Assembly: GCA_001725155.1 (NCBI GenBank) | Contig: MEFP01000013.1 | Coordinates: 1-64,000, forward strand | DNA length: 64,000 bases | Direction of reading: 5' to 3' | Origin: Lysobacteraceae bacterium SCN 69-320 | GTDB taxonomy: Bacteria; Pseudomonadota; Gammaproteobacteria; Xanthomonadales; Rhodanobacteraceae | Part shown: positions 1-64,000 of the stretch, one piece after another | Layout: each line of letters starts with the position of its first letter | Position numbering within the stretch: position 1 is the stretch's first letter | Program-made: the position numbers and the translations under genes | Notes under the pieces: generated by a model | Seen by the model: only the letters and a program-made list of their open reading frames with translations | Databases searched by the model: none | What the model was told of the DNA's origin: nothing

Positions 1-88
1 AATCTTCTCCCGATTCGAGAAGCTCGATGTCATGTTCCTGGGCTTCATCAGTTTTGCTCTGATCGCTGACGGGCTTCGGATGTGTTAA
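1..88 (+). CDS. IS5-like transposase, C-terminal end (partial)
   Basis: Reading from base 2, an open frame runs off the left edge and ends at TAA 86-88. It encodes 28 residues, including RFEKLDVMFLGFISFALI. The R(Y/F)(E/D)KLD start and the following hydrophobic stretch are typical of the extreme C-terminus of many IS5-family DDE transposases. Only this tail is visible, so the completeness and activity of the element are unknown. The stop codon lies inside the putative terminal repeat, as is usual for compact insertion sequences. Confidence 0.55.
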   Translation, partial: IFSRFEKLDVMFLGFISFALIADGLRMC

Positions 89-94
89 CAGGCC
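1..94 (+). mobile_element. Right end of an IS5-family-like insertion sequence
   Basis: The first 94 bases hold the 3' end of a transposase frame followed by TGTTAACAGGCC, which looks like a terminal inverted repeat end. The next four bases, CTAG (95-98), fit the YTAR target duplication of the IS5 group. These bases overlap the stop codon of the neighbouring AlgB-like gene. The left end lies outside the window, so neither the inverted repeat nor the duplication can be confirmed here. The family call rests on the transposase C-terminus only; the subgroup is open. Confidence 0.55.
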
Positions 95-1468
<1,374 letters not shown>

Positions 1469-1598
1469 TGCGATCCCAGAGCTTTGTCTCTTGCACTCTG
1501 CACGGGCTGCGGGCGCATTCCTGCAAACCGCCCAGCAGTAATGTCGGCGATGAATGGCAAGGCTATGAAATGTATCGAGAAAATTCCAGCTTTTCGCT

Positions 1599-1613
1599 TG
1601 GCACGCGGATTGA
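1599..1613 (+). promoter_or_regulatory. Sigma-54-like -24/-12 promoter before the DUF1328 operon
   Basis: TGGCAC (1599-1604), five bases, then TTGA (1610-1613). The -24 element is perfect and the spacing correct for the sigma-54 consensus TGGCAC-N5-TTGC(A/T), but the C of the -12 GC is replaced by A. It lies 66 bases before the DUF1328 start and next to a divergent gene for a sigma-54 activator. The -12 mismatch makes it a weaker candidate than the glnA promoter. Confidence 0.4.
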
Positions 1614-1678
1614 TTCTGTTACCACGACCGCGGCGGCAGCGCCCAGCGACGCGGAAAGCAAGCCTAAGGAGATAACCC

Positions 1679-1840
1679 ATGTTGCATTACGCCGTTGTGT
1701 TCTTGGTCGTCGCCCTGATCGCGGCCGTGCTGGGGTTCGGCGGTATCGCGGGAGCGGCCGCCGGCATCGCCAAGATCCTGTTCTTCGTGTTCCTGGTGCT
1801 GTTCGTGATCTCTCTGATCACCGGCCGCCGACGCGTCTAG
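1679..1840 (+). CDS. DUF1328 (YtjA-like) small membrane protein
   Basis: 53-residue protein with two hydrophobic helices separated by a Gly/Ala-rich turn ([20 protein letters not shown]), the pattern of the DUF1328/YtjA family. AAGGA (1666-1670) lies at good distance from the ATG. The family's function is unknown; its members are often found near stress-induced genes. It is first in a probable operon with a DUF2383 protein and a CsbD-family protein, both commonly stress-linked, which suggests a general or envelope stress role (inference). Confidence 0.85.
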
Positions 1841-1922
1841 CCGGGCGCGCCCTGCCGGCCGGGACCTCCCGCCCGGCCGGCAGGGACCTCGGTTCCATCG
1901 CCTGCCATCAAGGAGATTTTGC

Positions 1923-2360
1923 ATGAGCACCACGAGCAATCTGAAAGACCTGATCGAACTGCTCAACGACGGCGAGAAGTTCTACGACGAAGCCGCGACC
2001 AAGGTGAAGACCGCGGCCTATGCGGACCTGTTCCGGCGCATGGCGCGGCAGAAACAGGCCATCGCCAGCGATCTGTCGGCGCGCCTGGCTGCGTACGGCG
2101 AAACGGCGCCGCAGGGCGGCACCATGCTCGGCTCGCTGCGCAAGTTCTATACCGACATGCGCGCCAGCATGACCAAGGACAACGAAGCGGTCTACGTCGG
2201 ACAGCTGGAGCAGACCGAGGATCGCATCCTCGAAGCGTTCCGCGACGATCTGACCCAGAGCGAGGACATGGAGCTGCGTCGCATCGCCGAGCGCCACTAC
2301 CCCGACCTCAAGCGCACGCATGACGAAATGCGCGATCTGAAGCGCCGTCTGGCCGCCTGA
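1923..2360 (+). CDS. PA2169-family four-helix-bundle protein (DUF2383)
   Basis: 145-residue, all-helical, highly charged protein. The opening helix ([20 protein letters not shown]), a middle R-x-A-x(2)K-Q segment and the closing [13 protein letters not shown] helix match the DUF2383/PA2169 family, which has a ferritin-like four-helix fold but no established function. AAGGAG lies just before the ATG at 1911-1916. It follows the DUF1328 gene and lies 11 bases before the CsbD gene, so the three are probably co-transcribed. Confidence 0.82.
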
Positions 2361-2371
2361 GGAGACCCGGC

Positions 2372-2572
2372 ATGAATACCGACATCATCAAAGGCAAGTG
2401 GAAGCAGCTCAGCGGCCAGGCCAAGGTGCAGTGGAACAAGCTGACCGATGACGACCTCGGCGTCGCCGACGGTCATCGCGAATACCTCGTCGGCAAGCTG
2501 CAGGAACGCTACGGCTGGGCGCGCGATCGCGCCGAGACGGAAGTGAAGGAATTTGAATCGCGTCTGAACTAG
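2372..2572 (+). CDS. CsbD-family stress protein
   Basis: 66 residues beginning [18 protein letters not shown] and containing [28 protein letters not shown], the CsbD signature. CsbD proteins are small, hydrophilic, and induced by the general stress response in Bacillus and many proteobacteria; their biochemical role is not known. GAGGAGACC (2359-2367) supplies the ribosome site. It is last in the DUF1328-DUF2383-CsbD operon. Confidence 0.88.
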
Positions 2573-2589
2573 CTGCCGCGACAGCAGAC

Positions 2590-2620
2590 GCGCCGCCGCG
2601 GGAACTTCACGCGGCGGCGC
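2590..2620 (+). terminator. Strong hairpin after the csbD-like gene
   Basis: GCGCCGCCGC (2590-2599) pairs perfectly with GCGGCGGCGC (2611-2620) across an 11-base loop, 18 bases after the CsbD stop. There is no T-run, so it may be a stabilising hairpin or a weak terminator. After it, 2660-2722 holds two imperfect copies of GGACCGGTC-N-CTGCTGAA/ACCGCTGAG with palindromic ACCGGT cores of unknown function. Confidence 0.45.
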
Positions 2621-2767
2621 GGATCCAAGCTTGAGTCCTGCGAAACAGGACCCATTTCTTCAACCAACGGACCGGTCACTGCTGAACCCTTCCCCGACCG
2701 ACCGGTCCGGCACCGCTGAGAAGCGGCGCGGCACCCGCCCACCCCAAGGGGCGGCGTGCAGACCCGA

Positions 2768-2800
2768 AGCGGCGACGTTCCCCTGCGTCGCCGCTTTTTT
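2768..2800 (+). terminator. Rho-independent terminator
   Basis: AGCGGCGACG (2768-2777) pairs perfectly with CGTCGCCGCT (2786-2795) around an 8-base loop, followed by a run of six T. It terminates the CsbD operon. It lies between convergent genes, with the TonB-dependent receptor gene ending at 2821. Confidence 0.85.
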
Positions 2801-2820
2801 ATGCGCGCATTCCGCCGAAG

Positions 2821-5691
2821 TCAGAAACGCTGGCGGTAGCTCGCGTACCAGTAGCGGCCGGGTACGTCGAAGTCGGCGAAGGTCGAATTGAACTGGCTGG
2901 AATAGGCCACCGGCGCATCGCGGTCGAACGCATTACGCACGCCGAGCGTGAACTTCGCATTCCACGGCGCCTGCCAGCTCGTCTCCAGATCGAAATATGT
3001 CACGCTGGCAAGGCGGTTCTGCGGCGCCGGCGAGGCCGCGCCGGAACCGTCGACGTCGATCTCGCGATGCGGATTGGAGCACAGTGAGTTCAGGCTGGGC
3101 TGGCCCACATACTCGGCAACTTCGGTGACGATGCTGCAGTCCTCGTCGCCGGGCGAGAAATAGCGCATGCCCAGCGAGGCGCTCCAGTCGTCGCGCTGCC
3201 ATTGCAGGCTCAGATTGGAACGCAGGCGCCAGACCACCGAATAGAAGCCGCCCGGCGTACGGTTGTCGGCGACGATGTTGCCCTGCGCCAGGGTGCCATC
3301 GGGCAGCAAGGTGTTGCGCGCCGGCTGATGCAGTTCGCCGTAGTAGTCGACGTAGGCGTTGTCCCAGACCACGGCCAGATTGCCGGCGCTGGTCGCGCGC
3401 CGGTAGGTCAGGCCGAAGTCCACGCCTTCGGTCTCCAGGCCGCCGGGCAGGTTCTGCGCCGTCGCGACGACCCGGTACAGGCTGCCGTCGGGCGCGCGCT
3501 CGATGCGCCGGCAGGCCGCCGCGTCGCCGCGGTCGTAGCAGTCGCCGAGTACGGCTTCGGCCGCGCGGTTGCCGATCGCGTCGCGAATCTGGATGCGATA
3601 CCAGTCGACGTTGAACTCCATGCCTTCCAGCCACTGCGGCGAATAGACCAGACCGAGCGAGCGCGACAGCGCGCGTTCGGGCTTGAGCTCGCGGTTGGCG
3701 CCGTAGGTGAAATAGGCCTCGCCTTCGATCACGTCGACCGGCACGCCGGCAGCCTGGCAGCGCGCCAGGGTCTGCGGCGACGGCGAATTGGCCGCGGCGC
3801 AGGGGTCGGTCGCCTGACCGAGGCTGTCGTAGTTGCCGGAATACAGATCGAACAGGCTCGGCGCGCGGAAGCCCTGCGCGACGTTGCCGCGTACGAGCAG
3901 ATCGTCGACGGGCTTCCAGCGCAGGCCGAACTGCGAGTTCGTCGTGCCGCCGAATTCGGAATAGTCCGAATAGCGCGAGGCCAGCGACACGTCGAGCTGG
4001 CGCGCGAACGGCTTGCCTTCGAGCAGCGGCAGGTTGATCTCGGCGAACACCTCGTCGACCGAGTAACCGCCCTCGGTCGCGTCGTAGGTCACGCCGGTGC
4101 CGTTGGCGTTGCCGCTCGCGATGACCGCGTCGGGCCGGTTGTAGCCGTCTTCCTTGCGCCGCTCATAGCCGACGGCGATGCCGACCGGGCCGGCCGGAAG
4201 ATCGAATATCTCGCCGGCCGCATGCGCCTGCAGGTCGCGCGAATCGGAGCGCTTGCGGTTGTGCGCGGAGATGCCGACGTAGTCGAGCATCTCCGGCGTG
4301 ATCGAGCCCGGTGGACCGAACAGATTCAGCGGCACGCAGCCGGCGATAACGGCGCCGGGCCGGCCGCAGCGCGCCACGCCCGAGGCGTCCAGGAACGACG
4401 GACCCAGCGCCAGCGCGAGACGGCTGTTGTCGGCATACGGCGAGACGAGCTCACGCGAGTCGGCGCGCGTCGCGTTGTAGCTCAGGCTCCAGTTGAAGTC
4501 GCGCGTGCCGAGCTCGAACAGGCCGTCGAGGCCCAGCGCGATGCGCGTCGTCGTGGTTTTCTGCTCGAAGCGTCGCGGACCGGCTTCGCTGAAGCGGCGC
4601 GAGCCGGTCGCGGCGGCTTCGCCGAACGGGTTGTAGACGTTGTCGGCGGAAATGCCGATCGAGTTGCCGTCGGGATCGAGCAGGTACGGCGAGAACGACA
4701 CGACGGGCTCGGCCAGCTGCTGCGAGGACAGTCGTTCGTTGCGCAGCAGGTTCGCGCTGAAGGCGAGCTTGGGACTGAACTCGTAACGGCCCTGGGCGAA
4801 CGCGGAGCGGCGTTCCTGCGGCGTCTGCAGATAATTCTGCAAGGTGTAGTTGTAGCCGTCGGTGGCGAAATCCAGCGGACGGAAATCGTCCGGCGACGTG
4901 CCGGGCCGGCCCTCGATCAGACGCCGGTACCCGCCGCCGGAAGCCAGGATGAAACGCGTGTAAGGGGAGGTGAACGAACCGGTCGCTTCCAGCGGCAGGC
5001 CGTAGTAAGGCTGCCGCGAAATGTCGCGGTCGCGCGCGAAGATCGGCTCGTCCTTGCTATAGGTCGCGCCGGCCGCGGCGCTCCAGCCTTCTCCCTTGAC
5101 GCCGTAGGTCAGGTCGAACGCGCGGCGCTGGCCGTCGCTGTAGCTGTTGTTCTCGCCGAAATAGACCGACGCCTCGCCACCGGTGAACGCGCGCCGCGTC
5201 ACGATGTTGACCACGCCGGCGATCGCGTCGGAACCGTAGATCGCCGAAGCACCGTCGCGCAGTACTTCCACGCGCTCGACCAGGGCCAGCGGAATCGCCG
5301 TCAGATCCACTGCGCCCTCGAGGCCGGACACGAAACGCTGGCCGTCGAGCAGGACCAGGGTGCGATTGGCGCCGAGGCTGCGCAGGTTCAGCTGTGCCTC
5401 GCCGTTGCCGCCGTTGTTGACGTTGCGGTTGAGAGTCTGGCCGTTGCTCGTGATCGTCTGCAGGATGTCGCCGACGTCGGTCAGGCCCGTGCGCAGCAGC
5501 GCCTCGCGTTCGATGACCAGCACCGGATGCTGGGTTTCCATGTCGACGCGGCGCAGGTGCGAGCCGGTCACTTCCACCTGTTCGAGCTTGATCGCCTCGT
5601 CGTCGACCTTGAGCTGCTGCGCCGCGGCCGGCGTGCAGGCCAAGGTCAGCAGCGAAACCACGAGCACACTGCGATTTCTTTCCACCGTCAT
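2821..5691 (-). CDS. TonB-dependent outer membrane receptor
   Basis: 956 residues from the ATG at 5691, chosen because AGGGAG lies just upstream and a normal signal peptide follows (NRSVLVVSLLTLACTPAAAQQ). The plug domain (about 35-190) contains LRSLGANRTLVLLDGQR and GSDAIAGVVNIVTRR; the 22-strand barrel follows and ends in aromatic Phe (WYASYRQRF), the usual outer-membrane insertion signal. This plug type is common in Xanthomonadales and Caulobacter-like bacteria, where many receptors take up siderophores, peptides, sugars or other nutrients; the substrate cannot be read here. It is monocistronic, with no TonB, ExbB or transporter gene beside it. Confidence 0.9.
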   Translation of the reverse strand: MTVERNRSVLVVSLLTLACTPAAAQQLKVDDEAIKLEQVEVTGSHLRRVDMETQHPVLVIEREALLRTGLTDVGDILQTITSNGQTLNRNVNNGGNGEAQLNLRSLGANRTLVLLDGQRFVSGLEGAVDLTAIPLALVERVEVLRDGASAIYGSDAIAGVVNIVTRRAFTGGEASVYFGENNSYSDGQRRAFDLTYGVKGEGWSAAAGATYSKDEPIFARDRDISRQPYYGLPLEATGSFTSPYTRFILASGGGYRRLIEGRPGTSPDDFRPLDFATDGYNYTLQNYLQTPQERRSAFAQGRYEFSPKLAFSANLLRNERLSSQQLAEPVVSFSPYLLDPDGNSIGISADNVYNPFGEAAATGSRRFSEAGPRRFEQKTTTTRIALGLDGLFELGTRDFNWSLSYNATRADSRELVSPYADNSRLALALGPSFLDASGVARCGRPGAVIAGCVPLNLFGPPGSITPEMLDYVGISAHNRKRSDSRDLQAHAAGEIFDLPAGPVGIAVGYERRKEDGYNRPDAVIASGNANGTGVTYDATEGGYSVDEVFAEINLPLLEGKPFARQLDVSLASRYSDYSEFGGTTNSQFGLRWKPVDDLLVRGNVAQGFRAPSLFDLYSGNYDSLGQATDPCAAANSPSPQTLARCQAAGVPVDVIEGEAYFTYGANRELKPERALSRSLGLVYSPQWLEGMEFNVDWYRIQIRDAIGNRAAEAVLGDCYDRGDAAACRRIERAPDGSLYRVVATAQNLPGGLETEGVDFGLTYRRATSAGNLAVVWDNAYVDYYGELHQPARNTLLPDGTLAQGNIVADNRTPGGFYSVVWRLRSNLSLQWQRDDWSASLGMRYFSPGDEDCSIVTEVAEYVGQPSLNSLCSNPHREIDVDGSGAASPAPQNRLASVTYFDLETSWQAPWNAKFTLGVRNAFDRDAPVAYSSQFNSTFADFDVPGRYWYASYRQRF

Positions 5692-6020
5692 GGCGACTCC
5701 CTGGAATGCGGGCCACACCCAGCGCCGCCGACGCACGCTCCGCGGTCTTTGCCGCGACGTCGTCCGCCGCAACGCCGCCGGCGGAGTGCTCCCGTTACGC
5801 CGGGAGATGCGGAGCAGGCACGGCCGTCGGCGCGCTGGAGGTTTCCCGAAAAGTGCTGTGTCGAAAATTGCGCGAGCGGCCGATAGTAGCCAAATGCCGG
5901 CTGACTAGGAAAGTCTTCGTACGAACGATTTATCAGAAGCTGCGGCGGGCTTTTTTTTTGCCGCACTGCGCCAATGGCTGCGGTGCGGTGGGGCGGCCGT
6001 ACGGCGGCATTGCACCGCCG
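5692..6020. other. Intergenic region upstream of the TonB receptor gene
   Basis: No gene is supported. The stretch holds the receptor's leader (reading leftwards) and the 3' flank of the sensor-kinase operon. A run of nine T at about 5951-5959 on the + strand sits between GCGGC and GCCGC, giving an imperfect hairpin that could end the kinase transcript, though a T-tract on the minus strand is lacking. A TCGTACGA palindrome lies near 5918. No convincing promoter was identified. Confidence 0.5.
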
Positions 6021-7135
6021 TCAGGATGCGGCGGCCGGGGCCAGCGGCAGCTCGAACGCGAACACGCTGCCGCCGCCGGCGCGCGGCTCGAACCAGAGGT
6101 AGCCGCCCATCTGCTCGATGTCGTCGCGCGCGATCGCCAGACCCAGGCCCGTCGACAGGCTTTCGTCGGCATCGGTGCCCGCATGGGCGATGCGCGCGAA
6201 GCGCTGGAACAGCTTGGTGCGCTCGGCCTGCGGAATGCCGGGGCCGCGGTCCATGACGAATACGCGCGCATAGCCGGGCCGGTCGGCGTCGATCTGCACG
6301 TCGATGCACGAGCCGGTCGGCGCGTAGCGGATCGCGTTGCCGATGAGGTTCTGCAGCACGTTGCGCAGAGCGGCCAGGTCGCCCTGCGCGGTCAGCGGAC
6401 GGCCGCCGCGCACCAGGCGCACGCCGCGCGCCTCGGCCGCGGCCTGCTGCCGCGCGATCGCGCGATCGGCGAGCTGGCCCAGATCCACGACGGCGGATTC
6501 CAGCATGCGCACGCGCTCGATCGTCGCGCGTCGCTGCAGGAAGCGCTGGATGAACTCGATGGCTTCGTCGCAGCAGCTGACGATGTCGTCGACGAGGCCC
6601 GCATGGCGCTCCGCGCTGATCGAAGGACGGCGCAGCATCTGCGCGGCGAAACGGATATTGGAGATCGGATTCTTCAGATCGTGGGCGACGATTGCGGTGA
6701 CGTCGTCGCGTTCGCGAACCATCAGGCGCAGATGTTCCGTCGCGCGCTTGAGATTCACGTGGGTGCGCACGCGCGCGAGCAGTTCCTCGACGACGAAGGG
6801 CTTGGTGATGTAGTCGACCGCGCCGAGCTCGAACGCACGCACGAGGAATTCGCGTTCGGTCGCCGCGGTCAGGAAGATCGCCGGCACTTCGAGCAGGTTG
6901 GGATCGGCCTTGAGCCGGCGGCACAGCTCGAAGCCGTCCATGCCCGGCATCAGCATGTCCATCAGCACGAGGTCGGGCCGGCGCGCCTGGGCCCGGGCCA
7001 GGGCCTGCTCGCCCGAATTGGCCGGCATCACGTCGTAGCCGGCGTCCGACAGCATGTGGCCGAGCAGTTGTATGTTCGCGGCCTGGTCGTCGACGATCAG
7101 GATCAGGGGTTCGCGCGCGGGAGCGGAGAACGGCA

Positions 7136-7136
<1 letters not shown>
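6021..7136 (-). CDS. Response regulator-histidine kinase fusion (REC-HisKA-HATPase)
   Basis: 371 residues. An N-terminal receiver (about 8-125) has its phospho-Asp in DLVLMDMLMPGMDG and conserved Lys in YITKPF. A kinase core follows, with dimerisation histidine in IVAHDLKNPISN and an ATPase domain with N-box NLIGNAIRY, DRGPGIP and GLGLAI. There is no membrane segment or output domain, so it is a soluble kinase whose activity is probably set by phosphorylation of its own receiver. Its ATG overlaps the TGA of the upstream hybrid kinase by one base (TGATG), implying translational coupling and a shared phosphorelay (inference). The target is unknown. Confidence 0.88.
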
Positions 7137-9346
<2,210 letters not shown>

Positions 9347-9487
9347 GGGCTCCGGGTGGCCGCATGGGACTAGTGCAAGCCCGGCTCGCCATACAACCCT
9401 TGAGAATCAAAGGTTTGAAGCGTTGCTGGGGCTGGCACGAAGGCTGAACTGACAGAACTGTAAGCCACCGAACCTGATGGAGCCGTC

Positions 9488-10042
9488 ATGAACACCAAAC
9501 CGCTGATGTTGATTGCCGGCCTGAGTGCCGCCCTGCTGCTGACTGCCTGCGATCGCCCGGAGGATCCGGCCAAGACGCGTGCCGACGTCGCCAAGGCCCA
9601 GGCCGAGGCCGGCCAGAAGATGCAGGATGCCCGCGCCGAGGCGAACAAGGACGTCGCGGCGGCCCAGGCCGATCTGGCCAAGGTGCAGGCCGATGCGAAC
9701 AAGGATCTCAGCAAGGCCGAACGCGACGCCGGCGAGATGCGCGCCGATGCGAACAAGGAAATCGGCACGGCCACGGAAAAGGCATCCGGAAAGATCGGCA
9801 AGGAAGAGGCCGAGCTGATGCGCACGCGCGCGAAGGCCGACTACGACGTGGCCAAGACCGATGCCGAAGCCGCGAAGAAGGTGGCCGACCAGCGCTGCGA
9901 CGCCCTGACCGGTGCCGGCAAGGACAGCTGCCAGGCCAAGGCCAAGTCCGACTACGACGCCGCGCTGAGCGCGGCCGAAGCGCGCCGTGAGGAACGCCTG
10001 CGCGAAGCCGACGCGCTGGCTGCCAACAGCGGCAATCACTGA
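9488..10042 (+). CDS. Alanine/lysine-rich coiled-coil lipoprotein
   Basis: 184 residues with a lipoprotein signal ending in lipobox LLTAC (Cys21), so probably outer- or inner-membrane anchored. The mature part is almost wholly helical and built from degenerate 11-residue-like repeats of the type ADANKDxxxAxxDA and AxAEANKDVAAAQADL, giving a long heptad/hendecad coiled coil similar in composition to Lpp-like spacers or seed-storage LEA proteins. Two cysteines (in QRCDAL and DSCQAK) near residues 137-148 may form a disulphide. I do not recognise a named family. It precedes an entericidin-like gene by 59 bases, suggesting an envelope-stress pair. Confidence 0.7.
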   Translation: MNTKPLMLIAGLSAALLLTACDRPEDPAKTRADVAKAQAEAGQKMQDARAEANKDVAAAQADLAKVQADANKDLSKAERDAGEMRADANKEIGTATEKASGKIGKEEAELMRTRAKADYDVAKTDAEAAKKVADQRCDALTGAGKDSCQAKAKSDYDAALSAAEARREERLREADALAANSGNH

Positions 10043-10101
10043 TCCCCGGGGCCCGGCGTCCGGCGCCGGGCCGTCATTCCTGCCAACAGAAGGACTGTGC
10101 C

Positions 10102-10257
10102 ATGAAGCTCATGCTCAAGAGCGTTGCTACGCTGCTGTTGCTCGTCATCGGTTCCGCCTCGCTGACCGCATGCCACACGATCAAGGGCGCCGGCAAGGAC
10201 GTGGAAAAGGCCGGTGAGGAAATCCAGAAGGCTTCCGACAAGGCGCGCGAGCACTGA
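10102..10257 (+). CDS. Entericidin A/B-family lipoprotein
   Basis: 51-residue lipoprotein: positively charged start (MKLMLKS), hydrophobic helix, lipobox LTAC (Cys21), then HTIKGAGKDVEKAGEEIQKA, the characteristic entericidin EcnA/EcnB tail. In E. coli EcnB is a toxic lipoprotein and EcnA its antidote; most homologues elsewhere are single and of unknown role. Only one copy is seen here. AAGGA (10089-10093) supplies the ribosome site. It follows the coiled-coil lipoprotein gene on the same strand. Confidence 0.85.
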   Translation: MKLMLKSVATLLLLVIGSASLTACHTIKGAGKDVEKAGEEIQKASDKAREH

Positions 10258-10504
10258 GGACGTTCCGGGTGAGCGCCCGCTGCACGGCTGCCGTACCGGC
10301 CGCTCATCCCGCATGCGGCATGCTTGCCGCGCAGGCGTCCGGTCGCCCGGTCCCTGGGCGTTGGGAGTGATCGGAACCTCGGCCTCCGGGCGATCGCTCT
10401 TCCCTGCTTCGAGGGACTTGGGCATCGAAAGCGGGACTCCCGCACGTTCAGCGGTTGCCTGATCGAACCGCGTCCTGCCGCGCCACCTCGCGGCACGATA
10501 CGGG
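10258..10504. other. Intergenic stretch with no supported gene
   Basis: This part of the 378-base gap between the entericidin gene and uppP has overlapping frames in several phases but no family match, ribosome site or codon bias that favours one. It is followed by a bidirectional terminator. I see nothing further that can be supported. Confidence 0.5.
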
Positions 10505-10530
10505 GCCCCGGCCTTGCGGCCGGGGCTTTT
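10505..10530 (+). terminator. Terminator between convergent entericidin and uppP genes
   Basis: GCCCCGGCC (10505-10513) pairs perfectly with GGCCGGGGC (10518-10526) around loop TTGC, then TTTT. It is positioned 247 bases after the entericidin gene and 105 bases beyond the uppP stop on the other strand. Confidence 0.75.
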
Positions 10531-10635
10531 CGTCGGCGGAACAGAAAATTCTCTGCGGCGCGAATCCCGTGCGATCGTCGGGATTCGCGGTTTCGACCTG
10601 TGCCGATGGTGCGGCGATGCCCGCCGCAGCGCGGC

Positions 10636-11442
10636 TCAGGCGCCGGCCGGCAGACCCAGCAGCAGCGCCAGGCCCAGCGCGATGCGATACCAGGCGAAGG
10701 CCGTGTAGCGGTGCGCGCGGATATAGCCGAGCAGCCAGCGCACGACGACGAACGCGGTCACGCAGGACACGGCGAACGCGATGCCGAGCAGGCCCCAGTC
10801 CTCGTGAGCCTCCTCGTGCCCCAGGGTCTTCAGCAGCGCGTAGCCCGAGGCCGCGAACATGGTCGGGATGCCGACGAGAAAGGCGAACTCGGTCGCCGCG
10901 GCGCGGCTCGTGGTGCCGGCCAGCAAAGCGACGAAGATCGTCGCGGCCGAACGCGAGGTGCCCGGGAACACGCCGGCGGCGACCTGCAGCAGGCCGACCA
11001 GCGCGGCCGTATGCCAGGCGATCGTCGTGACCTCGGGCTTGTTCGCGACCAGCCGCTCCGCGGCGAGTATCCAGATGCCGCCGATGACCAGCGCCCAGGC
11101 CACCGGCGCGACCGCTTCGGGCAGCTTGAAGCCGGCTTTGGCCACGATCAGGCCGAGCACGGCGGTGATGCCGAAGGCCAGCAGCAACTTTGCTGCATAA
11201 TCCCTTTGTTCCTTTTCGCCGAGACCGGTGGCGAGCTGCCACAGCCGCTGCCGGTAGATCAGGCAGACCGCGACAATCGCGCCGGCCTGGATTGCGATGT
11301 TGAACAGGTCCGAGCGCGCGCCGAGCCAGTGTTCGGCGATCAGCAGGTGACCGGTGCTGGAAATCGGCAGGAATTCGGTGATGCCTTCGATCAGGCCGAG
11401 CAGGATGACGTTGAAGATCTCGTTCATGCGGGACGTGTTCAT
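10636..11442 (-). CDS. uppP: Undecaprenyl-diphosphatase (UppP/BacA)
   Basis: 268-residue polytopic membrane enzyme that removes phosphate from undecaprenyl diphosphate to recycle the carrier lipid for peptidoglycan and other envelope polymers; over-expression gives bacitracin resistance. Both family motifs are present: EGITEFLPISSTGHL near residues 19-33 and the PGTSRSAATI motif near 160-170, which contains the catalytic arginine. Length equals the usual 265-275. The start at 11442 (MNTSRM) could instead be the internal Met at 11427, which begins MNEIFN as in many homologues. It stands alone and converges on the entericidin gene. Confidence 0.95.
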   Translation of the reverse strand: MNTSRMNEIFNVILLGLIEGITEFLPISSTGHLLIAEHWLGARSDLFNIAIQAGAIVAVCLIYRQRLWQLATGLGEKEQRDYAAKLLLAFGITAVLGLIVAKAGFKLPEAVAPVAWALVIGGIWILAAERLVANKPEVTTIAWHTAALVGLLQVAAGVFPGTSRSAATIFVALLAGTTSRAAATEFAFLVGIPTMFAASGYALLKTLGHEEAHEDWGLLGIAFAVSCVTAFVVVRWLLGYIRAHRYTAFAWYRIALGLALLLGLPAGA

Positions 11443-11694
11443 GCCGGCAGGCGCCGGCGCGGCGCAAGCTTAGCGGTTCCGTGCGGCGAAGCGGCGACGG
11501 GTCGCCGAAGCGGCGGCGGATCTGCCGGTCGTCGAAATGCCTTGCGTACGCGCCGGAGGCCGGACCGTTGCCTGCGCAGCTAATGGCTTGGCCGGCCGCA
11601 TCTCGAGAAGTGCACGCCGGGCTGCAATGGGCAGGGAGGTCGCAGCGCGGCCACCGGCTGGCATGACGGACTCGGCCGTGGGAACATCGCCCGC

Positions 11695-12231
11695 ATGCAA
11701 GGGGAGGTGAGGCCGGGCGGCCGGCGCAGTCCGTATTCGGTGACGATCCCGCATTCCGGTCGCGGACGGCTGGTCGCGCCCTGGGTCATCGTCCTCTTGC
11801 TGTGTGGAATGGCGATGCAGAGCATGATGGTCTGCATCGATCGCACGCAGTTGCTCGGCGCCTGGCATGCGGCTGCGCGCATGGCGCAGATCGAGATCGG
11901 GCTGCATCGCGCGTTGCACGGCCAGGGACCCGAAGAGCGCGACATCGGGCCGCTGCTTCCCGCTGCGAGTGGCGGCTCTTCCGCCAATAAGTCATTGCTG
12001 CCGGGTCTGACCGATCTGCAGGTAACCGATGGTTCTTTCAACCAGCGCATCGGAACGCGACGCCTGAGCGGCAATCTGTCGTGGCGTCTGGCTCAGCCCG
12101 ATGGAAACGCCACGTTATTCTGGATCTGCGGCTACGCTGCCATGCCGGCCGGCATGACGCAGCCGCAGCTGCCCAACCTGACCGATGTGCCGCCCCTGTG
12201 GCTGCCGTCGAGCTGCCGGAATCTGCCATGA
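11695..12231 (+). CDS. Pilin-like protein lacking a prepilin motif
   Basis: 178 residues; start uncertain (ATG 11695, or GTG 11740). A single hydrophobic segment (VAPWVIVLLLCGMAMQSMMV) is followed by IDRTQLLGAW, which aligns with [10 protein letters not shown] of the true pilin two genes downstream. The C-terminal WICGYAAMPAGM parallels [12 protein letters not shown] of that pilin, with a second Cys near the end (SSCRNLP), matching the pilin disulphide loop. The G-F-T-L-I-E cleavage motif is absent, so it is unlikely to be a normal PilD substrate. It overlaps the PilC-like gene by ATGA. It may be a minor-pilin-like accessory protein (inference); no named family recognised. Confidence 0.6.
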   Translation: MQGEVRPGGRRSPYSVTIPHSGRGRLVAPWVIVLLLCGMAMQSMMVCIDRTQLLGAWHAAARMAQIEIGLHRALHGQGPEERDIGPLLPAASGGSSANKSLLPGLTDLQVTDGSFNQRIGTRRLSGNLSWRLAQPDGNATLFWICGYAAMPAGMTQPQLPNLTDVPPLWLPSSCRNLP

Positions 12232-13145
12232 GTCCGACCGACGAATTCATCGCGCGCCAGTTGTATTTCCTGCAGCGCAGCGGCCTTGATCGTGCGCAGG
12301 CCCAGGCGCGTCTGCAGCAAGAGATGCCCGACAGCAGCGCCGTCATCGTCGCGGCAGGGCGCTCGGATCCCTTCTCCCGGCTGCTGCAGGAATCTGCCGA
12401 GGAATTCGGCCCGCACCTGGAAGCCGTCGAACAGGCCGCGCACGAGTTCCGCAGCGAGGCAGTCAACGCATTTCGACCGGTCTGGCGCTCATTGCTGGGG
12501 ACGGCGGTCTACGCCGCTGTGGTCACGGTGGTCGCGGCTGTACTGGTCGGCCTTTCGACCACGTTTACTGCTGTACACAGCGTCTACGAATCCTTCGGTG
12601 CGGACTTGCCGCGTTTCACCCAGGTGATCGTCGCGCCGCTGTACCGCAATCTGCTGATATGGACCATGGTCGCCGGAGTTGTCGCACTGCTGTGGGTACT
12701 GCGCAGCCTGCGCAGGGGCGCCAGCCTCGGCCAGCGCGGGGCCGGTTCGGTTTTTCTGCACCTGACCGTCCAACTGGGTCTGCGCGACTACTGGCTGGTG
12801 CTCCTGCTCGTGCTGATGCGCGCTGCCTGCCGTTCCGGCATGGCCGCCGATGCCGCACTGGATGCGGCGCAGCGCGCCGTGGCTCGCTGGACCGGCCTGG
12901 CGCGGCTCGTGGCCGGGCCCGTGACGGCGCTGCGCAAACCGCTGCTGACCGCCGCGCGGCTGGGTACGTTGGACGCCGAACTCGCGTTTTTGATCGAAGA
13001 ACGCTGGCAGACCATGCCTCAGCGCGCCGCAGCGCGGGCGGAATACTTCTCCCTGCTGGTCAATGTTCTCGTTGCCGCGGCGATAGGCACGCTCGTGATC
13101 GCCATCTATCTGCCCATATTCAAACTGGCCGCCATCGTCGGATAA
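12228..13145 (+). CDS. PilC/GspF-like inner-membrane platform protein (divergent)
   Basis: 305 residues from the ATG at 12228, which overlaps the upstream stop (ATGA). A charged N-terminus of about 85 residues precedes membrane helices near 88-112 and 148-170, another hydrophobic segment near 190-205 and a C-terminal helix ending in [11 protein letters not shown], the typical PilC/GspF ending. PilC-type proteins have two repeated F domains and about 400 residues; this one is shorter and divergent, so it may keep only part of the fold. Flanking pilin genes support a type IV pilus or type II-like assembly role, but no ATPase (PilB/GspE) gene is in the window. Confidence 0.6.
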
Positions 13146-13149
13146 CGCC

Positions 13150-13641
13150 ATGAAGCCTACCAACCGCCCGCAGCAGGGCTTTACGCTGATCGAACTGATG
13201 GTTGTCGTGGCGATCATCGGCATTCTTGCCTCCATCGCCTTGCCCGCCTATCAGGACTACATCGTGCGTGCGCAGGTGACCGAGGCGATCACGCTGACCT
13301 CCGAACTCAAGGCGCGCATGCTGGAACACTACCGGGCGCGAGGTCGCTTCCCGACCGACAACGCCGACGGCGGCATGCCCAGGCCCGAACAGCTGCTGGG
13401 CAATTACGTCGATCGAATTGATGTGGAAAATGGCGCAATTCACGCGCGACTGGGCAACCGCATCAACAGTCATCTGGCCGGCAAGGTGCTCACCCTGCGG
13501 CCGATCGTGGTGAAGGGCAGCCCTCTGAGTCCCGTGTCATGGATTTGCGGTCGGGCGTCGCCGCCCGACGGCATGGAAGCCGTGGGCGAGGACAGAACCG
13601 ACCTCGACGATCGCGTCATTCCGACGGTCTGCCGCAAGTAA
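13150..13641 (+). CDS. Type IV pilin (PilA-like)
   Basis: 163-residue prepilin with short leader [10 protein letters not shown] and cleavage/methylation site before [25 protein letters not shown]; Glu5 of the mature protein is present. The prepilin peptidase PilD would cleave after Gly10. The globular domain ends in a disulphide region formed by Cys of SWICGRAS and the last Cys in TVCRK. It starts 4 bases after the PilC-like gene and is the last gene of the three-gene set. Whether it is the major pilin or a specialised one is unclear. Confidence 0.9.
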
Positions 13642-13828
13642 CACCCCCGATCCGCGTGCGGGACGGCCAGCAACTGGCGGCCGACCGATCCGGCTGGGCT
13701 GGCCCTGGGCAAAGCTGGCGCGACGGCCGTCCGCTTACGGACTGGCCGTTCGCCCTGGCAGTGCAGGGCGGCAGCGAAAGAAGGCGGAGCTGTTGCGAGC
13801 GCCCGCGGTGGGGGTGTTCGCCGAGCGT

Positions 13829-13845
13829 AGCAACATCGTGGTGCA
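13829..13845 (+). promoter_or_regulatory. NtrC-type binding site 1 upstream of glnA
   Basis: AGCAACATCGTGGTGCA matches 11 of the 13 fixed positions of the NtrC consensus TGCACC-N4-TGGTGCA, with a perfect right half. Its centre is 31 bases from that of the second site, about three helical turns, close to the spacing of the enhancer pair at enterobacterial glnA. Confidence 0.65.
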
Positions 13846-13859
13846 ATTCGCGCAGTTGC

Positions 13860-13876
13860 TGCACCAAACTGATGCA
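13860..13876 (+). promoter_or_regulatory. NtrC-type binding site 2 upstream of glnA
   Basis: TGCACCAAACTGATGCA matches 12 of the 13 fixed positions of TGCACC-N4-TGGTGCA, the single mismatch being in the right half. It lies about 98 bases upstream of the predicted transcription start at about 13966, a typical enhancer distance for NtrC. Confidence 0.75.
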
Positions 13877-13939
13877 AATCTGTTCGGCGAACTCGAGGGT
13901 GGAGCGCTCAATCCATTGATAAAAAAGGTTTTGCTGCGC

Positions 13940-13955
13940 TGGCACAGCACTTGCC
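13940..13955 (+). promoter_or_regulatory. Sigma-54 promoter of glnA
   Basis: TGGCAC (13940-13945), AGCAC, TTGCC (13951-13955): a perfect -24/-12 element with correct spacing. Transcription is expected to start near 13966. Because of this, the in-frame ATG at 13956 lies upstream of the transcript and cannot be the glnA start, which supports the ATG at 13995. Nitrogen limitation via phosphorylated NtrC should switch it on. Confidence 0.85.
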
Positions 13956-13994
13956 ATGGCAGGCTCATCTCCTACCCCACAGAGGTCGTACCCC

Positions 13995-15404
13995 ATGTCC
14001 GCCGATCAGGTTCTCCAGCTCATCAAGGATGAAGGCATCGAATTCGTCGACCTGCGTTTCGCCGACATGCGCGGTACGCAGCATCACGTGACCTTCCCGG
14101 CGCACGCGATCGACGCGGGCACCTTCGAAGACGGCAAGATGTTCGACGGTTCGTCGATCGCCGGCTGGAAGGGCATCAACGAGTCCGACATGGTGCTGCT
14201 GCCGGATGCGGATTCGGCCTTCGTCGATCCGTTCTACGCGCACAAGACCCTGGCCATCGCCTGCGACGTGCTCGAGCCCAGCACCATGCAGGCGTATTCG
14301 CGCTGCCCGCGCTCGATCGCCAAGCGCGGCGAAGCCTTCCTGAAGTCCACCGGCCTGGCCGACACGGCGTTCTTCGGTCCGGAGCCCGAGTTCTTCATCT
14401 TCGACTCGGTGCGCTGGCAGAACGACATGGGCAAGGTGTTCTACGAGATCGAATCGCAGGAAGCCGCCTGGAGCTCGAAGTACCGCTACGAGGAAGGCAA
14501 CTCGGGTCTGCGCCCGGGCGTGAAGGGCGGCTATTTCCCGCTGCCGCCGGTGGACTCGTTCCAGGACCTGCGCGCCGAGATGTGCATTGCGCTGGAAGCG
14601 CTGGGCCAGGTCGTCGAAGTGCACCATCACGAAGTGGCCAACGCCGGCCAGTGCGAGATCGGCACGCGCTTCAACACGCTGGTCAGGAAGGCCGACGAGC
14701 TCATGCAGCTCAAGTACGTGATCCGCAACGTCGCGCACAAGAACGGCAAGACCGTGACCTTCATGCCCAAGCCCATCGTCGGCGACAACGGCTCGGGCAT
14801 GCACGTGCACCAGTCGCTGTCCAAGGGCGGCCAGAACCTGTTCTCGGGCGATCTCTACGGCGGCCTGTCGCAGACCGCGCTGTACTACATCGGCGGCATC
14901 TTCAAGCACGCCCGCGCGATCAACGCGTTCACCAATTCCACGACGAACAGCTACAAGCGCCTGGTGCCGGGCTTCGAGGCGCCGGTCATGCTTGCCTATT
15001 CGGCGCGCAACCGCTCGGCCAGCTGCCGCATTCCGTTCGTGACCAATCCGAAGGGCCGCCGCATCGAGATCCGCTTCCCGGATCCGATGAACTCGGGCTA
15101 CCTCGCGTTCACTGCGCTGATGATGGCCGGCCTCGACGGCGTCCTGAACAAGATCGACCCGGGCGCGCCGATGGACAAGGATCTCTACGACCTGCCGCCG
15201 GAAGAGGAAAAGAACATCCCGACCGTCTGCCACAGCCTCGACCAGGCGCTCGACGCGCTGGACAAGGACCGCGACTTCCTCAAGGCCGGCGGCGTGTTCT
15301 CCGACGACTTCATCGACGCCTACATCGAGCTCAAGCTGCAGGAAGTGACCAAGTTCCGCGCTTCCACGCATCCGCTCGAATACCAGATGTATTACGCGAT
15401 CTGA
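13995..15404 (+). CDS. glnA: Glutamine synthetase, type I
   Basis: 469 residues, the usual length of dodecameric bacterial GSI, which makes glutamine from glutamate, ammonia and ATP. Visible signatures include the beta-grasp [11 protein letters not shown], the ATP-binding [16 protein letters not shown] and the adenylylation loop [10 protein letters not shown] with Tyr398, so GlnE-type adenylylation is expected. ATG 13995 is chosen because it follows AGAGG and lies downstream of the sigma-54 promoter. Nitrogen control is further indicated by the two NtrC-type sites. The glnK-amtB pair lies 1.2 kb downstream; no glnL or glnG (ntrB/ntrC) genes are in the window. Confidence 0.97.
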
Positions 15405-15418
15405 CGCTTCGGGGCGTA

Positions 15419-15461
15419 AACCCATCCCCACCCGTACCCTCCCCTTGAAGGGGAGGGTTTT
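15419..15461 (+). repeat. MITE-like palindromic repeat, copy 1
   Basis: AACCCATCCCCACCCGTACC leads into the perfect hairpin ACCCTCCCCTT-G-AAGGGGAGGG. A near-identical copy lies in opposite orientation at 15543-15588, 81 bases away. Repeats with the core TACCCTCCCCTTGAAGGGG are scattered between genes in many GC-rich proteobacteria. It starts 15 bases after glnA and also serves as its terminator. Confidence 0.75.
15436..15461 (+). terminator. glnA terminator within the repeat
   Basis: ACCCTCCCC pairs with GGGGAGGGT across a short TTGAA loop and is followed by TTTT (15458-15461), a good intrinsic terminator 31 bases after the glnA stop. Confidence 0.75.
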
Positions 15462-15542
15462 AAGCGGGCTTTTCCGAGAGGGATTGGAAGCGCTCGTGAA
15501 AACTCGGCGAAGAACCGGCGGGTTTATCGACGCCGGCGAGGA

Positions 15543-15588
15543 TAAACCCTCCCCTTCAAGGGGAGGGTATGGGTGGGGATGGGGTTGC
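15543..15588 (-). repeat. MITE-like palindromic repeat, copy 2 (inverted)
   Basis: Reading the minus strand gives CAACCCCATCCCCACCCATACC and then the same hairpin core as copy 1. Both share 40 or so bases with few differences. The pair could fold into one long cruciform-like structure or represent the two ends of a roughly 170-base non-autonomous element; neither is proven. Confidence 0.75.
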
Positions 15589-15895
15589 TCTCGCTGCCCA
15601 TGAGGCAGGCGTCAGCTACAGATACAGAAATGCAATAGAAACAAAGAAACAAGTTAAAAAAAGAAAGCAACCGCGCACGACGCGCGGTGTTCGGGAAGGG
15701 TGGTATGCGGGCTTTCGCGAGGCCTCGCGTGCCGGCCGCGGGATGCGGCGAACGAGGTCCGTCGGCGCTGCGAGCCAGGCGTCGGCGGAACCGAGGGGCG
15801 GCACAGCCCCGGGTTACCCGGAGTGGAGCGGCAGGGACTGCCACCGCTGCGCGCAGGCGCGGCGGCAACCAACTCACCGAACGGGAATCATCGAC

Positions 15896-16997
<1,102 letters not shown>

Positions 16998-17007
16998 GGG
17001 GGATGCC

Positions 17008-18423
17008 ATGAAGCTACTTTTTACATTCTGCAAAAAAATGCCGGTGGCCGCCGCCGCCGCCGCGCTGCTGCTGTTCTCCGGCGAGCTGTTCGCCCAGGCC
17101 GCCGCACCCGTGCCGAACAAGGGCGACACGGCCTGGCTGCTGGTCTGCGCCGCGATCGTGATCTTCATGACCCTGCCGGGCCTGGGCCTGTTCTACGGCG
17201 GTCTCGTGCGCTCCCGGAACATGCTGTCGGTGCTGATGCAGTGCGTGCTCGTGTTCGCCCTGGTCGCGGTGCTGTGGACCCTGTACGGCTACAGCCTCGC
17301 GTTCACGCCGGGCAACGCGTTCTTCGGCGGCTGGGACCGGCTGTTCATGAAGGGCCTGACGCCCGAGGCGACCGCGGCGACCTTCTCCAAGGGCGTGGTC
17401 GTGCCGGAACTTGGCTATTTCGCGTTCCAGGCCGCGTTCGCCTGCATCACCTGCGCGCTGGTCGTCGGTGCATTCGCCGAGCGCATCCGCTTCTCGGCGG
17501 TGCTGGTATTCACGACGATCTGGTTCACCTTCGCCTACGTACCGATGGCGCACATGGTCTGGTTCTGGCCGGGCCCGGACGCGTTCACCGACCAGGCCGC
17601 GGCCGACGCGGCGACGGCGGCCTCGGGCTTCCTGTTCAAGCGCGGCGCGCTGGACTTCGCCGGCGGCACGGTGGTGCACATCAATGCGGCGGTCGCCGGT
17701 CTCGTCGGCGCCTGGCTGGTCGGCAAGCGCATCGGCTACGGCCACGAGGCGATCCGGCCGCACAACCTGCCGCTGACCATGACCGGCGCCTCGATACTCT
17801 GGGTCGGCTGGTTCGGCTTCAATGCAGGCTCGGCGCTCGAAGCGAACGGTTCGGCCGCGCTGGCGTTCGTGAACACCCTGATCGCGCCGTGCGCGGCCAT
17901 CCTGGCCTGGACCGCCGGCGAATGGATAGGCAAGGGCAAGCCGTCGATGCTCGGCGCGGCTTCGGGCGCGGTGGCCGGTCTCGTCGGCATCACGCCGGCT
18001 GCGGGCTTCGTCGGCCTCGGCGGCGCACTGGTCATCGGCTTCGCCGCGGGCCTGGCCTGTCTCTGGGGCGTCAGTGGCCTCAAGCGCCTGCTGCGCGCTG
18101 ACGACGCGCTGGACGTGTTCGGCGTGCACGGCGTCGGCGGCATCGTCGGCGCGCTGCTGACCGGCGTGTTCGCGGCACCTTCGCTCGGCGGCGTCGGCAT
18201 CTACGACTACGTCGCGAACAGGACCGCCGACGGCTATTCCATAGGCGGCCAGCTGCTGATCCAGGGCACCGGCGTCGTCGTGACCCTGATCTGGTCCGGC
18301 CTCGTCGCGTTCATCGCGTTCAAGCTCGCCAGCCTGCTGCCCGGCGGCCTGCGCGTGGCCGCCGACGAGGAGCGCGAGGGACTGGACATCACCTCGCACG
18401 GCGAGTCGGCCTACGACCGCTGA
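17008..18423 (+). CDS. amtB: Ammonium transporter AmtB
   Basis: 471 residues. A cleavable N-terminal segment (VAAAAAALLLFSGELFAQA) is followed by the 11-helix Amt fold starting at DTAWLLVCAAIVIFMTLPGLGLFYGGLVR. Family motifs include DFAGGTVVHINAAVAGLVG, with one pore histidine, and DVFGVHGVGGIVGALLTG, with the second. It passes ammonia across the inner membrane and is gated by GlnK, encoded 10 bases upstream. GAGGGGG (16997-17003) supplies the ribosome site. A hairpin follows the stop. Confidence 0.96.
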   Translation: MKLLFTFCKKMPVAAAAAALLLFSGELFAQAAAPVPNKGDTAWLLVCAAIVIFMTLPGLGLFYGGLVRSRNMLSVLMQCVLVFALVAVLWTLYGYSLAFTPGNAFFGGWDRLFMKGLTPEATAATFSKGVVVPELGYFAFQAAFACITCALVVGAFAERIRFSAVLVFTTIWFTFAYVPMAHMVWFWPGPDAFTDQAAADAATAASGFLFKRGALDFAGGTVVHINAAVAGLVGAWLVGKRIGYGHEAIRPHNLPLTMTGASILWVGWFGFNAGSALEANGSAALAFVNTLIAPCAAILAWTAGEWIGKGKPSMLGAASGAVAGLVGITPAAGFVGLGGALVIGFAAGLACLWGVSGLKRLLRADDALDVFGVHGVGGIVGALLTGVFAAPSLGGVGIYDYVANRTADGYSIGGQLLIQGTGVVVTLIWSGLVAFIAFKLASLLPGGLRVAADEEREGLDITSHGESAYDR

Positions 18424-18434
18424 AGCGGATCACG

Positions 18435-18462
18435 CCTGCGTCGCCGCGTGCGGCGGCGCAGG
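18435..18462 (+). terminator. Hairpin after amtB
   Basis: CCTGCGTCGCCGC (18435-18447) pairs with GCGGCGGCGCAGG (18450-18462), one G-U pair, with a two-base loop. There is no T-run. It lies between convergent amtB and the beta-propeller gene. Confidence 0.45.
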
Positions 18463-18522
18463 TGCGGCGGTGCGCATGTCTACGTGGCGATTGCGATTCT
18501 CATGCCGCTGCCTCAGTCGCGC

Positions 18523-19734
18523 TCAGCGCAGCGGCACGCGCCGCAGCATGATCGGCGACAGGCGCGCGCCGGCGCGCAGTGATTCCGCGTCGGCGTCCCA
18601 TTTCCAGATCTGGCTGTTGGCGATGTAGACGAAGCCGCCGGGGGTCACCGTGCCGGTCGTCGGCTCGTTCAGGTCGACGACGGCCGACTCCAGCGCCTCC
18701 ACGCGCTGGATCTCGCGGCCGTCAGTGGACAGGCGTGCGCGCAGCACGCGGCCCGCGCCGAAGCCGTTCTGCACGCCGATCAGGTAGCGGTCGGCCAGAT
18801 ACAGGCCGTCGATGCCGCCGGTGGCCGCGCCGTTCGGCGCCGCCAGCAGCTGGGCCTGGCCGGTGCCTGCGTCGATGCGGCTGATGCCGTTGTAGACCGC
18901 GACGTACACCGCATCATGCGCGTCGTCGCAGGCCATGCCGTTGGCTGCGATCGCATGGCCGGGCTCCGTCCAGAGGCTTAGCGACGTCTCTGCCGGACCG
19001 GCGCGGAACAGGCGACTCTGCTCGCTGTCGCTGACGAACAGACGGCCGTCGCGCATCAGGCACAGGTCGTTCAGGAAGGCCGCATCGGCCGCCGGCACGC
19101 GCGCAAGCTCGCGGCCGTCGGCCAGCGCGATGCGCACGACGAAAGGTTTGCCTGTGCCCGCGGCACGTGCGCGCGGCGTCGGATTGACCACGGCCAGCAG
19201 GGTCTCGCCGTCGCCGGCCACGCTCATGCCGAGCACCACGACCGGCTCCTCGACCGACCAGAGCAGGCTGACGCGGCCATGCCGGTCCACCGCATGAATG
19301 CGCGGCGCATTCATCGCGCCGACCAGGAAGCGGTCGCGCTTCGTGTCGTATGCCAGGCCCTCGGGCACGAGGCCGGCGACGTTGACCAGCAGCGCACGCT
19401 GGCCGCGCTCCCGGCGCTGCTGCTGGCGCTGCAGCTTGAGCTTGAGCGCGCGGAACTCGTCGCGATTCTGCAGGCCCGGGAAATCGCGCGGGTTCACGCC
19501 GAGATCCCAGCCGCGCTTGAGCAGCAGCGCCAGCCATTGCAGGGCGTCGTCGTCCAGACCGTCCTCGGCGCTGAACCGCGCCAGCATGTAGGCCAGATAG
19601 TGCGACTGCGGCTGCTCCGCGTAGCGCTGGGTCAGCGCGGCGATGGCCTCGGCATGGTCGGTCGCGGTCTGCGCCCGCAGCGGCACAACCGCCGCCAGCG
19701 CAATCAGCAACAGCAGACAGATTCTCGACGACAC
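18523..19734 (-). CDS. Secreted SMP-30/gluconolactonase-like beta-propeller protein
   Basis: 403 residues from a GTG at 19734, chosen because GGGAG lies at the right distance and a signal peptide follows (RICLLLLIALAAVVPLRAQ). An N-terminal helical TPR-like part (about 25-110; HYLAYMLARFSAEDGLDDDALQWL) precedes a six-bladed propeller with blades such as VPEGLAYDTKRDRFLVGAM, FLNDLCLMRDGRLFVSDSEQ and GGFVYIANSQIWKWD. The fold is that of SMP-30/gluconolactonase-type lactonases; the metal ligands cannot be assigned safely, so enzymatic activity is open. It is periplasmic or secreted and monocistronic, with no informative neighbour. Confidence 0.7.
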   Translation of the reverse strand: MSSRICLLLLIALAAVVPLRAQTATDHAEAIAALTQRYAEQPQSHYLAYMLARFSAEDGLDDDALQWLALLLKRGWDLGVNPRDFPGLQNRDEFRALKLKLQRQQQRRERGQRALLVNVAGLVPEGLAYDTKRDRFLVGAMNAPRIHAVDRHGRVSLLWSVEEPVVVLGMSVAGDGETLLAVVNPTPRARAAGTGKPFVVRIALADGRELARVPAADAAFLNDLCLMRDGRLFVSDSEQSRLFRAGPAETSLSLWTEPGHAIAANGMACDDAHDAVYVAVYNGISRIDAGTGQAQLLAAPNGAATGGIDGLYLADRYLIGVQNGFGAGRVLRARLSTDGREIQRVEALESAVVDLNEPTTGTVTPGGFVYIANSQIWKWDADAESLRAGARLSPIMLRRVPLR

Positions 19735-20491
19735 GCCTTGCTCCCTGTGACCGAAACCGTCGCGCACGCAGCGCAAAGCGACAACCTAGCCGCTGCGGCG
19801 GTGCCGGCTCAAGCCTCGGTGTTGCCGCGCTTGCGGCTCGCCGGTCCGCTGGCGGCCTGGTTTCGGGGCCTGGTCCCGGCCAAATACGGCCGAACGCTGA
19901 TCGCTGGAGGACCGCCTGCGCCCCCGGTGACGCCGGAACTGCGCCTGGCCAGATGGCGAGCGGAGCGGGCTCGCCGGCCCGCCTCCGGGCCGGTCGCGCA
20001 GACTGTGGACGCCGGTCCCCCTGCAATCAGCCATGCACGCCCGCAGACCGACGTCCGGCACACGGCCGACCTGTTTCGCGTGCGGGAACCGCGAAGGTCC
20101 CCGGCAAGACGCCGCGCGGCATGGCCTCTCATCGACTATGACGGCGCGATCTGGCAGCGGCACCGATCGCGGCAGTCCTTTCCGCAAGCCTGCAGCACTG
20201 CCTGTCGAACGCGGTATTTCAGGGCGCCGGCCCGCGGCTGCAGCGGTCTCTACAAACATGAATGGCCCGCGCGTGCGAATCCGCGGACCGCACGGCTGGC
20301 GTCAGCACCTGCGGGTTGGTACGCAGCATGCATGGAATTTCTGCAGCGAGCGCGTCGTTCATTTCTCACGAAGCAACAACGCCGCACTTGCCGCAACGCG
20401 CCGATTGCGCATAAGTTCCGCCTTCACAGCGGTTCGTGCCGACGCGGCGACAGCCTGCAACGGGGAGCGGACGGGCCGGACGGAGGGGAGC
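19735..20491. other. Long intergenic region before the methyltransferase operon
   Basis: This 757-base gap has only overlapping frames without family resemblance or ribosome sites. Two features may matter: a GC-rich hairpin around CGGCCCGCCTCCGGGCCGG (19974-19992) and a possible sigma-70-type promoter, TTGCCG (20388-20393), 16 bases, CATAAG (20410-20415), about 77 bases before the methyltransferase ATG. The promoter is a weak match. A divergent or unannotated small RNA cannot be excluded. Confidence 0.4.
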
Positions 20492-21289
20492 ATGGCGCAC
20501 GAGGGCAGTCTGGTCTGTGTGGGCCTGGGCATGACGCTGGGCTCGCACCTGAGTCCGCTCGCACGCAGCCATATCGAACAGGCCGACGTCGTGTTCGCCG
20601 GCGTATCCGACGGCATCGTCGAGCTCTGGCTGCAGGGCATGCACCCCGACGTGCGCAGCCTGCAGCCCTACTACCGCGAAGGCCTGTCGCGCCTGCGCAC
20701 CTACGAACAGATGGTCGAGGCCATCCTGACCGAAGTGCGCGCCGGCCGCAAAGTCGTCGGCGCGTTCTACGGCCATCCCGGCGTATTCGCACTGCCGCCG
20801 CATCGGGCGATCGCCCAGGCCCGCGCCGAAGGCTATGCCGCGCACATGGACCCGGGCATCTCGGCCGAGGACTGCCTCTACGCCGACCTCGCGATCGACC
20901 CGGGCCGCGTCGGCTGCCAGCACTACGAAGCCAGCCAGTTCATGTTCTACCGCCGCCGCGTCGACACCTCGGCTTACCTCGTGCTGTGGCAGGTCGGCAT
21001 CGCCGGCGACCAGTCCCTCGCGCGCTTCTCCACGCCGGCGGTCTACCGCGAAGTGCTCGTCGACGTCCTCGCCCGCGACTACCCGCGCGACCATCCGGCG
21101 ATCATCTACAAGGTCGCGACCCTGCCCATCCATACGCCGCGCATCGAACACACCACGATCGCCGGCCTCGTCGGCGCCGACATCGACCTGCACGCGACCG
21201 TCGTGCTGCCGCCGGCGCGCGAACTGGAGCCGGATGCGGAGGTCAGGGCGCGGCTGGATACGCTGGACGCGATGGTGGCCCATGCGTGA
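20492..21289 (+). CDS. Split-borosin-type peptide backbone alpha-N-methyltransferase (SonM-like)
   Basis: 265-residue member of the SAM-dependent tetrapyrrole-methylase fold. It opens with GSLVCVGLGMTLGSHLSPLA and has LRTYEQMVEAIL, FYGHPGVFALPPHRAI, DPGISAEDCLYADLAIDPG and EASQFMFYRRRVD, features I recall from the SonM/OphM borosin enzymes, not from CobA/CbiF. Those enzymes use SAM to methylate backbone amides of a precursor peptide (in trans for SonM). The Arg and Tyr of RxRTY correspond to catalytic residues in OphM. GGAGGGGAG (20482-20490) precedes the ATG. Its stop overlaps the GNAT start by 8 bases, and a precursor-like gene follows. A tetrapyrrole substrate is the alternative, but no cobalamin or haem genes are near. 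Confidence 0.82.
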   Translation: MAHEGSLVCVGLGMTLGSHLSPLARSHIEQADVVFAGVSDGIVELWLQGMHPDVRSLQPYYREGLSRLRTYEQMVEAILTEVRAGRKVVGAFYGHPGVFALPPHRAIAQARAEGYAAHMDPGISAEDCLYADLAIDPGRVGCQHYEASQFMFYRRRVDTSAYLVLWQVGIAGDQSLARFSTPAVYREVLVDVLARDYPRDHPAIIYKVATLPIHTPRIEHTTIAGLVGADIDLHATVVLPPARELEPDAEVRARLDTLDAMVAHA

Positions 21290-21824
21290 TCCCGATCTGA
21301 ACGCGATCGCCGCGGATTTCGCCTTCGACACGCCGCGCCTGCACGTGCGTCCGCTGCAGGACGAGGACGAGGCGTTCTACTGCGCGCTCTACACCGACGC
21401 GGACACGCAGCGGCATACCGGCGGCGCACTGGCGCCGGCCGCCGCGCGGCGCAGTTTCGCGGCCGCTCTCGCGGCGCCGCGGCGAACGCCGATGCAGCGC
21501 CTGTACCTGATGCTCTGCGAACGCCGCGAACGGAATGCAGTGGGCATGGTCGGGCTGAACGACATCGACGCCTCGGCGCGCCGCACCGAGATCGGCATTC
21601 TCATGAGTCCGCCGGCGCGCGGCGCCGGCTACGGGCGCGAAGGCTTCGGCGCGCTCGCCGAACAGATCTTTCATCGTCTGCCCATCGACGAAATCTATGT
21701 GCAGTACGCGACAGCGAACATCGGCGCGGATCGTCTCGCGACCGGCGTCGGCTTCCGCTACGCCGACCCGCCGGGACGCGTCTCCGGCGCCGATCAGCGG
21801 GTGGCCGTGATGTACCGTGGGTAA
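21282..21824 (+). CDS. GNAT-family N-acetyltransferase (RimJ/RimL-like)
   Basis: 180 residues. FDTPRLHVRPLQDEDEAFYCALYTD is the usual start of the Acetyltransf_3/RimJ-RimL group. The acetyl-CoA site is seen in IGILMSPPARGAGYGREGFGAL, with the R-G-x-G-Y-G pyrophosphate loop. It moves an acetyl group from acetyl-CoA to an amine, in this group often a protein or peptide N-terminus. It overlaps the methyltransferase gene by 8 bases (translational coupling) and precedes the precursor-like gene by 35 bases, so it may be a tailoring or self-resistance enzyme for the peptide (inference). Confidence 0.82.
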   Translation: MRDPDLNAIAADFAFDTPRLHVRPLQDEDEAFYCALYTDADTQRHTGGALAPAAARRSFAAALAAPRRTPMQRLYLMLCERRERNAVGMVGLNDIDASARRTEIGILMSPPARGAGYGREGFGALAEQIFHRLPIDEIYVQYATANIGADRLATGVGFRYADPPGRVSGADQRVAVMYRG

Positions 21825-21859
21825 GCGTTTCTCCAAAACCAACACAGTGAGGTAGAGCG

Positions 21860-22135
21860 ATGTCCAACGTCATCGATTTTCTGAACCGCATGGGCAGCGA
21901 CAGCCGCTTGCGGCATGCGGATGCGGCACTGCTCGCCGCCGCATTGCAGCAGGCCAACCTGGATCCCGAGCTGCAGGCGGCCGTCCTGGCCGGCGATCAG
22001 CAGCGGCTCGAAGCCGTGCTCGGCGCGCGCACCAACGTGATCTGCGGCCTGTCGCCGGCCGAACCCGACGATGCGCCGGAACCTGCCGACGACGACGAGG
22101 AGATTCGCGCGCTCCAGGTTGCGCGTGCCGGCTGA
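21860..22135 (+). CDS. Candidate split-borosin precursor peptide
   Basis: 91-residue protein. The N-terminal helical part (1-56), MSNVIDFLNRMGSDSRLRHA through DPELQAAVLAGDQQRLEAVLGA, resembles the precursor-binding domain of SonA in length, in its start (xxFLxxMGxDxxL) and in the (L)xxGDxxxLExLxG ending. The C-terminal 35 residues differ: hydrophobic NVICGL with one Cys, then SPAEPDDAPEPADDDEE, and a last helix-like RALQVARAG. In SonA-type systems methylation falls in the C-terminal hydrophobic stretch, so NVICGL is the likely core (inference). AGTGAGGTAGAGCG precedes the ATG. It lies 35 bases after the GNAT gene and overlaps the GGDEF gene. A Nif11-like leader or plain regulator is the alternative. 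Confidence 0.7.
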   Translation: MSNVIDFLNRMGSDSRLRHADAALLAAALQQANLDPELQAAVLAGDQQRLEAVLGARTNVICGLSPAEPDDAPEPADDDEEIRALQVARAG

Positions 22136-23969
22136 AACCCGCCACGGCCTGTCCCGGGCCGCCCGGCGCTTCGCGTCGGTCGGCCTTTTCCTGTTGTTGT
22201 CGCTGCTGGTCACGCACAAGGCGCTGACTGCGAGCAGCGACCAGATCAATCAGTGGCTGACCGACGCGGATCGGGTCAAGAGCTCCGATTACACGCGCTT
22301 CGCCTCGCTGCTGAACCAGGTCGACGTCGAAACCGACAGTCTCTCGTCCAGCCAGCGCCAGCTGCTCGCCTTCCTGCGCGCCTGGCAGCGCAACTACACC
22401 GGCGAATTCGATCAGGCCATCGTCGAGTTCAAGAACGTCATCGATCATGCGGACGACGAGGTGCTGCGTACCCGCGCCGGCGCCGCGATGATCAATGCGA
22501 TGGCCATCGCACGGCGCTATTCCGAGGCCTATTCCTATCTCGATCTGCTCGTGGAGCGCCTGCCGCAGATCGGCGACGCCAAGGCGCGCGACCAGATCCT
22601 TCACGTCGCGGCGCTGCTCAACAACGAAGCCGGCCAGTACGAGCTCGCGCTCGACTACAGCGCCAAGCTGCTGAGCCAGAGCCTCGGCGGCCGCGGCGAA
22701 TGCATGGCGCGCCAGCTGCTGGTGCAGACGCAGTACGAGCTGGACCAGCTCGAACCCGACGGCGCCGAAGTGAGCCAGGCGATCTCGGTCTGCGAGCGCA
22801 ACGTCGAGCCGATCTTCACGAATTTCGTGCGCGTGTTCGTCGCCCGCCGCCTGATCGACCGCCACCAGTACAAGGAAGCCGCGGCGCTGCTCGGCGGCAA
22901 ATACGACGAAATCCAGGCGACGCGCTATCCGCGTCTGACCACCGAGGTCGACGTGCTGCTGGCGCAGGCATTCTTCTCCAGCGGCGACATCTTCCAGGCC
23001 AAGGCCTATGCGCTGCGCGTGGTCGACCGCCGCGTCGCGACGGAAGTGACGGACCCGCTGGTCAGCGCCTACAAGCTGCTCTATCAGGTCGCGCTGCAGC
23101 AGGGCGACGAGCGCACGGCGCTGTCCTACCACGAGAAATACGCCGAGGCCGATCGCAAGAACATCGACGACGTCAGCGCGCGTTCGCTGGCGTATCAGAT
23201 GGTGCGCCATCAATCGATTGCGAACCGGCTGCAGATCGAAACCCTGAACAAGCAGAACCAGGTGCTGCAGCTCGAACAGCAGCTCGGCGCCAAGGCCGCG
23301 GAGACCAGCCGCCTCTACATCGCGCTGCTCGTCGCCGGCCTGCTCATGGTGTTTCTCTGGGCCTTCCACACCAAGCGCCGCCAGCTGCATTTCCGCCGCC
23401 TGTCGCAGCAGGACGGCCTGACCGGCGTCGACAACCGGCCGCATTTCCTCGACATCGCGCAGCGCTCGCTCGACGAATGCCGTCGCGGCAGCCGCGAGTG
23501 CACGTTGATCCTGTTCGACCTCGATCATTTCAAGATGATCAACGACCGCCACGGCCATGCGGCCGGCGACATCGTGCTCAAGCAGGTGTCCGCGGTCTGC
23601 CGTACCTATCTGCGGCCCAACCAGTATTTCGGCCGCATCGGCGGTGAAGAGTTCGCGCTGCTGCTCGTGGACTGCGGCCTGGAACGCGCCCAGCTGTTCG
23701 CCGAGCAGCTGCGGCAGGCGGTCGCGGCGACGAATGCGGCGGCCGGCCTCGACGGCGTCGTGATCTCGGCGAGCTTCGGCGTCGCAGCGGCTTCCGAATC
23801 CGACTATGAACTGCGCCAGCTCATGGCCAGGGCCGATGCGGCCATGTACGTCGCCAAGCGCGACGGCCGCAACCGCGTCGTCGTTTCGCATCCGGACGCC
23901 GTTCCGTTGCGACTGGGCCGCAGCGGCATCGTCGCGATCGTCGACGATGCGCGATTGACCCGACCGTAG
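22125..23969 (+). CDS. Membrane TPR-type diguanylate cyclase (GGDEF)
   Basis: 614 residues from a GTG at 22125 with AGG 6 bases upstream; this start overlaps the precursor gene. N-terminal membrane helix FASVGLFLLLSLLVTHKAL, then a long helical TPR-like region (about 40-380), probably periplasmic, a coiled coil, a second membrane helix (LYIALLVAGLLMVFLWAF) and a C-terminal GGDEF domain with active-site GGEEF (from residue 506) and LFDLDHFKMIND. The product inhibition site RxxD is RPNQ, so feedback through it is probably lost. It should make cyclic di-GMP in response to a periplasmic signal. Start and direction suggest co-translation with the borosin genes. A longer start (ATG 22071) would overlap the precursor by 65 bases. 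Confidence 0.8.
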   Translation: MPAETRHGLSRAARRFASVGLFLLLSLLVTHKALTASSDQINQWLTDADRVKSSDYTRFASLLNQVDVETDSLSSSQRQLLAFLRAWQRNYTGEFDQAIVEFKNVIDHADDEVLRTRAGAAMINAMAIARRYSEAYSYLDLLVERLPQIGDAKARDQILHVAALLNNEAGQYELALDYSAKLLSQSLGGRGECMARQLLVQTQYELDQLEPDGAEVSQAISVCERNVEPIFTNFVRVFVARRLIDRHQYKEAAALLGGKYDEIQATRYPRLTTEVDVLLAQAFFSSGDIFQAKAYALRVVDRRVATEVTDPLVSAYKLLYQVALQQGDERTALSYHEKYAEADRKNIDDVSARSLAYQMVRHQSIANRLQIETLNKQNQVLQLEQQLGAKAAETSRLYIALLVAGLLMVFLWAFHTKRRQLHFRRLSQQDGLTGVDNRPHFLDIAQRSLDECRRGSRECTLILFDLDHFKMINDRHGHAAGDIVLKQVSAVCRTYLRPNQYFGRIGGEEFALLLVDCGLERAQLFAEQLRQAVAATNAAAGLDGVVISASFGVAAASESDYELRQLMARADAAMYVAKRDGRNRVVVSHPDAVPLRLGRSGIVAIVDDARLTRP

Positions 23970-24032
23970 AGCGCACCACCGCACCGATCGACGTCTTCGA
24001 AGTCAGCAGCCCGAGGGGTGTGCGAGACGATC

Positions 24033-35351
<11,319 letters not shown>

Positions 35352-35407
35352 GTCGTAGCACCGGGCCGGCGCAGCGGCCGCCGGAAAAGCTGTGGCAAGC
35401 TGCGCGC

Positions 35408-36232
35408 ATGCAAGGCGTTCCCGCGAGCTTCGATTTTCCGGCCGACAGTGCCGAGTTCCGCCATCCGGCGCATCGCGGCGGCATCGAGCTGTATCGCGCG
35501 CATATCGTGCGGCATTCCTTCGAGCCGCATGCGCATGCGGCGTTCGGCCTCGGCGCGATAGAGCAGGGGGTCGAGCGCTTCCGCCTGCGCGGCGCCGAGC
35601 ATCTGGCCGCGGCCGGTTCGCTGGTGCTGATGAATCCCGACGAGCTGCATACGGGCCGCGCCGAGACTGAAGGCGGCTGGCGCTATCGCATGATCTATCT
35701 CGATGCCGAGGTGGCGGCCGAGATCAGCGGCGAACGCGACTGGTGGTTTGCCGATGCGGTCGCCGCCGACGCGTCCACGGCGCGCCGCGTGACGGCGCTG
35801 CTGGACCGGCTCTGGCATGCCGCCTCGCCGCTGGCCTTCGACAGCCTGCTGTCGGAGCTGCTGCTGCAGCTCGCGCCGCATGCGCGCGGCCGGCGCCCCG
35901 AGCGTGCGGAAGCGCCGCAGCGGTTCGCGCGCGTCGTCGATTTCCTGCAGGCCCATCTGGATCAGCGCCTGACTCTCGAACAGCTGGCCGCGGTCGCCGG
36001 GCTCAGTCCGTTCCATTTTCTGCGCCGTTTCCGCGCGCACTACGACGCGACGCCACAGCAGATGCTCATGGCCCTGCGTCTGCACAGGGCCAAGCAGCTG
36101 CTCGGCAACGGCATGGCCCCGGCCGAGGTCGCTGCGGCCTGCGGTCTGGCCGATCAGGCTCATCTGACGCGCGCGTTCGCGCAGCGCTACGCGGTGACGC
36201 CGGCGCGCTACCAGCGCCAGCTGCGCGGCTGA
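35408..36232 (+). CDS. AraC-family transcription regulator
   Basis: 274 residues. A cupin-like N-terminal domain (about 15-155) with HSFEPHAHAAFGLGAIEQGVERF and MNPDELHTGRAE, the ligand-binding type of AraC_binding/cupin_6, is followed by two helix-turn-helix motifs at about 175-270: TLEQLAAVAGLSPFHFLRRF and PAEVAAACGLADQAHLTRAF. It begins 56 bases after the NRPS stop and precedes an EamA transporter by 47 bases, a common regulator-exporter pairing. It may control the transporter and possibly the NRPS (inference). Confidence 0.88.
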   Translation: MQGVPASFDFPADSAEFRHPAHRGGIELYRAHIVRHSFEPHAHAAFGLGAIEQGVERFRLRGAEHLAAAGSLVLMNPDELHTGRAETEGGWRYRMIYLDAEVAAEISGERDWWFADAVAADASTARRVTALLDRLWHAASPLAFDSLLSELLLQLAPHARGRRPERAEAPQRFARVVDFLQAHLDQRLTLEQLAAVAGLSPFHFLRRFRAHYDATPQQMLMALRLHRAKQLLGNGMAPAEVAAACGLADQAHLTRAFAQRYAVTPARYQRQLRG

Positions 36233-36279
36233 GCAATCTGCTTCAAGACGGCGCGGTCACGTCGCGGCAGGCTGCGCGC

Positions 36280-37233
36280 ATGTTCATCGGCATTCTCTAT
36301 GCAGCCGTCGCCGGCGCGTTCTGGGGTCTGGTCTTCGTCGGTCCGCTGCTGCTGCCGGACTATCCGGCGGCCTGGCTGGCGATCGGCCGCTATCTCGCAT
36401 TCGGCCTGATCGCGCTGCCGCTGGCCCTGCTCGATCAGGGCGAGCTGCGCCGGCTGCGACGCGCGGACTGGCTGGAAGCGCTGAAGCTGTCGGCCGTCGG
36501 CAACTTCATCTATTACGTCTGCCTCGCCGCGGCGATACAGCGTGCCGGCGGCCCACTGCCGACCATGATCATCGGCACCTTGCCGGTGGTCATCGCGCTG
36601 ACGGCGAACCGGCGCAATGCGCAGCGCGATGGGCGGCTGCCGTGGCGCCGGCTCGTGCCGCCGCTCGCGCTGATTGCACTCGGCGTGGCCTGCGTCAATC
36701 AGGCCGAGCTTGCCGCGTTGCGCGGATCCTCCGCGACCGATCTCGCGCGCTATGCCGGCGGCGCGGCGCTGGCCGTCGCGGCCGTGGTCTGCTGGACCTG
36801 GTATCCGCTGCGCAATGCCGACTGGCTGCGTGCCAACCCCTCGCGCAGTCCGCGCGCCTGGGCCACGGCGCAGGGCCTGGTCACCCTGCCGCTGGCTGTG
36901 GCCGGCGCGATCGTGCTGGTGCTGGCGTCGTCGTGGCTGACGCCGGGCTATGCGCTGCCGCTGGGGCCGCGGCCGCTGGCGTTCGTCGCGCTGATGGCGG
37001 CCATCGGCCTGTTCGCGTCGTGGCTCGGCACCCTGTGCTGGAACCAGGCCAGCCAGCGCCTGCCGACGGCGGTCGCGGGCCAGCTCATCGTGTTCGAGAC
37101 CGTCGCGGCGCTAGGCTACGCGTTCGCGCTGCGCGGCGAACCGCCGGCGCCGCTGAGCCTGGCCGGTATCGCGCTGCTGATCGCCGGCGTAGTGTTCGCC
37201 GCGCGGATTCGGCCTGAACCCGTGCATGCCTAG
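36280..37233 (+). CDS. EamA/DMT-superfamily transporter
   Basis: 317 residues with ten hydrophobic helices and two EamA repeats: MFIGILYAAVAGAFWGLVFV (first) and the second starting near residue 160 (LARYAGGAALAVAAVVCWTWY). DMT transporters export amino acids, metabolites or drugs. The immediate upstream AraC gene suggests induction by the exported compound. Proximity to the NRPS makes product export possible but not shown. The twelve bases GCTGCGCGCATG precede or include the start here and at the AraC gene (35399-35410), a small shared translation-start block. Confidence 0.85.
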   Translation: MFIGILYAAVAGAFWGLVFVGPLLLPDYPAAWLAIGRYLAFGLIALPLALLDQGELRRLRRADWLEALKLSAVGNFIYYVCLAAAIQRAGGPLPTMIIGTLPVVIALTANRRNAQRDGRLPWRRLVPPLALIALGVACVNQAELAALRGSSATDLARYAGGAALAVAAVVCWTWYPLRNADWLRANPSRSPRAWATAQGLVTLPLAVAGAIVLVLASSWLTPGYALPLGPRPLAFVALMAAIGLFASWLGTLCWNQASQRLPTAVAGQLIVFETVAALGYAFALRGEPPAPLSLAGIALLIAGVVFAARIRPEPVHA

Positions 37234-37729
37234 CGGGTCGTGTCCGCGGCTGGAATGCCCGCGCGGCGAATCGCTACCGGTCCGAACACCTGCCGCCGCG
37301 GGACGCGGCGCTGCGGACACCTGCATGGACATTCCCTGGAATCACAGGCGATCCGGCCTGGGCTGGACCGATCCGGAATTCGACACAGGCTGGCCCGCAA
37401 GCAGCCCACCGTCCAGGACATCCTGTTTGCGATCGGCGGCTCGATCCCGCCGAAGATCGCGCGCGGCCTGCTCGCGATAACGGCCATCAGCGTCATCGCC
37501 ATCCTCGCGGCCGTCGGCCAAGCGGGTGCCTGTCAGCGTGCATTTCCGGCATGGCAGCGACAACTGACGGCCTGGGCCATACTCACCAGACACCAGTCCG
37601 TTCCGCGCTGCACCGCAGCATCGAAGACGCCGGAAACCGCGCCGGAAATTGCCTAGACTAAAGCCCAATGGACCCCAGGCGGACCTACGGAACATAAGGT
37701 CCAGCAGCCGTTCGAGTAGGGAGGTCTGT
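37234..37729. other. Intergenic region upstream of the fdn operon
   Basis: This 496-base gap holds no gene I can support. A + strand frame at 37240-37656 encodes a hydrophobic segment (GLLAITAISVIAILAAVG) with no family match and mixed composition, and is left uncalled. An inverted repeat GGACCT-N10-AGGTCC (37681-37702) lies 28 bases before the fdnG start, next to AGGGAGGT, and could be an operator or leader hairpin. Confidence 0.45.
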
Positions 37730-40700
37730 ATGACTGACATGACGCGGCGCCAGTTCTTCAAGCTGACCGGTGCGACCCTGGTCGGTTCCAGTCTCGGGCT
37801 GCTGGGCTTCGCGCCGGGCCCGGCTCTCGCGGAGGTGCGCCAGTTCAAGCTGCTGCGCGCGACCGAGATCCGCAACACCTGCCCCTACTGTTCCGTCGCC
37901 TGCGGCATCCTGATGTACAGCCTCGGCGACAGGGCCAAGAACGCCGAAGCGAACATCATCCATATCGAGGGCGATCCGGACCATCCGGTCAATCGCGGCA
38001 CCTTGTGCCCGAAAGGCGCCGGCCTGCTCGACATGGTCCACAGCAAGAGCCGCCTGACCCATCCCGAATACCGCGCGCCGGGTTCGGACAAATGGCAGCG
38101 CATTTCCTGGGACGACGCGCTCGATCGCATCTCGCGTCTGCTCAAGGCCGATCGCGACGCGAACTTCGTCGCGAAGAACGCCGAAGGCCAGACCGTCAAC
38201 CGCTGGATCACGACCGGCATGCTCGCCGCTTCCGGCGCCACCAACGAAGTGGGCTATCTGACCCACAAGGTGATGCGCCCCATGGGGCTATTGGTCTTCG
38301 ACAATCAAGCGCGTGTCTGACACGGCCCGACGGTGGCAAGTCTTGCCCCGACGTTTGGCCGAGGAGCGATGACCAATCACTGGGTCGACATCAGGAATGC
38401 CGACCTCGTGCTGATCATGGGCGGCAACGCCGCCGAAGCGCATCCCTGTGGTTTCAAATGGGTCACCGAGGCCAAGGCGCACAACAAGGCCCGGCTGATC
38501 GTCGTCGATCCGCGCTTCACGCGCTCGGCGGCGATCGCCGACTACTACGCGCCGATCCGCACCGGTACCGACATCGTGTTCCTCGGCGCGGTGATCAACT
38601 ATCTGCTGACGAACGACAAGATCCAGCACGAATACGTCAGGAACTACACCGACCTGTCCTTCATCGTGAAAGAAGGGTTCGCGTTCGAGCAGGGCCTGTT
38701 CTCGGGTTACGATGCACAGGCGCGCAAGTACGACAAGTCGAGCTGGGACTACGAGCTCGGCGACGACGGCTACGTGCGCACCGATCCGACGTTCGCCCAT
38801 CCGCGCTGCGTCTACAACCTGCTCAAGCAGCATTACTCGCGCTATACCCCGGAGATGGTCGAGCGCATCTGCGGCACGGTGCAGGAGAAATTCCTGCACA
38901 TCGCCGAGCAGATCGCGTCGACCGCGACGACGGACCGCGCGATGACGATCATGTACGCGCTGGGCTGGACCCAGCACTCGGTCGGATCGCAGATGATCCG
39001 CTGCGCCGCGATGGTGCAGCTGCTGCTCGGCAACATCGGCATCGCCGGCGGCGGCATGAACGCGCTGCGCGGCCATTCCAACATCCAGGGCTTTACCGAT
39101 CTCGGCCTGCTGTCGAATCTGCTGCCGGGCTATCTGACCCTGCCCGGCGAGAAGGAGCAGGACTACGCGAAGTACATCGCTGCGCGCGCGCCCAGGCCGC
39201 TGCGGCCGAACCAGCTGAGCTACTGGCAGAACTATTCGAAGTTCCACGTCAGCCTCATGAAAGCCTGGTGGGGCGATGCGGCGACGGCGCAGAACGACTG
39301 GGGCTACGAGTGGCTGCCCAAGCTCGACAAGGCCTACGACCTGCTGCTGGCCATCGAGCTCATGAACCAGGGCAAGATGAACGGCTACATCTGCCAGGGC
39401 TTCAATCCACTGGCCGCGGCGCCGAACAAGGCCAAGGCGATCGCCGGGTTCTCGCAGCTCAAATACCTGATCGTCATGGATCCGCTGGCGACCGAGACCT
39501 CGGAGTTCTGGCGCAACCACGGCGAGCACAACGACGTCGATCCGACGAAGATCCAGACCGAGGTGTTCCGCCTGCCGACCTCGCTGTTCGCCGAGGAAGA
39601 CGGCGCCTTCGTCAATTCGGGGCGCTGGCTGCAGTGGCACTGGAAAGGCGCCGAGCCGCCCGGCGAGGCACGTTCCGATCTCGAGATCATGGCGGGGCTG
39701 TTCACGCGCATCCGCAAGCTGTACCAGAGCGAAGGCGGCGCCTATCCGGATCCGATCGTCAAGCTGGCGTGGCCGTACGCGAATCCCGACAGTCCGACGG
39801 CCGACGAACTCGCCAAGGAATATTCGGGCCGTGCGCTGAAGGATCTGCCCGATCCCAAGGACCCGACCAGGATCATCCGCAAGGCCGGCGAGCAGCTGGC
39901 GGGTTTTGCCGAGCTGCGCGACGACGGCAGCACGGTTTCGGGCTGCTGGATCTTCTGCGGTGCCTGGGGGCCGACCGGCAATCTGATGGCGCGGCGCGAC
40001 AATTCGGATCCGACCGGCATCGGCAACACCCTGAACTGGGCCTGGGCTTGGCCGGCGAACCGGCGCGTGCTGTACAACCGCGCGTCCTGCGATGCCGGCG
40101 GCAAGCCGTTCAATCCGGCGCGCAAGCTCGTCGGCTGGAACGGCGCGGCCTGGGGCGGCGCCGACGTACCGGACTACAAGGCCGACGAGGATCCGGCCAA
40201 CGGCATGGGGCCGTTCATCATGCTGCCCGAGGGCGTGGCGCGTCTGTTCGCGCGCGACGCGATGAACGAAGGGCCGTTCCCCGAGCATTACGAGCCGTTC
40301 GAGACGCCGCTGGCGGCCAATCCGCTGAATCCGGACCAGCCGCTGGCGCTGAACAACCCGATCGCGCGCGTCTTCCAGGGCGACCGCGAGGCATTCGGCA
40401 AGTCCGACCGCTTCCCGCACGTGGCGACGACCTATCGGCTTACTGAACATTTCCACTACTGGACAAAACACGTCGAGCTCAACGCGATCCTGCAGCCCGA
40501 GCAGTTCGTCGAGATCGGCGAGGCGCTGGCCAAGGAGATCGGCGTGGCCGCCGGCGAGCGCGTGCGCGTGACGTCCAATCGCGGCTACATCACGGCCGTC
40601 GCGATGGTGACCAAGCGCATCAAGGCGCTGCGGGTCGACGGCAAGACCGTACATACGGTCGGCATTCCCATCCACTGGGGCTTCACCGGCACGGCCAAGA

Positions 40701-40798
40701 CCGGCTTTCTCGCGAATACCCTGACGCCGGTCGTCGGCGACGGCAATTCGCAGACGCCGGAGTTCAAATCGTTCCTGGTCCGGGTCGAGAAGGCGTAA
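37730..40798 (+). CDS. fdnG: Formate dehydrogenase-N alpha subunit, selenoprotein with in-frame UGA
   Basis: 1,022 residues when UGA 38318-38320 is read as selenocysteine 197. The Tat signal TRRQFFKLTGATLVG directs it to the periplasm. A [4Fe-4S] site follows (CPYCSVACG with a later GTLCPKG), then the molybdopterin guanine dinucleotide fold. Around the UGA the protein reads DNQARV-U-HGPTVASLAPTFGRG, essentially as in E. coli FdnG, where Sec ligates Mo. A SECIS hairpin begins right after the UGA. It oxidises formate to CO2 and passes electrons to FdnH and FdnI. Length close to E. coli FdnG (1,015). AGGGAGGT precedes the ATG. Automated callers may split it into two genes; that would be an error. 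Confidence 0.96.
38318..38350 (+). promoter_or_regulatory. Bacterial SECIS element for Sec insertion in fdnG
   Basis: Starting at the UGA (38318 = position 1), CGG (38331-38333), bulged U (38334 = U17), GGCAA (38335-38339), loop GUC (G23 at 38340, U24 at 38341) and UUGCC-CCG (38343-38350) form a stem identical in layout to the E. coli SelB recognition hairpin, with U17, G23 and U24 at the exact positions. Confidence 0.92.
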
Positions 40799-40807
40799 GG
40801 GGTCGAT

Positions 40808-41710
40808 ATGGCACTGCAATCGCTCGACATTGTCCGCCGCTCGGCCACGACCATTCCGGCGCCGCAGGCCCGCGGCGCAACCGCCGGCGCGGTCGCCAAG
40901 CTCATCGACGTCAGCAAGTGCATAGGCTGCAAGGCCTGCCAGGTCGCCTGCATGGAATGGAACGACCTGCGCGACGAGATCGGCTCCTGCGTGGGCACGT
41001 ATACGAACCCGCCCGACCTGTCGGACCAGTCGTGGACCCTGATGCGGTTCACCGAATACGAGAATCCGAAGGGCGACCTCGAATGGCTGATCCGCAAGGA
41101 CGGCTGCATGCACTGCGCCGATCCGGGCTGTCTGAAGGCCTGCCCGTCGCCCGGCGCGATCGTGCAGTACGCCAACGGCATCGTCGATTTCCACGAGGAA
41201 AACTGCATCGGCTGCGGCTACTGCATTACCGGCTGTCCGTTCAACGTGCCGCGCATCTCGAAGAAAGACCACAAGGCCTACAAATGCACCTTGTGTTCGG
41301 ATCGCGTCGCGGTCGGCCTGGAGCCGGCCTGCGTCAAGGCTTGCCCGACCGGCGCGATCGTGTTCGGCAGCAAGACCGACATGCAGCGGCACGCGGCCGA
41401 CCGCGTCGAGGATCTCAAGTCGCGCGGCTTCGACCAGGCCGGCCTGTACGATCCGTCCGGCGTCGGCGGAACCCACGTCATGTACGTGCTGCATCATGCG
41501 GATCAGCCGCAGCTGTATGCGGACCTGCCGAAAGACCCGCAGATCAGCGCGTTCGTGAAGGTCTGGAAGGGCATCAGCAAGCCGCTGGCATTGCTCGGCA
41601 TCGCCGCCGCGGCGCTGACCGGGTTCCTGCACTACGTCGGCATAGGTCCGAACGAAACCACGCGGGAAGACGAGGAAGCCGCGCGCCGCGAACTGGAGAA
41701 GCCGTCATGA
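40808..41710 (+). CDS. fdnH: Formate dehydrogenase-N beta subunit (iron-sulphur)
   Basis: 300 residues. Four cysteine clusters ligate [4Fe-4S] centres: [35 protein letters not shown] and CTLC...CVKAC, the ferredoxin-like electron wire of the FdnH/FdoH family. A single membrane helix near the C-terminus ([18 protein letters not shown]) anchors it. It takes electrons from the FdnG molybdenum-selenium site and passes them to haem in FdnI. It starts 9 bases after fdnG; its stop overlaps the fdnI start (ATGA). Confidence 0.95.
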
Positions 41711-42375
41711 GACCAGCCAGGCAGGTTGCCGATCAGGTCGACGTGAAGACCGGGCAGATCGTCCGCTACGCGCCGGCCACGCGCATCAATCACTGGATCG
41801 TCGCGATCAGCTTCGTGCTGCTGACCCTGTCCGGACTCGCGATGTTCTGGCCGCCGCTGTTCTGGCTGGCCAACCTGTTCGGCGGCGGCGACGTCACGCG
41901 CGCGCTGCATCCGTGGATAGGCCTGGTCATGGCGGCCGCGTTTTTCCTGTTCGCCGTCAAGGTAAGGCACGACAACCGGCTGCAGAAGGCCGATCGCGAG
42001 TGGCTCAAACGCGTCGGCGAGGTCATGCGCAACCAGGAGGAAAACCTGCCCGAAGTCGGCCGCAACAACGCCGGGCAGAAGCTCGTCTATCTCGTCGCAT
42101 TGATCTGCATGCTCGTGCTGCTCGTGTCGGGGCTCGTGATCTGGCGTGCCTATTTCACTGCGTATTTCCCCATCGACGTGACGCGTCTGGCCGCGCTCGC
42201 CCATGCGCTGTTCGCGTTCGTGCTTATCCTGACCATCGTCGTCCACGTCTACGCGGGCATCTGGGTCAAGGGTTCGCTGCGTGCGATGACCCGCGGCACG
42301 GTGTCGCTGGGCTGGGCCTGGAAACACCACCGCGCCTGGTTCCGCGAAGTCACCCGGCATACGAACGGCAAGTAG
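41707..42375 (+). CDS. fdnI: Formate dehydrogenase-N gamma subunit (cytochrome b556)
   Basis: 222 residues with four hydrophobic helices and histidines positioned for haem b ligation ([40 protein letters not shown]). It anchors the formate dehydrogenase in the inner membrane and reduces quinone, contributing to proton motive force. ATG 41707 overlaps the fdnH stop. The N-terminus has no signal peptide. Confidence 0.94.
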
Positions 42376-42444
42376 CCACGCCGTGACGGGCTTGTGGCTA
42401 TACTGGCCGCGAAGCGTTCCGCTTCGTCCCGACAGTCGATAGCC

Positions 42445-43356
42445 GTGCAGCGTGTACTGCCGTCCGACGAGATCGCGCGTTCCGTCGCGCAGCCGATTCC
42501 GCGGCTGCGCCTGCCGGATCGCGCCGCGGTGTTCACGAGGCGCGCGGCTCGCCTCGATCAGCTCGCCACCGATCATCCGCTGTCGGGCTATCTGCGCCTG
42601 ATGGCCGCGCTGGTGCGTGCGCAGCAGGCCGTGCTCGACGCCCTGCCGCCGTCGTCCGTTGCCGATGACGAGCTCGCCCGCGCCGCCGCGCATCGCATGC
42701 CGGTGCTGCCGGTCAACGACCATCGCCGGCATCGCGAATGGCAGGCGGTTCTCGCGCAGCTTTGCGAACGGCTGGCCATTTCGGCGGATCTGCCGCCGGC
42801 GTGGGCCGACCTGCTGTTGCGCCTGCGGCAGATGCCGGCCGCCGCGCTCGACGAGCAGGCCGACAGCCTGCTCGTCGGACGCATGGAGCGTGTCGATCCG
42901 GCTACCGCGCCGTTCCTGATGGCGGCGCTGCAGGTGTGCTGGACCTCGCTGGCTGCGGCGCTGGATGCGGCCCGTATCGCGCCGCTGGATGTGCCCGGTG
43001 TCTGCCCGGTCTGCGGCAGCCTGCCCGTAGCCAGCATCGTGCGCGGCGACGGCCATCGCTATCTGCATTGCGCGCTGTGCGCGGCGGAATGGCATCTCGT
43101 GCGCGCCAAGTGCAGCCACTGCGACGCCGTCGAAGGCGTCGCCTACCGCTTCATCGAGCAGCTCGCCGGCGGCGTGCGCGCCGAGACCTGCGACCACTGC
43201 GGCGTGTATCGCAAGATCCTGCTGCAGGAAAAGGACCAGCAGGTCGAAGCCGTCGCCGACGACCTGGCCAGCGTCGCGCTCGACGTGCTCGTCGGCGAGG
43301 CCGGCTATCACCGCGCCAGCGCCAATCCGCTGCTGTGGCCGTCCGCCGAAGGCTGA
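42445..43356 (+). CDS. fdhE: Formate dehydrogenase accessory protein FdhE
   Basis: 303 residues from GTG 42445, which gives [10 protein letters not shown], matching the usual FdhE start; GTG 42394 is an in-frame alternative. The C-terminal half has four rubredoxin-like Cys motifs ([20 protein letters not shown]) that bind iron. FdhE is needed for maturation of FdnGHI/FdoGHI and is thought to act in a redox role toward the Tat-exported selenoenzyme. It lies 69 bases after fdnI, with a GTG start 2 bases before the selA gene at the other end. Confidence 0.92.
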
Positions 43357-43357
43357 C

Positions 43358-44778
<1,421 letters not shown>

Positions 44779-44782
<4 letters not shown>

Positions 44783-46710
44783 TCGTCGGCACGGCCGGCC
44801 ATATCGACCACGGCAAGACCACGCTCGTGCGTGCGCTGACCGGCGTGGACACCGACCGGCTCAAGGAGGAAAAGCGGCGCGGCATCTCGATCGAGCTCGG
44901 CTATGCCTATCTGCCGGAGGCGAGCGATGCGGCCGGCGAAGCCCTGGGCTTCGTCGACGTGCCGGGCCACGAGCGTCTGATCCACACCATGGTCGCCGGC
45001 GCCAGCGGCGTCGACTTCGCGCTGCTCGTGGTCGCCGCGGACGACGGTGTGATGCCGCAGACGCGCGAGCACGTGGCGATCCTCGATCTGCTTGGCGTGG
45101 CGCGCGGCGCGGTCGCGCTGACCAAGGCCGATCGCGTCGATCACGCACGGATCGCAGCCGTGCGCGCGGAAATTGCGCAACTGCTCGCGCCGACCGCGCT
45201 GCAGGCCGCGCCGGTATTCGCCGTCGCCGCGACCGATCCCGCCGACGCCGGCGTCGCCGCCTTGCGCGCGCATATCCTCGCGGCTGCCGCGGCTGCGCGA
45301 CGGCGTGCCGACGACGGCCTGTTCCGTCTCGCGGTCGATCGCGTGTTCACCTTGCCGGGCCACGGCACGGTCGTGGCCGGACTCGTCATGGACGGCAAGG
45401 TGCGGCCCGGCGAAGTCGTGCAGATCCTGCCGGCCGGCATCGCGGCGCGCGTGCGCGCGATCCATGCGCACAACCGCGCGGCGGAAATCGGTCGAGCCGG
45501 ACAGCGCTGCGCGCTGAATCTCGCGCAGGTCGAAACGTCGGCGATCGCGCGCGGCGACTGGATCGCCGATCCGCGCGGGCTGGCGACGACGACGCGCATC
45601 GACGCCGAACTGCGCCTGTTCGCTGCCGCGCCGACGCTGATGCAGTGGTCCCTGCTGCACGTGCATTTCGGCACCACGCATCGCCTCGTGCGTGCCGTAC
45701 TGCTCGACGCCGAGCGGCTGGCCGGTGGCGGTCGCTGCCGCGTGCAGCTCGTGTTCGATGCGCCGGTCTGCGCGCGGCCCGGCGACCGCTACATCGTGCG
45801 CGACGCGCAGGCGGCGCATACGCTCGGCGGCGGCGTATTGCTCGATCCGTTTGCGCCGGCGCGGCGGCGCCGCACCGCCGAACGCCGGCAGCGCCTCGAT
45901 GCGGTTGCAGGCCTGCTCGCCGGCGACGGTCCGCACGCGCTGCTCGACGGCGCCGCGCAGGGCCTGGCCGAAACGGAACTCGTGCAACTGGGCGGCCGGC
46001 TGCCGGATGCATTGCCATTGCCGGCGGCGACGCGCCTCGTGGCGACCGATGCGGGTCGGCTCGCGATCGCCGAGCGGCACTGGCGGGCGCTCGGTAGTCG
46101 CGTGCTCGGCGCACTGGCCGATTTCCACGCGCAGACGCCGGACGAGAGCGGTCCCGACATCGGCCGCCTGCGCCGCATCGCCGTGCCCACACTGACGCTG
46201 CCGACCTGGCTCGCGCTGGTCGACGATCTCGTACGTGAAGGCCGCATCGTGCGCAAAGGACCGTGGCTGCATCTGCCGCAGCACGTCGTCGCGTTGACGG
46301 CGGAGGAGCGCCGGCTGGCCGACGCGCTGCTGCCGCTGCTCGCCGCCGGACGCTTCGATCCGCCCTGGATGCGCGATCTCGCACGCACCCTGCAGGTCAG
46401 CGAAGAACGCATGCGCCGGTTGCTGCGCAAGCTCGCGGCCGAAGGCGAAGTGCTGCAGATCGTGCCGGATCTGTTCTACGCACGTGCGGCGGTCGGCGAG
46501 CTCGCCGAGATCGCGGCGCAGCTCGCGGCACGGGACGGCAAGCTCGATGTCGCGGCGTATCGCGACGGCGTCGGCACGGGGCGCAAGCGCGCGGTGCAGA
46601 TCTTGGAGTTCTTCGATCGCGTTGGCTACACTCGCCGGCAGCGCGATGCGCGCATCCTGCGCAGCGATAGCGGTTGGAAAAGCACGCTCGATGCGCCGGC
46701 GAACCGTTGA
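44779..46710 (+). CDS. selB: Selenocysteine-specific elongation factor SelB
   Basis: 643 residues from a GTG overlapping selA ([21 protein letters not shown]). The GTPase has P-loop [14 protein letters not shown] (G3) and TKADRV (G4). EF-Tu-like domains 2-3 follow, then C-terminal winged helices (about 455-643) that bind SECIS; the last contains [19 protein letters not shown]. It delivers Sec-tRNA(Sec) to UGA codons marked by the hairpin, here fdnG. The tRNA-Sec gene starts one base after its stop. Confidence 0.96.
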
Positions 46711-46806
46711 GGAAGGCATGCGCACCCGGCGGTGCGGCCGGGCTTCAACCCCGGCAGGGGGCGTCAATCGCTCCCTGGTAGGTTCGACTCCTGCTGCCTT
46801 CCGCCA
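46711..46806 (+). tRNA. selC: tRNA-Sec (anticodon TCA)
   Basis: 96-base gene, close to E. coli selC (95). The 8-bp acceptor stem GGAAGGCA/TGCCTTCC is characteristic of tRNA-Sec. Anticodon TCA at 46745-46747, a long variable arm (about 46759-46779), TTCGACTC in the T arm, and encoded GCCA end. It begins the base after the selB stop, so it must be processed from the operon transcript or have a promoter inside selB. Confidence 0.97.
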
Positions 46807-46835
46807 TCCACGTATCCTCCGGACGGGCGACGACG

Positions 46836-47891
46836 ATGGAGACCACTGAACCTGCACTCGTGCGTCTGACCTCGCTGTCGCACGGCGGCGGCTGCGGCTG
46901 CAAGATCGCGCCGGGCGTGCTTGCCGAACTGCTCAAAGGTACCTCGCCCGGAACGCCGTTCGCGGCGCTGCTGGTCGGCACCGAAACCTCCGACGATGCG
47001 GCGGTCTACCGGCTCAACGACGAACAGGCGGTCGTCGCGACGACCGATTTCTTCATGCCGATCGTCGACGATCCGTTCGACTTCGGTCGCATCGCCGCGA
47101 CGAATGCGCTGTCGGACGTCTATGCCATGGGCGGCACGCCCATCCTCGCGCTGGCCATCGTCGGCATGCCGCTGAACAAGCTTGCGCCGGAACAGATCCG
47201 CGAGATCCTGCGCGGCGGCGAAGCGGTCTGCGCGGCGGCCGGCATTCCGATCGCCGGCGGCCACAGCATCGACTCGGTGGAACCGATCTACGGCCTCGCC
47301 GCAATCGGCCTCGTGCATCCGCAGCAAGTGCGGCGCAATTCGCAGGGGTGTGCCGGCGATGCGCTCGTGCTCGGCAAGCCGCTCGGCGTCGGCATTCAAT
47401 CGGCGGCGCTGAAGAAAGGGCGGCTCGACGCGGACGGCTATCGCGCGATGCTTGCGACGACGACGCAGCTCAATCGCGTCGGGCCGGAACTCGCGAAGAT
47501 CGACGGTGTGCATGCGATGACCGACGTGACCGGCTTCGGCATCCTCGGGCATCTGCTGGAGATGTGCCGCGGCTCGGGCCTCGGCGCGCGCATCCGCATG
47601 GATGACTTGCCGCTGCTCGCCGGCGTGCGCGCGTTCGCCGAGGCCGGCGTGTTCACGGGTGCCTCGGCGCGCAACTGGGCGTCATATGGCGCTGAGGTGA
47701 AGCTTGCGGATCAACTGACCGGGACCGACCGCGTGCTGCTCTGCGATCCGCAGACCGCCGGCGGTCTGCTCGTGGCTTGCGCCGAGGCGTCGCTCGCGCA
47801 GGTGCTGGACACGTTCCGCCGCAGCGGTTTCGAGCAGGCCGCGCGTATCGGCACGATGCACAGCGGCGAAGTCGCTGTCCGCGTCGACTAG
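46836..47891 (+). CDS. selD: Selenide, water dikinase SelD (selenophosphate synthetase)
   Basis: 351 residues. Active site HGGGCGCK with Cys at about 20 and 22 (Cys, not Sec, form) and a nearby Lys. ATP-binding and metal motifs DDAAVY and TTDFFMP, then GGHSIDSVEPIYG. It makes selenophosphate from selenide and ATP for SelA. It starts 29 bases after tRNA-Sec, completing the selABCD set. A strong hairpin follows the stop. Confidence 0.96.
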   Translation: METTEPALVRLTSLSHGGGCGCKIAPGVLAELLKGTSPGTPFAALLVGTETSDDAAVYRLNDEQAVVATTDFFMPIVDDPFDFGRIAATNALSDVYAMGGTPILALAIVGMPLNKLAPEQIREILRGGEAVCAAAGIPIAGGHSIDSVEPIYGLAAIGLVHPQQVRRNSQGCAGDALVLGKPLGVGIQSAALKKGRLDADGYRAMLATTTQLNRVGPELAKIDGVHAMTDVTGFGILGHLLEMCRGSGLGARIRMDDLPLLAGVRAFAEAGVFTGASARNWASYGAEVKLADQLTGTDRVLLCDPQTAGGLLVACAEASLAQVLDTFRRSGFEQAARIGTMHSGEVAVRVD

Positions 47892-47899
47892 CGCATCCC

Positions 47900-47923
47900 G
47901 CCGCCTGGCGGCCGCCAGGCGGC
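47900..47923 (+). terminator. Hairpin after selD
   Basis: GCCGCCTGGC (47900-47909) pairs perfectly with GCCAGGCGGC (47914-47923). No T-run. It lies between convergent selD and the GntP-type gene ending at 47945, so it may end either transcript. Confidence 0.55.
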
Positions 47924-47944
47924 CGCCTGCGACTCGCCGGCGGC

Positions 47945-49348
47945 TCAGACCAGTCCGGTCAGATAGAACGCCGCGATCACGACGAACACGGCCAGGGTCT
48001 TGATCAGGGTGATGGCGAAAATATCCTTGTAGGCTTGGCGGTGGCTCAGGCCCGTCACGGCGAGCAGGGTGATGACGGCACCGTTGTGCGGCAAGGTGTC
48101 CATGCCGCCGGAGGCCATTGCCGCGACGCGGTGCAGCACTTCCATCGGAATGCCGGCGGCGTTCGCGTTCGCGATGAAGGTCTCGGCCATCGCGGCCAGC
48201 GCGATGCTCATGCCGCCGGAGGCCGAACCGGTGATGCCGGCCAGCGCCGTGATCGTGACGGCTTCGTTGACCAGCGGATTCGGAATCGCCGCGAGCGCGC
48301 CGGCCACGACGACGAAGCCCGGCAGCGCGGCGATGACCGCACCGAAACCGTATTCCGAGGCGGTGTTCATGGCCGCGAGCAGGGCGCCGCCGATTGCCGT
48401 GCGCGTGCTCTCGGCGAAACTGGCCATGACCGGCTTCCAGGCGAACGCAAGCACCGTCGCGATACCGACCAGCAGTGCGCCTTCCACGGCCCAGATCGCG
48501 GCGACCTTGGAGACTTCCTGCACGACCGGCGCGGCCTTACCCATCGCCGCTGGCACGAACTCGTGGCTGCTGCCGTAGAACGCCGGAATCAGACCGGTGA
48601 ACAGCTTGTTGGTCACGCCGACCAGCACCAGCGGCAGGATCGCGACCAGCGGATTGGCCAGGTTCGTGCCGGCGAACGCGGCCGGTTCGTTCTGCAGCGC
48701 GGCTGCATCGCCGTAACCCTCGCCCGCGGCGCGCGCGCCGCGCCGGCGCCAGTCCAGATAGAGCAGGCCGACGATCAGGATGAACACCGCGCCGATACAG
48801 CCGAGCACCGGCGCGGCCCAGGAATTCGTGCCGAAGAACGTCGACGGAATGATGTTCTGGATCTGCGGCGTGCCCGGCAGCGCGTCCATCGTGAACGTGA
48901 ACGCGCCGAGCGCGATCGTGCCCGGGATCAGGCGCTTGGGAATGTCGCTCTGGCGGAACAGCTCGGCCGCGAACGGATAGACCGCGAACACGACGACGAA
49001 CAGCGACACGCCGCCGTAGGTCAGCAGCGCGCAGACCACGACGATGGAGAACATGGCCCGGTCGGCGCCGAACAGCCGTATCGTCGCGGCGACGATGGCC
49101 TTGGAAAAGCCCGAGATCTCGATCAGCTTGCCGAACACCGCGCCGAGCAGGAACACCGGAAAGTACAGCTTGAGGAAGCCGACCATCTTGTCCATGAACA
49201 GGCCGGTGAACATGGGCGCCACGAGGGAAGGGTCGGTCAGCAGCACCGCGCCCAGCGCGGCCACCGGCGCGAACAGGATGACGCTGTGCCCCCGATAGGC
49301 GATCCACATCAAGAAACACAGCGCCGCCAACACAATCAGAAAAGACAT
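47945..49348 (-). CDS. GntP-family permease
   Basis: 467 residues, about 12-14 hydrophobic helices. MSFLIVLAALCFLMWIAYRGHSVILFAPVAA, GTPQIQNIIPSTFFGT and AASGGMDTLPHNGAVITLLAV are characteristic of GntP/hydroxybutyrate-type permeases. GntP proteins carry gluconate, D-serine, and in bdh-linked examples 3-hydroxybutyrate. The nearby 3-hydroxybutyrate dehydrogenase (58447) and oligomer hydrolase (59308) favour 3-hydroxybutyrate as substrate (inference). ATG 49348 has GGAG upstream. It is divergent from the TonB receptor at 49509, with 160 bases between. Confidence 0.87.
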   Translation of the reverse strand: MSFLIVLAALCFLMWIAYRGHSVILFAPVAALGAVLLTDPSLVAPMFTGLFMDKMVGFLKLYFPVFLLGAVFGKLIEISGFSKAIVAATIRLFGADRAMFSIVVVCALLTYGGVSLFVVVFAVYPFAAELFRQSDIPKRLIPGTIALGAFTFTMDALPGTPQIQNIIPSTFFGTNSWAAPVLGCIGAVFILIVGLLYLDWRRRGARAAGEGYGDAAALQNEPAAFAGTNLANPLVAILPLVLVGVTNKLFTGLIPAFYGSSHEFVPAAMGKAAPVVQEVSKVAAIWAVEGALLVGIATVLAFAWKPVMASFAESTRTAIGGALLAAMNTASEYGFGAVIAALPGFVVVAGALAAIPNPLVNEAVTITALAGITGSASGGMSIALAAMAETFIANANAAGIPMEVLHRVAAMASGGMDTLPHNGAVITLLAVTGLSHRQAYKDIFAITLIKTLAVFVVIAAFYLTGLV

Positions 49349-49508
49349 TCCCTGGCTCCGGAGCCCGACGCGGCGAGTGTCCGGATGCGCCCGGGGACGG
49401 CCCATTGTCCGAAGGTACGATGCCGCGCCAAGCGGGCGCGGCCTAGCCTTGCGGCACAAACGGCGGCAGGGGTCCGCTGACAAGACGCACCCGGTAGGAG
49501 GGGAAGCG

Positions 49509-51749
49509 ATGATGCGGATGAAGCGAAATTGTCTGGCGCTGGCGATAGGCTGCGTGCTGCTGTCGCCGATGGCCTGGGCCAACGACGATGCGGCGCCCGA
49601 AACGGCGGCAGTGACCGAATCGGCCGCTGCCCCGGCCGAGGGCGAGGCCTCCGGCGGCACGACCAAACTCGACAGCGTCGTGGTCACCGCGCGCAAGCGC
49701 GAGGAAACCCTGCAGGACGTGCCGATCGCGGTCACGGCGTTCACTGCCGACGCGATGGAAAAGCTCAACGTCGAGGACATCGGCGATCTCGATGCCCAGG
49801 TGCCCAACCTGACGATCTACGCGGCGCGCGGCTCCAGCAGCACGGTCACTGCCTATATCCGCGGCATCGGCCAGTCCGATCCGCTCTGGGGCGTCGACCC
49901 CGGCGTCGGCATCTATCTCGACGACGTCTACATCGCGCGTCCGCAGGGCGCCTTGCTCGACGTGTTCGACGTCGACCGTGTCGAAGTCCTGCGCGGCCCG
50001 CAGGGCACCTTGTACGGCAAGAACACCATCGGCGGCGCGATCAAGTACATCTCCAAGAGCCTGCCCAAGGAAGCCGAAGGCTATGCGCAGCTGACCGTCG
50101 GCAACTACGGCCAGCTCGACGCCAAGGGCGCCATCGGCGGTCCGCTCGGCGGCAGCGACAGCCCGGTCCGCGCGCGTCTGGCCGTGGCCAGCCTGAACCG
50201 CGACGGCTTCGGCGAGAACCTGACCAACGGCGCGCCGGTCAGCGACAAGGAGATCAACGCGTTCCGCGCCAGCATCGGCGCCGATCTCAGCGAGCGCTTC
50301 GACATCAACCTGGCCTACGACTGGATGGACGACCAGTCCGGCGTGCGCGGCGCCAAGATGCTCGCGCCGAACCGCTTCGCGCCGGGCATCGAACCGCTCG
50401 ACGACCGCTACGACATCCGCAGCGGCATGCCCAACGTCAACGACACCAAGATGAAGGGCGTCTCGGCCACCGCCAACTGGCGTGCGACCGATTCCTGGGC
50501 GTTCAAGTACATTTTCGCGCGGCGCGATTCGGACACCGAAACGAACATCGACTTCGACACCTTGCCGAACAAGATCGCCGACGTGAAGGCGTTCTATCGC
50601 GACAACCAGACCACCAACGAGCTGCAGGTCAACTACGACGGCGGCGGCATGGCGCGCGGCGTCATGGGCATCTACAGCTTCGACGGCGAAGCCGGCGGCC
50701 AGGTGCTGAACAACTTCTTCAACGCCTCGTTCGGCGACACCCAGGGCACGGTCTACACCGAGAGCCTGGCCGTCTACGGCGACTGGACCTTCGACTTCAC
50801 CGACCGCCTGTCGCTGGACGTCGGCGCGCGCTGGACCGACGAGGACAAGCATGCCGTCGTGCTCAACCGCGGCTATACCGACGCGACGTTCACGGTGCCG
50901 ACGGCCACGGTCGCGAACTTCAACCGCACGGTCAACTTCAAGAACACCTCGCCCAAGGTTGCGCTGGACTACAAGCTCAGCGACGCGGTCATGCTCTACG
51001 GTGTGGCCTCGCGCGGCTTCAAGTCGGGCGGCTTCAACATCCGCGCCAACTCCGTCGCCGTGCCGCGCTCGGCCGAGCCGTTCGCCGACGAGCAGGTCGA
51101 CAGCTACGAAGTCGGCACCAAGATGGCGCTGGCCGATCAGAGCCTGTTCCTGAACTTCGCCTACTTCTACAACAAGTACAAAGACATCCAGCTGTCGGTG
51201 TTCACCGCATTCGACAGCAACGGCGACGGCGTCGACGATGCGTTCTTCGGCGACTTCACCAATGCCGGCAAGGGCCACGTGAAGGGCCTGGAAATGGAAT
51301 ACCAGTGGCTGCCGAGCGAACACTGGGCGGTCAACGGCAACCTGGCCTGGCTCAACGCGAAGTACGACGAGTTCATCACCCAGGGCGTCAACGTCGCGTC
51401 CAGCCAGAAGTTCACCAACGCGCCGCACTTCTCCGGCGCCGTGAACCTGGAATACCGCACGGCTCTCGCCAACGGCGGCAACCTGTCGGCGCGCCTGGGC
51501 TACAGCTACCAGAGCGAAGTCTGGCCGACCACCGACCTGAGCCCGGTCATCCGCCAGGACGGCTACGGCCTCGTCAACGCCGGCGTGATCTGGAAGGTCA
51601 ATCCGGACTGGACCCTGTCGCTGCAGGGCACCAACCTGACCGACAAGGCCTACCGCACGACCGGCTACAACATCCCGGTGCTCGGCGTGCTGACCGGCTT
51701 CTACGGTCCACCGCGCCAGTACACCTTGAGTGCGCGTTACGACTTCTGA
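49509..51749 (+). CDS. TonB-dependent outer membrane receptor (3HB-locus)
   Basis: 746 residues from ATG 49509, with AGGAGG at 49497-49502. A signal peptide (MKRNCLALAIGCVLLSPMAWA) is followed by the TonB-box-like SVVVTARKREETLQDVPIAVTAF, a plug with DVDRVEVLRGPQGTLYGKNTIGGAI, and a barrel ending in Phe (LSARYDF). This group takes up siderophores or polymeric/oligomeric carbon compounds. Its divergent partner is a GntP permease, and downstream genes handle 3-hydroxybutyrate, suggesting uptake of 3-hydroxybutyrate oligomers (inference). A hairpin ends the gene. Confidence 0.9.
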   Translation: MMRMKRNCLALAIGCVLLSPMAWANDDAAPETAAVTESAAAPAEGEASGGTTKLDSVVVTARKREETLQDVPIAVTAFTADAMEKLNVEDIGDLDAQVPNLTIYAARGSSSTVTAYIRGIGQSDPLWGVDPGVGIYLDDVYIARPQGALLDVFDVDRVEVLRGPQGTLYGKNTIGGAIKYISKSLPKEAEGYAQLTVGNYGQLDAKGAIGGPLGGSDSPVRARLAVASLNRDGFGENLTNGAPVSDKEINAFRASIGADLSERFDINLAYDWMDDQSGVRGAKMLAPNRFAPGIEPLDDRYDIRSGMPNVNDTKMKGVSATANWRATDSWAFKYIFARRDSDTETNIDFDTLPNKIADVKAFYRDNQTTNELQVNYDGGGMARGVMGIYSFDGEAGGQVLNNFFNASFGDTQGTVYTESLAVYGDWTFDFTDRLSLDVGARWTDEDKHAVVLNRGYTDATFTVPTATVANFNRTVNFKNTSPKVALDYKLSDAVMLYGVASRGFKSGGFNIRANSVAVPRSAEPFADEQVDSYEVGTKMALADQSLFLNFAYFYNKYKDIQLSVFTAFDSNGDGVDDAFFGDFTNAGKGHVKGLEMEYQWLPSEHWAVNGNLAWLNAKYDEFITQGVNVASSQKFTNAPHFSGAVNLEYRTALANGGNLSARLGYSYQSEVWPTTDLSPVIRQDGYGLVNAGVIWKVNPDWTLSLQGTNLTDKAYRTTGYNIPVLGVLTGFYGPPRQYTLSARYDF

Positions 51750-51770
51750 TCACAGCGGTAATGGTTGAAC

Positions 51771-51790
51771 GGCCGCCGCGTGCGGCGGCC
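51771..51790 (+). terminator. Hairpin after the TonB receptor gene
   Basis: GGCCGCCGC (51771-51779) pairs perfectly with GCGGCGGCC (51782-51790) around GT. No T-run. It separates the receptor from the sensor kinase at 51964. Confidence 0.5.
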
Positions 51791-51963
51791 GCCCAGGCGC
51801 GCGGGCTCACCTCTCCTCCGGGCCCGCGCGCCGATTCTTTCGATCGGGCCGGGCAGGGACGCCTGTTTTTTCCCTCGGCTCGGGTCGGCGCCGGGCACGC
51901 CGGCGGCATCCGGCCATCGCGGCAGCGCGCTACCATGCCGCCTCGTCCCGGAGAGGCCAAGCC

Positions 51964-54900
51964 ATGTTGAGTGTGGGCCCGGTCGTGCTGGCCGCGCTGG
52001 TCTGGCTCGGCGCGCTGTTCGGCGTCGCGCTGTATGCGGAACGCCGGCCTGCGGGCCTCGCGCGCCACTGGGCCTATGTCTACGCGCTGTCGCTCGCGGT
52101 CTACTGCACGTCGTGGACCTTCTACGGCACGGTCACCCAGGCCGCGCGCTACGGCTGGCCGCTGCCGCCGACCTTCATCGGCACCATCCTGCTGTACGTG
52201 TTCGCGGCGCTGGCGCTGGTCAAGCTCGTGCGTCTGGCGCGCGCGTCGAACGCGAGCTCGCTGGCCGACCTGATCGCGACACGGCTGGGCAAGAGCACCG
52301 GCGTTGCCGCGAGCGTGACCGCGGTCGCTGCGCTGGGCCTGGTGCCGTACATCGCACTGCAGCTCAAGGCCGTGGCCATGAGCTATGCGACCCTGACGCA
52401 TTCGGCCGCCGAGGCGCCGCAGTCACTGTGGCAGGACGGCGCGCTCTACGTCGCATTCGCGATGACCCTGTTCGCGATGCTGTTCGGCACGCGCCGCGTG
52501 GGTGCGGCCGAGCACAATCGCGGCCTCGTGCTGGCCATCGCGTTCGAGTCGCTGTTCAAGCTCGCCGCGATGCTCGCGCTCGGCGTGTTCGTGCTGTTCG
52601 GCCTGGATCTGCCGGCGCAGGCGGCTGCGGCGCCGCGGCCGATGGCCGGCGGCTTCCTGCCGCTGGTGCTGCTCGGCGTGCTCGCGATGTTCACCCTGCC
52701 GCATCAGTTCCACGTCGGCGTCGTCGAGTGCCGCGACGAGGCGCACGTGCGCACGGCGCGCTGGCTGTTTCCGCTGTACTTGCTGCTGATCGCGCTGCCG
52801 CTGCTGCCGCTGGCCAATGCCGGCGACGCGCTGCTGGCCAATACCGGCCTGTCGCCCGATCTCTACGTGCTGGCCTTGCCGCTGTCGCAGGGGCACGAAG
52901 GCCTCGCGCTGTTCGCGTTCCTCGGCGGCCTGAGCGCGGCTACCGGCATGGTCGTCGTCAGCACCCTGACCCTGAGCCTGATGATCGGCAATCACTGGCT
53001 CGCGCCGGGCCTGCTGCGCAGCGCCTGGCGGCGTTCCGGCGACGGCGACCTGCGCGGCACCGTACTGCTGCTGCGCCGCCTCGGCATCGCCGCGATCATG
53101 CTGCTGGCCTGGGCCTACAACCGGCTGATCGCCGGCAACGAGGCGCTGGCCGACGTCGGCGCCGTGTCGTTCTCGGCACTGGGCACGCTGACGCCGGCGC
53201 TGGCCTTCGCGGTCTGGCGGCCGCAGACGCCGCCGCGCGCCGTCATCGCCGGCATCGCCGCGGGTTTCGCGATCTGGTGCTGGGCATTGCTCGTACCGCT
53301 CGCCGCCCAGGTGCGCGGCGTCGCGCCGGGCTGGCTGGAGCAGGGCCTGTACGGTCAGCCCTGGCTCGCGCCCGACGCCCTGTTCGGCCTGACCGGCTGG
53401 AGCCGCCTCGGCCGCGCAGTCGCGGCCAGTCTGTTCGTCGGCACCTTGGTAACGGTCGTGATCGCGATCTGGCGGCCGGACCCGCTGCGCGAGAAGCCCG
53501 GTTTCGACCAGCGCGCGCTGCGCAATGCCGGCCGCCGCTTCCTGCCCGAGCAGCGGCTGGACGAGCTGTTGCAGCACGCCCCGGCACGCGGCGTCGTGCC
53601 GGCCGCGATCGAGGCGCGCGTGGAGGGCGAGCTCGCCGCCGTGCTCGGCAGTACCTCGGCGCGGCTGCTGCTCGACGCGGCCCAGCGCGAGGCCGGCGCC
53701 GGGCTCGACACGGTCGCGGCGATCGTCGGCGAAGTTTCGCAGGAACTGCGCTTCAACCAGCGCCTGCTCGAGGCCGCACTCGAAAACATGAGCCAGGGCA
53801 TCAGCGTCGTCGACGCGCAGCTGCGTCTGGTCGCCTGGAATAGGCGTTATGTGGAATTGTTCGGTTTTCCCGAAAATATGCTGCGCGTCGGCGTGCCGGT
53901 GGCCGAGCTCGCCGGCTGGGCACTGCAGCGCCTGCCGCATCGCGGCAGCGCCGAGGCGGCGCTGGAGCGGCGCCTGGCCTTCATGCGTGCGGGCACGCCG
54001 CACCTGTCCGAGCGCGTATTCCCCGACGGCAGCATCGTCGAGATCCGCGGCAATCCGATGCCCGGCGGCGGTTTCGTCGCGACTTTCACCGAAGTCACCG
54101 CATTCCGCCACGCCGAGGCCGCGCTGATCCAGGCCAACGAAAACCTCGAGCAGCGCGTCGCCGATCGCACCACCTTGCTCGAATACGCCAAGCGCGAGGC
54201 CGAGCGCGCCAACGACGCGAAGAGCCGCTTCCTCGCCGCGATCGGCCACGATCTCATGCAGCCGCTGCACGCCGCGCATCTGTTCACCGACGCGCTGGCG
54301 CAGCAGATCGCCGTGCCGGCACAGCGCGATCTCGTCGCACAGACGCGCGGTGCGCTGGACTCGACCACCGACCTGCTGACCGGCCTGCTCGACATGTCGC
54401 GCCTCGAAGCCGGTGGCCTGACCGCGCAGCCGCGCGAGTTTCCGCTGGCCGACGTGCTCGATCCGCTGGCCTCGGAATTCCGCGCGCTCGCGGCCGAGCG
54501 CGGCCTCGCGCTGCGCTATCGCGCGAGCGGCGCCTGGGTGCGCAGCGATCCGCAGCTGTTGCGCCGCGTGCTGCAGAACTTCCTCGCCAACGCCGTGCGC
54601 TATACCGCCGCCGGCCGCGTGCTGCTCGGCCTGCGCCGCGCCGGCACGCGGCTGCGCATCGAAGTGCACGACACCGGACCCGGCATCGCGCCGGAACAGC
54701 AGCGCGCGATCTTCGAGGAGTTCCGCCGCGGCGACGACGCGGCCGGCCCCGGCCTCGGACTGGGGCTGGCGATCGCCGAACGCATGGCGCAGCTGCTCGA
54801 CGCGCCGCTGGACCTGCGCAGCCGTCTCGGCCGCGGCACAGTGTTTGCGATCACCTTGCCGCTGGCCGCAGCGCGGCGCCGCGAGGAACCCGCAGCCGCG

Positions 54901-55290
54901 GGCAAGCCGCGCCTCGGCGGCACGCATGTGCTCGTCGTCGACAATGAAGCGCCGGCGCTGGAAGCATTGCGCAGCCTGCTGCTCGGCTGGGGTTGCAGCG
55001 TCGCTGCCGCCGCCGACGGGCCCGCCGCGGCGCGCGCGCTCGACGCGCAGGCCGCCGATCTCTGGCTGTTTGACTACCACCTCGACGATGACGACACCGG
55101 CGTGGCCCTGCACGAACGCCTGAGCGCCAGCCACGGCGCGCGCCCGGCCGTGATCATGAGCGCCGATGCCGGCGAGTCCGTGCGCAAGGCCGTCTACGAA
55201 GCCGGCCTGCCATTGCTGATCAAACCATTGAAGCCGCTTGCGCTGAAGTCGGTGCTCGACCGGCTGCTGGCGGCGCGGGCGGTGAGATGA
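51964..55290 (+). CDS. CrbS-like hybrid histidine kinase with sodium:solute symporter domain
   Basis: 1,108 residues. The N-terminal 480 or so residues form an SSS/PutP-like transporter domain with about 13 helices (YALSLAVYCTSWTFYGTVTQAA). Then a PAS domain (about 610-715), a coiled coil, HisKA with IGHDLMQPLHAAHLF (unusual LMQPL instead of EIRTPL), HATPase (NFLANAVRY, DTGPGIAP, GLGLGLAI) and a C-terminal receiver (LWLFDYHLDDDDTG). The layout matches CrbS/acetate-switch kinases, which act with the LuxR-type regulator CrbR on short-chain acid use genes. A LuxR regulator lies at 57759. CrbS sensing of acetate or, here, hydroxybutyrate is inferred. Confidence 0.87.
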   Translation: MLSVGPVVLAALVWLGALFGVALYAERRPAGLARHWAYVYALSLAVYCTSWTFYGTVTQAARYGWPLPPTFIGTILLYVFAALALVKLVRLARASNASSLADLIATRLGKSTGVAASVTAVAALGLVPYIALQLKAVAMSYATLTHSAAEAPQSLWQDGALYVAFAMTLFAMLFGTRRVGAAEHNRGLVLAIAFESLFKLAAMLALGVFVLFGLDLPAQAAAAPRPMAGGFLPLVLLGVLAMFTLPHQFHVGVVECRDEAHVRTARWLFPLYLLLIALPLLPLANAGDALLANTGLSPDLYVLALPLSQGHEGLALFAFLGGLSAATGMVVVSTLTLSLMIGNHWLAPGLLRSAWRRSGDGDLRGTVLLLRRLGIAAIMLLAWAYNRLIAGNEALADVGAVSFSALGTLTPALAFAVWRPQTPPRAVIAGIAAGFAIWCWALLVPLAAQVRGVAPGWLEQGLYGQPWLAPDALFGLTGWSRLGRAVAASLFVGTLVTVVIAIWRPDPLREKPGFDQRALRNAGRRFLPEQRLDELLQHAPARGVVPAAIEARVEGELAAVLGSTSARLLLDAAQREAGAGLDTVAAIVGEVSQELRFNQRLLEAALENMSQGISVVDAQLRLVAWNRRYVELFGFPENMLRVGVPVAELAGWALQRLPHRGSAEAALERRLAFMRAGTPHLSERVFPDGSIVEIRGNPMPGGGFVATFTEVTAFRHAEAALIQANENLEQRVADRTTLLEYAKREAERANDAKSRFLAAIGHDLMQPLHAAHLFTDALAQQIAVPAQRDLVAQTRGALDSTTDLLTGLLDMSRLEAGGLTAQPREFPLADVLDPLASEFRALAAERGLALRYRASGAWVRSDPQLLRRVLQNFLANAVRYTAAGRVLLGLRRAGTRLRIEVHDTGPGIAPEQQRAIFEEFRRGDDAAGPGLGLGLAIAERMAQLLDAPLDLRSRLGRGTVFAITLPLAAARRREEPAAAGKPRLGGTHVLVVDNEAPALEALRSLLLGWGCSVAAAADGPAAARALDAQAADLWLFDYHLDDDDTGVALHERLSASHGARPAVIMSADAGESVRKAVYEAGLPLLIKPLKPLALKSVLDRLLAARAVR

Positions 55291-55347
55291 AGCGCGACGT
55301 TCAGCAACGCGTGCTCGACCGTCGGCGTTTGACCGCGGCAATCCTCG

Positions 55348-55959
55348 TTACTGAGGCGTCCATTCGATGCGCTCGTACGCGCTGTGCAGCAGTCTTTCCA
55401 GTGCCCAGACCTCGACCGGCGCGACTTCGCCATAGTCGGTGACTTGCCAGCTATCGGCATGCCCGCGCAGGGTGATGGTCACCCAATAATCATCCGTCCA
55501 GCCAGCCATGTAGTTGTTCTTGGTAGCGCTGCGGCGGGCACGCTGGCCGAGCTGGGCAAGGCGCGCGAAGGTGGCTGGACTGATTTCGCCGCGAAAGCGG
55601 CCGCCGTGTCCCTGTGTGTGGTCGACGAGTGCCGCGCTGCCGTCGCGATGCAACGTCATGCGGTAGTCGGGGCAGTCGCCGAAGCAGATGCTGCGTTCGA
55701 ACACGATGACATCGAACGGAACTACATCCTGGTCGAGAGGCTTGCGATCGTTGAACGCCTGGGAACCGAAGTGCTTTCCGTGTTCGGCCAGACGATTGTC
55801 GAAGCCGTCGTCGGGATCGCAGCTCATGCCGCTGCTGCCGCCTTGCAGCAGCGCCGGCACCGTGGCGATGCCTGCGAGCACGAAAGCGAAATAGACGGCG
55901 ATATGCAGGCTGCGCAGCAGCGGAGGCGTCGTTTTCGGTTCGTTCGACACTGGGTTCAT
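55348..55959 (-). CDS. DUF6438-type membrane-anchored hypothetical protein
   Basis: 203 residues from the Met at 55959 (ATG 56007 is in frame; neither has a good ribosome site). An N-terminal helix (LHIAVYFAFVLAGIATVPALL) is followed by a periplasmic domain with DVIVFERSICFGDCPDYRMTLHRDGSAALV, the DUF6438 signature (E-x-x-C-F-G-x-C-P-x-Y). Function unknown; two Cys may form a disulphide. A 3' remnant of a paralogue lies at 57036-57137. It converges on the kinase gene. Confidence 0.75.
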   Translation of the reverse strand: MNPVSNEPKTTPPLLRSLHIAVYFAFVLAGIATVPALLQGGSSGMSCDPDDGFDNRLAEHGKHFGSQAFNDRKPLDQDVVPFDVIVFERSICFGDCPDYRMTLHRDGSAALVDHTQGHGGRFRGEISPATFARLAQLGQRARRSATKNNYMAGWTDDYWVTITLRGHADSWQVTDYGEVAPVEVWALERLLHSAYERIEWTPQ

Positions 55960-56175
55960 GTTGCGACTGCACTGGACACCGGAAGCGCTGCAGTGTGCAT
56001 GAATCACTTACCGTGAGGGGCGCCGTTCACCGGCGTGGCTTCCGGAGGGTACAACGGGTCGCGTCCATAGACTTGGCGATGCGTGCGTGATCCCGTTGCG
56101 ATCCGGATCGGATCGCCCCTAATCTCCGCGCCGACGTCCGCTGATGGCAGCGGACGGGACGGACCCGGACGGGAC

Positions 56176-57039
56176 ATGAGCAGACCACTTCGCAAGTTAT
56201 GGGCCGAACAGACGCTGGAGATCCTCGAGCGCGGCCGTTATACCAATCCCTCGGGCGGGACCGTGGAACTGGCCGCAGCGATCGTCGCCTGCCGCGCCGC
56301 CACCCGCCTGTTTTCTCCTCCGATGCTGCACGACTTCCGCGATGCGACCCTGGCCGCCGCATCGCCGGGCTTGGCCATGCGCATCGACGTCGTCAACGAA
56401 ACCACCTTGCAGGGTGTCGCGCGCCTGGCCGGCGAAGCCGGTGACGACGATCTGGCGGCGCTGAACTTCGCCTCCGCGCGCAATCCCGGCGGCGGTTTCC
56501 TCGGCGGCGCGCAGGCGCAGGAGGAATCGCTGGCCCGCAGCTCGGCGCTGTATGCCTCGCAACTGCAGGTGCCGGCGTTCTACGAAGACCATCGCCGCTC
56601 GTCGTCGCTGCTGTATTCGGACGCGATGATCCTGTCGCCGCACTGTCCGGTGTTCCGCGACGACGACGGCGGGCTGCTCGACCGCCCGCATGCGGTCAGC
56701 TTCATCACGAGCGCGGCGCCGAATGCCGGCGCGATCCGGCAGCAGCGCCGCGAGCGCGAACAGCGCGAGATCGAATCCACCTTGCGGCGCCGTGCCGAAT
56801 GCGTGCTCGCGCTGGCGGCAGTTCAAGGCTATCGCCGACTCGTGCTCGGCGCCTGGGGTTGCGGCGTGTTCGGCAACGATCCGCTGCAGGTCGCCGCGGT
56901 ATTTGCGCAGTTGCTGCACGGCGCCTGGCAGGGCCGCTTCGAGCACGTCGTGTTCTCGGTGCTCGACACGTCGCTGGCGCAGTCGACCTTCCGTGCATTT
57001 CGCGACGCGTTGAGCGGGATGGCGTCGGACCGTCGCTAG
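56176..57039 (+). CDS. TIGR02452/DUF2263 microbial PARG-like protein
   Basis: 287 residues. Start ATG 56176 follows GGGAC. N-terminal DUF2263 part (TLEILERGRYTNPSGGTVEL) and the catalytic signature NPGGGFLGGAQAQEESLAR (GGG-x-x-x-G-G-x-x-x-QEE), as in poly(ADP-ribose) glycohydrolases of the bacterial type. GAWGCGVFGNDP is the macrodomain-like loop. It would remove ADP-ribose chains from proteins or DNA. No ADP-ribosyltransferase or toxin gene is nearby. Confidence 0.87.
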   Translation: MSRPLRKLWAEQTLEILERGRYTNPSGGTVELAAAIVACRAATRLFSPPMLHDFRDATLAAASPGLAMRIDVVNETTLQGVARLAGEAGDDDLAALNFASARNPGGGFLGGAQAQEESLARSSALYASQLQVPAFYEDHRRSSSLLYSDAMILSPHCPVFRDDDGGLLDRPHAVSFITSAAPNAGAIRQQRREREQREIESTLRRRAECVLALAAVQGYRRLVLGAWGCGVFGNDPLQVAAVFAQLLHGAWQGRFEHVVFSVLDTSLAQSTFRAFRDALSGMASDRR

Positions 57040-57137
57040 CCCACGTCACCCCGATTCATTCGGAGGTCCAGTCCAGGGCGTTCGTACCGGGCATGCAGCA
57101 GGGTTTCCAGCGCCCGGACCTCGATAGATGCGATTGC
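57036..57137 (-). pseudogene. Remnant of a DUF6438 gene, 3' end
   Basis: The minus strand reads SIEVRALETLLHARYERPGL, aligning with PVEVWALERLLHSAYERIEW at the C-terminus of the intact gene at 55348. The match fades upstream, where the frame reads into unrelated sequence. The stop lies inside the last codons of the PARG gene. This is probably a truncated tandem duplicate separated from its parent by the PARG gene. Confidence 0.65.
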
Positions 57138-57297
57138 TGCGCCGCGTATTGAACGTTCGACGGCTGAGGTCATATGGCCGCGCGGCGGCCTGCGCATCTC
57201 GCGGCGGTACTTCGTCTACGGCGCGGCAGGTGGCCGTGGTGTCATGTTCAGACGAGTGCGATGAGGATAGGCGGGAAGACGGCTGCGTACCGCCGAT

Positions 57298-57552
57298 TCA
57301 CTGCTTGCGCGAACCGCCGGTATCGGCCAGCGGATCGCAGTGCTTGCGCTCGACCGGCGCTTCGCCGAAGCCGCGCGGCGCAGGACCGAAGACAGCTTCG
57401 CGCACGTCGGTGAGATTGTTGCCGACCTCGGCGACCACGACGATGAGTTCGTCGGGCGTCAGGCCCAGGCGCGTGGCCCAATAGTTGAGTTCCCAGGTCA
57501 CGGCGATGTTGATCGTGCCGCTGTGCAGGCCGGCAGGTGGAGTGAGGTGCAT
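57298..57552 (-). CDS. DUF3606 small protein
   Basis: 84 residues from ATG 57552, which has GGAGAG at the right distance. Core (VTWELNYWATRLGLTPDELIVVVAEVGNNLTDVREAVF) matches the DUF3606 pattern of small helical proteins of unknown function. A longer frame to 57609 adds unlike sequence. Next upstream gene on the strand is the LuxR regulator 206 bases away. No partner indicated. Confidence 0.72.
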   Translation of the reverse strand: MHLTPPAGLHSGTINIAVTWELNYWATRLGLTPDELIVVVAEVGNNLTDVREAVFGPAPRGFGEAPVERKHCDPLADTGGSRKQ

Positions 57553-57758
57553 CGCGCTCTCCTTCACGCTTGAATGTTCGGGTGGCTGTTCGCTGCAGCC
57601 ATACGCCAAGGCCGCGGCCGCTGGAACCGCGCGGCACGAGGATCGTGGGCAGTTCCCGACGGCGTGGAGGCATTCGGGCGGCGGAAAGTTTCGCGCCGCC
57701 GCCGCGGCCGTTCAGCGGGCAGTCGCGATTCGGGCCGCGCAGCGGGCGCGGCCGTCGT

Positions 57759-58418
57759 TCAGAGTTGGCGCGCGGGATCGCTGAGTTCGAGCTCGCGCAG
57801 CACCACGCCGGCCTGGGTGCGGTTGCGTACGCCGAGGCGGTCGAAGATCGCCGTCAGATGCGCCTTGACCGTGCGTTCCTGCACGTCGAGGCGATCGGCG
57901 ATCTGCTTGTTCAGCAGGCCCTCGGCGACGAGCACGAGCACGCGGAACTGCTGCGGCGAGAGGCTGGCCAGGCGCGCGGCGAGATCCGCATCCTGGGCCG
58001 AGGACTGCGCCCGCGAGACGCTGCCGCGCAGCACGGCCGGCAGCCATTGCTCGCAGGCCAGCACCGTACGTATCGCGTCGCGCAGTTCGTCCAGGCCCGA
58101 GCTCTTGGGCAGATAACCCGCGGCGCCGTGGTCCAGCGCGCGCCGCACCACGCGCGGATCGTCGTTGGCCGAGACCACGACGACGGCCACGCCCGGATGC
58201 TGGGCGCGGATCGCGGCGAGCCCGGCCAGGCCGTGATTGCCGGGCATGTGCAGGTCGAGCAGGACCAGGTCGATGTCCGGCTCGCGCTCCAGGGTGCCCA
58301 GCACGCCGTCCAGCGAATCGGCTTCGTGCACCTGCAGCCCGGCCACCGCGTCGGCGGCGGCGCCGCGCAGCGCGGCGCGGAACAGCGGATGATCGTCGGC
58401 GATCAGCAGCGAAGGCAT
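57759..58418 (-). CDS. LuxR/NarL-type response regulator (CrbR-like)
   Basis: 219 residues. N-terminal receiver with LIADDHPLFRAAL and phospho-Asp in LVLLDLHMPGNHG, linker, and C-terminal LuxR HTH (QFRVLVLVAEGLLNKQIADRLDVQERTVKAHLTAIFDRLGV). It starts 28 bases after the bdhA-like gene, on the same strand. With the CrbS-like kinase at 51964 it probably forms the pair that controls short-chain acid use genes. Confidence 0.88.
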   Translation of the reverse strand: MPSLLIADDHPLFRAALRGAAADAVAGLQVHEADSLDGVLGTLEREPDIDLVLLDLHMPGNHGLAGLAAIRAQHPGVAVVVVSANDDPRVVRRALDHGAAGYLPKSSGLDELRDAIRTVLACEQWLPAVLRGSVSRAQSSAQDADLAARLASLSPQQFRVLVLVAEGLLNKQIADRLDVQERTVKAHLTAIFDRLGVRNRTQAGVVLRELELSDPARQL

Positions 58419-58446
58419 GGCGGTCCGGCGGCCGCAGCCGGCCTGA

Positions 58447-59211
58447 CTACTGCACCGTCCAGCCGCCGTCGACCGTGATCGTGTGGCCGGTGATGTTGCG
58501 TGCCGGCGGCGAGATCAGGAAGGCGGCGATGCCGGCAAGCTCGTCGAAGCCGATGAACACGCCCTTGGGCATGGGCTTGAGCATGACGTCGCTGACGACC
58601 TGGGCTTCGGGAATGCCGCGCGTGCGCGCCTGGTCGGCGATCTGCTTGTCGACCAGCGGCGTCTTCACGTAGGTCGGGCAGATCGTGTTGATCGTGATGT
58701 CGGTGTTCGCGGTTTCCAGCGCGATGACTTTCGAGAAACCGATGAGGCCGTGCTTGGCCGCGACGTAGGCGCTCTTGTACGGGCTGGCCACGAGCGAATG
58801 GATGGAGCCGATGTTGACGATGCGGCCGAAGCCGCGCTCGCGCATGCCCGGCAGCACGGCGCGCGTCAGCCGCGCGACGCCGACGAGCATGACCTGGACC
58901 AGGAAATCCCACTTGGCGATCGGGAATTCCTCCAGCGGCGCGACGTGCTGCAGGCCGGCGTTGTTGACGAGCACGTCGACCGGCCGCGTCGCGGCGGCCA
59001 GGGCCGCGGCGACGCTGTCGTCGGAGGTCACGTCCAGGGCCAGCGCCTCGGCCGAGCCGCCGGCGGCGAGGATCTGCGCCGCGACGGCGTCGACGGCGCT
59101 GCGGTCGAGGTCGGTCAGGATGATGTGGTGGCCGGCCGCGGCCAGTTCCGTGGCGATGCCGGCGCCGATGCCGCTGCCGGCGCCGGTGATCAGGATGCAG
59201 CGTTGGGTCAT
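58447..59211 (-). CDS. bdhA: 3-hydroxybutyrate dehydrogenase (SDR)
   Basis: 254 residues, short-chain dehydrogenase. NAD-binding TGAGSGIGAGIA; NNAG; catalytic Ser/Tyr/Lys in GSIHSLVASPYKSAYVAAKHG; C-terminal HTITVDGGWTVQ. The motif ASPYKSAYVAAKHGL and CPTYVKTPLVDKQI are hallmarks of D-3-hydroxybutyrate dehydrogenases, which oxidise 3-hydroxybutyrate to acetoacetate. It is divergent from the oligomer hydrolase, with the LuxR regulator next on the strand. Confidence 0.92.
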   Translation of the reverse strand: MTQRCILITGAGSGIGAGIATELAAAGHHIILTDLDRSAVDAVAAQILAAGGSAEALALDVTSDDSVAAALAAATRPVDVLVNNAGLQHVAPLEEFPIAKWDFLVQVMLVGVARLTRAVLPGMRERGFGRIVNIGSIHSLVASPYKSAYVAAKHGLIGFSKVIALETANTDITINTICPTYVKTPLVDKQIADQARTRGIPEAQVVSDVMLKPMPKGVFIGFDELAGIAAFLISPPARNITGHTITVDGGWTVQ

Positions 59212-59307
59212 TGCGATTCTCCTGGCGCAAGCCTAGCAAGCGCTCTGGGCGCCGGCTTGGTACGAAAGTACGATAGCCGAGCATATCCGGCTTGGTAGGG
59301 TTGGCGA

Positions 59308-61149
59308 ATGACTATCGCCCCGATTTCGCGCGCTTCGGCGCTGATGCTGCTGACCCTGCTCGCTGGTTGCGACCGCACCCCGCCCGCGGCTCCGACGGCC
59401 GCTGCGCCGCCCACTGCCAGACCGGCGCCCGCTGCGGCCGCCGCGGAGACGACCGCGATGTTCACCGCCCAACGCGTCACCGAGCACCGCGACGGCGACG
59501 ACCTGCTCAGCGCCGGTCTCGGCCTGGACGGCCTGCGCGTCATGACGCCGCCGGTCTTCGCCAATCCCGAGGCGCCCACGCCGGCCGAACTGCGCCGCCG
59601 CGCGCTCTGGAGCAACTGGCGCGGCATCGCCGATCTGACGCCGGCCGGCGGTTTCGGCAGCGTCTACGGCGAACTGCCGGCGGTGCCCGGCCGCGAATTC
59701 CAGGCGCTGGCGACTCTGCCCGGCGCCCATCAGCCGCATCGCGTGCTCGTGCAGGTTCCCGACGGCTTTGATGCCAAGAAACGCTGTCTCGTCGTCGCCG
59801 CCTCGTCGGGTTCGCGCGGCGTCTACGGCGCGATCGCCGTGGCCGGTCCCTGGGCGCTGCCGAAGGGCTGTGCGGTCGCCTATACCGACAAGGGCGCCGG
59901 CACCGACTACTTCGATCTGGCCGAGCGCCGCGGCGTGCGCATCGACGGCACGAACGGCGGCGCCGACGACGTGCTCGCGTTCAAGCCCGACAGCACGGCC
60001 ACCAGCGGCGTTGCGTTCAAGCACGCGCATTCCAGGGACAACCCCGAAGCCGACTGGGGCCGCCACGTCAAACAGGCCGCCGAATACGGTCTGCGTGCGC
60101 TGACCGAGGCACTGCCGCAGCAGGCGCCGTTCACGTTCGACAACACGCGGGTGATCGCGGTCGGCATTTCCAACGGCGGCGGTGCCGTGCTGCGCGCGGC
60201 CGAACTCGACGGCGACTGGCTCAAGGGGGTGGTCGCCGGCGAACCGAATGTCTACGTCGACGCGGCCGGTTCGCGCACCTTGTACGACTACACCACCGAG
60301 GCGGCGCTGCTGATGCCCTGCGCGCTGCCGAAGCTCGGCCTGCCGGCCGTGCCCGACGTGGCGCAGCGCTGCGCGGCCGCGGTCGCCGCGGGACTGATCG
60401 CCGGCGCCGACCTGCCGGCGCAGCAGGCCGCGGCCTACGACGCGCTGCATGCGCATGGCTGGACCGACGAAGCGCTGCGCGCCGGTTCGATCAGCGTGAC
60501 CTTCGATCTCTGGCGCGCGGTCGCGGTGACTTACGCCTCGGCCTACGGCCGCTACGGCGCCGGCGAAGAGCCGTGCATCGCCGGCTTCGGCGCGCTCAAC
60601 GCCGACGGCACGCCGCGCGCGGTCACGCCAACCGAACGTGCGGCCTGGTGGTCGGACGCCAGCGGCATTCCACCGGGTGCCGGCGTCGCATTCCGCGTGG
60701 CCAAGCCATCCGAGCCGCACGACGCATTGAATTGCCTGCGTGCGCTGTGGACCGGCAGCGACGCAGCGGCTACGCGCGTCAAGGAAGGCATCGCGGCGAC
60801 CAAGGCCAGCCTGCCGCGCAAGGGTCTGCCGATCATGGTCGTGCACGGTCTCGACGACGGCCTGATCCCGGCCGCCTTCAGCAGCGCGCCGTATGCGGCC
60901 GCGGCCAAGGCCGGCGGCGCCGACCTGCGCTATTGGCAGGTGCGCAACGCGCAGCACTTCGATGCGTTCCTCGGCCTGCCGCAATACGGCGCCGCCTATG
61001 TGCCGCTGCTGCCCTATGTCTACCGCGCACTCGACCGCGTCTGGGCGCGGATCGACGGCGGTGCAGAGTTGCCGGCTGACGCCATCATCGCGACGACGCC
61101 GCGCGGCATGGGCAAGGCGCTCGAAGCGAGCCATCTCGCGCTGCCGTAG
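59308..61149 (+). CDS. D-(-)-3-hydroxybutyrate oligomer hydrolase, lipoprotein
   Basis: 613 residues. Signal ends in lipobox LLAGC (about residue 21), then a Pro/Ala-rich linker. The enzyme matches 3HB-oligomer hydrolases (phaY/PhaZ-type, about 60 kDa): EFQALATLPGAHQPHRVLVQVP, GISNGGGAVLRA (lipase box Ser), a Gly-rich NGGADDVLAF, and HGLDDGLIPAAFSSAPYAAAAK near the acid and His residues. It cleaves oligomers from extracellular PHB degradation to 3-hydroxybutyrate. The lipid anchor puts it at the cell envelope. It is divergent from bdhA. Confidence 0.9.
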   Translation: MTIAPISRASALMLLTLLAGCDRTPPAAPTAAAPPTARPAPAAAAAETTAMFTAQRVTEHRDGDDLLSAGLGLDGLRVMTPPVFANPEAPTPAELRRRALWSNWRGIADLTPAGGFGSVYGELPAVPGREFQALATLPGAHQPHRVLVQVPDGFDAKKRCLVVAASSGSRGVYGAIAVAGPWALPKGCAVAYTDKGAGTDYFDLAERRGVRIDGTNGGADDVLAFKPDSTATSGVAFKHAHSRDNPEADWGRHVKQAAEYGLRALTEALPQQAPFTFDNTRVIAVGISNGGGAVLRAAELDGDWLKGVVAGEPNVYVDAAGSRTLYDYTTEAALLMPCALPKLGLPAVPDVAQRCAAAVAAGLIAGADLPAQQAAAYDALHAHGWTDEALRAGSISVTFDLWRAVAVTYASAYGRYGAGEEPCIAGFGALNADGTPRAVTPTERAAWWSDASGIPPGAGVAFRVAKPSEPHDALNCLRALWTGSDAAATRVKEGIAATKASLPRKGLPIMVVHGLDDGLIPAAFSSAPYAAAAKAGGADLRYWQVRNAQHFDAFLGLPQYGAAYVPLLPYVYRALDRVWARIDGGAELPADAIIATTPRGMGKALEASHLALP

Positions 61150-61181
61150 GTTGCGGTGAGCCGCAGGCGAACCGCAACATC
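61147..61181 (+). repeat. REP-like palindrome, copy 1
   Basis: TAGGTTGCGGTGAGCCGCAGGCGAACCGCAACATCG-type unit: TTGCGGT pairs with ACCGCAA around a GC-rich core. It begins inside the stop codon of the oligomer hydrolase gene. Two related units lie at 61319-61353 and 61374-61410 in the opposite orientation. Confidence 0.7.
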
Positions 61182-61203
61182 GAGGTGCTTCCGCTGACCG
61201 CGA

Positions 61204-61230
61204 CACCGCACGGCGTACCGCCGTGCGGTG
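61204..61230 (+). terminator. Perfect hairpin between REP-like units
   Basis: CACCGCACGGCG (61204-61215), loop TAC, CGCCGTGCGGTG (61219-61230). The 12-bp perfect stem lies 55 bases after the hydrolase gene; no T-run. It may help end the transcript or belong to the repeat cluster. Confidence 0.5.
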
Positions 61231-61318
61231 GATCGACAGATCCGCCGGACCTGCGCTGCCACGCACCCGGGCTCGGGCCAGGCATCGACCGATGTCTTCG
61301 TTTATGCCGGACAGCGCG

Positions 61319-61353
61319 ACGTTGCGGTTCGCCCGAGGGCTAACCGCAACCTG
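61319..61353 (-). repeat. REP-like palindrome, copy 2
   Basis: ACGTTGCGGTTCGCCCGAGG...TAACCGCAACCTG: inverted relative to copy 1 and with a changed core, but both ends TTGCGGTT/AACCGCAA are kept. Confidence 0.65.
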
Positions 61354-61373
61354 CCGTTCGGTTTCATCTGCAC

Positions 61374-61410
61374 GACGTTGCGGTTCGCCTGCAGCTCACC
61401 ACAACCTACG
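61374..61410 (-). repeat. REP-like palindrome, copy 3
   Basis: ACGTTGCGGTTCGCCTGCAG...TCACCACAACCTACG: the reverse complement of copy 1 with three or four changes. Copies 2 and 3 are 20 bases apart. Together with copy 1 they flank the 61204 hairpin in the hydrolase-DUF2167 gap. Confidence 0.7.
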
Positions 61411-61436
61411 CGTGCTCTCGCCGACCTGTCGTGGTG

Positions 61437-62339
61437 TCAGGCCTTCTTGCCCGTGAAGAACGACTTGATCGCTGCGCCCGCGGCGATCAGGCCGACGATC
61501 ACGAGCTTGAACGACTTGGCCAGGAATGCCGCGATCAGTGCGAACAGGCCCAGCTTCTTGGCCGCTACGCCGCCGATCAGCGCGGCCAGGCCGTAGCCGG
61601 CGACCTTGTCGGTGGACGCGTTGAAGTCGGCGTAGCGCTTGCCGTCCATGAACGCGACCTGGCTCAGCAGGGTCTTGGCCATCGGCTTCTGCGCCTCGAC
61701 GTGCGATGCCGTGGTGATGAGGTTCAGCGAGACATAGCCTTCGCGGCCGAGCACGTAGGTGTTGTAGTTGACCGTGTTGTCTTCGCCGGCAGCGGCGCCC
61801 TTGGTGCGCGCCTCGGCCGACCAGACCAGGCGCTGGGTCGCGCTGTCGTAGCTCGGCGATTCGATCCAGCGCGTGACCTCCAGCGCCGGAATGCCCATCT
61901 GCACGCGGCGCTTGTTGCCGGCCTCGGTGCCTTCCTTGATGTTGTTCAGCAGTTCGTCGGCGTCCCAGTGCTTGGCGTCCTCGTCCTCGATGTAGCCGGC
62001 CGGGTCGTAGTCGACCGAGACCATCCAGTCGCCGCCGTTGTCCTGGGAAGTCGGCACGATCAGGCCGATGAAGTTCGGATCGCTGCCGTTGCCCATGGCT
62101 TCCATGAGCTCGGTCGCTTCGCGCGTCGGGATGAAGCCGTAGCCTTCGGGCAGCTGCAAGGTGGCCTGGTTGCGCAGGTCGATGCGGCGCGGACCGGGCT
62201 GTAGCGCCTTGGCGGCGTTGGACCAGGCGCTGTTCGCGGCGGTCTCGGCCGGCGAGTCCTGCGCGGCGGCAGTGAAAACGGGCGCGAGCAGCAGCGCTGC
62301 GACGCAGACGAGCCAACGGTTCCAGCGCGAGCCGGCCAT
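61437..62339 (-). CDS. DUF2167 membrane protein
   Basis: 300 residues from ATG 62339 with AGGGAG 7 bases upstream. Signal-like helix (WLVCVAALLLAPVFTAAAQ), then the DUF2167 body (IDLRNQATLQLPEGYGFIP; GDWMVSVDYDPAGYIEDEDA; NTYVLGREGYVSLNLI) and a C-terminal membrane pair (LIGGVAAKKLGLFALIAAFLAKSFKLVIVGLIAAG). Function unknown. It is preceded by its own promoter region and lies before REP-like repeats; no operon partner. Confidence 0.85.
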   Translation of the reverse strand: MAGSRWNRWLVCVAALLLAPVFTAAAQDSPAETAANSAWSNAAKALQPGPRRIDLRNQATLQLPEGYGFIPTREATELMEAMGNGSDPNFIGLIVPTSQDNGGDWMVSVDYDPAGYIEDEDAKHWDADELLNNIKEGTEAGNKRRVQMGIPALEVTRWIESPSYDSATQRLVWSAEARTKGAAAGEDNTVNYNTYVLGREGYVSLNLITTASHVEAQKPMAKTLLSQVAFMDGKRYADFNASTDKVAGYGLAALIGGVAAKKLGLFALIAAFLAKSFKLVIVGLIAAGAAIKSFFTGKKA

Positions 62340-62550
62340 ACGGATACTCCCTGAATGAATGGCCGCGGCGCGGCCCTGACTGAACCGCCGCGCACGCACG
62401 GTTACGACGGCGAATTCCCCGGCCGAAGTCTACTATCGGCGTGAAAATTTCGTCGATTCAGCCTGGGCCGCGGCGCAGTCATCGGCGTATGCAGGTCGGC
62501 GAATCGCTGCGGCCGGCGTCCCCGGCGCAAGCCGCAGCCCCGTCAGCCGC

Positions 62551-63312
62551 TCACTGACGCAGGCGATAACCCGTGCGGAAGATCCACCAGACCACGGTCA
62601 GGCAGATCAGCAGGAAGGCCAGGGTCATGCTGAAGCTCAGCGCGGCGTTCACGTCGGACACGCCGTAGAAGCTCCAGCGGAAGCCGTTGACGAGATAGAC
62701 CACCGGGTTGATCAGCGCGACCTTCTGCCAGAACGGCGGCAGCATGCTGATCGAATAGAAGCTGCCGCCGAGGAAGGTCAGCGGCGTGACGATCATCAGC
62801 GGGATCACCTGCAGCTTCTCGAAGCCGTCGGCCCAGATGCCGATGATGAAGCCAAACAGGCTGAAGGTGGCCGCGGTCAGCACGAGGAAGCCGACCATCC
62901 ATAGCGGATGGGCGATCTCGTAGGCGACGAAGAAGCGCGCCGTGATCAGGATCAGCAGGCCCAATATCACCGATTTGCTCGCCGCCGCGCCGACGTAGCC
63001 GATGACGACCTCGATCCACGACACCGGTGCCGACAGCAGTTCGTAGATCGTGCCGGACCACTTCGGCAGATAGATGCCGAACGAGGCGTTGGAGATGCTC
63101 TCGGTCAGCAGGGTCAGCATGATCAGACCCGGGATGATGAAGGCGCCGTAGTCGACGCCGTCGACCGCGCCCATGCGCGAGCCGATCGCCGCGCCGAACA
63201 CGATGAAGTAGAGCGAGGTCGACAGCACCGGCGAGGCGATGCTCTGCATCAGGGTACGGCCGGTGCGCGCCATCTCGAAACGGTAGATCGCGCGGATCGC
63301 GTAGAGGTTCAT
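62551..63312 (-). CDS. ABC-2 type transporter permease
   Basis: 253 residues with six membrane helices and the ABC-2 pattern [35 protein letters not shown]. Start ATG overlaps the ATPase stop (ATGA). It pairs with the ATPase upstream to form an exporter for a drug, polysaccharide or lipid; substrate unknown. YadH/YadG-like pairs have this size and order. Confidence 0.9.
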
Positions 63313-64000
63313 GCGCGCTTGCTCACGAGACTCACGAAAATGTCCTCCAGCGAGCTCTCGCTCGAATGCAGGTCCTTGAAGTCGATACCGTGCTCGGTCA
63401 GGCGCCGCAGCAGGCTGGCGATGCCGGTGCGTTCGCTCTGCGTGTCGAAGGTGTAGACCAGTTCGTTGCCGTCGGCCGACAGTTCCAGCGGCTCGCCGGC
63501 CAGTTCCGCCGGAATCGCATCGAGCGGATTCTGCAGCTGCAGGGTCAGCTGCTTCTTGCCGAGCTGGCGCATGAGGCGGGTCTTTTCCTCGACGAGGATG
63601 ATCTCGCCCTTCGAGATCACGCCGATGCGATCGGCCATCTCCTCGGCTTCCTCGATGTAGTGCGTGGTCAGGATGATGGTCACGCCGCGCTCGCGCAGGC
63701 CGCGGACCATGGCCCACATGTCGCGGCGCAGCTCCACGTCGACGCCGGCGGTCGGCTCGTCGAGGAACAGGATGGACGGTTCGTGCGACAGCGCCTTGGC
63801 GATCATGACACGGCGCTTCATGCCGCCGGACAGGGTCATGATCTTGGCGTCGCGTTTGTCCCACAGCGACAGGTCGCGCAGGATGCGTTCGAGCAGGGCC
63901 GGATCGCGCGGCTTGCCGAACAGGCCGCGGCTGAAGTTCAACGTGGCCCAGACCGTCTCGAACGCGTCGGTATGCAGTTCCTGCGGCACCAGCCCTATCT
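63309..64000 (-). CDS. ABC transporter ATPase, partial (5' end beyond window)
   Basis: About 230 residues to the window edge, covering Q-loop ([16 protein letters not shown]), signature [15 protein letters not shown], Walker [13 protein letters not shown], and switch His ([15 protein letters not shown]). The Walker A lysine is off the right edge. The tail after 150 ([23 protein letters not shown]...LEDIFVSLV) is the usual YadG-like C-terminus. ATGA overlap with the permease shows coupled translation. Confidence 0.92.

Follow-up and report, generated by a model that had tools for sequence, protein, structure and literature searches.

A candidate split-borosin operon from a Lysobacteraceae bacterium with a putative N-methylated peptide signal and a linked TPR-GGDEF diguanylate cyclase

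Background

The described system closest to the operon reported here is the type IV SonM-SonA pair of Shewanella oneidensis. In the sections of the SonM article covered here, Y71 is called an active-site residue, R67 is included in the top lock, F99 and W166 are included in the bottom lock, and Y93 is named only as lying near the bottom lock (PMC8429565). Our operon lies in a window (the whole stretch of DNA analyzed, 64,000 nucleotides) from Lysobacteraceae bacterium SCN 69-320, and it shares with SonM-SonA a related enzyme (E 2.5e-75) with the same active-site residues, a discrete precursor with a borosin binding domain (BBD) and, as seen in a near-identical Shewanella locus, a continuation into a gene for a TPR-GGDEF protein. 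It differs in having a GNAT gene between the enzyme and the precursor, a longer acidic tail and a Cys in the core.

The RRNPP receptors (Rap, NprR and the arbitrium receptor) resemble the window cyclase in their TPR superhelix and in the small precursor gene that adjoins them, and RRNPP receptor-peptide pairs duplicate and diverge. They are defined as cytoplasmic receptors acting on DNA or on a phosphotransfer protein, whereas the TPR domain in the window is joined through a transmembrane helix to a GGDEF domain and is predicted to be periplasmic, and the accompanying peptide is predicted to be backbone N-methylated. A further likeness is to the shewasin loci: all 15 PF00026 genes found in 77 Shewanella genomes adjoin a borosin methyltransferase of the window type, whereas the pepsin homolog in the genome of the window lies on another contig (L207). 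Shewasin D is reported to be mainly cytoplasmic and to prefer Leu, Phe and Tyr at P1, and the portion of that article covered here contains none of the words "operon", "methyltransferase" and "GGDEF" (PMC4814920).

Gene organization of the locus

The source genome (5.71 Mb) belongs to the same genus as Tahibacter caeni, and the methyltransferase of the window is 94% identical to its counterpart in that species. Four tightly packed genes, all on the + strand, encode the methyltransferase, the GNAT, the precursor and the TPR-GGDEF protein, with the following features:

20492..21289, +, SonM-type alpha-N-methyltransferase, 265 aa (PDB SonM, E 2.5e-75; GGAGGGG precedes the gene)
21282..21824, +, GNAT acetyltransferase (Acetyltransf_3), 180 aa (Pfam, E 6.1e-21)
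21860..22135, +, predicted discrete borosin precursor, 91 aa (BBD leader, hydrophobic core, acidic tail; profile and model)
21860..22018, +, predicted borosin binding domain, residues 1-53 (profile, AlphaFold2 model, Foldseek)
22025..22063, +, probable core ARTNVICGLSPAE, residues 56-68 (aligns near the SonA linker/core region; inferred position)
22119..23969, +, TPR-GGDEF putative diguanylate cyclase, 616 aa from TTG at 22119 (GGDEF, E 6.2e-39)
22125 and 22071, +, alternative cyclase starts: GTG at 22125 (614 aa) and an in-frame ATG at 22071
22233..23309, +, TPR sensor with long signaling helix, predicted periplasmic (AlphaFold2, Foldseek)
22701..22703, +, invariant sensor Cys157, first of a pair (98/98; 136/136 in the wider alignment)
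22791..22793, +, invariant sensor Cys187, second of the pair (98/98; 136/136 in the wider alignment)
23313..23369, +, predicted transmembrane helix preceding the GGDEF domain (hydropathy)
23406..23876, +, GGDEF catalytic domain with a GGEEF active site and without an RxxD I-site

The initial annotation had described the first three open frames, and all three are intact: the 265-residue methyltransferase carries the motifs YGHPGVFA, DPGISAEDCLYADL and EASQFMF, the GNAT gene starts at an ATG and overlaps it by 8 nt, and the gene for the 91-residue protein begins 35 nt 3' of the GNAT gene. The proposal made there of a split-borosin locus is supported by the SonM-type enzyme, the BBD leader and the operon layout. 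Absent from that annotation was a conserved third partner, the putative diguanylate cyclase gene 3' of the precursor, which overlaps the 3' end of the precursor gene by 11-17 nt from its TTG or GTG starts and by 65 nt from the ATG.

An NRPS-like ORF of 3777 residues (24018-35351) begins on the same strand 48 nt past the cyclase stop, and by eye it seems to hold a methyltransferase domain (CGSGLLLL). NRPS-related sequence was also seen 3' of the cyclase in three loci of the same genus (L034, L035 and L036), with no match at L037 and L038.

The methyltransferase

A tetrapyrrole methylase was the identity against which the proposed borosin enzyme was to be checked. Among the 26 PDB matches of the methyltransferase (E <= 0.1), 25 were SonM or fungal borosin methyltransferases, with SonM as given above and fungal OphM at about 1e-50, and the sole tetrapyrrole enzyme came in at E 0.061; with matches so overwhelmingly to borosin methyltransferases, the tetrapyrrole methylase reading was ruled out. 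The only Pfam match at E 1 was TP_methylase (4.3e-17), a superfamily that takes in the borosin enzymes. The SonM residues R67, Y71, Y93, F99 and W166 do not vary in an alignment of 18 rows reaching down to 42% identity. Judged by these sequence comparisons, the product of 20492-21289 is a borosin backbone N-methyltransferase, and it very probably methylates a small peptide on its backbone. The source genome has two further PF00590 genes, both on other contigs.

The precursor peptide

Searched as a single sequence, the precursor had no significant match to SonA in the PDB (best E 0.16), and a Smaug chain ranked first in the same search (E 0.14). A 36-row precursor profile, which included SonA-like rows, reached SonA at 2.5e-16, and a 26-row profile without such rows matched seven distinct PDB sequences at E <= 1, all of them SonA, with E values from 6e-6 to 7e-5. 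An AlphaFold2 model built on 36 rows (pLDDT 75, pTM 0.48) folds residues 2-53 into five helices. In a Foldseek search with this model, SonA chains took the first ten places (prob 0.98 and target TM 0.74 for the best, at an E of only 0.47), with LigAB next in the ranking. The likeness to SonA that had been noticed in the start and fold of the 91-residue protein is thus borne out by both the family profile without SonA-like rows and the structural search, and by profile and model the protein is a discrete borosin precursor with a predicted five-helix BBD. A Nif11 identity was considered and rejected, the weak Pfam match (E 0.062) scoring 14 bits where the cut-off is 23.8.

Across the relatives, a short hydrophobic stretch comes after the leader (NVICGL in the window and NVCCML, MFHVLE, PQITQ and others elsewhere), which is often trailed by Pro and then usually by an acidic tail. 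Exceptions are the Lys-rich tails of L087 and L092 (Steroidobacter and Povalibacter) and the Pro-rich tail of L056. Judged by eye, L100, L088 and L097 repeat the core stretch, and the unit EEEIR occurs four times in Tahibacter aquaticus (L037/L076), in three cases after GGDK. The exact core position in the window precursor is presumably the one listed above. No signal peptide was seen by eye in the precursor.

Second precursors in two MAGs (L109:11641-12171 and L112:5331-6068) have in common an unusual core, R(T/V)IAHK(N/V)IT, and each has its own cyclase adjoining.

Association with diguanylate cyclase genes

Our locus set comprised 162 loci with 154 distinct methyltransferases; 80 of the 162 are the best 80 of at least 554 confirmed relatives, so that the set is biased towards the kin of the window. 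For 140 of the 154 methyltransferases, a same-strand cyclase match longer than 800 nt was found no more than 2.5 kb away. When matches to GGDEF proteins were counted in 1 kb bins, the three bins covering 0-3 kb downstream held 145 on the same strand and 0 on the opposite strand, and counts in the remaining bins ranged over 0-7 for the same strand and 0-2 for the opposite strand. Fourteen of the 154 have no nearby same-strand cyclase: L093 and L105 lie at contig ends, L073 has no more than a GGDEF-sized match, upstream of the methyltransferase, L190 has a divergently placed cyclase about 0.6 kb from the methyltransferase, and ten distant methyltransferase loci (L161-L167 and L196-L198) have no such cyclase in their flanks, which in L164 contain one remote GGDEF-sized match. 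The cyclase is upstream of the methyltransferase in L070-L072.

The same gene order is found in a Shewanella locus with a methyltransferase that shares 99.2% identity with SonM across 254 residues. There the SonA homolog ends 6 nt before the gene for a 594-residue GGEEF protein that matches the window cyclase over residues 15-585, and by way of this near-identical locus the cyclase linkage, as read from the sequences, reaches the characterized SonM system. Neither "GGDEF" nor "diguanylate" occurs in the portion of the main text of Miller 2021 covered here, and no paper linking borosins to c-di-GMP was found in the literature searched; within that literature, the cyclase link is new.

Sensor and cyclase domains

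AlphaFold2 modeled the sensor as a helical-repeat superhelix (pLDDT 94.8, pTM 0.89) that ends in a long terminal helix (293-358). The sensor sequence of the window had no Pfam match at E 0.01, and TPR_14 matched 74 of 98 sensor relatives. The best PDB matches in Foldseek were eukaryotic LGN, and the first 50 included Rap with CSF or a phage pheromone, RapF with a peptide and NprR with NprX. Because TPR folds are generic, the fold of the sensor indicates a capacity and does not name the ligand. Hydropathy predicts that the TPR sensor is periplasmic, and the invariant Cys157 and Cys187 may form a disulphide in the periplasm.

A loose GGDEF-like pattern picked out 137 nearby ORFs, of which 136 carry GGEEF; in 135 the motif follows a hydrophobic segment. 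By hydropathy alone, 105 of the 137 have an N-terminal hydrophobic segment as well, with a borderline score in the window copy. The active site was also read without selection for the motif and was GGEEF in 155 of 159 cases, the others being GGEEI, GGQQF, GAAEF and GGDEF. An RxxD I-site was found by a simple pattern in 102/137 and is lacking in the window copy. With its intact GGEEF motif, the window gene is a diguanylate cyclase gene as far as sequence can tell.

Co-occurrence of the sensor class and the methyltransferase

The sensor profile was made from 98 of 119 non-redundant sequences, all of which had been chosen as methyltransferase neighbors, and was used at E <= 1e-20. Among 61 relatives, the methyltransferase was present in 33 genomes and the sensor class in the same 33; among 77 Shewanella genomes, the methyltransferase was present in 67 and the sensor class in the same 67 (the ten negatives were compared by eye). 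For 369 Gammaproteobacteria, where at most 5 candidates per genome were scored and the sensor search was therefore less sensitive, the methyltransferase was found in 10 genomes, and three of these 10 were the only genomes in which the sensor was found. Among the genomes without a methyltransferase, the sensor class was thus found in 0/28, 0/10 and 0/359, the 359 having had the shallower search, and its absence there cannot be put down to how the profile rows were chosen. These genomes are not mutually independent, and presence is patchy within genera. The seven methyltransferase genomes out of ten in the class-wide sample in which the sensor was not found, together with the ten cyclase-free loci, indicate that the link defines a subset of the split borosins.

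Paired duplication of precursor and cyclase

Of 156 same-strand GGEEF cyclase ORFs in the flanks, 145, spread over 130/154 loci, closely follow a precursor gene, and two or more precursor-cyclase pairs were found in 14 loci. Comparison of coordinates in the 61 relatives revealed eight sensor-class matches far from any methyltransferase, in seven genomes, and a precursor lies directly upstream in six of these eight unlinked cyclases. The unlinked cyclase of L205 is intact and has no detectable precursor, and that of L206 is broken. The unlinked and the duplicated pairs both indicate that the unit that duplicates and moves is the precursor together with the cyclase. Several of the unlinked precursor-cyclase pairs (L199-L204) have a core of the FYSIQMP/FSILMPGEEEE kind.

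Distances over 127 loci gave a partial correlation between tail and sensor of 0.163 given the methyltransferase and GGDEF distances (0/500 permutations), falling to 0.126 when the leader was also controlled. The methyltransferase-tail value was -0.005 given the sensor and GGDEF, and the GGDEF-tail value was 0.103 given the methyltransferase and sensor; the weak tail-sensor correlation, seen beside that of GGDEF and tail, may stem in part from a more clock-like sensor. The leader-sensor correlation was 0.405 given the methyltransferase and 0.293 given GGDEF too. In the multi-pair loci, sensor and tail similarity agreed in 20/20 quartets that passed the threshold, from 117, and sensor and leader similarity agreed in 18 of 19 informative quartets. 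The quartet agreement and the correlations fit a cognate pair, and they also fit plain duplication as a unit without binding.

Accessory genes

The additional GNAT, which the initial annotation had singled out as a feature not known from the characterized systems, is real and recurrent, adjoining the methyltransferase in 37/154 loci (directly 3' in 25 and directly 5' in 12). A core Cys is present in 36 of 39 GNAT loci, a set to which L078, L079, L080, L087 and L092 were added by hand because their GNAT lies further along or appeared in one analysis only, against 27 of 97 others. On the tree this comparison reduces to only 5 independent pairs, for which a sign test is undecided, and we offer specificity of the GNAT for Cys-containing cores as a lead.

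A pepsin-like aspartic protease gene lies further 5' in eight loci (L135, L144, L146, L183, L184, L186, L067 and L110), which are window-type loci of Shewanella and Thalassomonas, together with Arenimonas donghaensis and L067. PF00026 (E 1e-5) was found in 15 of 77 Shewanella genomes, and comparison of coordinates placed all 15 genes within 1.8 kb of a window-type methyltransferase (defined in Shewanella by E below 2e-113; 24 genomes), on the same contig and strand. Nine of these 24 genomes are without PF00026 at E 1e-5, and among them L186 has a BLAST homolog. Of the 61 relatives, seven have PF00026, all of them methyltransferase-positive, and 26 positives are without it at that cut. The homolog on another contig of the source genome is 46% identical to the Arenimonas protein, and the PF00026 match of G019 is of another type than the operon-linked pepsin homologs. 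Family and genus suggest that the 15 Shewanella genes are shewasins, and the pepsin-like protease may cut borosin precursors; no paper joining borosins with an aspartic protease was found in the literature searched.

No dedicated exporter was found among the conserved neighbor families of at least 110 aa between -5 and +6.5 kb. Some Shewanella neighbors are conserved through the synteny of close relatives.

Proposed function and alternatives

The pairing of precursor and cyclase suggests that N-methylated peptides act as bacterial signals. Starting from the enzyme and leader families, the operon, the cyclase motif, the matching distribution and the paired duplication, we propose a course of methylation, processing, export and binding in which the methyltransferase would dock the precursor through its binding domain and N-methylate backbone amides in the short hydrophobic core (NVICGL here). 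In some lineages the GNAT would probably acylate the peptide, and in some a cytoplasmic pepsin-like aspartic protease would probably cut it. The mature peptide would pass to the periplasm or the outside and bind the TPR superhelix of its cognate membrane diguanylate cyclase, altering c-di-GMP output in one direction or the other. We lean somewhat towards this reading of the locus, a split-borosin operon with a signal product in which the methylated peptide binds as ligand to the c-di-GMP sensor paired with it. Counting against it, no signal peptide was seen by eye in the precursor and no conserved transporter among neighbors of at least 110 aa, yet the sensor is predicted, from hydropathy, to be periplasmic. 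The broader proposal, a new class of peptide signaling in which SonM-modified N-methylated peptides, probably matured by pepsin-like proteases and GNATs, are the ligands of periplasmic TPR cyclases, is advanced tentatively, as a serious possibility.

The peptide could instead be an effector borosin (metal-binding, antimicrobial or envelope-active), with the cyclase sensing another cue and coordinating production with lifestyle. What the loci display is linkage and nothing beyond it, operons often hold sensors for unrelated cues, and acidic tails and Cys-containing cores could bind metals. Shared regulation alone, however, does not predict that extra cyclases should mostly bring their own precursor, even when unlinked, and no genome without a methyltransferase yielded the sensor class in any of the three samples, of which the class-wide one had the shallower search; we regard an effector as unlikely, but as a reading to be taken seriously. 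It has also to be considered that the precursor protein itself, and not the mature peptide, is the regulatory partner of the cyclase and that methylation tunes their interaction. A conserved folded leader, the close pairing, the lack of a dedicated exporter among the neighbors searched and a leader-sensor correlation stronger than that of tail and sensor all speak for such a role, which we nevertheless hold to be improbable: the predicted topology sets the TPR domain across the membrane from a cytoplasmic precursor, apparent tandem duplications of the core point to the core as the product, and a pepsin-like protease belongs to the Shewanella operon. That the locus is an ordinary split borosin and its cyclase link an inherited accident of gene order would agree with the synteny kept by close relatives. 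It is very hard to reconcile with the way in which other neighbors change while the methyltransferase, precursor and cyclase stay together, with cyclases placed upstream (L070-L072) or divergently (L190), and with the same distribution in two genome sets, and we give such an accident very little credence.

Conclusions

Because the sensor class matches the methyltransferase genome by genome in two samples, the function proposed here, with the methylated peptide as the ligand of the cyclase, is directly testable. If it is true, it would be the first biological role for split borosins, SonMA included, it would join RiPP chemistry to the c-di-GMP control of biofilm and motility, and the bacterial pepsin homologs would gain a candidate substrate.
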